From Spirochaetota bacterium (lineage in GTDB: Bacteria > Spirochaetota > UBA4802 > UB4802): 45,972 nucleotides of DNA. The stretch spans positions 1 to 45,972 of the forward strand of contig JBFLZD010000029.1 in NCBI GenBank assembly GCA_040756435.1. The letters are read 5' to 3'. A program made the position numbers and the translations under genes. Positions 1 through 45,972 of the stretch are shown piece after piece; positions within the stretch are counted from its first letter, which is position 1, and the number at the start of each line of letters is the position of its first letter. Below the pieces are notes generated by a model. The model saw only the letters and a list, made by a program, of their open reading frames with translations. It was not told where the DNA came from and ran no database searches.

Positions 1-2
1 AA

Positions 3-1790
3 TGCAATTTTTTAAAGAAGATAGTAGGACTTGATAATCATTTACTTATCCCAATGTTCAGAAGCGACCCTAACATTCCTATCTATATATTCAACTGTGC
101 ATCAGAAAACCTTGTAAAGCTTTTAGACCGCATAGAGTCAGTGCATACCGAAATAGATTCTGAACTTGAATATCTTTTTGGCAACAATGGTTTTATTCCG
201 TATTTAATTGATAAACAAAAGATAAAAACATGGGTTGCATCAGGCAGAGTAAGTGATGAATTCCTGAAAGGATTTGTATCTATTGCTAATAAAATTCACG
301 AATTTTACAAAGATATTTCGGGCGAGCTTTTATCAGAAAAATATGATAGCTTTAAAAAGCTCAGTAATTTTGTACAGGCTATTAAAGAACAGCCAAAAAC
401 CGCAGAAGAAGTACCAAGGCCTTCGCGAATCCCTCAGAATTTAAGCCAGCTTTATAAAAATTCCATTTATCAAATTTTTGAGTTTGGTTTGATAGAAAAA
501 GAAAACCAGAAAAATTTTTTGAAATTATTATCAGAATTTAAAAAGATGAAAGACCCCCTTTCATCGGAAATTGATGCACGAAAAATAAGAAGGCAGATTG
601 CACGATTTTATTATGATATCTATGCAAAGGTTTTTGTGCGAAGCCAGTCAGAGCCTGCTGTGCCTCAGCCAGTGAAACTGATGCTCAGGTTTGGTTTTTT
701 AGATGAAACCATGATTGAAGCTGAACAGTTGGCTGAGTTGCATGAAATCTCTATGCGGAGGACAGAGCAAACAGATATTCCAATAGTATATGAAGATGAA
801 TTTTTAACAAAAATATTCAATGGCGAAGAAAATCCCAGCATCAATGAAATGGGTTTATCATATGAAGCACATCTCAGGGAAGAACAAAAACACATCAAAG
901 GTAGTAATGTAAAAGAAGAATCAGATAATGTACAGAAAGTCATTTATGAAATAAATCACCGTATTGCAACTGCTTCTTCGGTTTGTTCTGGTTCTACAGC
1001 TACATCATTTCCAATACTAACATCAATGAACATGCGTGGTAGTATATCACATTACTATATATCAAAAAAGAAATTAGAATCAATCATTAATACATTACGG
1101 GATATTGATTATTCTGTTTTCTATCGTGAAACAGCAGTAATGATTGGAAACACAAAGGAGCTTATAAAAGAAGAGATAGTTCCTTATTTTATATTATTGC
1201 CATCCTTTGGTACAAAAACAATGCTGTGGCAGGAACTGGATGGGACTAATAGAAGAACCCGCGGCCGTATAGTAGTGCCCATATTATTTATGGGGGATAT
1301 GATGCCCACAATGGCTCATACATTTGCCACATTCCGGTGGGAGCTTAACCGTACCATTATGGGAGGGATGTGGGCTGACCCAATAGAAGGTGGGTTGACA
1401 GGAGCTTACTTTGATTATATCAATACATTTAAAAAGAACCCAAAACTATCACTTGAAGCCAAACAGAAGGTTGTTGAGCGTTTCAAGAGTATACGCAATA
1501 ACCGCGACAGATTTGCAGATGACTACATACAGTGGGTTCTGTACGAAAAAGATGGCATTATGAAGTTGAATAATGTTGTTAGAGATATGTTTTATCGTCA
1601 CATACCATTTAAGAAGGAATTGCGCGAAAAGCTTGAAAATATGCCTGCATATACAGAAATAGCTAACAGGTTCAGGAATGTTTTTAACCGTGAAGTAGGA
1701 AATTATGAAAGAAAATTTAAAAAATACCAGCGTGATGATGGAACGTTACCTGAGGCTTTACAAAAGTTCATGGAGTTTCTGTATAAATAA
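3..1790 (+). CDS. Large conserved-looking protein of unknown function, 5'-truncated by the window edge
   Basis: I do not recognise this family. The first ATG is at 54, but it has no ribosome binding site and the same frame is open without a stop back to base 3. It reads in a protein-like way (KKIVGLDNHLLIP before the Met), so the gene almost certainly starts outside the window. The visible 578 residues after the ATG look soluble: no signal peptide, no membrane segment, many charged helices, and a more conserved-looking aromatic core around residues 350-470 (for example HTFATFRWEL and MGGMWADP). It ends 5 bases before the next ORF, an ATPase-domain protein, which suggests co-transcription and perhaps a shared signalling role. 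That link is inference from spacing only. Confidence 0.75.
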   Translation, partial: CNFLKKIVGLDNHLLIPMFRSDPNIPIYIFNCASENLVKLLDRIESVHTEIDSELEYLFGNNGFIPYLIDKQKIKTWVASGRVSDEFLKGFVSIANKIHEFYKDISGELLSEKYDSFKKLSNFVQAIKEQPKTAEEVPRPSRIPQNLSQLYKNSIYQIFEFGLIEKENQKNFLKLLSEFKKMKDPLSSEIDARKIRRQIARFYYDIYAKVFVRSQSEPAVPQPVKLMLRFGFLDETMIEAEQLAELHEISMRRTEQTDIPIVYEDEFLTKIFNGEENPSINEMGLSYEAHLREEQKHIKGSNVKEESDNVQKVIYEINHRIATASSVCSGSTATSFPILTSMNMRGSISHYYISKKKLESIINTLRDIDYSVFYRETAVMIGNTKELIKEEIVPYFILLPSFGTKTMLWQELDGTNRRTRGRIVVPILFMGDMMPTMAHTFATFRWELNRTIMGGMWADPIEGGLTGAYFDYINTFKKNPKLSLEAKQKVVERFKSIRNNRDRFADDYIQWVLYEKDGIMKLNNVVRDMFYRHIPFKKELREKLENMPAYTEIANRFRNVFNREVGNYERKFKKYQRDDGTLPEALQKFMEFLYK

Positions 1791-1795
1791 TAGTT

Positions 1796-2605
1796 ATGAA
1801 CTCGCTTCGCATTACAGGGATAATCAGACATTATACACGGAGAGCACGTGACCAGATTTACAACGCAGGGTTGGCAATATTTAAAGCAGCGGGAGTTGAA
1901 CAGCATCTGGATGATATTGGTGCCTGTGTTGATGAACTGATTAAAAATGCAGTAAAAGCAAACTATAAGCACCTTTTAATTGTAGAAGCTCTCCAACGGC
2001 AATTCCAGTTGCAATACAAAGACAAAACAACCCAACAGGTGCAGGAATATATCAAAGATATTCTTAAAGACAAAATACAGTTTGATACATTGGCTTCAAT
2101 AGTATTAAAAAAAGAAAATATTGCACAAAAGGTTAGGGAAGTTTTAAATCAGGAGGGAATGTTTTTACTTATTAAGAATAAAGCCTTTAGTGAAAATCGT
2201 ACGTTGACCACTGATGATTTGCAATCAATTGAAAAATTAAAACTGTTTGTAGAATTGCAAAAAAAGTTGAAACAATATGATATCAGAATAATTTTAAAGA
2301 TTGAATTGCGTGATGATTATATTTATATAGAAATTACAAATACAGCCCCCATTCTTTCACATGATTTACAACGAATTTATGCAAAGCGCGAAGAATACCG
2401 TCGATATAAGGAAGAAGGAAGGGAATATGAGTTTTTTATAAATAATATTGATACCAGTGATTCTGGTTTTGGCCTGGGGTATGCCAAGATTGACAGCTAT
2501 CTGTACAATTTAGGCATTGATCCTGAAAAAGCAGTAACAGTTATTTCAATCAATAACACAACTGCAATGCTTTCAATACCTGTTGATGTGCTAAAAAAAC
2601 ATTAA
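1796..2605 (+). CDS. HATPase_c-like ATP-binding protein (histidine-kinase-type ATPase fold)
   Basis: The 269-residue protein carries an N-box-like motif, DELIKNAVKANY, with Glu47 and Asn51. Near residues 220-232 it has a G2-box-like DSGFGLGYAKID. These are the nucleotide-binding signatures of the GHKL/histidine kinase ATPase fold. Between them is a long charged helical insertion (about residues 60-160), which is unusual. No phospho-accepting His dimerisation domain, receiver or membrane segment is visible, so it is more likely an anti-sigma-like or stand-alone ATPase module than a full sensor kinase. It starts 5 bases after the upstream gene and is probably co-transcribed with it. The fold assignment is fairly confident; the function is not known. 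Confidence 0.7.
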   Translation: MNSLRITGIIRHYTRRARDQIYNAGLAIFKAAGVEQHLDDIGACVDELIKNAVKANYKHLLIVEALQRQFQLQYKDKTTQQVQEYIKDILKDKIQFDTLASIVLKKENIAQKVREVLNQEGMFLLIKNKAFSENRTLTTDDLQSIEKLKLFVELQKKLKQYDIRIILKIELRDDYIYIEITNTAPILSHDLQRIYAKREEYRRYKEEGREYEFFINNIDTSDSGFGLGYAKIDSYLYNLGIDPEKAVTVISINNTTAMLSIPVDVLKKH

Positions 2606-2631
2606 AAGTGTGTTTTATAATGAGGGAGTGT

Positions 2632-3270
2632 ATGCAAAGATTGTCTATCTTAGTTGTTTTATCATTGTTCATTGTTAGCGCATGTGCCACTGCTAATGAA
2701 AAAATTATACCACAAACAGTAGGCGATAACTCAACGCAACAGTCTGCTGTCAATAATGAATATGCCGTACCGGAATTCCAGTATACCACACAGGAGGGTA
2801 TAAAATTAAATACTATGTATAACACCAAGCTTAATGATTTTGGTTTGGAGATAAAAAAGATTGAGCCATTAGTGCCCAGAACCAGGACATTTGGTTTTTA
2901 CTATGATAATAAAACCAAAGAAAAAAATAGATTATATTTGGGATTTGACTGTGATGTGGGGGGTACCATTACTGGTGCCGATTCATTTCCACTGCGTGCA
3001 TGGAATATTATCTTTAAAAACCTTAATCCTGTATTGGCAAAATCAAAAATTCTTCATCAGATATTACAGGACGAAAATATTCAAGGACTTGTCATAAGCT
3101 TTTACTGGTTTTTTGAAGGGCCTGAAGGGATAATAGTATGGATAGAAAAAAAGGACATTGAACAATATATGCAGAATAAAATAATATATCCTGAGCTTAT
3201 TGCACGCAGCACAACCACCAGGCTGGATGGTAAAATAATTAACCTGATATTATTTCAGAAAGCACCTTAA
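2632..3270 (+). CDS. Putative lipoprotein of unknown function
   Basis: The protein starts with a basic residue and a hydrophobic stretch ending in the lipobox IVSAC, then a Ser/Thr/Gln-rich linker, so it should be lipidated and exported. I chose the ATG at 2632 because AGGGAG lies just upstream (2623-2628, a short 3-base gap) and it places the signal peptide correctly; an in-frame ATG at 2620 and a GTG at 2608 also exist. The mature part (about 190 residues) shows no motif I can name. The 3' end runs convergently into hisC with a 32-base overlap. It follows the ATPase-like gene closely and may belong to the same transcript. Confidence 0.7.
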   Translation: MQRLSILVVLSLFIVSACATANEKIIPQTVGDNSTQQSAVNNEYAVPEFQYTTQEGIKLNTMYNTKLNDFGLEIKKIEPLVPRTRTFGFYYDNKTKEKNRLYLGFDCDVGGTITGADSFPLRAWNIIFKNLNPVLAKSKILHQILQDENIQGLVISFYWFFEGPEGIIVWIEKKDIEQYMQNKIIYPELIARSTTTRLDGKIINLILFQKAP

Positions 3271-4291
3271 TTAGTTTTTTAATTTCCATCATTGTCCCCA
3301 CTGAAATACGAATATATTCTGATTGAATGGGGCCTGCAAAATAGCGCACTAATATCTTTTGCTCTTTTAGCTTTTCGTATAGAGTACGAGCATCAATGTC
3401 AGGATGTTTTGTGAACACAAAGTTAGCTCTGGAGGGAACATTAATAAAGCCCAATGCTTCCAGTGACTCTTCCAAATATTCTTTATTGTTACGCACCATC
3501 GATATATTATATTTAAAGCCTTTATCATCAAGCAGGGCAGCATAAGCTCCTGCCTGAGCAATTCTATCAACGTTATATGAGTCTTTTAGTTTAATGAAGC
3601 CATGAATAATTTCTTTATGAGCTATGGCCAGGCCTACTCGTAAACCTGCCAGTGAATATGATTTTGAAAATGAACGGGTTATGACAATATTGTCAAATTC
3701 TTTGACAAGTGGAAGAGCTGTTTCATTGTAAAAGTCAACATATGCTTCATCAACAACAAGCAAACCTTTGAATTTACTGCAAAACTTTTTTATCTGGTCA
3801 ATAGGGACTCCTTTTCCGGTGGGGTTATTGGGATTAGCAATGATGACCAAATTATATTTCTTTTTTAAGAATTCATCAAATGGTATATCAAAGTTATCAT
3901 CAAGGGTAATTTTATCATACGAAATTCCGTTTGCTTCGGCCATAGTATAATAGAGTGCATACGAAGGATAGGGGAACGCTGCAATGCCATCTGGTTCAAT
4001 AAATCCTCTGAACAGCAATGTAAATATTTCATCAGAGCCATTGGCAACAAATACATTGTCGGCTGCTATTGCATTCTTTTTGGCAAATAGTTCCCGTACC
4101 ATCTGTGCATTGGGATTGGGATAGCGGCGTAGATCCCCATTGCACGCTTTTTGCAGGGCATCAAGTACAACCGGTGAAGGTGGAAATGGATTTTCATTGG
4201 TATTGAGTTTAATGAATTCATTCAGGTTATCGGGCTGTTCACCGGGAATGTATTCGGTCATTTTCTGTAGACGTTTGTTCCAGTACTTCAT
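3239..4291 (-). CDS. hisC: Histidinol-phosphate aminotransferase
   Basis: This is a fold-type I PLP aminotransferase that converts imidazole-acetol phosphate and glutamate to histidinol phosphate in histidine synthesis. The 350 residues match the family length. Visible landmarks are NTNENPFPPSP near residues 30-40, NPNNPTG at 153-159, DEAY with Asp181, and SFSKSYSLAGLRVG with the PLP lysine at about 210. The start ATG overlaps the stop of upstream pyrD by the classical 4-base ATGA, so the two are translationally coupled. No other his gene is in the window, so it may also serve phenylalanine/tyrosine transamination, as some HisC proteins do. The call is strong from motifs. Confidence 0.93.
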   Translation of the reverse strand: MKYWNKRLQKMTEYIPGEQPDNLNEFIKLNTNENPFPPSPVVLDALQKACNGDLRRYPNPNAQMVRELFAKKNAIAADNVFVANGSDEIFTLLFRGFIEPDGIAAFPYPSYALYYTMAEANGISYDKITLDDNFDIPFDEFLKKKYNLVIIANPNNPTGKGVPIDQIKKFCSKFKGLLVVDEAYVDFYNETALPLVKEFDNIVITRSFSKSYSLAGLRVGLAIAHKEIIHGFIKLKDSYNVDRIAQAGAYAALLDDKGFKYNISMVRNNKEYLEESLEALGFINVPSRANFVFTKHPDIDARTLYEKLKEQKILVRYFAGPIQSEYIRISVGTMMEIKKLIKVLSEIISG

Positions 4292-5208
4292 TGGTTACTC
4301 CTTTTTTGTGCAATGCCAATCAGGTCTTTTACCATATTAATAGAATGCGTTTTCATGTAATCTTCTAACTGTTTCAGAATAACAGCAGATATATCAGGAT
4401 GAATAAGATTTCCAGTACCTATCTGTATGGCTTGTGCACCAGCCATTAAGAATTCTAATGCATCTTCAAAACTGAATATACCACCAATGCCAATTACCGG
4501 TATGTCAACGTTTTGAACAATCTGATATACCATACGTAATGCTAACGGTTTAATTGCAGGGCCACTTAATCCTGCAAAAGTATTTGCAAAGTATGGCTTG
4601 CCAGTCGTTATATCGATCTTCATTCCTATAAAAGTATTCACCGCTGACACAGCATCAGCGCCAATTTCTTTAGCTGCTCGTGCAAATTGTGTAATATCAG
4701 TAACATTTGGCGAAAGCTTTACAATTAAAACGCCGCGGGTTACATCACGAACTTTTTCCAGTAGTTTTGAAAATACGGTAACATCCTGCCCAAATGCTAT
4801 CCCGCCTTCTTTTACATTGGGGCATGATACATTGAGTTCAATAGCTGCTATGCCATTTGTGTGTGAAAGTGTTTGTGCCAGTTCAACATTTTCTTCAACT
4901 GAGTGTCCTGCAATATTGGGAATAACTGTGGCATTAGCTTTTAACAAATACGGTAATTTATGCGATAGGAATGCTTCCAGTCCCACATTTTCAAGTCCAA
5001 TAGAGTTAAGCATTCCTGAAGGTGTTTCTGCTATGCGTGGTCCAGGGTTGCCAGCACGTGGTTTTAAGGATAACCCTTTTGTAAAAACTGCACCCAGGCT
5101 GCCAATATCAACAAATTGCGATAGTTCCTGGCCATAGCCTGCAGTACCGGATGCAACGGTTATAGGGTTTTTTAATTGTAAATTGCCAATTGTTACAGAA
5201 AGATTCAC
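4288..5208 (-). CDS. pyrD: Dihydroorotate dehydrogenase, class IB catalytic subunit
   Basis: This is a cytosolic FMN enzyme of pyrimidine synthesis that oxidises dihydroorotate to orotate. The 306-residue length and the active-site segment ELNVSCPNVKEGG, with a catalytic cysteine at about residue 129, mark class I. Class 1A and 1B both use Cys, and the sequence (NVSCPNVKEGG, C-terminal IGIGGI and AGAQAIQIGT) reads as the 1B type, which normally pairs with the PyrK Fe-S/FAD subunit and NAD. No pyrK is in this window. The gene lies upstream of hisC with a 4-base overlap. The first ATG gives the expected MNLSVTIGNLQLKNP start. Confidence 0.92.
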   Translation of the reverse strand: MNLSVTIGNLQLKNPITVASGTAGYGQELSQFVDIGSLGAVFTKGLSLKPRAGNPGPRIAETPSGMLNSIGLENVGLEAFLSHKLPYLLKANATVIPNIAGHSVEENVELAQTLSHTNGIAAIELNVSCPNVKEGGIAFGQDVTVFSKLLEKVRDVTRGVLIVKLSPNVTDITQFARAAKEIGADAVSAVNTFIGMKIDITTGKPYFANTFAGLSGPAIKPLALRMVYQIVQNVDIPVIGIGGIFSFEDALEFLMAGAQAIQIGTGNLIHPDISAVILKQLEDYMKTHSINMVKDLIGIAQKRSNQ

Positions 5209-5336
5209 GGTTGTTCCAGCAGCATAGTTGTAATTTGCAATTGTGAAGTATAATTATACCACAAATGAGTCAAGAAAATAAATTATTGAAGCAAAAATTT
5301 GTTGCCAAAACCTGTAATTAAAAAATATTTCCCACC

Positions 5337-6017
5337 ATGATATATATTGCATTCGATATTGATGGAACAGTATATGATTGCTCTCCAGTTGTTGGCATGG
5401 CGTTTGAACAGGGTATTGATGCATTTTTAGTGCAACATCCCAAGCTCAATCTGCGCAAACCATCCACTGATGAAATCATGAAGCTTGTTGGTATACCTGT
5501 TGATGAAATTTTTGCCTCACTCTTTCCAGCACTTTCACAGGAACTATCGCAAACGCTTAATGATTATTGTACTGCTAAACTGTCACATCTTGTTTTGCAA
5601 AAGAAAGGAAATATTTTGCCTGGAGTTGTTGAAACAATACCAGTTTTGTATAATAAGGGATATGGCCTTTTAACAGCATCAAATGGAAGAAGGGAATATG
5701 TTGAGGCTGTGCTTAATGCCTATGAACTATCGCCATACTTTTTAACTATAACAGCACTGGAAGACAAAAATTTACACAATAAAACACAATTACTGGCATA
5801 TTATAAAAAATCTTTGCCCAACTGTGACATTCTCATTATGGTTGGTGATAGAACAAATGATATGATGGCTGCGCACGAGAACAATGTGCCTTTTATTGCT
5901 TGTGCTTTTGGCCATAATGATGACGAGATAGCTCATTGCAGATGGATTGCGCACTCCTTTTATGAAATTCCGAATATTGTCGATAGTATAATTAAAGAAA
6001 TGAAGCCTGCTGACTGA
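5337..6017 (+). CDS. HAD-superfamily hydrolase (phosphoglycolate phosphatase-like)
   Basis: This is a soluble 226-residue HAD phosphatase. Motif I is FDIDGTVYD near the N-terminus with the nucleophile and acid aspartates. Motif II is LTASNGR, motif III is a lysine in the KNLHNKTQ region, and motif IV is MVGDRTNDMMAA with the metal-binding aspartates. An alpha-helical cap inserted after motif I makes it a C1-type enzyme like Gph/PgmB/PpaX. The substrate cannot be told from the sequence. It is divergently transcribed from pyrD across a 128-base gap. No good ribosome binding site precedes the ATG. It contains two copies of the GAACTATCGC motif. Confidence 0.87.
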   Translation: MIYIAFDIDGTVYDCSPVVGMAFEQGIDAFLVQHPKLNLRKPSTDEIMKLVGIPVDEIFASLFPALSQELSQTLNDYCTAKLSHLVLQKKGNILPGVVETIPVLYNKGYGLLTASNGRREYVEAVLNAYELSPYFLTITALEDKNLHNKTQLLAYYKKSLPNCDILIMVGDRTNDMMAAHENNVPFIACAFGHNDDEIAHCRWIAHSFYEIPNIVDSIIKEMKPAD

Positions 6018-6063
6018 AAAATTCTAAAAAGGACGAAAAGCCTTAACCTTAAAAAAAATACTA

Positions 6064-6092
6064 TTGACTATACGCTTATTTAAAAATACAGT
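6064..6092 (+). promoter_or_regulatory. Candidate sigma70-type promoter for the PP2C signalling gene
   Basis: TTGACT (6064-6069) is followed after 17 bases by TACAGT (6087-6092). It sits about 35 bases upstream of the ATG at 6127. The -35 is near consensus and the -10 matches four of six positions. This is sequence resemblance only. Confidence 0.4.
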
Positions 6093-6126
6093 GCTACCAA
6101 TATCTTTGCGGTTGTAGAGGTTGTAT

Positions 6127-8649
6127 ATGCACACTATTATAGCATCGCTTAACATCTTTATGTTGCCACCATTGATAACCTTGCTTACCAGCATTGTTAT
6201 TGCCAGCATAGCAATATTGAAAGGGAAACTGAAAAAAGAAAATATATTGTTTGCACTCTTTTGCTTGTGGTATGCACTGCTTACCCCAAATTTTTTGGGG
6301 CATTTTATCATTAAAGATGTGAATACAATTTTAAAAATGGAAAGGTCCATCCATACTCTTTATGTTTTCATACCTTTTATTGGAATGTTATTTTATCACA
6401 CTGCGTTGAACATAAAACGGACATATCTTGAGATAATAACTTTTATTTTAAGTGCAATATTTGCAATTTTGGTCCATACACCGTATTATATAACAGGTCT
6501 ATTAACATATTCATGGGGGCATATTGCACGGGGTGGCATAGTTTTCCAGATTTTTGGTGTTTATGCTTTTTCAGTTCTTGTATATGGTATTGTTATCAGT
6601 ATTTTAAAATTAAGGCAAGAAAAGAACGAGCTGGTTCGTTTAAAAATAAAATATATTATACTGGCTCTCAATTTAATTGGTATCTTTACTGCCTGTAATG
6701 TTCCTGCAATGCTTGGGTATAATTTTTATCCGCTGAGCAATTTAATGTTTATCCCTCTTATTTTTCTGGGGTATGGTATCCTGCGTTATCGATTAATGGA
6801 TATACAGAGTGTATTGCATGTCACATTTATATGGTTATGCATTTCATCAGTGATTATTGTACCCAATGTGATTATTTTCAATATATTGTATCCTTTTTTT
6901 AAATCTATTGATAAATCATTACTGTTTTTTCTATTAACTATCTGGTTTGCAGTTAACTATCTGTATTTTATAAAAGTACAGCCAGTCATAGACCAGGTTT
7001 TTAACCGAAGAAAATATAATCTAAAAAAAGTTGAATCACAGTTTATTAATGATATTGCATTGTTGAAAGATTTGCATCTGTTATTAAATGAACTATCATA
7101 CATATTGAAGCGCACGTTGCTCATAAAGAATGTGGAAATTTATATTAAAGCTGAAGATAAGGAAAATGAATTATATAATCTCAATGGCGATGTTATAGTA
7201 ATAGATGAACAGGTTAAGGATTATTTATTAAAAAATCCATTAGTGATTGAGAAAAAACTGATTGAAAATAAGCCTCAATATGAACAGGTAAAGAGTATTT
7301 TATTGCCATGGTTTGAACAATTGTCTGCAGAATATATTATCCCCCTTGAGCATAATGAATTTATTGGTATTATTGCTTTATCTGAACGTGCCAATTTAAA
7401 AGCATTATCCAATGATGAGATTGATTTTTTACACAACATTAAATCTTCTTCTTCAATAGCTATCGCTAATTCTCTTATGTATCATAGCCTGACCAACTTA
7501 AAAAATAATCTTGAAGCTCTGGTAATGCAACGTACTGAGCAGCTACAGAAAAAAAATGAACAGATTGAATTTGAGCTTAAATTAGCAAAAACAGTTCAAA
7601 AAACGCTTTTGCCTTCTATTCTTCCAGCAAATAATCAATTGTATGCTTCAGTATATTTCAGGCCATATATGGAAGTAAGCGGGGATTTCTTCTTACTGGA
7701 GCAACTTGATGACACGCATTATTTGATTGGTATTGTTGATGTTTCAGGGCATGGGATTCCATCGGCATTACTTACGTCAATGATTAAGACTGAGATTGAA
7801 AATTTATCACGATTATACCGATCAACTGCAGCAATCTGCACTCAGCTTAATAGGAAGCTTACTCCAATATTACAGGAAAGTGGTTTTTACTTTACGCTGT
7901 TTTTAGGTATCATTGATTTTGTCAATATGGAATTGTTATATACCAACTGTGGGCATACTGATATTTATATTATCACATTAAATGATACAGTGTATCCATT
8001 AACAACCGATTCACTTTTTATAGGCGCTGATGAACATATTAATTACCCGGAATGCATTTTTGAGCTAAATACCAAAGACCGTATTATTTTATATTCTGAT
8101 GGAATAACTGAAGCCAGGTCAAAGAGCGGTCTTTTATATGGTAATGAAAGATTTACCAATATTCTTGTTGCATCACGAGAATTTGCTCCGCAGGATCAAA
8201 TAGATATAATTATTAAAGATCTTGAAAATTTCATTCAATCAGAAGAGGGTGTCATTCGTGATGATGTGACCCTTTGTGTTATTGAAATAGGTGAGCCTGT
8301 AGCTGTTGAAAATTATCTCAAAAAAGCCATTACTTTATATAAAAAGAAAAATTACAATGAAGCACTGTCAATCTTAAATTCAATATCAACAGTCCCCCTT
8401 TCAGCATCGTATAATTATCTTAAGGCTAAATTGCTAATGAAGAATAAGCGTTATGAAGAAGCTAAAAAGGCAATACTCTTAGCTCTGAAGGAAAAACCTG
8501 AACATAAAGAATTTAATTATTTATTTGGACAGATATGTTTTGCTCTTAAAGATTACCAGACAGCACTGGATACATTTGCTGACTTATCGATGATACAACC
8601 GTATAAAAAGAGTAATGATTTTTTGGAAATAATTAAAAAGAAGATATGA
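6127..8649 (+). CDS. Membrane sensor with 7TM-like region, GAF-like domain, SpoIIE/PP2C phosphatase and TPR tail
   Basis: This is a large (840-residue) signalling protein. Residues 1-285 hold multiple hydrophobic helices like the 7TM N-terminal region of histidine kinases. Residues 295-455 look like a GAF-type sensor. A short coiled coil (about 460-490) leads into a PPM/SpoIIE phosphatase domain with EVSGDFF, VDVSGHGIPSALLTSM, LYSDGITEA and RDDVTL, which carry the metal-binding aspartates. The last 100 residues are TPR-like repeats. RsbU/SpoIIE-type phosphatases dephosphorylate anti-sigma-factor antagonists, so a partner-switching role is likely; no such partner is in the window. I chose ATG 6127 because AGAGG (6116-6120) stands 6 bases before it; a TTG at 6121 is in frame. 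Confidence 0.88.
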   Translation: MHTIIASLNIFMLPPLITLLTSIVIASIAILKGKLKKENILFALFCLWYALLTPNFLGHFIIKDVNTILKMERSIHTLYVFIPFIGMLFYHTALNIKRTYLEIITFILSAIFAILVHTPYYITGLLTYSWGHIARGGIVFQIFGVYAFSVLVYGIVISILKLRQEKNELVRLKIKYIILALNLIGIFTACNVPAMLGYNFYPLSNLMFIPLIFLGYGILRYRLMDIQSVLHVTFIWLCISSVIIVPNVIIFNILYPFFKSIDKSLLFFLLTIWFAVNYLYFIKVQPVIDQVFNRRKYNLKKVESQFINDIALLKDLHLLLNELSYILKRTLLIKNVEIYIKAEDKENELYNLNGDVIVIDEQVKDYLLKNPLVIEKKLIENKPQYEQVKSILLPWFEQLSAEYIIPLEHNEFIGIIALSERANLKALSNDEIDFLHNIKSSSSIAIANSLMYHSLTNLKNNLEALVMQRTEQLQKKNEQIEFELKLAKTVQKTLLPSILPANNQLYASVYFRPYMEVSGDFFLLEQLDDTHYLIGIVDVSGHGIPSALLTSMIKTEIENLSRLYRSTAAICTQLNRKLTPILQESGFYFTLFLGIIDFVNMELLYTNCGHTDIYIITLNDTVYPLTTDSLFIGADEHINYPECIFELNTKDRIILYSDGITEARSKSGLLYGNERFTNILVASREFAPQDQIDIIIKDLENFIQSEEGVIRDDVTLCVIEIGEPVAVENYLKKAITLYKKKNYNEALSILNSISTVPLSASYNYLKAKLLMKNKRYEEAKKAILLALKEKPEHKEFNYLFGQICFALKDYQTALDTFADLSMIQPYKKSNDFLEIIKKKI

Positions 8650-8651
8650 GG

Positions 8652-8680
8652 AAAAAGGCGGGAATTAAACCCGCCTTTTT
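8652..8680. terminator. Strong bidirectional rho-independent terminator
   Basis: GGCGGG (8657-8662) pairs perfectly with CCCGCC (8670-8675) around a 7-base loop. An A5 run before and a T5 run after extend the stem and provide a U-tract on both strands. It ends the PP2C gene on the plus strand and the dsrE2-tusA-dsrMK-like operon on the minus strand. Confidence 0.9.
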
Positions 8681-8691
8681 ATTATATTTTT

Positions 8692-9387
8692 TTAAACAAT
8701 TAAATTTTCGCCAACTAATTTAGTAAATGATTCAATGGTGACCCCCATACCATAGCCTGCACTTATTGTTGACAGTTGCAGGTGACAGTTTTCACAGGCG
8801 GTTACCACCATTTTAGCTCCGGTTTTTTCAATCTGCTCTTTTTTGGGTTTACCGCTTTTAATTCTAAATTCTTCATTATCCAGAGCAACAAGTCCACCGC
8901 CGCCGCCACAGCACCAGTTGTATTCACGTGTTGGATTCATTTCACGATAATCCTTTGCCAGCATCTGCAATACTTCACGTGGCTGATCATAAATACCACC
9001 ATTTCGCCCTAACTGGCATGGATCATGCCAGGTTACTGGTTCAGCGATGACACCTTCTTTGACCTTGATTCTGCCTTCTTTTATGTATCGATGAATCACT
9101 TCTACTATGCTTGATACTTTAAAGGGCAAAGGTCCCATTAAGAATTTAGGTATTCTGTATGCGGTGCCACACTCAACAATAACTATCTCCTTAACTCCTA
9201 ATTCTTTTGCTTCGTTAATGATTCTGTTGGCAATAAAATTTGCCTTTTCACTATCGCCTGCAAAGAAACCAAAGTTCACTGCCTCAAAGTAGCTGAGTGT
9301 CCAGTCTTCTTTTGCTGCATTGAAGATTGCAGCAGGATACACAATTGAGTGTGCGCCTGAAAGGCCAACAAAAAGTATATTGGCGCC
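8692..9387 (-). CDS. C-terminal part of DsrK/HdrD-like Fe-S oxidoreductase (two CCG-type domains), reached by a -1 frame change
   Basis: This frame holds the catalytic half of an HdrD/DsrK/GlpC-type protein. It has a first cysteine-rich domain with VECGTAYRIP, then a second CCG domain with WHDPCQLGRNGG, NWCCGGGGG and ACENCHLQL, which bind a noncubane [4Fe-4S] cluster in heterodisulfide reductases. It has no start of its own that makes sense: the first in-frame start-like codon is a GTG at 9342, and protein-like sequence (GANILFVGLSGAHSIV) continues upstream to the A7 run at 9388-9394. There the N-terminal half sits one frame away. Joined by a -1 shift at A AAA AAG the product is about 415 residues, normal for the family. 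This could be programmed frameshifting, a mutation or a homopolymer error. Confidence 0.85.
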   Translation of the reverse strand, partial: GANILFVGLSGAHSIVYPAAIFNAAKEDWTLSYFEAVNFGFFAGDSEKANFIANRIINEAKELGVKEIVIVECGTAYRIPKFLMGPLPFKVSSIVEVIHRYIKEGRIKVKEGVIAEPVTWHDPCQLGRNGGIYDQPREVLQMLAKDYREMNPTREYNWCCGGGGGLVALDNEEFRIKSGKPKKEQIEKTGAKMVVTACENCHLQLSTISAGYGMGVTIESFTKLVGENLIV

Positions 9388-9938
9388 TTTTTTTCCATAG
9401 GGATAAGCCCGTCACTGGTTGGAGCATTGATAAGCTTCTGAACCTCTTTTTCTAAGTCTTTGATAACGCCTTTAAATCCTTCTTTGAACATATCAACACT
9501 TTTGCCTTTTTCCACAGCGCCATCGGCAAGCATTACCAGTTCTTCAGGGGCATTGCCATAGGCAATAAGTAGTTCCTTGGCAATTCCAAGGATATACGGC
9601 ATATCAATACCAAACGGGCAGAACATAGTACAACGCCTGCATCCGGTACAAGAAAATGCAGCTTCCCTGAGTTCTTCCATCAGGTTTTCGTCAAATTCCT
9701 GTGCGTCGCCCCACCACGGGAAGAATTTTCCTGTTGGTTTGAAATATTTTCTAAATACTTTACGAACAACTTCAGCTCTTCCAACAGGGGAGTATTCCTT
9801 TTTGGGGATACCCTGATATGCATGACATGTATCATAACAAAGGCCACATCGAGTACATAGGTCCAGATAGTACAGCATGGGCCTGTTTAATTTCTTTTCA
9901 ATAACCTGTTTAAGTTCCAAAACTTTTTCCTTATCCAT
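9276..9938 (-). CDS. N-terminal part of DsrK/HdrD-like Fe-S oxidoreductase (two [4Fe-4S] ferredoxin motifs)
   Basis: This frame encodes the electron-entry half of a DsrK/HdrD-like subunit. It has two ferredoxin-type cluster motifs, CTRCGLCYDTCHAY near residue 28 and CTGCRRCTMFCPFG near residue 95. Good family sequence stops at MEKK (codon 184, about 9387). After that the frame continues with implausible residues to a stop at 9276, while the real continuation is in the -1 frame. The start ATG at 9938 lies 2 bases after the stop of the cytochrome b-like gene, so the pair is translationally linked. In DsrMK/HdrDE complexes this soluble subunit docks on the haem b membrane subunit and exchanges electrons between menaquinol and a thiol/disulfide or DsrC-type substrate. 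The substrate here is not known. Confidence 0.87.
   Translation of the reverse strand: MDKEKVLELKQVIEKKLNRPMLYYLDLCTRCGLCYDTCHAYQGIPKKEYSPVGRAEVVRKVFRKYFKPTGKFFPWWGDAQEFDENLMEELREAAFSCTGCRRCTMFCPFGIDMPYILGIAKELLIAYGNAPEELVMLADGAVEKGKSVDMFKEGFKGVIKDLEKEVQKLINAPTSDGLIPMEKKAPIYFLLAFQAHTQLCILLQSSMQQKKTGHSATLRQ
9387..9393 (-). other. A AAA AAG slippery heptamer at the frame change
   Basis: On the minus strand the zero-frame codons are GAA AAA AAG GCG, so the heptamer A AAA AAG is in the exact phase used for -1 slippage (as in dnaX). Slipping gives GAA AAA AAA-type decoding followed by GGC GCC AAT, which is the frame of the conserved C-terminal half. Just downstream GCCAA and TTGGC can pair around an 11-base loop, but the spacer is very short. 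A lost A in a run of eight would give the same result. Confidence 0.6.
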
Positions 9939-9940
9939 GG

Positions 9941-10663
9941 CTATTTCCTTTTACGATAATGTGCTAAAAATGTAAAAACTGAATGTACCATCTTGCTGAA
10001 TGGGAACATCATGAGGAAGATATTTGCAAAGAGTACATGAAGAACCAGTATAGTATAATGGGACAATTCAGTTATTTTGTACGATAGTTCCGGTTTAAGC
10101 AGAATCATGCTTTGCAGCCATTGTCGGTAAACATCTACGTTAACCCGCAACACAGCTCCCCAGTCGCTGTAGCGTTCAGCTAAATGCAGAATAGAGCCAA
10201 ACAATATGCAGAAGAAAAGTACCAGTAAAATCACAAAATCTTCTGGGATGGATATTTCACGATAGGGTGTACCAAAACGCCTGAATAAAAAGTACAGTGT
10301 TGTTATTATAAGAATAATACCAACAACACCGCCACCCAGAAAGATTTTATGGGGTATTACCTGAATAAATGAAAAATCATCTACCAGTTCAAGATGACCT
10401 AAGAAAAGGAAGAGGAATGCAATGTGAAAAATCATTATTATAAACCAGAATATCTTCTGCTTATTATACACGTTGGGGACTATCATGGCATCATAGATAA
10501 GCCCCAATACCTTTGAACCTTTTTTAGGAAAAATTGCTCCCGTCCCGGCTGGTACAGGAGCTTTAAAAATAACATAAAATTTATAGATAAGCCCTACAAT
10601 CAAGGTTACAAAGGCAATATATACCATTGGAACAAGTATAAAATAGGATATATAGCCCAGCAT
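9941..10663 (-). CDS. DsrM/NarI-like membrane cytochrome b subunit
   Basis: This 240-residue integral membrane protein has about five to six hydrophobic helices. Histidines sit within or beside helices, such as FHIAFLFLFLGHLEL and HYTILVLHVLF, fitting haem b ligation in the respiratory nitrate reductase gamma (NarI)/DsrM family. It directly precedes the DsrK/HdrD-like gene with a 2-base gap, the usual order for DsrMK or HdrED-like modules that link the menaquinone pool to cytoplasmic thiol/disulfide chemistry. Upstream lies tusA (23-base gap). No narGH or dsrJOP is present, so it is a minimal two-subunit complex. Confidence 0.82.
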   Translation of the reverse strand: MLGYISYFILVPMVYIAFVTLIVGLIYKFYVIFKAPVPAGTGAIFPKKGSKVLGLIYDAMIVPNVYNKQKIFWFIIMIFHIAFLFLFLGHLELVDDFSFIQVIPHKIFLGGGVVGIILIITTLYFLFRRFGTPYREISIPEDFVILLVLFFCILFGSILHLAERYSDWGAVLRVNVDVYRQWLQSMILLKPELSYKITELSHYTILVLHVLFANIFLMMFPFSKMVHSVFTFLAHYRKRK

Positions 10664-10686
10664 TATTCACCTCGCCTTATTGTTAG

Positions 10687-10926
10687 CTATTTAAGCTTTT
10701 TAATAAAAAATTTTGTTACATTACCATCTTTGACTGTATCAATGATTTCATTGCCACTTGTTTTTGCCCATGCAGGGAAATCTGCCAGTGCTCCGGGGTC
10801 AGTTGTTTCAGCCATAAGAATTTGACCAACCTGCATTTTCTTAATTTGCTGTGAAACTTTAACCACAGGTAGTGGACATGCCAATCCTTTTAAATCCATT
10901 GTTACATCTGCTTTAATGTCACTCAT
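10687..10926 (-). CDS. tusA: TusA-family sulfur carrier protein
   Basis: This small 79-residue cytoplasmic protein has the TusA signature: MDLKGLACPLPVVKV, with the sulfur-carrying cysteine at residue 17 in a CPxP motif, followed by the typical VGQILMAETTDPGA segment. TusA proteins accept persulfide sulfur from rhodaneses or desulfurases and pass it to DsrE-like or other partners. Its placement between a DsrE2-like gene and a DsrMK-like pair shows a role in dissimilatory sulfur handling rather than tRNA thiolation. A ribosome binding site (GGAG) lies just upstream of the ATG. Confidence 0.93.
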   Translation of the reverse strand: MSDIKADVTMDLKGLACPLPVVKVSQQIKKMQVGQILMAETTDPGALADFPAWAKTSGNEIIDTVKDGNVTKFFIKKLK

Positions 10927-11042
10927 AGTTTTACTCCTTAAATTTTCAAAATTTAAAATTTGTAATTAAAAGTTATAGTTAGCTTTACCAATGGAATAAT
11001 ATAATGCAAACATACATAATACAAGAAGAAATTTTAAAAAAA

Positions 11043-11582
11043 TTAGATAAACAACTGAATTTTACTGTCAGAGGCTTCCTGTAAAAATGTAGCAACACCT
11101 ACTGATTTCATATCCGGATAATCAATCATCTCATCCATTTTAAAGCCCATCAAATCCATCGACATTTCACATACATAGATTTTAACACCCAATTCAGCAG
11201 CAAGTGCAATCATTCCATCAAGATTCTGCATGTTCTTCTTCTTCATTAAGTATTTCATCATTCCGGTTCCCATGCCACCCATATTCATCTTTGACAATTT
11301 AACTTGTGATGCTCCTTTAGGCAGCATGAAGCTAAACATCCTGCCAAAGAGGTTTTTGCCTTTTCCTTTTTTCTTCTTGTCCCTGAGTGCTGGTGTAGCC
11401 CAGAAGGTAAAAAACATAACAACTTCCATACCCATGGCAACTGCACCGGTACCAATGATAAATGCTGCAAGGAGCTTGTCCAGGTCGCCGCTGAATACAA
11501 CCATTGAAAGCTTGTCTTTACGACCATCCTGAATCTCTTTAATCTGATTCTGAATGTCTTCTAACGTTTTGGTAACATCCAT
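11043..11582 (-). CDS. DsrE2-like protein (DsrE/DsrF/DrsH family)
   Basis: The 179-residue protein resembles the DsrE2 group, membrane-associated or hydrophobic relatives of DsrE that work with TusA and rhodanese in sulfur transfer. It has a coiled N-terminus, a segment VVFSGDLDKLLAAFIIGTGA, a hydrophobic stretch MEVVMFFTFWAT, a basic linker (KKKKGKGK), many methionines and a conserved-looking cysteine in VYVCEMSMDLMGF (IYVCEMS in this protein). I chose the ATG at 11582 because GGGGG stands 6 bases upstream; an ATG at 11648 adds 22 atypical residues. It is the first gene of the leftward sulfur operon, 116 bases before tusA. Confidence 0.85.
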   Translation of the reverse strand: MDVTKTLEDIQNQIKEIQDGRKDKLSMVVFSGDLDKLLAAFIIGTGAVAMGMEVVMFFTFWATPALRDKKKKGKGKNLFGRMFSFMLPKGASQVKLSKMNMGGMGTGMMKYLMKKKNMQNLDGMIALAAELGVKIYVCEMSMDLMGFKMDEMIDYPDMKSVGVATFLQEASDSKIQLFI

Positions 11583-11648
11583 TGTATACCCCCAATAATA
11601 ATTTGTAAAGTAAATATTTAATAAAATACTAAAATAATTATATGCCAT

Positions 11649-11990
11649 TTTTTAGAATTAAAAAATTTTTTTATCATACAATTATATAATTATTTGGTAA
11701 GCTATGATTTACTGAAAAATAAACTATTTAAATGATAAAGTCAAATTATTTTCAAAAGCTTTTTTTATGAATGATAGTGCTATGTTAGAGGGAATTTGAT
11801 TAGGATATCTTTCTACAATCGTATTCTATTAAATATAAAATTTCATAAGCAATAATTACACAATGAATATAAAATAAAATATTTTAAAAAAAAGATTGAC
11901 AAGGTATAATCAGCAATAAATATAATTCTAAAATAATTAAATTACTATATAATTATATGTTAAATATCTTTCTTCGTCAGGAGAATGTAA
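11649..11990 (+). promoter_or_regulatory. Divergent control region of the sulfur island with a candidate promoter
   Basis: This very AT-rich stretch of about 340 bases separates the two divergent sulfur operons and holds no plausible gene. On the plus strand TTGACA (11896-11901) is followed after 19 bases by TATAAT (11921-11926); another TATAAT lies at 11905-11910. AGGAG (11979-11983) stands 7 bases before the psrA-like ATG. Copies of ATAATTATATG occur near both ends of the region and could be binding sites or simply AT bias. Confidence 0.5.
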
Positions 11991-14195
11991 ATGTTAGGTA
12001 AAATTAGTAGAAGAGAATTTATCAAGATTGCAGGAACTGGTGTTGGAGCTCTGGCGGTGGGTGGTAGTCTATATAAATTAGCAAGTGATGTTATTTTTAA
12101 TAATGATGATAATGGACCAGTAGTAAAAACACCAACCTATTGTGAAATGTGTACATATCAGTGTGCAGGGTGGGTATATAAAAAGGGCACTGCACCATGG
12201 AAAATTGTTGGTAATGAACTTGATGAGCATTGTTATGGAAGAATGTGCACAAAAGGTTTATCAGGTCTTGGTGCATATTTGGATCCCAATAGGCTGAAAA
12301 CACCTTTAATAAGAAAAAAGGAAAGAGGAAAGCAGGTATTTAAAGAAGCTTCATGGGATGAAGCATTTGCCTATATTGCCGACAAAATGGAATATATTAA
12401 GCAAAAGTATGGTCCTGAAAGTGTTGCGTTATTCAGTCATGGCTCAGGTGGACATTGGTTTAAGACATTATTGAAGGCATATGGTACTAATAGTTTTGCT
12501 GCACCTTCCTATGCTAATTGTCGTGGTCCTCGTGAAGAAGGTTATGTCTTAACCTATGGTGAACCAATTGATACCCCAGAACGTACCGATATGAAAAATA
12601 CCAAATGTCTTGTGCTTATTGGTTCTCATATTGGCGAAAATACTCACAGTCAGCAGGTTATTGAATTTTCACAGGCAGTGGCAAATGGAGCAAGTATTAT
12701 AGTAGTAGATCCACGTTTTTCAGTGGCTGCCAGCAAGGCTAAATATTGGTTGCCAATTAAACCAGGTACTGATATTGCTTTGCTTTTAGCATGGATGCAT
12801 GTATTGATTTATGATGAATTATTTGATAAACGCTATGTGTTTAATAATACTGTTGGTTTTGAGCAACTAAAACAATCGGTTAAAAATACTACTCCTGAAT
12901 GGGCATACCCTATTACATCAATCCAACCAGAATTAATACGTGAAACAGCCAAAGAAATGGCAAAGTGCTCTCCTGCCACAATAATACACCCTGGCAGGCA
13001 TAATGTATGGTATGGTGATGATACCCAAAGAGTACGAGCAGGTGCAATTTTAAATGCATTATTGGGTAGCTGGGGAAGAAAAGGTGGATTCTTCTATCCT
13101 GAAAAAGTTGAATTGCCAGAATATCCAACCCCACCATTTCCTCATCCAAAAAAATCATTTAAGGATGCCGTGAATAATAAATATGAATTGGCAAATTTGA
13201 TTGTTTCATCAGGAATTTGTGATGCTACTATTCATAATGTAATGAATGGAAATTCATTTTATGAAGGATGGTTTATCTATGGTTCTAATCTACTAAAAGC
13301 TCTCCCACAACAGGAAAAAACTATCAAAGCCTTACAGGATCTTGAACTGGTTGTTGTTGTAGATATTTTGCCAACAGAAATAACGGGCTGGGCTGATGTT
13401 GTTCTTCCCGATACTACTTATTTAGAGCGATATGATGATATACGAACCTCGCAGGGGAGGACACCACAGATTGCTTTAAGAATGCCTGCATTCAATCCAA
13501 AATATAATTCCAGACCTGCCTGGTGGATAGCTAAAAACCTGGCCGAAAAAATGGGCCTTGGAGATTATTTCCCCTGGAAAACAATTGAAGAATATTTAGA
13601 TTATAAATTAAAAGCAGTTGGCACATCTTTAGAAGAAATGAAACAGGTTGGGGTTAAGAACTTTGAACGACAGACTCCCCTATATATTACTGGCTCTCAG
13701 TTGTCACGTTTGGACACTCCCAGTGGGAAGATTGAGTTGTATTCATCTACATTAGCAAGTTATGGTTTTGATCCTATACCTACTTATACAAAGCATGAAG
13801 ATCCTCCAAAAGGCTATTATAGGCTGTTATATGGCAGATCACCTTTCCATTCATTTGCGCGTACCATAAATAACCCTATACTGTCACAATTACAAAATGA
13901 AAATGCAGTTTGGGTACATCCAACAGTTGCTCAGGAATGGGGTTTAAAAAACGGCCAATATGTAAAACTAGAAAATCAGGATAGTGTAGTGAGTAATAAG
14001 GTAAAGGTTAAGGTAACCGAACGAATACGTCCGGATTGTGTGTATATGGTTCATGGATTTGGAAGTAGGCAAAAGCATCTTAAGCGTGCATTTAAGAAAG
14101 GCGCTGATGATCAACAACTTATAACTAAAGTTAATGTTGATCCGGTTATGGGTGGCCAGGCTATGCATGGTAATTTTGTTACCTTTAAAGTTTAG
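11991..14195 (+). CDS. psrA: Psr/Phs-type molybdopterin oxidoreductase, catalytic subunit
   Basis: This 734-residue complex iron-sulfur molybdoenzyme is exported by Tat: the N-terminus has SRREFIK and a hydrophobic stretch. The [4Fe-4S] cluster ligands are Cys51, Cys54, Cys58 and Cys86 with the CxxCxxxC-x27-C spacing. The likely molybdenum ligand is Cys177 in SYANCRGPREEG, as in polysulfide (PsrA) and thiosulfate (PhsA) reductases. The C-terminal molydopterin-dinucleotide domain is intact. It is followed by the PsrB-like and NrfD-type subunits, so it forms a periplasmic, quinol-linked complex. Substrate could be polysulfide, thiosulfate, tetrathionate or, less likely, arsenate; the surrounding TusA/DsrE2/YedE/rhodanese genes favour a sulfur substrate. 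Confidence 0.9.
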   Translation: MLGKISRREFIKIAGTGVGALAVGGSLYKLASDVIFNNDDNGPVVKTPTYCEMCTYQCAGWVYKKGTAPWKIVGNELDEHCYGRMCTKGLSGLGAYLDPNRLKTPLIRKKERGKQVFKEASWDEAFAYIADKMEYIKQKYGPESVALFSHGSGGHWFKTLLKAYGTNSFAAPSYANCRGPREEGYVLTYGEPIDTPERTDMKNTKCLVLIGSHIGENTHSQQVIEFSQAVANGASIIVVDPRFSVAASKAKYWLPIKPGTDIALLLAWMHVLIYDELFDKRYVFNNTVGFEQLKQSVKNTTPEWAYPITSIQPELIRETAKEMAKCSPATIIHPGRHNVWYGDDTQRVRAGAILNALLGSWGRKGGFFYPEKVELPEYPTPPFPHPKKSFKDAVNNKYELANLIVSSGICDATIHNVMNGNSFYEGWFIYGSNLLKALPQQEKTIKALQDLELVVVVDILPTEITGWADVVLPDTTYLERYDDIRTSQGRTPQIALRMPAFNPKYNSRPAWWIAKNLAEKMGLGDYFPWKTIEEYLDYKLKAVGTSLEEMKQVGVKNFERQTPLYITGSQLSRLDTPSGKIELYSSTLASYGFDPIPTYTKHEDPPKGYYRLLYGRSPFHSFARTINNPILSQLQNENAVWVHPTVAQEWGLKNGQYVKLENQDSVVSNKVKVKVTERIRPDCVYMVHGFGSRQKHLKRAFKKGADDQQLITKVNVDPVMGGQAMHGNFVTFKV

Positions 14196-14237
14196 TCAAT
14201 TTTTGAACCATACTTCAGATAATGAAAAGAGGTTAGC

Positions 14238-14789
14238 ATGAATAGTAAGACTAAAAAATATGCAATGGTAATAGATACCCGTTTATGTGTTGGTTGCGGA
14301 GCATGTGTTGCAGCATGTAAGATGGAAAATCAGGTTCCTGAAGGCTTACACCGGGATTGGATTGTAGAACAGGTTACAGGAACTTATCCTAATCTTTCTA
14401 TGGAGATTCGTTCTGAACGATGTAATCACTGTTCCAACGCTCCCTGCATTACCTCCTGCCCAACTGGGGCAAGCCATCGTAAAGAAGGGACAAATATAGT
14501 TGTTGTTACTGCCAATAAATGCACAGGTTGTAAAGCATGTATGGCTTCTTGTCCATACAATGCACGCTTTGTAATGCCCGATGGATATGTCAGCAAATGT
14601 ACTTTCTGTGAGCACAGATTGGATGAGGGTTTGGATCCTGCCTGTGCAGCTGCGTGTCCAACACATGCAATTTCATTTGGCAACTTACATGACAAAATGA
14701 GTCATGTTTCTAAATTATTAAAGGTAAGAAAATATAAAACAATTATCCCTGAAGCTGGGACTGAACCAAATATATTTTATTTACTGTGA
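14238..14789 (+). CDS. psrB: PsrB-like four-cluster ferredoxin subunit
   Basis: The 183-residue protein has four cysteine clusters typical of CISM electron-transfer subunits: CVGCGACVAACK, CNHCSNAPCITSCPTG, CTGCKACMASCPYNAR and CTFC...CAAACPTHA. It relays electrons between the membrane subunit and the molybdoenzyme and is probably co-exported with PsrA, since it lacks its own signal. It sits 42 bases after psrA with GAGG before the ATG. Family assignment is firm; the exact enzyme substrate depends on the catalytic subunit. Confidence 0.92.
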   Translation: MNSKTKKYAMVIDTRLCVGCGACVAACKMENQVPEGLHRDWIVEQVTGTYPNLSMEIRSERCNHCSNAPCITSCPTGASHRKEGTNIVVVTANKCTGCKACMASCPYNARFVMPDGYVSKCTFCEHRLDEGLDPACAAACPTHAISFGNLHDKMSHVSKLLKVRKYKTIIPEAGTEPNIFYLL

Positions 14790-14817
14790 AATTAAAGAAA
14801 TTATATGAGGTTTGACT

Positions 14818-15798
14818 ATGAATGAAATAGCATTGACTACAAAAAAAGCAATAGAAGCTGGCCATTCATTAGGAATATGGCGATGGGAAGTGCCCCTATA
14901 TCTTTTCCTGGGTGGACTTACTGCAGGAATTCTAATTATTGCAGCATGGATGATTTTAAAAGATAAAGAAAAGGAATTCCCCTTTTCCACCAATAAATTG
15001 ATTCTACTGTCACCAATTATTTTAAGTATTGGTATGTTTTTCCTTTTTCTGGATCTTGACCATAAATTGTATGTATGGCGATTTTACACAGCTTTTCGCA
15101 TTACATCAGTAATGTCGTGGGGTGCCTGGATATTAATCCTGGTTTATCCTTTAAGTATGGTGTTACTATTAGCAACAGTTAAAAAGGGTTATGCTGAATA
15201 TTACCAAAAGTTTTCTACGTGGCTGAAAGGAACAAAATATAATAAACTATCGCCCATAATTGAAAAACTGATTAATTGGTCAGAGAAATATAAAAAGCCA
15301 GTAGCAATGGCAGCAATACCTGTGGGAATATTATTGGGGATATATACCGGGATATTGTTAAGTGCATTTTCAGCACGACCATTCTGGAATTCCGGACTTC
15401 TTGGATTTTTATTTTTGATCTCAGGCTTATCAACAGGTGCTGCATTAATTATTTTATTAGCAAAAGAGCATCACGAGAGGATTTTTATAACAAAACTGGA
15501 TATAGGTTTTATTACTATTGAAGCTATAATTCTGGTTTTGTATATTTTTGGAATGCTTTCTTCCTCATTGCAGCATATTGATGCTATACAATTAATTTTA
15601 GGGGGAGAGCTAACCCCGGTATTCTGGTCTTTTGTATTTGCTATTGGGATGATAATCCCATTAGCACTTGAGATACTTGAACTCAGAGGAAAAGCAATAC
15701 CCGTACATATTGCTGCGTCTTTAGTACTTATTGGGGGATTGGCATTACGTTTTATCTTTGTTGAGGCTGGTCAAATTTCTAACTGGCTTCCTTATTAA
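14818..15798 (+). CDS. psrC: NrfD/PsrC-type quinol-interacting membrane subunit
   Basis: This 326-residue polytopic membrane protein has about eight hydrophobic helices. The start region WRWEVPLYLFLGGLTAGILI is the classic NrfD/PsrC signature. It anchors the PsrAB-like subunits and exchanges electrons with menaquinone on the periplasmic side; it carries no haem. The NrfD type argues for Psr-like rather than PhsC (cytochrome b) architecture. I chose ATG 14818, with GAGG (14807-14810) 7 bases upstream, over the in-frame TTG at 14812. Confidence 0.91.
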   Translation: MNEIALTTKKAIEAGHSLGIWRWEVPLYLFLGGLTAGILIIAAWMILKDKEKEFPFSTNKLILLSPIILSIGMFFLFLDLDHKLYVWRFYTAFRITSVMSWGAWILILVYPLSMVLLLATVKKGYAEYYQKFSTWLKGTKYNKLSPIIEKLINWSEKYKKPVAMAAIPVGILLGIYTGILLSAFSARPFWNSGLLGFLFLISGLSTGAALIILLAKEHHERIFITKLDIGFITIEAIILVLYIFGMLSSSLQHIDAIQLILGGELTPVFWSFVFAIGMIIPLALEILELRGKAIPVHIAASLVLIGGLALRFIFVEAGQISNWLPY

Positions 15799-15827
15799 AT
15801 ATCATTTATTTTCAGGAGGAATATTGT

Positions 15828-16340
15828 ATGGAAAAGAAACCTTACGCATCACCCTACATAGCTGGAGTGGGTTTGGGGTTGGTGTTATTGGCAGCTTTTT
15901 TCTTTACTGGCCATGGGCTTGGAGCTTCTGGAGCAATTACCCGTTCTATTGTTGCTGTTGAAAAAGTCATATCACAGGAGCATGTTGACAATAATGCGTA
16001 TCTTGCTGAGTATGGTGGAGGTGATACAAACCCATTGAATAACTGGCTTGTTTTTCAATTGTTGGGTGTTATCGTGGGCGGTATGCTTTCGGGAATTATT
16101 GCAGGAAGATTTAGAAAGGAAATCAATCATGGGCCTCAGATTACGCCAAAACAACGATGGCTTTATGCAATAATTGGTGGTGCTCTTTTTGGTTTTGGAG
16201 CAAAATTTGCACGTGGCTGCACCAGTGGTTTTATATTAACTGGTGGAGCCGGACTGGCATTGGGTGCCTGGGTTGGAATGATGGTGATGTTTGCAGTTGC
16301 TTATATCACAGCGTATTTTGTTAGAAAACTTTGGATATAA
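15828..16340 (+). CDS. YeeE/YedE-family sulfur transporter, first half-size protein
   Basis: The 170-residue membrane protein belongs to the YeeE/YedE family (thiosulfate/sulfur uptake). It has about four hydrophobic segments and the conserved cysteine motif GAKFARGCTSGF followed by a glycine-rich helix. Full-length YeeE/YedE proteins are about 350 residues with several such motifs; here the function is split into this gene and the next. A good ribosome binding site, AGGAGG, precedes the ATG. It is 29 bases downstream of psrC, so it is part of the same operon and likely imports the sulfur compound or returns sulfur across the membrane. Confidence 0.88.
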   Translation: MEKKPYASPYIAGVGLGLVLLAAFFFTGHGLGASGAITRSIVAVEKVISQEHVDNNAYLAEYGGGDTNPLNNWLVFQLLGVIVGGMLSGIIAGRFRKEINHGPQITPKQRWLYAIIGGALFGFGAKFARGCTSGFILTGGAGLALGAWVGMMVMFAVAYITAYFVRKLWI

Positions 16341-16351
16341 GGGGTGGGGAT

Positions 16352-16957
16352 ATGTTTGCACCATTATCAGTATATTTTAATTGGAGTAATGGAATTGATT
16401 TATTGGTTTCATTTATAATAGGTATTGGATTTGGATTTGCATTGGAACAGGGTGGTTTTGGAAATTCAAGAAAATTAGCTATGCAGTTTTACTTCCGTGA
16501 CCTAACAGTTTTAAAAGTTATGTTTTCAGCAATGGTTACAGCAATGACCGGGATAGTATTCTTTACTGCTTTTGGATGGCTAGATACCAATAGCATGTTT
16601 GTACCTCAGACTTATATCTGGGCTCAGATAGTAGGTTGTGCTATCATGGGCGTTGGGTTTGCTATTGGAGGCTATTGTCCGGGCACCAGTTTTGTTGGTC
16701 TATCTACATTAAAAATGGATGCTCTTTTCTTCATCATAGGCCTTTTTATTGGTGTCTTTTTGTTTGGTGAAATGTTTCCAATTTTGGAAGAGCTATATCA
16801 TGGCAAGTACAGTGGTAATATGGGAAGAATAACATTGAATGAATTTTTGGGTGTGCGGCCTGGTATCATTGCAGCTATTATCTTAATTGTGGCAATTGGT
16901 GCATTCTGGGGATCTGAAAAGATAGAAGAAAAATTTGGTAACCAAATTATACAGTAA
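16352..16957 (+). CDS. YeeE/YedE-family sulfur transporter, second half-size protein
   Basis: This second 201-residue YeeE/YedE protein has GFALEQGGFGNSRKLAMQFY near the N-terminus and the cysteine motif GYCPGTSFVGLSTLKMD, both typical of the family. I chose ATG 16352, which follows GGGGTGGGGA directly after the stop of the first half; a TTG at 16331 would overlap it. Together the two halves make one transporter-sized unit with two conserved cysteines, thought in this family to pass sulfur by transient persulfide contacts. It lies 10 bases before the rhodanese-fold gene. Confidence 0.88.
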   Translation: MFAPLSVYFNWSNGIDLLVSFIIGIGFGFALEQGGFGNSRKLAMQFYFRDLTVLKVMFSAMVTAMTGIVFFTAFGWLDTNSMFVPQTYIWAQIVGCAIMGVGFAIGGYCPGTSFVGLSTLKMDALFFIIGLFIGVFLFGEMFPILEELYHGKYSGNMGRITLNEFLGVRPGIIAAIILIVAIGAFWGSEKIEEKFGNQIIQ

Positions 16958-16967
16958 GGAGTGTGCT

Positions 16968-17588
16968 ATGAAACTTGAAAACAAACAAATAGCTGTATAC
17001 ACGGCAATTCTATTAGCAATAATTATGCTGTTTCTTCCTGGTCCTGATCCATCTAAGATTAATTTAGATTTGCATGCAATGGCCCAAATTATTGGGAATA
17101 AGGAAGATCATGTTACACCTGGAGAATTGTCGCAGTGGATCATAGCAGGGAATAATGACTATCAATTGATTGATATACGATCAAAAGATGAATATGATAA
17201 AGGACATATTGAAGGTTCAATAAATATCCCCCTTGAAAATCTTTTAAACAAGAACGTAATAGCTGATGAACTCAATCATGATAAAAAAATTGTATTGTAT
17301 TCAAATGGAAGCTCACATGCATCGCAGGCATGGGTTGTGCTGAAAGGATTAGGGTTTGACTGTTATATACTTGAGGGCGGATATAATGGCTGGAATGCTG
17401 TTGTACTTAATCCTGCAACTGGGTCAAATGCGACTGATGATGAAGTATTGCTGTATGCCAAACAAAAAGCTGTTGCAGAATATTTTGGTGGGAGCAATAT
17501 TCAAATGCAAAAACCAATTAATAATGTTGCACCTGCAGCACCACAAAAACCACAGGGAGTAAAGAAGAAAAAGATGCAGGGGTGTTAA
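16968..17588 (+). CDS. Membrane-anchored rhodanese-fold protein lacking the active-site cysteine
   Basis: The 206-residue protein has an N-terminal hydrophobic anchor or signal (residues 8-24) and a rhodanese domain from about 48 to 140: YQLIDIRSKDEYDKGHIEGSINIP and the C-terminal LEGGYNGW. The catalytic loop reads LYSNGSSHAS, so the usual cysteine (LYCxxGxRS) is Ser112. The protein ends in a low-complexity Pro/Gln/Lys tail whose last residue is a cysteine (MQGC). It may bind sulfur through this terminal Cys or act as a scaffold; both are inference. I chose ATG 16968, 6 bases after AAGGAG. It is the last gene of the rightward sulfur operon. Confidence 0.87.
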   Translation: MKLENKQIAVYTAILLAIIMLFLPGPDPSKINLDLHAMAQIIGNKEDHVTPGELSQWIIAGNNDYQLIDIRSKDEYDKGHIEGSINIPLENLLNKNVIADELNHDKKIVLYSNGSSHASQAWVVLKGLGFDCYILEGGYNGWNAVVLNPATGSNATDDEVLLYAKQKAVAEYFGGSNIQMQKPINNVAPAAPQKPQGVKKKKMQGC

Positions 17589-17613
17589 ACAAAAGAATAA
17601 TTTAATTATTATT

Positions 17614-17645
17614 AAAGGGGCTATAACACTTAGCCCCTTTTTTTA
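17614..17645 (+). terminator. Rho-independent terminator of the psr-yedE-rhodanese operon
   Basis: AAAGGGGCTA (17614-17623) pairs with TAGCCCCTTT (17631-17640) around a 7-base loop, followed by a T run. It lies 26 bases after the rhodanese stop codon and closes the sulfur island on the right. Confidence 0.93.
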
Positions 17646-17717
17646 TTTGATTTCGTAGTATACTATAGTTATTAATGTTTCATAGGTAATTTAAAAAAAA
17701 TAATAAAAGATTGCAAT

Positions 17718-17897
17718 ATGGTAAACGAAAAAGAACCATTTAACAGTGAAGAAAGAATGAATGATAATCCTCAAAAGGCACTTTTTGCACTTCAAATGTA
17801 TTTAAATCGCTTTATGTGGATTTCCACACGGGAGATAGTTACTGGTGTAAGCTCGTTATATTATAATGATACCAAAAGTGATAAAAAAACCGAATGA
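17718..17897 (+). CDS. Small hypothetical protein (59 residues)
   Basis: An ATG at 17718 opens a 59-codon frame ending at TGA 17895-17897. The product is charged at both ends with a central amphipathic stretch (ALFALQMYLNRFMWIS), so it could be a small regulator or membrane-associated peptide. Codon use looks like that of its neighbours. The ribosome binding site is weak. It lies just after the sulfur-operon terminator and convergent with the pectinacetylesterase-family gene. I know no family for it. Confidence 0.45.
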   Translation: MVNEKEPFNSEERMNDNPQKALFALQMYLNRFMWISTREIVTGVSSLYYNDTKSDKKTE

Positions 17898-17931
17898 GCA
17901 TTTCCATATAATAGCACAATAGCGAATATGG

Positions 17932-19182
17932 TTACTGGCAAACTACATTTTCCGGTTGCTGACAATCAGTACAAACAACGTTTGTGAAAGTTGCACCTCC
18001 TTCAACAATGCTGCGCAACCAGTCAACAAAACGAACATCATTTACTGTCAGTGTATACACTTCGTTGTTCATGAGTATCGTATGAACCTCGCCAGGTGAA
18101 ATAAAATAGGCATAATTATTGGGATCTGTGGTCAAATTAGCAACAGTCGTATCTAAAATTGATAGCATTTCATCATGCCAATCGCACCATACACTTTCAA
18201 GGGGGTTATACCAGTTTTCATAATCTGTTCCAGGATTTTCTATATTCAGCATCACATTATAAAAGAAAACCTGATTTTCATCCCATGCAGCAGTGTATTG
18301 TCCAAAGCGATAGTTACTGTAAAAATTGGCTATTGTTGAATAAAGATCTGCAATGGTTAATCCATCAATATTATATGAATCAAACTCATGAAAAGTTCCT
18401 GTATCAGGCAAGGAAGCACCCCATAGCGTATCAATATTTTGTTTGAACGTATTAGTGATAACTCCATTGCCGGCATCTCCCAAAAGGTGAATTTCTGAGT
18501 TAGTAAATTCCTCTGCAATATACGGAAAATTGAATATTGCACCATAAGAGCCGGCACTAATGCCAGTTACAAAAATAACATCTGGATCAGGATTTTTAAA
18601 GTGGTCTTTAAGCCATTGCAGTACTAGCTGAAAATTTACATGACCTCTATGGCGAATTGTTGCACTTAAAGTATTTTTTGTATATTCGGTGTCACTCTGC
18701 CCCCAGTGGAGATCGCCTGTGCAATAGGGTATATACACAAAATTCCAGTCTTTAAAAGGATTTTCAGGATTAGTAAAATCAAATATTCCACTATAACCCA
18801 TAGACTTTGCTTGCCCATTGCTTATTAAATTGAGAATATCTGCATTGTCATAATACATAAGCTCTTCTGAATACGTTGGTTTTTCCACACAATTGTTATA
18901 GTGCCAGCATGCACCACCACCCTGGAAATAAATGACTAACTTATTGGTTGTACCATAGCGGACAAAAAATAAAAACTTTGAGCTTGCAGTTGAGGGGTGA
19001 TTTGAGCAGGATGGTGACAATCCATTATAATAGAATGAAGCATAACTACCGTTATCTGCAGTTTCCCAGTCAATCTGCTGCCAGTAGTTTGTAGGTGTAT
19101 TAGAGTCAGAATTAGAACCTGAATCTCCACAGTTTGTAAGAAAAATGATTGCTGCAATTAGAAAAATATATTTATAATTCAT
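17932..19182 (-). CDS. Pectinacetylesterase-family lipoprotein (alpha/beta hydrolase)
   Basis: The 416-residue protein begins with a hydrophobic signal ending in FLTNC, a loose lipobox with Asn before the Cys, then a Ser/Asn/Asp linker, so it is likely a surface or periplasmic lipoprotein. The mature part has the family motifs FQGGGACW and TGISAGSYGA (GxSxG nucleophile serine), with a late GEVHTI segment giving the histidine. Related proteins include plant pectin acetylesterases and animal Notum, so deacylation of a carbohydrate or lipid ester is plausible; the substrate is unknown. ATG 19182 was chosen because AGGAGG stands 7 bases upstream; a TTG at 19188 is in frame. Confidence 0.86.
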   Translation of the reverse strand: MNYKYIFLIAAIIFLTNCGDSGSNSDSNTPTNYWQQIDWETADNGSYASFYYNGLSPSCSNHPSTASSKFLFFVRYGTTNKLVIYFQGGGACWHYNNCVEKPTYSEELMYYDNADILNLISNGQAKSMGYSGIFDFTNPENPFKDWNFVYIPYCTGDLHWGQSDTEYTKNTLSATIRHRGHVNFQLVLQWLKDHFKNPDPDVIFVTGISAGSYGAIFNFPYIAEEFTNSEIHLLGDAGNGVITNTFKQNIDTLWGASLPDTGTFHEFDSYNIDGLTIADLYSTIANFYSNYRFGQYTAAWDENQVFFYNVMLNIENPGTDYENWYNPLESVWCDWHDEMLSILDTTVANLTTDPNNYAYFISPGEVHTILMNNEVYTLTVNDVRFVDWLRSIVEGGATFTNVVCTDCQQPENVVCQ

Positions 19183-19422
19183 ATGCAAACCTCCTATTTA
19201 TTTATATTTGAAAATATATCAATGTGTATTAAAAAAAGCAATTCAAATCTACATATATTTTTGTGATTTTATTTTCAGTGCTCATTAATAAAAATATTTT
19301 AAGTATACAGCAATGAATTATTTAGTTCCACTGTTAGTGGAGGAGGGAATAAAGCATTTGGTCACTTAAAAAAGCTAAGGAATAATTACTGAATTGTTTT
19401 AATACATTACTTTTTATAAAAT

Positions 19423-19452
19423 AAAGAAAGCAGGATAGTCTCCTGCTTCTTT
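19423..19452 (-). terminator. Probable terminator after the DUF2892 gene
   Basis: GCAGGA (19430-19435) and TCCTGC (19441-19446) pair around a 5-base loop, with A/T-rich arms extending the stem through one bulge. On the minus strand a T-rich tract follows. It lies 24 bases beyond the stop of the small gene at 19476. Confidence 0.65.
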
Positions 19453-19475
19453 AGATTATGATACCAAAAAAAATT

Positions 19476-19703
19476 TTATTCAGCATCAACCTCAGCTGCA
19501 CATGATTCCTTGCATGTGCTAACCTTTAAAAGATCATATGCCCAGCAGTAACCACTATAGGCTGAATACAGCACTGCTAATCCCAGCGCCAGGAATAGTA
19601 TGGTCCCTATTGCACCTGGTTTTAAAACAAAGATTTGAAGTAAAAAAGAAACCCCAATTAAAACCCTGATATACCTATCAGCTGGTCCAACATTCTTTTT
19701 CAT
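19476..19703 (-). CDS. DUF2892 (YgaP-type) small membrane protein
   Basis: The 75-residue protein starts MKKNVGPADRYIRVLIG, the hallmark of DUF2892, and has two hydrophobic helices forming a hairpin. It ends with a cysteine-bearing tail (STCKESCAAE). In E. coli YgaP this module anchors a rhodanese domain in the membrane; alone it is often found near sulfur-transfer genes. It is about 2 kb from the cysteine-lacking rhodanese of the sulfur island, so a functional link is possible but not shown. Confidence 0.85.
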   Translation of the reverse strand: MKKNVGPADRYIRVLIGVSFLLQIFVLKPGAIGTILFLALGLAVLYSAYSGYCWAYDLLKVSTCKESCAAEVDAE

Positions 19704-19793
19704 ATATCACCTCTGAATAGCAAAATTAAAATATAAAGAATTATCACAAAGTATATGTTTTTTATACAATAAAAATATGGCAAGTATTTTTTA

Positions 19794-20702
19794 TTATTCA
19801 GCAGTCAAAATTTCTTCTGACATTATGGGCAGGCAACCATTACAAGTAAATGGATGTTGTAGGGTAACATTAATATCATAAGCACTTTTATATGATTCGG
19901 ATTCGTGGTCACGTAATCTAATTAAAAGTTTGTTGGAACCTTCCTGGAAAAAGAACATCCGTGATTCCACATTCATAGTTGGATCTTTACGTATTCCGCA
20001 TACATTGATAAAAAGAACATTCCCAAATTCTGGTGCAAATCTACTATTTTGCTGTAACCATACTGGCATATGAATATGCCCGCTTATCCATACGTCCACA
20101 TGGTATTTTTTTAATACTTTTTCAAAGCGCTCTGAGTTGATTATGTTGTGTTTTTGAGAAAATGACCCAAGTAATTTACTGTTTTTCAGTGGTGCATGGG
20201 TTACGGTAATAATAATCTTATTCTGATTGGATATCACAATGTTTTTCCACCATTGAAATGTTTCATCGGAAAGATAGGTTGGCGGTCTTCCACGTTCGTT
20301 GGACATAAATATAAAAATTATATTCCCAAAAGTAACTGTATATTTTAAAGGTTTAGCAATATATTTTTGATAGCCAGTTATATTTTTCCATTCATGGTTG
20401 CCTGCAATTTCATACCAGTATTGAATGTTTGCCTGTTTTCGTAATTCAATAAACCATTCAAAGTCCTCATTTGACGTTTTGTGCTGCACAATATCGCCTG
20501 CAACGATAGCAATGATTGGGTATGGTTTAATGTTTTTTAAATCTTCGATAGCTCTTTTATAGTGCCATCTATCGGCTTTATATACAGGCTGGATATCGGA
20601 ATGTACCCACACAGTATAGGTGGATGTTGTTGGCATGTATTGCTTGCAGCATGCTGGCACTATAAGCAATAGTATAATTACTATACTGTGATATTTTTTC
20701 AT
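19794..20702 (-). CDS. Calcineurin-like metallophosphoesterase lipoprotein
   Basis: The 302-residue protein begins with MKKYHSIVIILLLIVPACC, a signal with a plausible lipobox at PAC, so it is exported. The metallophosphoesterase blocks are HSDIQ, VAGDIV, AGNHEW, VTHAP and SGHIHMP, which bind two metal ions and phosphate; the first block has Gln where His is usual. The C-terminus (GCLPIMSEE) has two close cysteines region (CNGC). Such proteins cleave phosphomono- or diesters; the substrate is unknown. It is transcribed alone, divergent from the HD-GYP gene. Confidence 0.85.
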   Translation of the reverse strand: MKKYHSIVIILLLIVPACCKQYMPTTSTYTVWVHSDIQPVYKADRWHYKRAIEDLKNIKPYPIIAIVAGDIVQHKTSNEDFEWFIELRKQANIQYWYEIAGNHEWKNITGYQKYIAKPLKYTVTFGNIIFIFMSNERGRPPTYLSDETFQWWKNIVISNQNKIIITVTHAPLKNSKLLGSFSQKHNIINSERFEKVLKKYHVDVWISGHIHMPVWLQQNSRFAPEFGNVLFINVCGIRKDPTMNVESRMFFFQEGSNKLLIRLRDHESESYKSAYDINVTLQHPFTCNGCLPIMSEEILTAE

Positions 20703-20820
20703 GGGATTATTTATTATAAACTATCGCACAAATGCTTTTAAATGTAAAAAAAATATTGCAACAAATACAATACTGTATCATAATTAACATTAAATCAAGT
20801 TAATTTTATTAGTATGTGTT

Positions 20821-22092
20821 ATGGAAAAAGACAATATCACAATTGATACATCCCGCTTTCAGGAAATATCCATATCATATTTAAAGAAACTGAGCGGCGA
20901 TAAATTACTGACATTTGATGTACTGGATCAAAATGGCAATACTGTTTTTTCCGCAGGGCAGGCACTTAATGATGAATTGCTGAAAAAGAAATCGGAAGAA
21001 GGGGTCAAGTTTTTTATCCCCCGTGTTACGGAAACCATTGGTGTTTATGACCGTGAAATTATTGACATGAAAAAACTAAAGGCTATTGCTGATGATACAG
21101 CAACTATGTATGTTGATATACGTAAAACAGGCAGAATGTCGTATGAGCAGTTTTTGCAGTCACATAATCAGCTGGCAGCAATAGTTGATAGCTTGCGAGC
21201 AGAAGATAAAACAGGTGGTGTGTTGTCATTGCTGAAAGAAATCAAAGAATTTGATTATATTACGTACACGCATTCGGTTAATGTTGGTGTGCTGGCAATG
21301 ATTTTAGTGTATAAGGAGCTTTCAACAGGGGATAAAGTTAAATTGGCAGCTCTGGCGGGATACCTTCACGATATTGGCAAATTGAGAGTTGATCAGACTA
21401 TAATTCAGAAACCTGGATTGCTGTCGTATGATGAATTTAAAAAAGTATTGGAACATACCAGGGAAGGCTACAGAATTCTTGATAGCGTGGTGGACTCTAC
21501 TGGGCGAAAGGTTGTCCCCAACATCATAAAATATGTGGCACTGTTTCATCACCGTAAGTTGCAAAGCCCGGGATATCCATTTCGTGATGATGATAAAGAT
21601 AAATCCCGTGAAACACAATATAATGAGCTTCCCGACCTTGCACGCATCATGGGCATTTGCGATATGTATGATGCACTTACCAGTGCAACGCCATTCAGAA
21701 TGCCCATGTCGGTGGACAAAGCATTACGATATATCCTCAACCTTTCTAATTATCTCTATTCCACTGATGATGTGCACCGCTTTATTAAAGTTTTGGGACT
21801 TTCGCTAAATAAGGGAAATCCATTTTTGCGGACCGGTGATTTCATAATGCTTGAGTCTGAAAAGGTCAGTTTAGATACCCGTAAAAAAGTAAGAGTATAT
21901 GAGATAGCACGTATTGAAGACATATCGCGTATTAATTTTATGAATCCCAGAGTAATGATCTTTTACGATGTAGTGCGAAATAAAAAATTGAACAACATAA
22001 CTGTAGATTTGCGGTATGATACAAGCCGAAGAATTGTGCGTGTATTTGAAAGCACCCGTATTCGTGAAATGCTATTGCGACAGCTTAAATAG
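20821..22092 (+). CDS. HD-GYP domain cyclic-di-GMP phosphodiesterase
   Basis: The 423-residue protein has an N-terminal region of about 140 residues without a clear receiver domain. The HD-GYP domain includes YLHDIGKLRV (His183, Asp184, Lys187), an EHTREGY motif, HHRKLQSPGYP (HH at 243-244, GYP at 251-253) and ICDMYDALTS. These are the metal-binding and GYP signatures of enzymes that linearise c-di-GMP. About 100 residues follow the domain with no named motif. The next gene, 8 bases downstream, encodes a stand-alone receiver protein, so the two form a signalling pair. No clear ribosome binding site precedes the ATG. Confidence 0.9.
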   Translation: MEKDNITIDTSRFQEISISYLKKLSGDKLLTFDVLDQNGNTVFSAGQALNDELLKKKSEEGVKFFIPRVTETIGVYDREIIDMKKLKAIADDTATMYVDIRKTGRMSYEQFLQSHNQLAAIVDSLRAEDKTGGVLSLLKEIKEFDYITYTHSVNVGVLAMILVYKELSTGDKVKLAALAGYLHDIGKLRVDQTIIQKPGLLSYDEFKKVLEHTREGYRILDSVVDSTGRKVVPNIIKYVALFHHRKLQSPGYPFRDDDKDKSRETQYNELPDLARIMGICDMYDALTSATPFRMPMSVDKALRYILNLSNYLYSTDDVHRFIKVLGLSLNKGNPFLRTGDFIMLESEKVSLDTRKKVRVYEIARIEDISRINFMNPRVMIFYDVVRNKKLNNITVDLRYDTSRRIVRVFESTRIREMLLRQLK

Positions 22093-22100
22093 GTGGTGGT

Positions 22101-22469
22101 ATGAATCCAATATTGCTGGTTTTTGATAATGATAGATTTGCCCAGCTATTGCAGTTTGTACTGACAACTGCGGGCTATACAATTGAACGCTGCAATGACC
22201 CTTTGGCTCTGTTTGAAAAAGTAAAGGAAACAAATCCTCCTCTTATAGTAATGGATATTTTTTTAAAGCATATAGATGGCCTTTATTTGCTGGAACGTTT
22301 GTACGCTGTCAAGGAATATGCACAAATTCCAGTCCTTATAGTATCTTCCCGCAATGAACCGCTGGCTGTTTTTGATGCATTGGAGCGCGGTGCAGCTGAT
22401 TATTTAGCTGCACCCATCAATGAAGACATGCTGATTGACAAAGTTAATAAATTATTGAAAGGAAACTAA
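22101..22469 (+). CDS. Single-domain response regulator (CheY-like) with a missing switch lysine
   Basis: The 122-residue receiver domain has the acidic pair Asp9/Asp11, the phospho-acceptor Asp52 in VMDIFL and Ser82/Ser83 at the Thr/Ser switch position. The lysine that normally precedes Pro near the end (KP) is replaced by alanine (YLAAPIN, Ala104). Such changes often alter or abolish phosphorylation-driven switching. It starts 8 bases after the HD-GYP gene with AGGTGGT as ribosome binding site, so it probably works with it. Confidence 0.88.
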   Translation: MNPILLVFDNDRFAQLLQFVLTTAGYTIERCNDPLALFEKVKETNPPLIVMDIFLKHIDGLYLLERLYAVKEYAQIPVLIVSSRNEPLAVFDALERGAADYLAAPINEDMLIDKVNKLLKGN

Positions 22470-22636
22470 AACAAACACTGTTGTTTTGAATTAATTCCAT
22501 CCGACAAATGTAGTAGTGCATCAGGTTAACAATTACGTTGCCAATAATGACTATTCTTTTTAAAAAATCTTTGCTATACAAAAATTGAAGTTGGTATCAC
22601 TTTATTGGAAATTTTACTATTGAGGAAGAAACACGT

Positions 22637-23653
22637 ATGAAAAAATGTATTGTTTTGCTTATGGTGCTTATATCAGGATGTTCCTCATTAAATGGTGTAT
22701 CACATAAAGAGGATACAAGCCTAACACAATCTACCCAAAATCCATATCAGATAGCAGACAATCTTGAATTCAATGAAGTGTGGGCATACCTCATGAAAGG
22801 TGAAGAAGATAAAATTATGGGGGATGAGCCCATTACTGATCTTTGCTATTTCAGCGCAAAAGTAACTGGAAAAGGGCAGATAACTGGCGATTATGCACCA
22901 GTTGAAAGTAAGTTTAACAATAAAATCAGACATCATATCGTCATAGCTGTTCTTGATAATTTTGCACTCATGCATTTTGTACTTAATCCTGATTTGCCTG
23001 TTTTAAAAAAATTTATTAATGACATATGCACAGTGGCTTCAAAATTTGATGGAGTGCAGATAGATTTTGAATCGGTTGCTTCATCGGATGCTGCATGGTT
23101 CTTTAGCTTTTTAGCACAGTTGCGTTCTACTCTGGGAAAAGATAAAATGCTTTCAGTTGCTCTTCCAGCACGCAGAACCCGAATAGCCGATGCATATGAT
23201 TATCCTTCCATAGCAGCAATAGCTGATAGAGTTATCATTATGGCATATGACCAGCACTGGTCAGGAAGTAATCCAGGTCCAATAGCTGGATTATCATGGT
23301 GCAGGGAAGTAGCTGAGTTTGCAAAGAGTTTTATACCAAAAGAAAAGCTCATTATGGGTTTGCCACTATATGGAAGGGCATGGCAGGACAAAAATTTTAA
23401 CAAATCAGTTCATTACAAGCATGTAGAGGAAATGATAAAAACATCAAACATTCAACCACACTATGACCCAGAGAATGGTGCATATTTTGAGTATGAGGAA
23501 AAGGTGAAAGTGCGAGTTTATTTTACTGATCAGCGTGCAATATTTGACAGGCTAAAATTGTATTCATCAATGTCAATTGACAATGTTGCTTTCTGGCGTA
23601 TAGGGCAGGGACCCAGTGGTATGTGGCAGGGTATCAGTACCAAAAGTTTGTAA
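22637..23653 (+). CDS. Glycoside hydrolase family 18-like lipoprotein (YaaH/chitinase-type)
   Basis: The 338-residue protein starts with a lipoprotein signal ending in LISGC. The GH18 catalytic strand is FDGVQIDFES, with the general acid at Glu145, and the later MAYDQHWSGS and GLPLYGRAW segments are typical of the spore-germination YaaH-like branch of GH18. Such enzymes cleave or bind N-acetylglucosamine polymers including peptidoglycan. GAGGAAG stands before the ATG. The 3' end abuts the RNA methyltransferase gene, 14 bases before its chosen start. Confidence 0.86.
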   Translation: MKKCIVLLMVLISGCSSLNGVSHKEDTSLTQSTQNPYQIADNLEFNEVWAYLMKGEEDKIMGDEPITDLCYFSAKVTGKGQITGDYAPVESKFNNKIRHHIVIAVLDNFALMHFVLNPDLPVLKKFINDICTVASKFDGVQIDFESVASSDAAWFFSFLAQLRSTLGKDKMLSVALPARRTRIADAYDYPSIAAIADRVIIMAYDQHWSGSNPGPIAGLSWCREVAEFAKSFIPKEKLIMGLPLYGRAWQDKNFNKSVHYKHVEEMIKTSNIQPHYDPENGAYFEYEEKVKVRVYFTDQRAIFDRLKLYSSMSIDNVAFWRIGQGPSGMWQGISTKSL

Positions 23654-23667
23654 TATATAATGGTGAA

Positions 23668-24210
23668 ATGAAAAAATTATCATATGAAGATATAAAGATC
23701 AATCGTCCTGATTTGCAGGATCTTTTCAGATTACCTCGATTCCCTGTAGTTACTGTTCTTGAAAATATCCGAAGCCTGTATAATGTTGGTTCAATGTTCA
23801 GGACCGCTGATGCAGCACGTATTGCGTATATGTATCTATGTGGTTACACACCACATCCCCCACGTAAAGAAATTGAAAAAACAGCCCTGGGCAGTACTGA
23901 AAGCGTACCATGGGAACATTCCATCAAACCTGCAGCCGTTATCAGGATGTTGAAGAATCAGGGTTTTACCATTGCAGCACTGGAACACACCACAGCAAGC
24001 ATATCGTATTATACATATGATTATTCATTTCCGCTGTGTATTGTGGTTGGCAATGAGGTTGAAGGCATCAGCAATGAAGTAATTTCTATGTGTGATGTAG
24101 CACTTGAGATCCCCATGTTTGGGATTAAACATTCACTTAATGTGGCTGTAGCATACGGTATTGTTGTGTATCATTCTGTTATGGTGTATCAAATACACAG
24201 GGAACAATGA
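23668..24210 (+). CDS. SpoU/TrmH-family RNA 2'-O-methyltransferase
   Basis: The 180-residue protein is a SPOUT-class enzyme. Motif 1 is LENIRSLYNVGSMFRTADAAR, here split as NIRSLYNVGSMFRTADA; motif 2 is IVVGNEVEGIS; motif 3 is EIPMFGIKHSLNVAVAYGI, the trefoil-knot S-adenosylmethionine site. It lacks an extra N-terminal RNA-binding domain, so it is a minimal SpoU protein acting on tRNA or rRNA. I chose ATG 23668 over an in-frame ATG at 23623 that lies inside the GH18 gene. The stop overlaps the next start (ATGA). Confidence 0.87.
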   Translation: MKKLSYEDIKINRPDLQDLFRLPRFPVVTVLENIRSLYNVGSMFRTADAARIAYMYLCGYTPHPPRKEIEKTALGSTESVPWEHSIKPAAVIRMLKNQGFTIAALEHTTASISYYTYDYSFPLCIVVGNEVEGISNEVISMCDVALEIPMFGIKHSLNVAVAYGIVVYHSVMVYQIHREQ

Positions 24211-25376
24211 CTATGCGTAAAGTTATTTTAAAACAGGGCAAAGAAAAATCTGTATTGCAACATCATCCCTGGATTTTTTCAGGGGCGATAGAACATGCAG
24301 AGGCCTTTGATGGTGAAATGGTAGCAGTGTGTAAGCATGATGGCAGTATACTTGCGTGGGGATATTACAACAGCCGTACAGATATAGCTGTGAGATTGCT
24401 GACATTTGGTGAAAGCCAACCTGATACTGATCTTCTGGTACAAAGAGTTCGTACTTCACTGCAGCTACGTGAAATATCAGGCGTTACACAATGTACCAAT
24501 GCATATAGGCTCATCCATTCAGAAGGCGATATGGTGCCAGGGATAATTGTTGATTGGTATAATGGGCATTGTGTCATGCAGGTGTTAACGTTAGGCATGG
24601 AGCAATTAAAAGGAACTATCGCGCAGATAATAATGGATGAATTGAATCCAGTGAGCATATTTGAGCGCAGTGATCATGAAGGAAGAAAAATTGAAGGTTT
24701 GCATCCAGTTAATCAGCAGTTGTATGGTGTAACACCGGAAATGATTGAAATAAATGAGAATAGCATGAGATTTTATGTTGATGTCAGGCGTGGACAAAAA
24801 ACAGGATTTTTCTGTGATCAACGGGATAATCGAAAAACGGTAAAACAACTTGCGCAGGGGAGTGAGGTGTTGAATCTTTTTTCATATTCGGGTGGTTTTT
24901 CAGTTGCTGCGCTTTCTGGTGGTGCACAGGTTGTGATATCAGTTGACAGCTCAAAAGGTGCTCTAGATTTAGCAGTGAAAAATTGTCAGCTGAATGGAGT
25001 GCATGTTCAGCATACGGTTGTAAAATCAGATGTGTTTGATTATATCAATGAACACATGATTACTCAGAATTTTGTTGTGTGTGACCCACCTGCGCTTGCA
25101 AAAAATAAAGCAGGAGTACCACATGCCCTTCGTGGCTATAAGGAATTGAATCTTAAAATTATAAAAAAAATCCCACGCAATTCGTTGCTTTTAACCTGTT
25201 CGTGTTCACGGTTTATTGATAGCAAACTTTTTCAACAGGTCATATTTGGTGCAGCATTTGATGCTGGACGTGACGTCCAGATAATAGGAAAATTTATGCA
25301 ACCTGCCGATCATCCCATTTCAATATACTGCCCCGAAACTGAATATCTGAAAGCGTTCCTATTATATATCAGATAA
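24207..25376 (+). CDS. RlmI-like 23S rRNA (cytosine-C5) methyltransferase
   Basis: The 389-residue protein has an N-terminal PUA-like RNA-binding region (HHPWIFSGAIEH) and a Rossmann methyltransferase with FFCDQRDNRK, VLNLFSYSGGFSVAA (SAM motif I), VVCDPPALAK and a late LTCSCSRF carrying the cysteine. This is the layout of RlmI/YccW enzymes that make m5C in 23S rRNA. It starts within the stop codon of the SpoU gene by a 4-base ATGA overlap, so the two RNA methyltransferases are coupled. It contains one copy of the GGAACTATCGC motif. Confidence 0.88.
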   Translation: MTMRKVILKQGKEKSVLQHHPWIFSGAIEHAEAFDGEMVAVCKHDGSILAWGYYNSRTDIAVRLLTFGESQPDTDLLVQRVRTSLQLREISGVTQCTNAYRLIHSEGDMVPGIIVDWYNGHCVMQVLTLGMEQLKGTIAQIIMDELNPVSIFERSDHEGRKIEGLHPVNQQLYGVTPEMIEINENSMRFYVDVRRGQKTGFFCDQRDNRKTVKQLAQGSEVLNLFSYSGGFSVAALSGGAQVVISVDSSKGALDLAVKNCQLNGVHVQHTVVKSDVFDYINEHMITQNFVVCDPPALAKNKAGVPHALRGYKELNLKIIKKIPRNSLLLTCSCSRFIDSKLFQQVIFGAAFDAGRDVQIIGKFMQPADHPISIYCPETEYLKAFLLYIR

Positions 25377-25445
25377 AAGAGAAATTATCGAAATCTAAAA
25401 TATCAGGTGACTATCGAAAAAAAATTGGAATTTTTTTAAATTATC

Positions 25446-25481
25446 TTGACAGACACAAGATATACTACTATAATGGTAGTA
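25446..25481 (+). promoter_or_regulatory. Near-consensus promoter with a dyad over the -10, upstream of nifUS
   Basis: TTGACA (25446-25451) and TATAAT (25469-25474) are both perfect and 17 bases apart. TACTAC (25463-25468) and GTAGTA (25476-25481) form an inverted repeat around the -10. This is where a repressor such as an IscR/Rrf2-type Fe-S sensor would act. The factor is not in the window. Confidence 0.75.
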
Positions 25482-25572
25482 ATTAAAGGTTATAAATGCT
25501 TTTGCAAAATTAGATTGATTTTTTTTATTGTTAGGTTTGTTGGTATTGTAGAAGCACAAGAGGAGATTTACC

Positions 25573-26415
25573 ATGTGGGAATATACTGAAAAAGTTAAGG
25601 AATTATATAAAAATCCAAAGAATGTTGGGGAAATCCCCGATGCTGATGTCGTGGTGGAAGTTGGCAGCATTGTATGTGGTGATGCTCTGACCCTTTATTT
25701 AAAGCTTGATGGTGATAAAATTGTTGATGCAAAGTTCAAAACATTTGGATGTGGCAGTGCAATAGCTTCTTCATCAGCGCTAACCGAGATGATTAAAGGA
25801 AAAACAGTTGAAGAAGCTGCAAAAATTTCCAATAAAGATATTGTTGAATTTTTAGGAGGACTGCCTGACCAGAAGATGCACTGTTCGGTTATGGGACAGG
25901 AGGCACTGGAAAAAGCCATAAAGAAAATCAAAGGCCAAAAGGTTGAGGATGAGCATGAAGATGAGGGTGCTATAGTGTGCCAGTGTTTTGGTGTTTCGGA
26001 AAATTTAATCAGGCGCGTTATCAAAGAAAATAATCTTACCACAGTTGAAGAGGTTACCAATTACACAAAAGCTGGTGGTGCCTGTGGTTCCTGTATACCC
26101 AAAATTGAAGATATTATCAAAGAAGAATTGGCTAAAGTTGTTGCTAAGCCTGAAGCCACTGCTGGTACAAAGTCTATGTCAAATCTCAAAAGGATGCAGC
26201 TGGTGGAAGAAACCATACAGAATGTAATACGTCCAGTGCTTATGCGGGATGGTGGTGATATTGAACTTATTGATATTGATGGTAAAAAGGTGTATGTGGC
26301 ATTACGTGGTCACTGTGCACATTGTGTTATTTCAGATGTTACCATGAAAAATCTGGTTCAGGAAAAATTACGTGAGTTTGTTGAACAGGATATTGAAGTC
26401 ATTGAGGTGAAGTGA
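25573..26415 (+). CDS. nifU: NifU Fe-S cluster scaffold protein, full three-domain form
   Basis: The 280-residue protein has the complete NifU architecture. The IscU-like N-domain carries Cys35, Cys60 and Cys104. The central BFD-like [2Fe-2S] domain carries Cys136, Cys138, Cys171 and Cys174. The C-terminal NifU domain has the CxxC at 248-251 (GHCAHC). It receives sulfur from NifS and builds clusters for apo-proteins. Non-diazotrophic anaerobes use this NIF pair for general Fe-S assembly, and the many Fe-S proteins of the sulfur island would need it. GGAG precedes the ATG; the promoter lies about 100 bases upstream. Confidence 0.95.
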   Translation: MWEYTEKVKELYKNPKNVGEIPDADVVVEVGSIVCGDALTLYLKLDGDKIVDAKFKTFGCGSAIASSSALTEMIKGKTVEEAAKISNKDIVEFLGGLPDQKMHCSVMGQEALEKAIKKIKGQKVEDEHEDEGAIVCQCFGVSENLIRRVIKENNLTTVEEVTNYTKAGGACGSCIPKIEDIIKEELAKVVAKPEATAGTKSMSNLKRMQLVEETIQNVIRPVLMRDGGDIELIDIDGKKVYVALRGHCAHCVISDVTMKNLVQEKLREFVEQDIEVIEVK

Positions 26416-27623
26416 TGAATACTATTATATATTTGGACAATAATGCTACAACAAAGGTTGCTCCTGAAGTTTTGGAAGCAATGTTGCCTTTTTTTATGGA
26501 GCGTTATGGTAATCCTTCCAGTATGCATGATTTTGGCGGTGATGTAGCGCATGATGTTGAGAGGGCGCGGCAGAGCGTTGCACAAATGCTTGGTGCTGAT
26601 TATGATTATGAGATAGTTTTTACCAGTGGTGCCACCGAAAGCGATAATATGGCTATACTGGGGACATTGCAGTATTACCGTGATAAAAAACACATTGTTA
26701 CAACAAAAGTTGAACATCCTGCAGTACTCAATTTGTGCCGGCAGTTGGAACGGGAAGGATATTCAGTTACCTATGTACCGGTGGACAGGGAAGGCAATTT
26801 AGATATAGATTATCTTTTTGATTCAATAACTAATGATACGGCGATAGTATCGGTGATGTATGCCAACAATGAAACAGGTGTGATATTTCCTGTTGAAGAA
26901 ATTGGTGCTTTTTGTAAAAAACGTGGGGTGCCGTTCCATGTTGATGCTGTGCAGGCAATTGGGAAGATTCCTGTGGATGTGAATAAAATTCAGTGTGATT
27001 TGCTGGCCATTTCAGGACATAAATTTCATGCACCAAAAGGTATTGGTGTACTCTATGTCCGTAGAGGTACAAGACTACGTCCAATTTTATATGGTGGGCA
27101 TCAGGAAAAAGCCAGAAGGCCTGGAACACATAACGTGCCAGGTATAATAGGAATTGGAAAAGCGGCTGAACTGGTCATACATCACTTAGCAAATAAGGAT
27201 GAAGTGCAAAGAGTTAAAAAGTTGAGAAATAAGCTTGAAGAAGGGCTGTTAAATCAATTCCCCAATGCACATCTCAATGGCAATAAGGACAAGCGTGTGG
27301 ATAATACCACCAACATTGGATTTGAATTTATTGAAGGCGAAGCCATTTTACTGTACCTGAACGAAAAAGGGATAGCAGCTTCATCTGGTTCTGCATGTTC
27401 TTCGGGTTCACTTGAACCATCGCATGTATTGCGAGCAATGGGCGTACCGTTTACCTCAGCACATGGTTCAATACGATTCAGCTTAAGCCGATATACTACT
27501 GAAGAAGAGATTGATTATACACTGAGGGTTATGCCAGAAGTGGTGAACCAGTTACTTGAGATATCGCCTTACTGGGATTCAATAAATAAGAAAGGCAAGC
27601 CCATTGGTGAACTTGCCCGTTAA
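26415..27623 (+). CDS. nifS: NifS cysteine desulfurase
   Basis: The 402-residue PLP enzyme takes sulfur from cysteine for Fe-S assembly on NifU. It has YLDNNATT, His101 in VEHPAV, the PLP lysine Lys203 in SGHKFHAPKG, and the persulfide-forming Cys328 in SSGSACSSG, the group I (NifS/IscS) loop. I chose ATG 26415, which overlaps the NifU stop by one base (TGATG) and has GAGGTGA upstream; a GTG at 26412 is in frame. The two genes are translationally coupled. It could also feed TusA. Confidence 0.95.
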   Translation: MNTIIYLDNNATTKVAPEVLEAMLPFFMERYGNPSSMHDFGGDVAHDVERARQSVAQMLGADYDYEIVFTSGATESDNMAILGTLQYYRDKKHIVTTKVEHPAVLNLCRQLEREGYSVTYVPVDREGNLDIDYLFDSITNDTAIVSVMYANNETGVIFPVEEIGAFCKKRGVPFHVDAVQAIGKIPVDVNKIQCDLLAISGHKFHAPKGIGVLYVRRGTRLRPILYGGHQEKARRPGTHNVPGIIGIGKAAELVIHHLANKDEVQRVKKLRNKLEEGLLNQFPNAHLNGNKDKRVDNTTNIGFEFIEGEAILLYLNEKGIAASSGSACSSGSLEPSHVLRAMGVPFTSAHGSIRFSLSRYTTEEEIDYTLRVMPEVVNQLLEISPYWDSINKKGKPIGELAR

Positions 27624-27642
27624 TTGCTGTTGTAACGTGAAT

Positions 27643-28479
27643 TTATCGTGCAACTTCGTTGATAAGCCTGCCTAACTCCTGGTCATGCGTTAGCATTGCT
27701 TTCTGATTTGCTTCGTAACTGCGCTGAACTTCAATCATGTCTACCATCTCGCGTACAGCATTTACATTTGATTTTTCCAGAAACCCCTGAACAACCTTGT
27801 ATTCTTCTGCTGGAAGTGCAGGGCCTGAATACTCGGTTTCACGGTAAAGAGATTCGCCTTCTTTTTTCAATTCGCGAATATTTTCAAAATCAACAATTTT
27901 AAGTTTGTCAATAACCACAGGCTGTTCCCAGTTATTCTGTGTCATGCCTACAAGATCAGTTGGTTCAAGCGAAAGGGCAGCATTAACAAGTATTTCGCCA
28001 CGTTCATTAATCATAAAATTGTTCTTTTGTAATTTAATGATGCCATTTTCACCAAGGACTGGCAGCCCATTATGAGTGACGAGTATACCGTCTTTATTCA
28101 GTGTGAAAGCGCCATTGCGGGTATATCGTTCACCACGTTCGGTCATTACAGCAAAAAAACCCTTGCCATCAAGTGCAACATCAAATGGGTTTTCCGTACG
28201 CATAAGTGAACCCTGTTCATAGAGTGTATATACTTCATTGACTTCGACACCGGTACCTAATTTGCCAACAAATGGCATGGTATCATAGCTTCCAGCAGGT
28301 GTTATCCCAAGACCATCATCATTCAGGCGTCGAATAATCATATCCGGGAAGGCTTTGAATAACGTTAAGTCCTTTTTATACGCAGTCTTGTCAACATTTG
28401 CTAAATTATTGGCAATAGCATCTAAACGTGCTTCCTGTGCTATCATGCCGCTTGCGCCGGTATACAATCCTCGTACCAT
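27643..28479 (-). CDS. flgF: Flagellar basal-body rod protein FlgF-like (FlhO-like)
   Basis: The 278-residue protein starts MVRGLYTGASGM and continues with the axial-protein signature LDAIANNLANVDKTAYKKD. Its C-terminus has SNVNAVREMVDMIEVQRSYEAN-type sequence, seen as NAVREMVDMIEVQRSYEANQ, the conserved end of rod and hook proteins. The N-terminal wording is closest to spirochaetal FlgF/FlhO proteins, so it would form part of the periplasmic flagellar rod. FlgG is the alternative. Its ATG overlaps the murA stop by one base (TAATG) and the ribosome binding site lies inside murA, so it is coupled to cell-wall synthesis. Its usual flg partner is absent here. Confidence 0.8.
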   Translation of the reverse strand: MVRGLYTGASGMIAQEARLDAIANNLANVDKTAYKKDLTLFKAFPDMIIRRLNDDGLGITPAGSYDTMPFVGKLGTGVEVNEVYTLYEQGSLMRTENPFDVALDGKGFFAVMTERGERYTRNGAFTLNKDGILVTHNGLPVLGENGIIKLQKNNFMINERGEILVNAALSLEPTDLVGMTQNNWEQPVVIDKLKIVDFENIRELKKEGESLYRETEYSGPALPAEEYKVVQGFLEKSNVNAVREMVDMIEVQRSYEANQKAMLTHDQELGRLINEVAR

Positions 28480-29747
28480 TATGGTTTTCCTCCTTTTACT
28501 CTTTGTATATCGGCACCTAAGCTCTGTAACTTTTGCTCAAAATTTTCATAACCTCTGTCAGTGTGATATATACGGCGTATTTCAGTTTGTCCTTTTGCTA
28601 CCAGTGCAGCAAGTACCAGCGAAGCTCCTGCACGCAGATCAGACATCAGAACCGGCGCAGCCTGTAATTGTTTCCCACCCTTGACAACAGCAACATTCCC
28701 TTCTATTTCAATGTCAGCACCCATGCGGCGCAGTTCGCCAACGTGTGTGTATCTGTTCTCAAAGATTGTTTCAATAATCACGCTGATTCCTGGTATAGTG
28801 CACATCAATGCCATTATGGGTGCTTGCAGGTCGGTTGGGAAACCGGGGTATGGCAGGGTCCTTATCATGCTACCCTGCAATTTTTTAGAAGGTTCTATTG
28901 TAACGGAACTATCGCCGCCTGAAATAACAAAACCCATTTCAGACAGTACATCAATGCAAGCCTTGAAATGTTCGGGGATGACATTGTTTATGGTAATGTT
29001 ACTCCGTGTGATAGCTCCTGCAATTAAAAATGTGCCTGCTTCAATGCGATCAGGAATAATGGAATAGGTGACAGGTTTAAGCTTCTTTACACCATGTATA
29101 ATAATGCGCTCTGTTCCCAGCCCTTGAATCTTTGCGCCCATCTTTATGAGGAAGTTGCCCAGATCAACCACATCTGGTTCCATTGCACAATTTTCCAGTA
29201 TGGTTTGCCCATCGGCAAGGACTGCTGCCATCATAATGTTTGCAGTGGCACCAACGGAGACTTTTCGCATAATGAAGCGATTACCCTGAAGCTTTTGAAC
29301 TCGCGCTTTAATATATCCATGTTCTATGGTTATGGTGCTACCGAGAGCTTCAAAACCTGAAAGATGAATATCTACAGGACGTTCGCCAATGGCACAACCA
29401 CCGGGCATTGATACATCGGCCTCGCCACACCGTGCTAATAGCGGGCCCATAACGTATATGGAAGCACGCATGGTTTTAACTAAATCATAGGGTACTTCGG
29501 CGTTTTTTAAAGAATTTACATGGATTTTTAACGTATTGTGTTCAGTATCAAATTCATAATTGGCGCCTAAGCATTCAATAACTTTTAAAATTGTTTGAAT
29601 ATCTTTTAAATTGGGTACATTGTGTAACACGGTAGTACCCTCAGCAAGAAGGCTTGCCACAATAATTGGCAGTGCAGCGTTTTTAGCACCGGAGATAGTT
29701 ACTGAACCATTAAGCTTTTTGCCGCCTTTAATTAAATAGGTATCCAC
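28479..29747 (-). CDS. murA: UDP-N-acetylglucosamine 1-carboxyvinyltransferase
   Basis: The 422-residue EPSP-synthase-fold enzyme performs the first committed step of peptidoglycan synthesis, moving enolpyruvate from PEP to UDP-GlcNAc. Visible landmarks are GAKNAALP with Lys22, VSMPGGCAIGERPVD with the catalytic cysteine at about 118, and PYPGFPTDLQAP. Length is normal for the family. The cysteine (not aspartate) predicts the fosfomycin-sensitive active-site type. It is followed directly by flgF with a 1-base overlap. It carries one GGAACTATCGC copy, read on the opposite strand. Confidence 0.96.
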   Translation of the reverse strand: MDTYLIKGGKKLNGSVTISGAKNAALPIIVASLLAEGTTVLHNVPNLKDIQTILKVIECLGANYEFDTEHNTLKIHVNSLKNAEVPYDLVKTMRASIYVMGPLLARCGEADVSMPGGCAIGERPVDIHLSGFEALGSTITIEHGYIKARVQKLQGNRFIMRKVSVGATANIMMAAVLADGQTILENCAMEPDVVDLGNFLIKMGAKIQGLGTERIIIHGVKKLKPVTYSIIPDRIEAGTFLIAGAITRSNITINNVIPEHFKACIDVLSEMGFVISGGDSSVTIEPSKKLQGSMIRTLPYPGFPTDLQAPIMALMCTIPGISVIIETIFENRYTHVGELRRMGADIEIEGNVAVVKGGKQLQAAPVLMSDLRAGASLVLAALVAKGQTEIRRIYHTDRGYENFEQKLQSLGADIQRVKGGKP

Positions 29748-29841
29748 GGTTAATCCTCGATTGCGTTATTAATTTTTTGTTTGAAGTATGTATGGTTGCA
29801 AAAAATGTCAATTCAATTAGATAAATTTTTTAAATTAATTC

Positions 29842-29894
29842 TTGACAATAAGAGGGTATAGTTCAATATATTGAAAAGTGAGTAAGCACTCACT
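29842..29894 (+). promoter_or_regulatory. Candidate ald promoter with a perfect TetR-type dyad
   Basis: TTGACA (29842-29847) is followed by TATATT (29867-29872) at a 19-base gap, or AATATA at 17. Directly after it AGTGAGT (29877-29883) and ACTCACT (29888-29894) form a perfect 7-base inverted repeat with a 4-base spacer, in the position of a repressor site overlapping the transcription start. Such dyads are usual for TetR-family regulators. Confidence 0.6.
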
Positions 29895-29985
29895 CATTAT
29901 TTAATCTATGTGCTGATACCAGGAACTATCGCACAACTTGAATAAAATTTGATAAAAATGTATATTAGAAAAAAAAGGAGGAATT

Positions 29986-31092
29986 ATGAAAATAGGGGTA
30001 CCTAAAGAAATAAAGATTAAGGAAAATCGTGTGGCTCTGACACCATCGGGAGTGAATGCTTTAGTTGCTCATGGACATACTGTGTTTGTAGAAACCCACG
30101 CAGGTGAAGGTTCGGGTTTTTCAGATGATGAATACAAAAAAGCAGGTGCAAAAATTTTGAAAAATGCTGATGATGTATGGAATGAAGCTGAAATGATTGT
30201 GAAAGTTAAAGAGCCGCTGGGACCGGAATTTGAAAGAATGAAAGAAGGTCAGATTATTTTTACATATCTGCATTTAGCTGCTGATGAAGCATTAACCCGC
30301 GAACTTCTTGATAAAAAGGTAATAGGTGTGGCTTATGAAACCATTCAACTGGATGATGGTAGCTTGCCCCTTTTAGCGCCTATGAGTGAAGTTGCAGGAA
30401 GGCTTTCCATACAGATGGGGTGCATGTGCTTGGAAGCAAAAAATGGTGGTGCAGGTATATTACTTTCAGGGGTTGCTGGTGTTCCGCCCGCAAAGGTAGC
30501 TATTATTGGTGCAGGTATTGCAGGAACCAATGCATGCCATTTAGCTGTTGGAGTGGGTGCTGAAGTGGCCATTCTTGATATCAGTGCACAACGATTGAGA
30601 TACATTCAAGATATATTCAAGGGCAGGGTGATTACTGTCATGTCAAATAAGGCAAATATATGGGATTTTGTAACAAAGGCTGATCTGGTTATTGGTTCGG
30701 TATTAATACCTGGTGCCAAAGCTCCGAAGCTAATCACCCGTGATATGCTTAAAGCAATGAGAAAGGGTTCAGCCATGGTTGATATTGCTATTGATCAAGG
30801 TGGTTGTGCTGAAACAAGCAAACCCACAACCCACGATGATCCCATTTATATTGAAGAAGGTATTGTGCACTACTGTGTTGCAAATATGCCGGGTGCAGTG
30901 CCACGTACTTCTACCTATGCTTTAACTAATGCAACGTTATCATACGTGCTAGAATTAGCGGATAAAGGCCTGGAAAAGGCAATGCAGAAAAATAAAGCAC
31001 TGCATAAAGGACTTAATGTGTATAAAGGTAAGCTTACTTATGACCATGTTGCAGAAGCATTCAATATGCCATATGAAAAAATTGAATTTTAG
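29986..31092 (+). CDS. ald: Alanine dehydrogenase
   Basis: The 368-residue NAD-dependent enzyme interconverts alanine and pyruvate plus ammonia. The start [20 protein letters not shown] is the family hallmark, here [10 protein letters not shown] then [18 protein letters not shown] carries the substrate-binding lysine, FTYLHLAAD the catalytic histidine, and [13 protein letters not shown] the Rossmann glycine motif. AGGAGG precedes the ATG. It stands alone behind its own promoter and TetR-type dyad, so it is probably induced by a small molecule. It ends one base before the convergent epimerase-like gene. Confidence 0.95.
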
Positions 31093-31668
31093 TTATGCTT
31101 CAGTATATGACAATAAACTCTGTGCTAAGTTTTTTGCTTGCTCTTTTGTAAGTTGAATTGTTGCCGTACCTCCACCCGGATGAGGCAGTATTAATAAAAC
31201 CTTATCATTGTTCACCTCGATTTTATACTGCCCATCCGGCATTTTTACCTCAGGCGATAACCAGTCATCAGCATTGAATTCCGCAATCTGTATCAACACA
31301 CCAAATGCATGTTTTGGATGAATAAAGATTTCTTTCCATACCCCACCTGGGTATTCATGATAACCAAAGTAAGGGACTCCCATTTGATCTAATTTTGAAA
31401 TAGCTTTTTTAATGTCATGAGTCTGCAGTGTTATATGATGAACGCCACTTCCTCGTGATTCCATAAAACCATCTAAAAAGCTTCCTTTGTCGGTTGGTGT
31501 TATTAACTCAATTCTGCTCATATCGCCAAGGGAAAATATTTGCCAGTAAAATTTTGTATTATCATCTTTTGCTCCAACGCCGGCAACAGCACCCAAGCTT
31601 TCAAAAAAATTTTTTGCTTTCTCAAAATCGGGGACAGCAAGTGAAACATGATCAATACGCTCTATCAT
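31093..31668 (-). CDS. Methylmalonyl-CoA epimerase-like VOC protein with a C-terminal extension
   Basis: The first 130 residues form a vicinal-oxygen-chelate domain like methylmalonyl-CoA epimerase: IDHVSLAVPDFEKAKNFF with the metal histidine, a SRIELITP segment, GVHHITLQTHDI, and HPKHAFGVLIQIAEF. The epimerase interconverts the two methylmalonyl-CoA isomers in propionate or odd-chain metabolism. About 60 extra residues follow (DDWLSPEV to the end), which is not usual for this enzyme and contains no motif I know. No mutase or carboxylase is nearby, so the exact substrate is not certain. Ribosome binding site is AAAGAGGTATG. Confidence 0.8.
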   Translation of the reverse strand: MIERIDHVSLAVPDFEKAKNFFESLGAVAGVGAKDDNTKFYWQIFSLGDMSRIELITPTDKGSFLDGFMESRGSGVHHITLQTHDIKKAISKLDQMGVPYFGYHEYPGGVWKEIFIHPKHAFGVLIQIAEFNADDWLSPEVKMPDGQYKIEVNNDKVLLILPHPGGGTATIQLTKEQAKNLAQSLLSYTEA

Positions 31669-31803
31669 GACATACCTCTTTTTTTATAAAATATAAGAAT
31701 GATTAGTATATATATTAAAAAAATTCAAATTCTTTTTTAAATGATAGTATATAAATTAAAGTTTTAATTTAAAAAGTACTTGAAAAATAAAATTATGATC
31801 ACT

Positions 31804-31916
31804 AATTATTCCTAAATGTGGAAATTTTAATAAAATATAAAATAGTGTACACCACCGCCACCGAAGGCGGCGGGGGTGTACACTATATTCATTATGAAAT
31901 TTTTTAAGGAATTATT
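31804..31916. repeat. Palindromic MITE-like element, copy A
   Basis: The ends AATTATTCCT (31804-31813) and AGGAATTATT (31907-31916) face each other. The arms form a long imperfect inverted repeat that closes on TAGTGTACACC / GGTGTACACTA and a GC-rich hairpin CCGCC-ACCGAA-GGCGG. Copy B at 39683-39787 matches it along both arms in the opposite orientation. The similarity extends somewhat beyond the ends (about 31797-31930). Confidence 0.75.
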
Positions 31917-32012
31917 GCTGAATTATGATTATAAATAGTAGCAATACAAATTAATCATTGTACTTGTAAAGAACGGTGATTAATTAAATAATATAAGACT
32001 TTGGAGGGAAAT

Positions 32013-32501
32013 ATGCATTTTGAGACAACTACTTGTGTTTCATTAGAGAATGTTGTATTATTGGAAATGTATGCAAAAAAACTTAATATGTCGCTACGGT
32101 CATTGATTGTATATTTATTGATGTTTGCTGCTAAAAAAGAAAAGAGAAAACCAATAGCATTTAAAAGAATTTCGTATAGAAAACGTGATAAAAAACCCTG
32201 GCGCAGATTACATCTTGTACTTTATCAATCCGAATACGAATTTATTCTTGATGTGAAAAAACTGTGGAAGATGTCGTTGGCGCTTTGTATTGAGTTTTGT
32301 ATTGAAAACGTTCTGTTTGAATTTATCAACTATTATATTGAATTTGAAAAAAGAAAAGATACCGATAACTATCTTAGTTATTACCAAAATAGATCCTACA
32401 CATTTGACTTTTATCAAGAAAAAGGCATACATTGCTGCAAATTTTACTGGGGGCCACCCCCACAAATACTAAATAAAAAATTAACATTAGAATTAGCCTG
32501 A
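32013..32501 (+). CDS. Unknown protein with two possible ribbon-helix-helix units
   Basis: I do not recognise the family. The 162-residue protein is basic in its first half. Residues 5-40 (TTCVSLENVVLLEMYAKKL then NMSLRSLIVYLLMFAAKK) and about 67-105 (RLHLVLYQSEYEFILDVKKL then WKMSLALCIEFCIENVL) each read as strand-helix-helix, like two tandem ribbon-helix-helix domains. That would suggest a DNA-binding role. The tail is aromatic with CC near the end. I chose ATG 32013 after GGAGGGA (32003-32009); a TTG at 32001 is in frame. It lies next to repeat copy A, which hints at a mobile or recently arrived gene, but only by position. Confidence 0.6.
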   Translation: MHFETTTCVSLENVVLLEMYAKKLNMSLRSLIVYLLMFAAKKEKRKPIAFKRISYRKRDKKPWRRLHLVLYQSEYEFILDVKKLWKMSLALCIEFCIENVLFEFINYYIEFEKRKDTDNYLSYYQNRSYTFDFYQEKGIHCCKFYWGPPPQILNKKLTLELA

Positions 32502-32669
32502 TATCACCCCTATAGTATTTATAAATTTTAAAGTTGATAAGTCACCAATTACAAAGCTTAAATGTTTGACATTTATAGCCAATAGCACTACATCTGTATC
32601 TTTAGTTATCCAAAACGATGGTGTGATGAAAAATTATTTATTAAATGAAAATTTATATACGAGGCACAT

Positions 32670-34244
32670 ATGCAGGAATTAGTATCTTTCCTTTCAAATC
32701 CCAAAGCTTATGATCATCCTGTTGATACAGTTACTGTTGTTCAGACTCATATTTCGTATGTATTTATTGCAAAACCGTATGTGTATAAGCTTAAAAAACC
32801 TGTTGATTTTGGTTTTTTAAATTTTGTTTCGTTTGAAGACAGAAAATTTTATACATTTGAGGAATATCGATTAAATTCTCGTATTAGTCCTGAAATCTAT
32901 CTTGGGGTGGTTGTTGTTGTCAAAGATGGAAAAAAGTTAAGATTGGTTGAAGATGGAAAGTATGATGAAAAAAATGTCGCAGCATATTGTCTAAAAATGA
33001 AATATATCGACGACACATATTCACTTAAGAATATGTTAATGCAGGGGATTAATAATCAGTTACTATCGCTTATAGCTCAAAAAATTTATATGTTTCATAA
33101 AGAAGCAGATAATACTGAAGGATTACAAGGATTTGGTGGTATCAACGAGATAAGCAAAAACTCACTGGAAAATTTTGACCAAATTGAAAAATATATAGGG
33201 GCGATAGTTACTGAGGATGATTATGACTGTATGCGAAAATGGACTGATAATTTCATCAAACACAACACAACGTTATTTGAAAATCGTAACGCTCAAGGGT
33301 TTGTGCGCGATTGTCATGGTGATCTGCACTGCGAACATATTTACTATAAGGATGGTACAATAATCATCCTGGACTGTATTGAATTTAATAAACGGTTCAG
33401 GTATATAGATACAATTTCAGATATTGCATTTTTGCTCATGGACTTAGATGTAAATGGAAATACGGCTGATTCAAACAGGTTGTGTGCACAGTATATTCAG
33501 CTTTCAGGAGATTATGATGGTGTGCTTGTACTGCCTTTTTATAAGGCATACCGTGCCATGGTTAGGGCAAAAATTAATAGCTTCCAATCAGATAATGAAG
33601 GGATAACACAACAAGAAAAAGACGCGTGCATACAAAAGGCTTCACAATATTTTCAACTAGCAAAGCATTATATGCAGCAAAATACAAAAGGTGTTGTTTA
33701 TACTGTTTTTGGCAACATCGGAAGTGGTAAAAGCACTATAGCCATGGAGTTGGCTTCATTAACAGGTGGCATTGTCATTAATTCAGATGCGGTACGCAAA
33801 AAGTTAGCGGGTCTTGATGTTTTTGATAAAGCAAAATCAAAAGCTGGTGAAGGCATTTATACTCCTCAGATGACTGAAAAAGTGTATGCAACAATGAAAC
33901 AAAAAGCTCTGGCGATAGCTCATGCAGGAATGCCTGTTATTCTTGATGGTACATTTTACAGCAAAGAAATACGAAGAAATTTTTATCAATTTTTTAAAGA
34001 TGAAGGGATTGGTATACAATTTGTTTATGCGCAGTGCCCCGAGGAAGAACTTCTTAGAAGAATAGAGAAAAGGGAAAAGGATGCATCAATTTCAGATGCC
34101 GATGTTGAAACTTTTATGCAATTAAAGGATAGGTTTGAAAAACCAGATAATGATGAACAACAGGTTTATAAAATTAATACTGAATCAGGAATTGATGATA
34201 TATATAATCAATTGAAGAATATCATTATTATAAAAAATAAATAG
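32670..34244 (+). CDS. Fusion of aminoglycoside-phosphotransferase-like domain and P-loop kinase
   Basis: The 524-residue protein has two kinase-like parts. Residues 1-320 resemble APH/COG2187 phosphotransferases, with the Brenner motif DCHGDLHCEH (about 214-223) and IILDCIEFNKRF as the metal-binding segment. Residues 340-524 are a P-loop kinase with Walker A GNIGSGKST (about 349-357) and a VILDGTFYS region, like gluconate/zeta-toxin-type small-molecule kinases. Such fusions are widespread in bacteria; the substrate is not known. It stands alone before a TPR protein gene. Confidence 0.84.
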   Translation: MQELVSFLSNPKAYDHPVDTVTVVQTHISYVFIAKPYVYKLKKPVDFGFLNFVSFEDRKFYTFEEYRLNSRISPEIYLGVVVVVKDGKKLRLVEDGKYDEKNVAAYCLKMKYIDDTYSLKNMLMQGINNQLLSLIAQKIYMFHKEADNTEGLQGFGGINEISKNSLENFDQIEKYIGAIVTEDDYDCMRKWTDNFIKHNTTLFENRNAQGFVRDCHGDLHCEHIYYKDGTIIILDCIEFNKRFRYIDTISDIAFLLMDLDVNGNTADSNRLCAQYIQLSGDYDGVLVLPFYKAYRAMVRAKINSFQSDNEGITQQEKDACIQKASQYFQLAKHYMQQNTKGVVYTVFGNIGSGKSTIAMELASLTGGIVINSDAVRKKLAGLDVFDKAKSKAGEGIYTPQMTEKVYATMKQKALAIAHAGMPVILDGTFYSKEIRRNFYQFFKDEGIGIQFVYAQCPEEELLRRIEKREKDASISDADVETFMQLKDRFEKPDNDEQQVYKINTESGIDDIYNQLKNIIIIKNK

Positions 34245-34256
34245 GTGTAAAGTAAT

Positions 34257-35171
34257 ATGGGTATTGCTAGTATTATACTATGTTTTTCGTTATTGCAGGT
34301 AAATACAACAAATTTTGATAAGTTCAACACTTTGCTAAAAGAAGGAAAACTTGATGAAGCAAAAATTGTTATAGATAATTGGGGTGAACAAAAGGAATCT
34401 GATCCGCAATACTATATATGTTGCTTTAATTATTTTATGAATAAAGCAATTACACAAGGATATGTTATTCAGGTTAATCCACCAAGCGATAGGGAAAAAA
34501 TCATTTTAACATTAAAAGACCCAAATACAGGATCCGTCAAAGGATTTATGGTGGCTACAATTGTCTATGATAAAGCTACAGCAAATACTGCAATAACATT
34601 CATTAAGGAAGGCATTCAAAAATTTCCAGACCATTATGAAATGCGTTTTGGGTTATTATGGGCATTAAAAGAATTAAAGGATTTTGACCAATATATAGGT
34701 GAGTTGGAAGATGCTTTAAAATATTTTTCTGATAAAAAGCTTACTTATATCTTTTGGAATAATAATAAAAAAATTTCAGATCCTGATGGTTTCATTATAG
34801 AAAAAATACAGGATATATTGCATGAATTTGTAAATAATGATGAGATTTATTCAAACCAGAAATTCTTGAACAATTATATTGATTTAATGATTAAGTACTA
34901 TCCTGACAATAAATATGGTTATGCAAATAAAGGATTTATGTATTTTAACAATAAGGAATATGATAAAGCTCTAGAATACTATTTTAAGGCATATGAAATA
35001 GATAAAGAAGATCTTTTAGTTTTATTCAATATTGGATTTATATATAAACAAAAAGGTAATTATGATTGCGCAAAGACATTTTTTGAAAAGATTATTACAA
35101 TTGGTGTAAATGAATATTATATTAACAGGGCTAGTGAGGAATTAAAGAATTTAGCAAGCAAAAGTCAGTGA
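34257..35171 (+). CDS. Exported TPR-repeat protein
   Basis: The 304-residue protein begins with a short hydrophobic signal-like stretch (GIASIILCFSLLQV). The rest is helical, with clear TPR units near residues 215-290 (YGYANKGFMYFNNKEYDKALEYY and LVLFNIGFIYKQKGNYDCAKTFF, as separate units). TPR proteins usually mediate binding. It begins 12 bases after the APH-kinase fusion gene, with AGGTG upstream, and is probably co-transcribed with it. No enzymatic motif is visible. Confidence 0.7.
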   Translation: MGIASIILCFSLLQVNTTNFDKFNTLLKEGKLDEAKIVIDNWGEQKESDPQYYICCFNYFMNKAITQGYVIQVNPPSDREKIILTLKDPNTGSVKGFMVATIVYDKATANTAITFIKEGIQKFPDHYEMRFGLLWALKELKDFDQYIGELEDALKYFSDKKLTYIFWNNNKKISDPDGFIIEKIQDILHEFVNNDEIYSNQKFLNNYIDLMIKYYPDNKYGYANKGFMYFNNKEYDKALEYYFKAYEIDKEDLLVLFNIGFIYKQKGNYDCAKTFFEKIITIGVNEYYINRASEELKNLASKSQ

Positions 35172-35193
35172 TAATGATAAATATTTAAAATAA

Positions 35194-36354
35194 TCAATTA
35201 ATTGGAATATATAAAACTTGTCCTTGGTGAATAAAATCTGGGTGGGTTATATTGTTAATTGTAATAATAGTCTGTGGGCTTGCCCGGTAACGCTTTGCTA
35301 TTTGTGACAGTGTTTCACCTGATTTTACTTTATGAGTTTTAATAGATGTAAACTTTAATGTGTAAATTTGATCTTTATATTCTTCTATTTTTTCTTTACT
35401 ACCTTTTGGTAATAACAGTATATAATTACGTTCTTTGGGTGGGGTTATATTTTTTTTAAGTTGAGGGTTGTATAGCTTAATAAATTCAGAAGGAATGTTG
35501 CATTTTTCAGTAAGCACATTAATCCTTACCGGGTATCTGATTTCTACCAGTTCAATATCATAATCATTATCAGGTTTCAGTAAATCTTTTTCAATAGAAA
35601 ATAGTTCAGGATATTTATAAATAAGTGCTAATGCAGCATAGCGGTATATATATTCTGCAGTTTCTTTACGTAAAACTCCAGATTCGATGAGGTCATAGAA
35701 ATGGTGATAGCCATTGGCTTTCATTGTTCGTGATAAATAACCACATCCACCGTTGTATGCAAGCAGTGCAAGTTCCCATGAATTAAATGTATTATTCAAA
35801 TGGTTGAGATGTCGTAGTGCAGCATTTGTTGATTTTATTATATCACGGCGCTCATCAACAAAATCGTTTATCTGTAATCCTAGAATTTTTGCTGTTGATG
35901 GTAAAAATTGCCATATCCCTACTGCATTGCTCCTGGAAACAGCATAGGGATTAAAGGCGCTTTCCAGCAGTGGAAGTAGTGCAATATCTTCAGGAATACC
36001 TTCATATTGCTGCATCTGTTCTCTAATTAAAGGCATGTATAGGTGTGAACGTTTTATAGCGGTTATAGTATATTCCCTGCCTCTGGTGAGATAAATGTAC
36101 AAAAATTTTCGTACATCAGGAATTCTACACACGGACAAATCATTTATAGCAGTAAATATATCTTTACCCTCTAATTTAGGTAAGAATATGCTATCATTAT
36201 CGGGATTATAATTTATTGCATTTTGTAATCCTTCTTCTGAGAACACAGGATCGGAATACAATTCTAAGAGATTTTTGCAAAAAAGTTTAGTGTCAACAAA
36301 TTCAATGAGTATAATAAAAATCAGTAAATATGATATGTAATGCAGTTTTTTCAT
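35194..36354 (-). CDS. MltD-like membrane-bound lytic transglycosylase with LysM
   Basis: The 386-residue exported protein cleaves peptidoglycan glycan strands. It has an N-terminal signal or anchor (residues 6-20), a soluble-lytic-transglycosylase domain with catalytic Glu131 in LLESAFNPYAVS, and motifs VGIWQFLPSTA and LLAYNGGCGY. The C-terminus has a LysM domain, HKVKSGETLSQIAKRY, for peptidoglycan binding; a weaker LysM-like segment precedes it. Such enzymes help insert flagella and remodel the wall. It is transcribed alone on the minus strand, convergent with the TPR gene 22 bases away. Confidence 0.88.
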   Translation of the reverse strand: MKKLHYISYLLIFIILIEFVDTKLFCKNLLELYSDPVFSEEGLQNAINYNPDNDSIFLPKLEGKDIFTAINDLSVCRIPDVRKFLYIYLTRGREYTITAIKRSHLYMPLIREQMQQYEGIPEDIALLPLLESAFNPYAVSRSNAVGIWQFLPSTAKILGLQINDFVDERRDIIKSTNAALRHLNHLNNTFNSWELALLAYNGGCGYLSRTMKANGYHHFYDLIESGVLRKETAEYIYRYAALALIYKYPELFSIEKDLLKPDNDYDIELVEIRYPVRINVLTEKCNIPSEFIKLYNPQLKKNITPPKERNYILLLPKGSKEKIEEYKDQIYTLKFTSIKTHKVKSGETLSQIAKRYRASPQTIITINNITHPDFIHQGQVLYIPIN

Positions 36355-36660
36355 CCGCTAAAATATTCCTAATTTTTATAAAGTATTATATATAAAATTA
36401 AATGAACAATATACTATAAATAGTAAATAAAAAATAGTCACATATCATGATAGCAAAAATGGAATAATATGTCAAAAAAATTGTACAAAAAAAGTTAAGT
36501 TGTATTAACATTACTGATGGATGTAGTATTTAATTGTTGTATGGAATAATACATGATTTATATATATTTTAATAAACAATAAATAAAAAGTGATGGACAT
36601 TATTCAATGAAATAATTATATTTATCAGAATAGAATACATTAAATAGAAGGTTGAATTGT
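36355..36660. other. AT-rich divergent intergenic region
   Basis: This 306-base stretch between the lytic transglycosylase and the XRE-cupin gene holds no plausible gene. It has one small inverted repeat, TGTAT (36538-36542) and ATACA (36549-36553), about 110 bases before the regulator start, which could be an operator for that regulator. I see nothing else in it. Confidence 0.4.
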
Positions 36661-37227
36661 ATGGATCAGCTTATAGAAAATATTGGTAAGAAGATTCAAT
36701 ATTTCAGAAAAAAAAATGATATAACCTTAAAGGAATTAGCTGAAAAAATACATGCAACACCAAGCCTTATTAGTCAGATTGAACATGGGAAAGCAAATCC
36801 TTCGCTGGCCACATTGAAGGCAATTGCTGATGTATTCAATGTTCCCATTGGCTTATTTTTTGAAAATGAGATAAAAAAAACAGCACCTTCCCCTGTAATA
36901 CGAAAGAATACACACCGAAGACTGCTTACTGATGGAAATGTTTCATACACTTTATTAAATCCCGATTCCAACGAAATGGAAGTTATCTTGATTGAGTTTC
37001 CTCCGGGTGCTTCAACAGGGGAAGAACATTATCACCATGACGGGTATGAAGTGGGTTATATTATGAAAGGTGAGCTAACAGTAGCATTGGAAGATAATGA
37101 ATACAATTTACAGCAGGGGGACAGCATTGCATTCAAAAGCTTGCGTTCACATAAAATAAAAAACAATTCTTCACAAACAACCCTTGCTCTATGGGTTAAT
37201 CTTGTGCCATGGATTTTTGTTAAATAG
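36661..37227 (+). CDS. XRE-family transcriptional regulator with C-terminal cupin domain
   Basis: The 188-residue protein has an N-terminal helix-turn-helix (IGKKIQYFRKK, LKELAEKIHATPSLISQIEHGKANPS) and a C-terminal cupin (GEEHYHHDGYEVGYIMKG, LQQGDSIAF, SHKI) that likely senses a small ligand. This is the common SutR/PuuR-like one-component design. The metal-type histidines HYHHD are present. I chose ATG 36661; AGAAGG lies 9 bases upstream, and a TTG at 36652 is in frame. It precedes the M48 protease gene by 11 bases, so it may control the pair. Confidence 0.9.
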   Translation: MDQLIENIGKKIQYFRKKNDITLKELAEKIHATPSLISQIEHGKANPSLATLKAIADVFNVPIGLFFENEIKKTAPSPVIRKNTHRRLLTDGNVSYTLLNPDSNEMEVILIEFPPGASTGEEHYHHDGYEVGYIMKGELTVALEDNEYNLQQGDSIAFKSLRSHKIKNNSSQTTLALWVNLVPWIFVK

Positions 37228-37238
37228 GAAACAATTCT

Positions 37239-38354
37239 ATGACTAACACCAACCCTGACATCCAGTCAGCAATCTATACAAAGACAAAAGTAAAACTTTC
37301 AATAGTGCATATGGTGCTGGAACTTTTTCTTTTGGGTGTTGGTTCGTTTACAATATCAAAGCCACTTTACCAGTTATTATCGCCCTTAATAAAAAATGAT
37401 TATATTTTGCTTTTAGCCTTTTTTGTTTCTTTTGGCGGTTTATTGTCACTTATTCTTTTGCCTCTGGAATTTTATCAAAGCTACATTATTGAACACACGT
37501 TTGGACTTTCAAATCAAACAGTTTTTGACTGGTGTATTGAAGAATTAAAATCTTTGCTGGTTTCAATTGTTATTGGCCTTCCACTGATACTGCTGTTTTA
37601 TTATTTGATTAAAGTTACTGCGCTATGGTGGCTGTATTTTGCTATTGTAGTTTTTATATTTGCTATTATCCTTGCAAAAATTGCTCCTGTATTGATTTTC
37701 CCATTATTTTATACGTTTACACCCATTGACAATAATGATTTAAAAAACTCATTGAATGAACTCATGCAACAACACGGATTACATGTTAGTGGAATTTTTT
37801 CGTTTAATATGATTAAGGACACGAAAAAAGCTAACGCTGCATTTACCGGCTTGGGTAGAACACGAAGGATTATCTTAAGTGATACCATGCTCAATGTATT
37901 TGACGTTAATGAAATCAAAACAGTATTTGCCCATGAGTTAGGGCATTATGTGTATAAACATATTGTAAAAAACATTGTGCTCAGTGGCATTATAATTGTT
38001 GGGTCATTTTATGTATGTTCTTACCTGTATGAAATAACATTGTATACTGTTGGATATTCAAGCAGATTTGATATTGCAGCTTTGCCACTACTAATATTTT
38101 ATCTTTCAATTTTCAGCATGCTGCTTATGCCGCTGCTCAACACCCTGTCGCGGTACTATGAAAAACAGGCTGATATGTATGCACTTAAAGTAACAGGCGA
38201 TCCTGAGTCTTTTATATCAACAATGGAAAAGTTAGCGGCAATGAATCTTTCGCAAAAAGAACAGCATCCTGTCATTGAGTTTCTCCTGTACAGCCATCCA
38301 ACAATTGCTAAGCGAATTGAGTTAGCCAAGAATTACAGGGCTACCACTTCGTGA
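37239..38354 (+). CDS. M48 (Ste24/CAAX-protease-like) membrane metalloprotease
   Basis: The 371-residue protein has several membrane helices (about residues 20-50, 60-85, 105-165 and 245-305). The zinc site HELGH is at 232-236, and a later KQADMYAL segment gives the third ligand glutamate region (EKQAD). The AAFTGLGRTRRIILSDTML stretch before it, seen as NAAFTGLGRTRR and ILSDTML, is typical of Ste24-like M48 proteases, which act in membrane protein quality control in bacteria. The 3' end overlaps purM convergently by 33 bases. Confidence 0.88.
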   Translation: MTNTNPDIQSAIYTKTKVKLSIVHMVLELFLLGVGSFTISKPLYQLLSPLIKNDYILLLAFFVSFGGLLSLILLPLEFYQSYIIEHTFGLSNQTVFDWCIEELKSLLVSIVIGLPLILLFYYLIKVTALWWLYFAIVVFIFAIILAKIAPVLIFPLFYTFTPIDNNDLKNSLNELMQQHGLHVSGIFSFNMIKDTKKANAAFTGLGRTRRIILSDTMLNVFDVNEIKTVFAHELGHYVYKHIVKNIVLSGIIIVGSFYVCSYLYEITLYTVGYSSRFDIAALPLLIFYLSIFSMLLMPLLNTLSRYYEKQADMYALKVTGDPESFISTMEKLAAMNLSQKEQHPVIEFLLYSHPTIAKRIELAKNYRATTS

Positions 38355-39353
38355 TTGTATATGACCAATGATGTATGCTTTTTCGCCGTGTTGTGTAAGG
38401 ATTTTTATAAGTGAATCTGCATCATCTTTTTTTACAACACATATCATGCCAATACCCATATTAAATGTGGTGAACATCTCCTTTTCTTCAATGTTGCCCT
38501 CACGCTGTATTATCTGGAATATTGGTGGTACGGTAAATGATTTCTTTTCAATGTATGCAGTGGCACTATCCGGCAAAATGCGTGGAATATTTTCATAAAA
38601 GCCACCACCGGTTATGTGAACCAGCCCTTTAATGGTAACTATCTCCAAAGCTTTTAAAATGGGTTTAACATATATGCGTGTTGGTTCAAGCAGTACCTGA
38701 CCTAATGGTTTTGACAATTCATTGAGTTTTGTTTCAACTGTATATTTCTTGATATCAAAAAATAGTTTTCTGACAAGCGAATATCCATTAGAATGGATTC
38801 CCGATGAGGCAATGCCTACAATTGCATCACCAGGTTGTATGGTACTTCCATCGATGATGCGATGCCTATCGACAACACCAACACTGAATCCCGCTATATC
38901 ATAATCATCTGGCTGCATAACATTGGGATGTTCAGCTGTCTCGCCACCTATTAGAGCACAATCCGCCATTTTGCAACCTGTGGCCAATCCTTTTATGACA
39001 TCAACTAAAACATCTTCATGAAGTTTGCCACAAGCTATGTAATCCAAAAAAAATAGAGGCCTGGCACCAGTTACCACAATATCGTTTACACACATTGCCA
39101 CAGCATCAATGCCAATGGTTGTGTGTACGTTCATCATCTGCGCAATCTTTAGTTTTGTTCCCACACCGTCGGTACTGGAAACAAGTACGGGTTCTTTGTA
39201 TTGTTTAAAGGTAGCGTCAAATAGTGCGGCAAATCCTCCAATATCAGTTAAAACTTCTTTTGTAAATGTTTCTTTTACTATGGTGCTAATACGTTTTACA
39301 AACCTGTTGCCACCTTCAACATCAACTCCAGAATCCTTATATGTAATGCCCAT
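38322..39353 (-). CDS. purM: Phosphoribosylformylglycinamidine cyclo-ligase (AIR synthetase)
   Basis: The 343-residue enzyme closes the imidazole ring in purine synthesis using ATP. It starts MGITYKDSGVDVEGGNRFV, the family's N-terminal signature, and has STDGVGTKLKIA, DAVAMCVNDIVVTGARPLFFLDY and LIGGETAEHP as the ATP and substrate segments. Length and ends are normal. AAGAGGT stands 5 bases before the ATG. It is transcribed alone; its leader contains repeated TTAACGTATA boxes. No other pur gene is in the window. Confidence 0.95.
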   Translation of the reverse strand: MGITYKDSGVDVEGGNRFVKRISTIVKETFTKEVLTDIGGFAALFDATFKQYKEPVLVSSTDGVGTKLKIAQMMNVHTTIGIDAVAMCVNDIVVTGARPLFFLDYIACGKLHEDVLVDVIKGLATGCKMADCALIGGETAEHPNVMQPDDYDIAGFSVGVVDRHRIIDGSTIQPGDAIVGIASSGIHSNGYSLVRKLFFDIKKYTVETKLNELSKPLGQVLLEPTRIYVKPILKALEIVTIKGLVHITGGGFYENIPRILPDSATAYIEKKSFTVPPIFQIIQREGNIEEKEMFTTFNMGIGMICVVKKDDADSLIKILTQHGEKAYIIGHIQSRSGSPVILG

Positions 39354-39399
39354 GATTACCTCTTTGTAAAAGTAAATTGTTATGTTATTTAGTAATATA

Positions 39400-39436
39400 C
39401 GTTAAATCAAAACTATACGTTTAACGCTGTGTATAG
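39400..39436 (-). promoter_or_regulatory. Repeated boxes in the purM leader
   Basis: On the minus strand TTAAACGTATA and TTTAACGTATA occur as direct repeats. On the plus strand the same bases form two interleaved dyads: CGTTAAA (39400-39406) with TTTAACG (39420-39426), and CTATAC (39413-39418) with GTATAG (39431-39436). They lie 47-83 bases before purM and may bind a regulator or include its promoter. Confidence 0.35.
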
Positions 39437-39682
39437 CTTACTTGTTTTATATAATGATATATAGAAAAAATATGTAGAACCTCACCACTTTCGTAGAGGG
39501 AACTGAAGAATTTTTTAATCAAAAAACCAATAATAGATATTTGTCAATAAAGAAAACTAAAAAGATAGTGGATAGTACTACATTGGTAAGTATTGATAAA
39601 GAAAGTATTTATATATGGTAATATTAGTATTCTTTTAAACAATTCATCACTAACCTGTAATAATTCACGATTAACAATCAGT

Positions 39683-39787
39683 AATAATTCATTAAAAATT
39701 TCATATGAATATAGTATACACCCCACTGCCGAAGGCGGCAGGGTGTACATTATTATTTTGTTCAAATTTCCACCTTTAGGAATAATT
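39683..39787. repeat. Palindromic MITE-like element, copy B (inverted relative to A)
   Basis: AATAATTC (39683-39690) and AGGAATAATT (39778-39787) bound an imperfect palindrome with TATACACCCC / GGGTGTACA arms and the centre CTGCCG-AAGG-CGGCAG. Read on the minus strand, it matches copy A along both arms, including AATTATTCCTAAA and GTGGAAATTT. Confidence 0.75.
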
Positions 39788-40186
39788 AATGATTAACAAT
39801 AGTAATGTTATACATAATTTTATATATAATTTATTGCTTGCAATTAATTTGTATATATTATCATATTGTAATATAAGATAAAAAATTGATTTTTCAATAT
39901 CATAATATTATGGAGGAGGATTTTCACCATTATCGGGGTAGCTTAAATCAAATTGATGGAATTAAGACAATAATGTCATTTCAAAGAATGAAGTATGGTC
40001 ACTGAGTCCTATTAAAGTATGGTTACTGATTTTGATAAAGAGAAGGGGAACATTAACTTCTCCTATTCGTTGTACTTGTCCCTATAGAATAGGGGCTTTT
40101 CAGGATGATATGAGGGTGAACAATATTTTTAACTCCTTGGGGTTTGAAATGGCATTATGAATAATTTTATAAAGGGGGAGGTTTAT
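39788..40186. other. Non-coding stretch with direct repeats and a small hairpin
   Basis: No plausible gene is seen here. AAGTATGGTCACTGA (39991-40005) is repeated as AAGTATGGTTACTGA (40015-40029). CCCTAT (40080-40085) pairs with ATAGGG (40089-40094). GGAGGAGG near 39914 looks like a ribosome binding site without a gene. This may be the remnant of a mobile element or a leader of the following ligase gene. Confidence 0.35.
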
Positions 40187-41896
40187 ATGAAAGATCCTAA
40201 AAAAGATCAGTTATGTTTGGAGAAATATAAAGAATTGCTTCCTAATTTAGCTGATTATGTAGAGTATTATGCTAAAAAGAAGCCTAAAGCATTGGCTATC
40301 ATTGAACATAATACCGGTGAAAAAGTAACATGGAAGCAATTCAATACCTCGGTATCCGCATTTGCTGCAAAGTTGCTTTCCATTGGATTGAAAAAGGGTG
40401 ATATAGTAGCAACCAGTTTGCCACTGTTAAAAGAACATATTTACCTCATGTATGCCTGTTACAGGATTGGTATAATAATTGCTCCACTTGATTTGCGACT
40501 GAAAACAAAAGAGATACAATACTGTTTGGACAGGATGAAACCTAAAGCGTATTTCTTCTTAGGGAAAACTCCAGTGGCAGACTTCAGACCCATGATAGCT
40601 GAGGTAATGAAGACATCTCCATATGTGCAATACTGGGTTCAGTTTCAAAAAGAACCCGAGTTTATAATGGAAGGTGCTATTGGCGTTGCCGATTTTGTGA
40701 AAGACATCAAAAAAGTTTTTATTAAAAGTTTAATTACAGGCAGCGTAAAAAGGGCTCGAAAAAAAGTTCAAAAAAGAGATGCATGTTTGATAATTTTTAC
40801 AACAGGATCAACGGGATCTCCAAAGCCTGCATTGCTATGCCATGAAGGAATACTTGTACAGAATATAGGTCTTGCTGTTGGTTTTGAATTAAATGAAAAT
40901 GACAGATTTCTGGTTAATCTACCTCCTTCCCATGTTGGTTGTACTACTGAACAGCTGGCAACAACCATTTTTGGTGGAGGAACATCGGTCATCCTTCATA
41001 TTTTTGATCCCAAGCTAAGCCTTGAAGCAATTCAAACTCATAAAGTAACATGCCTTGGACAGATTCCTGCATTATTTAACATGGAATGGCTGCTACCAAA
41101 TTATAAGGATTACGATTTATCAAGTTTGCGTTTTGCTATTTATGGTGGTCAGGCAGTGTCCCGTGAATTTTTAGTAAAGATGAAATCTATGGCTCCCAGG
41201 ATTGGCACAGGTTTGGGTTTAACCGAAACATCTGGTTTCTGTACGTATACTGATGTTGATGCAGATGTTGATGAGATTGTTCAGGGTATTGGTTATGACA
41301 TGCCGCTATGCCCAATCAGTATACGTGAGCCCATGAATGCTGATGGTTCAGCAGGCAGAGAAAAATCAAAAGGGGAAATTGGTGAAATTTGCTTTAGCGG
41401 GCCTCAGATATTTTTAGGCTATCTCAATGATCCTGATAATACCAGAAAGACAATTTCAAAAGAAGGAATATGCTATACCGGGGATTTAGGATACTATGAT
41501 GAAAAAGGATTGCATTTTGCTGGCAGATCAAAATTGGTGATAAAACCAAAAGGATACCAGGTATACCCTGATGATGTGGAACATCATATCAGTGAAAAAT
41601 TAAAAGGTAAAGTCAATATGGTTGCTGTAGTAGGTGCTGAGCATAATGTATATTCTGAGGCAATCATTGCATTTGTTGAACCACTGCAGGGTGTAGAGGT
41701 AACTCCTGAAGATGTTATGAAAGCTTGTGATGATATATCAGCCTATTCCAGACCTTCCCATGTTGAGATTGTAAAGCCGGGGCAGTTTCCTCTCAACAGG
41801 GTTGCTAAGACTGATTATGTATTACTCAAAGAGGAGGCAAAGAAGATAGTAGAAAGGTTACGCAGTGAAGGAAAATGGGATAAGGCTAAACAGTAA
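40187..41896 (+). CDS. AMP-dependent acyl-CoA ligase-like protein
   Basis: The 569-residue protein is an ANL-superfamily adenylating enzyme. The P-loop-like motif is IIFTTGSTGSPKPALLCHEG, seen as FTTGSTGSPKPALLCHEG; others are YGGQAVSREF, TGLGLTETSG, YTGDLGYYDEKGLHFAGRSK and the C-terminal catalytic lysine region NRVAKTDYVLLKEE. It most likely activates a fatty or related carboxylic acid to an acyl-CoA, although substrate and CoA use cannot be told from the motifs. I chose ATG 40187, 5 bases after GGGGGAGG; an ATG at 40157 lacks a binding site. A strong terminator follows. Confidence 0.87.
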   Translation: MKDPKKDQLCLEKYKELLPNLADYVEYYAKKKPKALAIIEHNTGEKVTWKQFNTSVSAFAAKLLSIGLKKGDIVATSLPLLKEHIYLMYACYRIGIIIAPLDLRLKTKEIQYCLDRMKPKAYFFLGKTPVADFRPMIAEVMKTSPYVQYWVQFQKEPEFIMEGAIGVADFVKDIKKVFIKSLITGSVKRARKKVQKRDACLIIFTTGSTGSPKPALLCHEGILVQNIGLAVGFELNENDRFLVNLPPSHVGCTTEQLATTIFGGGTSVILHIFDPKLSLEAIQTHKVTCLGQIPALFNMEWLLPNYKDYDLSSLRFAIYGGQAVSREFLVKMKSMAPRIGTGLGLTETSGFCTYTDVDADVDEIVQGIGYDMPLCPISIREPMNADGSAGREKSKGEIGEICFSGPQIFLGYLNDPDNTRKTISKEGICYTGDLGYYDEKGLHFAGRSKLVIKPKGYQVYPDDVEHHISEKLKGKVNMVAVVGAEHNVYSEAIIAFVEPLQGVEVTPEDVMKACDDISAYSRPSHVEIVKPGQFPLNRVAKTDYVLLKEEAKKIVERLRSEGKWDKAKQ

Positions 41897-41922
41897 TTAA
41901 AAAATAAAGCAATTACAGTTTT

Positions 41923-41961
41923 ATAAAGGCTTACTTTATCAGTAGGCCTTTATTTTTTTTT
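41923..41961 (+). terminator. Rho-independent terminator after the acyl-CoA ligase-like gene
   Basis: ATAAAGGCTTAC (41923-41934) pairs with GTAGGCCTTTAT (41942-41953) with one G-U pair around a 7-base loop, followed by a run of eight or more T. Confidence 0.92.
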
Positions 41962-42051
41962 ATTTAATAAGAAAAACGGTTGCAAAAATAATTTATTAAT
42001 ATAAGATAAAAAACATTTGATAAATATTTTTTTAATCGGGTTTTAAACATT

Positions 42052-42930
42052 ATGGAACGTGCTGATATATGGTATTGTACAGATAATGATAAAGGTAAAG
42101 AAATCTTTACTGCATTAAAGATATTAGGGTTGAATATAACACTAATTGAGGATAAAAACTTTTTATCATGCAATATTGTCCCTTCGCGGATAAATATATT
42201 TATTATTGATCTTGTAAATAGTGATATTTCAGAAATTTTAGCTATGATTCGAAAAGACGAACGGATTCATAAATTTCTGAAATATCTTGTGTTATATAAA
42301 AAACAGATTCGAAAAGCTTCACATTTTATCTCGGAATTGATGCATCTGGAAATTCTATCTCGCCCATTACAAAAACGTGAATTTTCATTATTAATAGAAA
42401 AATCTATTATTGTTGAGCGATATAAAGAAATGTTGAGCCTTTTTTCGCATGAAGCGGGAGAAAGAATGGAAACATATGCCAATTTGCTGGATATAAACAG
42501 GAAAGAGTCATTCTTTGATGAGAAAGAAAAAAATATTTTTGAAAAAATTATACATTTTGAAAAACACATTATTGATGAGCAAAAAAAGCTTAATCAAGCA
42601 ATAACAAATTTTGCAAAAATTCGGCAGCAGGAATTATTTGATTTAAAAAAAAGAATAGATGCCGAAGAGATGCTTGCTGAATTACGAAGGAAGGAATTAT
42701 TGGATGCTCAGAGTATAATTGAGGCACAGAATGCTGTAATTGAATATTCAAGCAAAGAGCTTAAAGATGCAACTGAAATACTCCATGCCACTGAAGCAGT
42801 CCAGGAATTAGGTAGACTGGAAGCCATGCAACTACATGAGCAGTTAAAAAAAGAAAAACAAAAAAACGAAGAGTTGTTAAAAAAAATTGAATCTCTGGAA
42901 AAACAAATACACAAGTTACAATCACGGTAA
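42052..42930 (+). CDS. Receiver-like domain fused to a long coiled coil
   Basis: The first 115 residues have the alternating strand/helix pattern of a receiver domain: WYCTDNDKGKEIFTALKILG, then INIFIIDLVNSD with a possible acceptor Asp, then YLVLYKKQ. The acidic pair and the switch lysine are not convincing, so it is probably a pseudo-receiver. Residues 165-292 are an almost unbroken coiled coil rich in Glu, Lys and Leu, containing repeated LLDAQSIIEAQNAV-type heptads. It could be a scaffold for polar or cytoskeletal signalling. The next gene starts 3 bases after its stop. Family unknown to me. Confidence 0.7.
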   Translation: MERADIWYCTDNDKGKEIFTALKILGLNITLIEDKNFLSCNIVPSRINIFIIDLVNSDISEILAMIRKDERIHKFLKYLVLYKKQIRKASHFISELMHLEILSRPLQKREFSLLIEKSIIVERYKEMLSLFSHEAGERMETYANLLDINRKESFFDEKEKNIFEKIIHFEKHIIDEQKKLNQAITNFAKIRQQELFDLKKRIDAEEMLAELRRKELLDAQSIIEAQNAVIEYSSKELKDATEILHATEAVQELGRLEAMQLHEQLKKEKQKNEELLKKIESLEKQIHKLQSR

Positions 42931-42933
42931 ATT

Positions 42934-43491
42934 ATGGCTTATCATTTAATTGGTGTTTTAATAATTTCAATTATCTCATTTATCAATTTTCAATCACCAG
43001 TGTATGCATGGTTTAACAGAGGTCTTGATGATACATTGGTGGAAATGCATAAGATGTTTAATCAAAGAGAATTAGTGCAGCTCTATGACAATTATGTACA
43101 CGGTGATATTAAGAATGATATAATGAAACTGATTGACGCAATGAAAGCTGAAAAGACTGATGAAAATAAAATTGCTTTAAGACTGCAATATAAAAACATT
43201 GAACAATATCGCAAAGCAACATCCAGAGATATTATGATACGTTTTTTTGATGTAATGAAGAATCCTCATTATAGCCAGCCTTCAAATATAAAAAATAGTG
43301 CTTACCTAAGAATTGCACTTGCGTTATCTTTGTTATTTGCATTTTTGGATAATGGGATGGAACTGGTTGATAAGAAAATCGATTTTAAATGCGCTATATT
43401 GACATATAAAGGAAATAATTTTACCATGAAAATCTATTTTTATTACCAAAATGGCAAATGGTTCTTGACAGATGGCAGGCAGTGCTTATAG
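42934..43491 (+). CDS. Exported hypothetical protein
   Basis: The 185-residue protein begins with a hydrophobic signal peptide (HLIGVLIISIISFINF) and a plausible signal peptidase site after VYA (residues 28-30). The mature part is helical and charged, with a second hydrophobic stretch YLRIALALSLLFAFLDNG near 128-145 and a beta-rich C-terminus ending in NGKWFLTDGRQCL. I know no family. It follows the coiled-coil gene by 3 bases and is probably co-transcribed. Confidence 0.65.
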   Translation: MAYHLIGVLIISIISFINFQSPVYAWFNRGLDDTLVEMHKMFNQRELVQLYDNYVHGDIKNDIMKLIDAMKAEKTDENKIALRLQYKNIEQYRKATSRDIMIRFFDVMKNPHYSQPSNIKNSAYLRIALALSLLFAFLDNGMELVDKKIDFKCAILTYKGNNFTMKIYFYYQNGKWFLTDGRQCL

Positions 43492-43556
43492 AAATAGTTA
43501 TACTACTATAAATGATTTAATTAGTTTTAATACTGTAATTTAGTGAAGATATTGTT

Positions 43557-43823
43557 ATGGAATGGCAAAAAATATTATCTGATGCAGTACAGGATGGGAA
43601 AATAAAGGAATTACACTTAAAAAAGATTCCTGTGTTGAAGACATGTGATAACTGGCGGGAGGTGGAGCCAATAGGCTGGATTGACCATCCTATGAAACTC
43701 ACTCATTACAAAGGTGCACTGGTTAAACTGAGGGGCAATATATATTTTGTAACTGAAAAAACTATTAACGCCTTAAGTGAATATATTAACTGGAAAATTA
43801 CTCAGCGTATTGATGTAATTTAA
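43557..43823 (+). CDS. Small hypothetical protein (88 residues)
   Basis: The 88-residue soluble protein has a helical first part (MEWQKILSDAVQDGKIKEL) and a beta-rich middle (GWIDHPMKLTHYKGALVKLRGNIYFVT, visible as separate strands). Composition and codon use match the neighbours. No motif is recognised. It lies 65 bases after the exported hypothetical gene and ends exactly one base before the convergent XPB-like gene. Confidence 0.6.
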   Translation: MEWQKILSDAVQDGKIKELHLKKIPVLKTCDNWREVEPIGWIDHPMKLTHYKGALVKLRGNIYFVTEKTINALSEYINWKITQRIDVI

Positions 43824-45635
43824 TCATTCTTTAACAAGCTGAATTGTCATAACCACATCCTTCTTTTGTGCAAACTTTATGACGGTGTCTATTGCTGATT
43901 CATTGATTAGTAGATGATTATCGCTTATCCTCTCAACTATCGCTCCTTTAGGAAGACTGTGCGATAGCTCATCAATAAATTCCCTTTTATCTGAATGAAG
44001 AATTACCCCTTGTTTGATCGTTACTGATGGAGTACGCTCTATCCACTCATTAAGCTGAAATCGTATATTTTGTGGGAGTTGATTTTTTGCATATTCTTTT
44101 AATACTGAAATAAAAGTTTCAGGATTCATCCCTCGCTTGATAGCATTGAGTATAGCTATTTTAGAAATTTTTGCATGAATTGTAACATCGGTTGATGTGA
44201 TTTCGGTAAACGCCAGAAGAATGTATGAAATATCAGAAGGTATTTCGTGAAATGGTATAACAATGGAAAAGTCGGGGTTAATATAAATGGTCCTTACTGG
44301 TATCTGGGTTGCTTTTTTATCCTGCTGGGAAATAATTTTGCCAATATCACTTAAGCGGATAGTATTATTGATGATTTCTATTACACCTATGATACAAAGG
44401 AAATTAATAGCAGCCAGTACATTAATTCGGACATTATCATAATAATCATCAATTTGTTGCAGCAAATCAGAGAATATTTCAGGAAGTGATTCTAAAAAAT
44501 ATATAAGTATATAGGTATCTGGTGTCTTGTTAGTAAACTTCTTAATAATGCGTAAAACATTTTTTATGAAATCATTATTCACAGGGAAGGGATTGGGAAA
44601 TAAAGGGTTATTTTCTTTTCCTGCTGCATGTACAATCATCTGAGTTATCTGATGAGGGTGTAATAACATTTTGTGTAAGTGCTTCAGTGTACTGTTAACA
44701 TTGTTTGTTGTTACAGATAGTGAGTTTGTGATAAACAATAAGTATAATGCCAATTGTGTCATTTGAGTCACAGTCAATGGCTTTCCTGATGTTTGGATTG
44801 ATAAGGTATGCAATGATTTTGTGATTTTATCAACATCTGATTTGCGTAAATTTCCCTCCTGAGTTAAAAACAATCCCTTTGATGATATACAGTCATACGC
44901 CTTTAACATAGCAATAAGTGCCATGAAATGATTGTGAATATGTATATTTTTGCTCTCATTTTTAATGTGTATATAATCGGGGTTAACCATGATAATGCCT
45001 GAAAAATGTGAAGAAATACTATGAAAAATTTTGATGCAGTTATTAATAATTAATTCATTCAGTACGCTATTAGCTTTTATAATCCCAAGAGTGGTTATTG
45101 CATAGTTTACTGAAACAACACACCCTCGTTGAAGGCAAAGTTTTAAAAAACTTGATGCATTTTCACTCAGGTGGGGCTTTTTAGCAGTATATGATTTATT
45201 TGATGTGATGTGTTTGATTATTTCATTGAAATATTCATATAATGTATGGGTATTAATAAGGTTCAGCGTTTGTCGCAGTTCATTGTATAAACATATTTTA
45301 TCTAATTTGTTAGATAGTAACTGTCGATTTTTCAGGATGTAGACAATGGATTTACTGGCCAATAACTGGGCACTTTTTTCAATCTGATGGATGGGAATAT
45401 GCAGGTTGTGTTCAATATCCCTGAAATGCACATCATTTTTAACTAAAAGCTTGAGTATTGAGATTTCATCAGGATTGCATTGTGAAAGAATCAGTTCAAT
45501 ACCTACATGGCTTGACATGAGGGAAGCTATATCTTTAGATGTTGTTTTTTTAGGATCCTGGAAGCCAAGCATTTTAGCAAGAGTATAGCGCTCTTTTTTT
45601 TCTAATGAATCGATATGTTGTAATAATGTTCTCAT
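43824..45635 (-). CDS. Protein like the N-terminal helicase-associated (XPB/Helicase_C_3) domain
   Basis: The 603-residue protein has several winged-helix-like segments. Its C-terminal third resembles the helicase-associated domain found N-terminal in bacterial XPB-type helicases: IYINPDFSIVIPFHE, SKIAILNAIKRGMNPETFISVLKEYAKNQLPQNI, and VERISDNHLLINESA, seen as separate blocks. No Walker A or DEAD box is present, so it is not a helicase itself. In other bacteria such proteins sit beside an XPB helicase; none is within the window, but the left end of its operon lies inside it and the upstream side is short. Family call is moderate. Confidence 0.65.
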   Translation of the reverse strand: MRTLLQHIDSLEKKERYTLAKMLGFQDPKKTTSKDIASLMSSHVGIELILSQCNPDEISILKLLVKNDVHFRDIEHNLHIPIHQIEKSAQLLASKSIVYILKNRQLLSNKLDKICLYNELRQTLNLINTHTLYEYFNEIIKHITSNKSYTAKKPHLSENASSFLKLCLQRGCVVSVNYAITTLGIIKANSVLNELIINNCIKIFHSISSHFSGIIMVNPDYIHIKNESKNIHIHNHFMALIAMLKAYDCISSKGLFLTQEGNLRKSDVDKITKSLHTLSIQTSGKPLTVTQMTQLALYLLFITNSLSVTTNNVNSTLKHLHKMLLHPHQITQMIVHAAGKENNPLFPNPFPVNNDFIKNVLRIIKKFTNKTPDTYILIYFLESLPEIFSDLLQQIDDYYDNVRINVLAAINFLCIIGVIEIINNTIRLSDIGKIISQQDKKATQIPVRTIYINPDFSIVIPFHEIPSDISYILLAFTEITSTDVTIHAKISKIAILNAIKRGMNPETFISVLKEYAKNQLPQNIRFQLNEWIERTPSVTIKQGVILHSDKREFIDELSHSLPKGAIVERISDNHLLINESAIDTVIKFAQKKDVVMTIQLVKE

Positions 45636-45689
45636 TATTTAAAAAATAGTAGACACATTAATCATGATAATATACATGATATCTTCAAT

Positions 45690-45780
45690 AATTATTCCTT
45701 GCAATAACTTTATGATAGATGAAATGTGCATCACTGCCGCCTCAAGTGGCATGGATGTACAGTCTTTCATAATTTATTCG
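45690..45780. repeat. Diverged copy C of the palindromic element
   Basis: AATTATTCCT (45690-45699) is followed by TGTGCATC (45725-45732) and GATGTACA (45754-45761), which pair with one G-U, around ACTGCCGCCT...GGCA. The loop ACTGCCGCCT also occurs in copy B read on its minus strand. The arms are weaker than in A and B. Confidence 0.45.
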
Positions 45781-45859
45781 TAATATTTCAATAAAAATGT
45801 AACTTTTATAAAACAATTGCATATACAACATATAACCTTATAAAAGCCGAGGTACATAG

Positions 45860-45972
45860 ATGTTACAGTTTTTAGCTCTTAACAAACAAAATACTGATAC
45901 CATTCAAATACAGGTTCTTAGCAACGCTATGATTGCCAAGCTCATGTTGAAGCGAATAGGATATCTAATACT
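45860..45972 (+). CDS. Start of a gene cut by the right window edge
   Basis: An ATG at 45860 follows GAGGT by 7 bases and opens a frame of 37 codons without a stop to the window end (MLQFLALNKQNTDTIQIQV at the start). It runs divergently from the XPB-like gene. Too little is visible to name it. Confidence 0.55.
   Translation, partial: MLQFLALNKQNTDTIQIQVLSNAMIAKLMLKRIGYLI

Follow-up and report, generated by a model that had tools for sequence, protein, structure and literature searches.

An in-phase A_AAA_AAG heptamer in a broken Fer4/CCG gene of a Spirochaetota bacterium, very probably the by-product of one lost base

The window analysed in this work, a 45,972-nucleotide stretch of DNA from a Spirochaetota bacterium, carries on its minus strand a gene whose ferredoxin (Fer4) half and cysteine-rich (CCG) half lie in different reading frames, with the slippery heptamer A_AAA_AAG at the break. 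It is very probable that this is an ordinary single-frame Fer4/CCG gene of about 415 residues bearing a private one-base deletion, which is either a mutation or a consensus or assembly error, and that the heptamer is a by-product. A single nucleotide would have been lost from a lysine-coding stretch, in the window's assembly alone, turning GAA AA(A/G) AAA GGC into GAA AAA AAG GCG. This may have happened in one step, by direct loss of the G that separates A4 from A3, or in two, with a silent G-to-A change producing A8 and a later contraction leaving A7. The base loss would create A7G and, with it, the in-phase heptamer. Two points fit this explanation less well: in its one-step form, the missing base must be the G flanked by A4 and A3, which is not a simple homopolymer contraction, and the sequence downstream of the heptamer folds somewhat better than shuffled versions of it (z -2.7).

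The two halves and their junction

The 0-frame ORF (9938-9276, minus strand) is 220 aa long and encodes the dicluster ferredoxin half (Fer4_8, E=5e-12), being truncated and out of frame beyond residue ~184. The CCG half (PF02754, E=3e-18) occupies the -1 frame, from its first GTG at 9342 to the stop at 8692 on the same strand. At the site, the 0-frame ORF reads ATG GAA AAA AAG GCG; the A7 run lies at 9394-9388 and is followed by G, and the codons place A_AAA_AAG, an X_XXY_YYZ heptamer in the canonical 0-frame phase, at 9393-9387. A -1 step there joins both halves without loss of residues into a protein of 415 aa. On these matters of frame and phase, the sequence-only reading, which had described the heptamer and the two halves in the same terms, was accurate. 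The joined product reads EKKGANILFVGLSGAH at the junction and the unshifted product KKAPIYFLLAFQAH; the latter ends in an out-of-frame tail of ~36 residues that is without counterpart in relatives.

Both domains score above their Pfam cut-offs, one per half, and relatives carry both in a single frame. With a dicluster ferredoxin at its N-terminus and a CCG domain after it, the joined protein belongs to the Fer4/CCG (HdrD/DsrK/TmcB) superfamily, and it shares this make-up with DsrK, TmcB and HmcF, the iron-sulfur subunits of respiratory sulfur complexes. These three are also its nearest NCBIfam families; however, it falls well under all three cut-offs, with 265.3 bits against 400 for DsrK of the DsrMKJOP complex (NF045796), 202 against 735 for TmcB and 189 against 750 for HmcF. 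The earlier label "DsrK/HdrD-like" is thus apt at the superfamily level but not for DsrK proper, and the protein may merit a separate family name. No second intact copy of the gene is present in the source assembly of the window (G000).

Comparison with relatives and the origin of the break

The source assembly comprises 3.6 Mb in 126 contigs and is 99.65% complete; in GTDB, it is closely related to spirochaete MAGs. The gene is one uninterrupted frame of 414-416 residues in all four congeners (98, 95, 93 and 90% amino acid identity to the window gene) and in 16 further genomes of the order, so that 20 of 20 full-length homologues are single-frame, and the congeners lack an in-phase heptamer. 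In the DNA alignment, GAAAA-AAAGG of the window stands against GAAAAGAAAGG in three congeners (G001, G003 and G004), with one base missing; over a wider stretch, the window reads ATGGAAAA-AAAGGCGCC, these three congeners ATGGAAAAGAAAGGNGC and the fourth (G002) ATGGATAAAAAAGGTGCC. Among the five aligned sequences, the base is missing only in the window, whose A7 run (9388-9394) would need one more base to match the frame that all relatives have. Since three congeners carry GAAAAGAAAGG, the slippery run is not ancestral, and the alignment suggests that the ancestral codons were most likely AAG AAA rather than AAA AAA. The idea that one A had been lost from A8, whether in the cell or in the assembly, is therefore supported as regards the lost base, with the refinement that the sisters have A4-G-A3 and not A8.

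The central proposal of the sequence-only reading, namely that a -1 slippery site joins the halves and that a truncated product is also made, does not stand against these sequences. It had named as evidence against itself close relatives in which the frame is unbroken and the slippery run is lacking, and G001, G003 and G004 are of exactly this kind; G002 is also uninterrupted, with a different A6 run in a non-canonical phase. It is the comparison with homologues that settles the question of recoding. Two genomes that appeared to be further broken cases were rejected: in G005, the gene is cut by a contig end, and in G033, the break is a run of N.

Elsewhere in the order, A_AAA_AAG also stands in this phase in two homologues (L016 and L024), which read on in frame 0 as KKN or KKD, and a third (L018) has A8 in frame; all this indicates that the heptamer is a codon-usage accident of a Glu-Lys-Lys motif. 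When one base is lost from such a stretch, GAA AA(A/G) AAA G, the in-phase heptamer arises automatically. A count over 336 ORFs (376 kb) of the genome gave 90 instances of AAAAAAG in the canonical phase, and of the 58 coding A8 runs, 10 would become in-phase A_AAA_AAG after loss of one A; in E. coli, the A AAA AAG sequence occurs in 68 genes, and spontaneous frameshifting in vivo is in the range of 1e-4 to 1e-5 (PMC9307594). Being both common in the genome and automatic upon base loss, the heptamer and its phase add little and are not independent evidence of recoding. This is a caution for AT-rich genomes, where a base lost within a Glu-Lys-Lys motif yields an in-phase A_AAA_AAG that seems to restore the frame.

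Both halves show purifying selection without relaxation: compared with its congeners, the window gives a dN/dS of about 0.02-0.04 in each, and the 3' half has accumulated 6 nonsynonymous and 25 synonymous changes on the window branch, compared with 4 and 30 on the sister branch. A CCG half left untranslated over a sizeable part of the branch should have gathered far more nonsynonymous changes; hence, either the break arose very recently, or the cells do not have it, or it is compensated. Judging by the intact frames of the relatives, compensation is not needed to explain the selection.

The frameshift rate was assessed by comparing G000 with G003 over 117 genes including the window gene (~118 kb), and no other genuine frameshift was found in G000 among the 116 further genes. 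Of the 135 homopolymer runs of at least seven in these genes, only the one at 9388-9394 is at a broken frame, which speaks against a general tendency of the assembly to homopolymer errors; among the 106 runs of exactly seven in these genes, the A7 of the Fer4/CCG gene is likewise the only such case. Two other candidates were dismissed, as a multi-frame match in L057/L079 is a pair of paralogues, and a frame difference in pyrD at 4304 falls within the final codons and is also seen in G001.

One isolated event fits a recent mutation and a sporadic consensus error about equally. We give an even chance to a very recent mutation in the sampled population, presumably causing loss of function or leaving the gene slightly leaky at best, and a chance somewhat short of even to a consensus or assembly error. 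The error is made less likely by the otherwise clean assembly, while a real null allele would be somewhat surprising in so conserved an operon; if the deletion is real, the population has lost an electron-transfer subunit kept by the whole genus. Singleton frameshifts validated by homologues have been classed as sequencing errors or recent indels, with programmed shifts needing a conserved site (PMC3711429). Our case resembles the singleton frameshifted genes of GeneTack in occurring in a single genome, in having intact homologues and in its poly-A context, and no difference from them appeared among the features tested (PMC3711429). A comparable isolated break was observed within the genus: G003 carries its own frameshift in the homologue (L037, about 17541-18842) of the 418-aa gene at 17932-19188, adjoining a short A run (A4 to A5).

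Recoding, slippage and a split pair

Programmed -1 ribosomal frameshifting at A_AAA_AAG would yield a ferredoxin-only protein beside the full-length one. The canonical heptamer in canonical phase, the joining of the halves without residue loss, the selection on the CCG half and a downstream hairpin all speak for it, yet we consider it hardly probable, since the site is neither conserved nor needed in any relative, L016 and L024 leave the same heptamer unused, and the tail of the truncated product has no counterpart. The hairpin (9364-9384, minus strand; arms 9384-9378 and 9370-9364) has 7 bp rather than the 5 bp described earlier, and it begins only ~2 nt past the heptamer, so the earlier judgement that it is too close and the stimulators unconvincing is borne out. 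It is not a conserved stimulator either: the corresponding region folds most strongly in G001, which has no slip site (-22.2 kcal/mol, z -4.6), and the hairpin is absent from G003 and G004, which means that it does not track the slip site. By inspection, no AGGAG-like Shine-Dalgarno element is present ~10 nt before the heptamer, in the upstream GACGGGCTTATCCCTATGG. Both tRNA-Lys(UUU) and tRNA-Lys(CUU) are encoded in G000, in contrast to E. coli, whose only tRNA-Lys, the UUU species, decodes AAA as well as AAG and favours the shift at A_AAA_AAG (PMC5009743); from this contrast, slippage is expected to be less favoured with two tRNA-Lys species. The site is thus identical in sequence and phase to that of the E. 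coli dnaX -1 frameshift, but it differs in lacking the Shine-Dalgarno-like element, in the short and unconserved hairpin spacing, in the two tRNA-Lys species, in congeners without an in-phase heptamer and in homologues that encode the long product without a shift.

Rescue may also be imagined at other levels. If a fresh deletion is tolerated in a living population, spontaneous -1 slippage at A_AAA_AAG might be frequent enough for the complex to go on functioning ("savior" or compensatory frameshifting), possibly as a first step towards a programmed site; we think this very unlikely. With transcriptional slippage on the A7 run, part of the mRNAs would gain an A and some full-length protein would be rescued. 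A poly-A run does sit at the exact site, and slippage on poly-A is known in bacteria (PMC5009743), but the A runs used for it are longer than seven (n > 7; PMC3711429), whereas the run here is A7. Moreover, just one of the 106 seven-base runs mentioned above is at a broken frame, and such slippage could supply leakiness only, which makes this explanation extremely unlikely. Equally faint is the chance that a ferredoxin protein and a CCG protein work as a split pair. HdrC and HdrB are separate polypeptides in known systems, and the GTG at 9342 could open the CCG half; however, by inspection, no plausible ribosome-binding site precedes this GTG, starting there would cost the conserved segment GANILFVGLSGAHSI its first ~17 residues, and the end of the first ORF lies 67 nt downstream of the start of the second, a poor geometry for coupling.

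The operon and its neighbourhood

The Fer4/CCG gene belongs to an operon whose other members, all on the minus strand, are intact: a NarI/DsrM/TmcC-like membrane cytochrome subunit (9941-10663), which adjoins the Fer4/CCG gene, a TusA sulfurtransferase (10687-10926) and a DsrE2-like protein (11043-11648). The order DsrE2-TusA-NarI-like-Fer4/CCG (8692-11648 in the window; loci L002-L021) is kept in nearly all relatives of the order. The neighbouring membrane subunit is a further likeness to DsrK, TmcB and HmcF; the setting is distinct, since the gene lies in a TusA-DsrE2 operon and not in dsrMKJOP. Judging by these families, the Fer4/CCG subunit is probably the cytoplasmic electron-transfer partner of the adjoining NarI-like cytochrome in a sulfur-handling operon. 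An assignment of the operon to sulfur disproportionation (YTD), weighed from the literature, was set aside, as the YeeE/YedE-like genes lie here in a separate, divergently transcribed operon.

Two minor observations concern this neighbourhood. In the DsrE2-like protein, conservation sets in only at an internal start; the N-terminal residues ahead of the second Met are unconserved, and indels relative to relatives fall at 11585-11624. The ORF as listed begins ahead of the conserved region, and the indels suggest that translation really starts at the internal ATG near 11582. Beyond it, the window carries at 11672-17765 a Phs/Psr-like molybdopterin oxidoreductase operon with catalytic, Fer4 and NrfD subunits, two YeeE/YedE-like halves and a rhodanese, which is absent from this site in G001, G003 and G002 and syntenic in G004.
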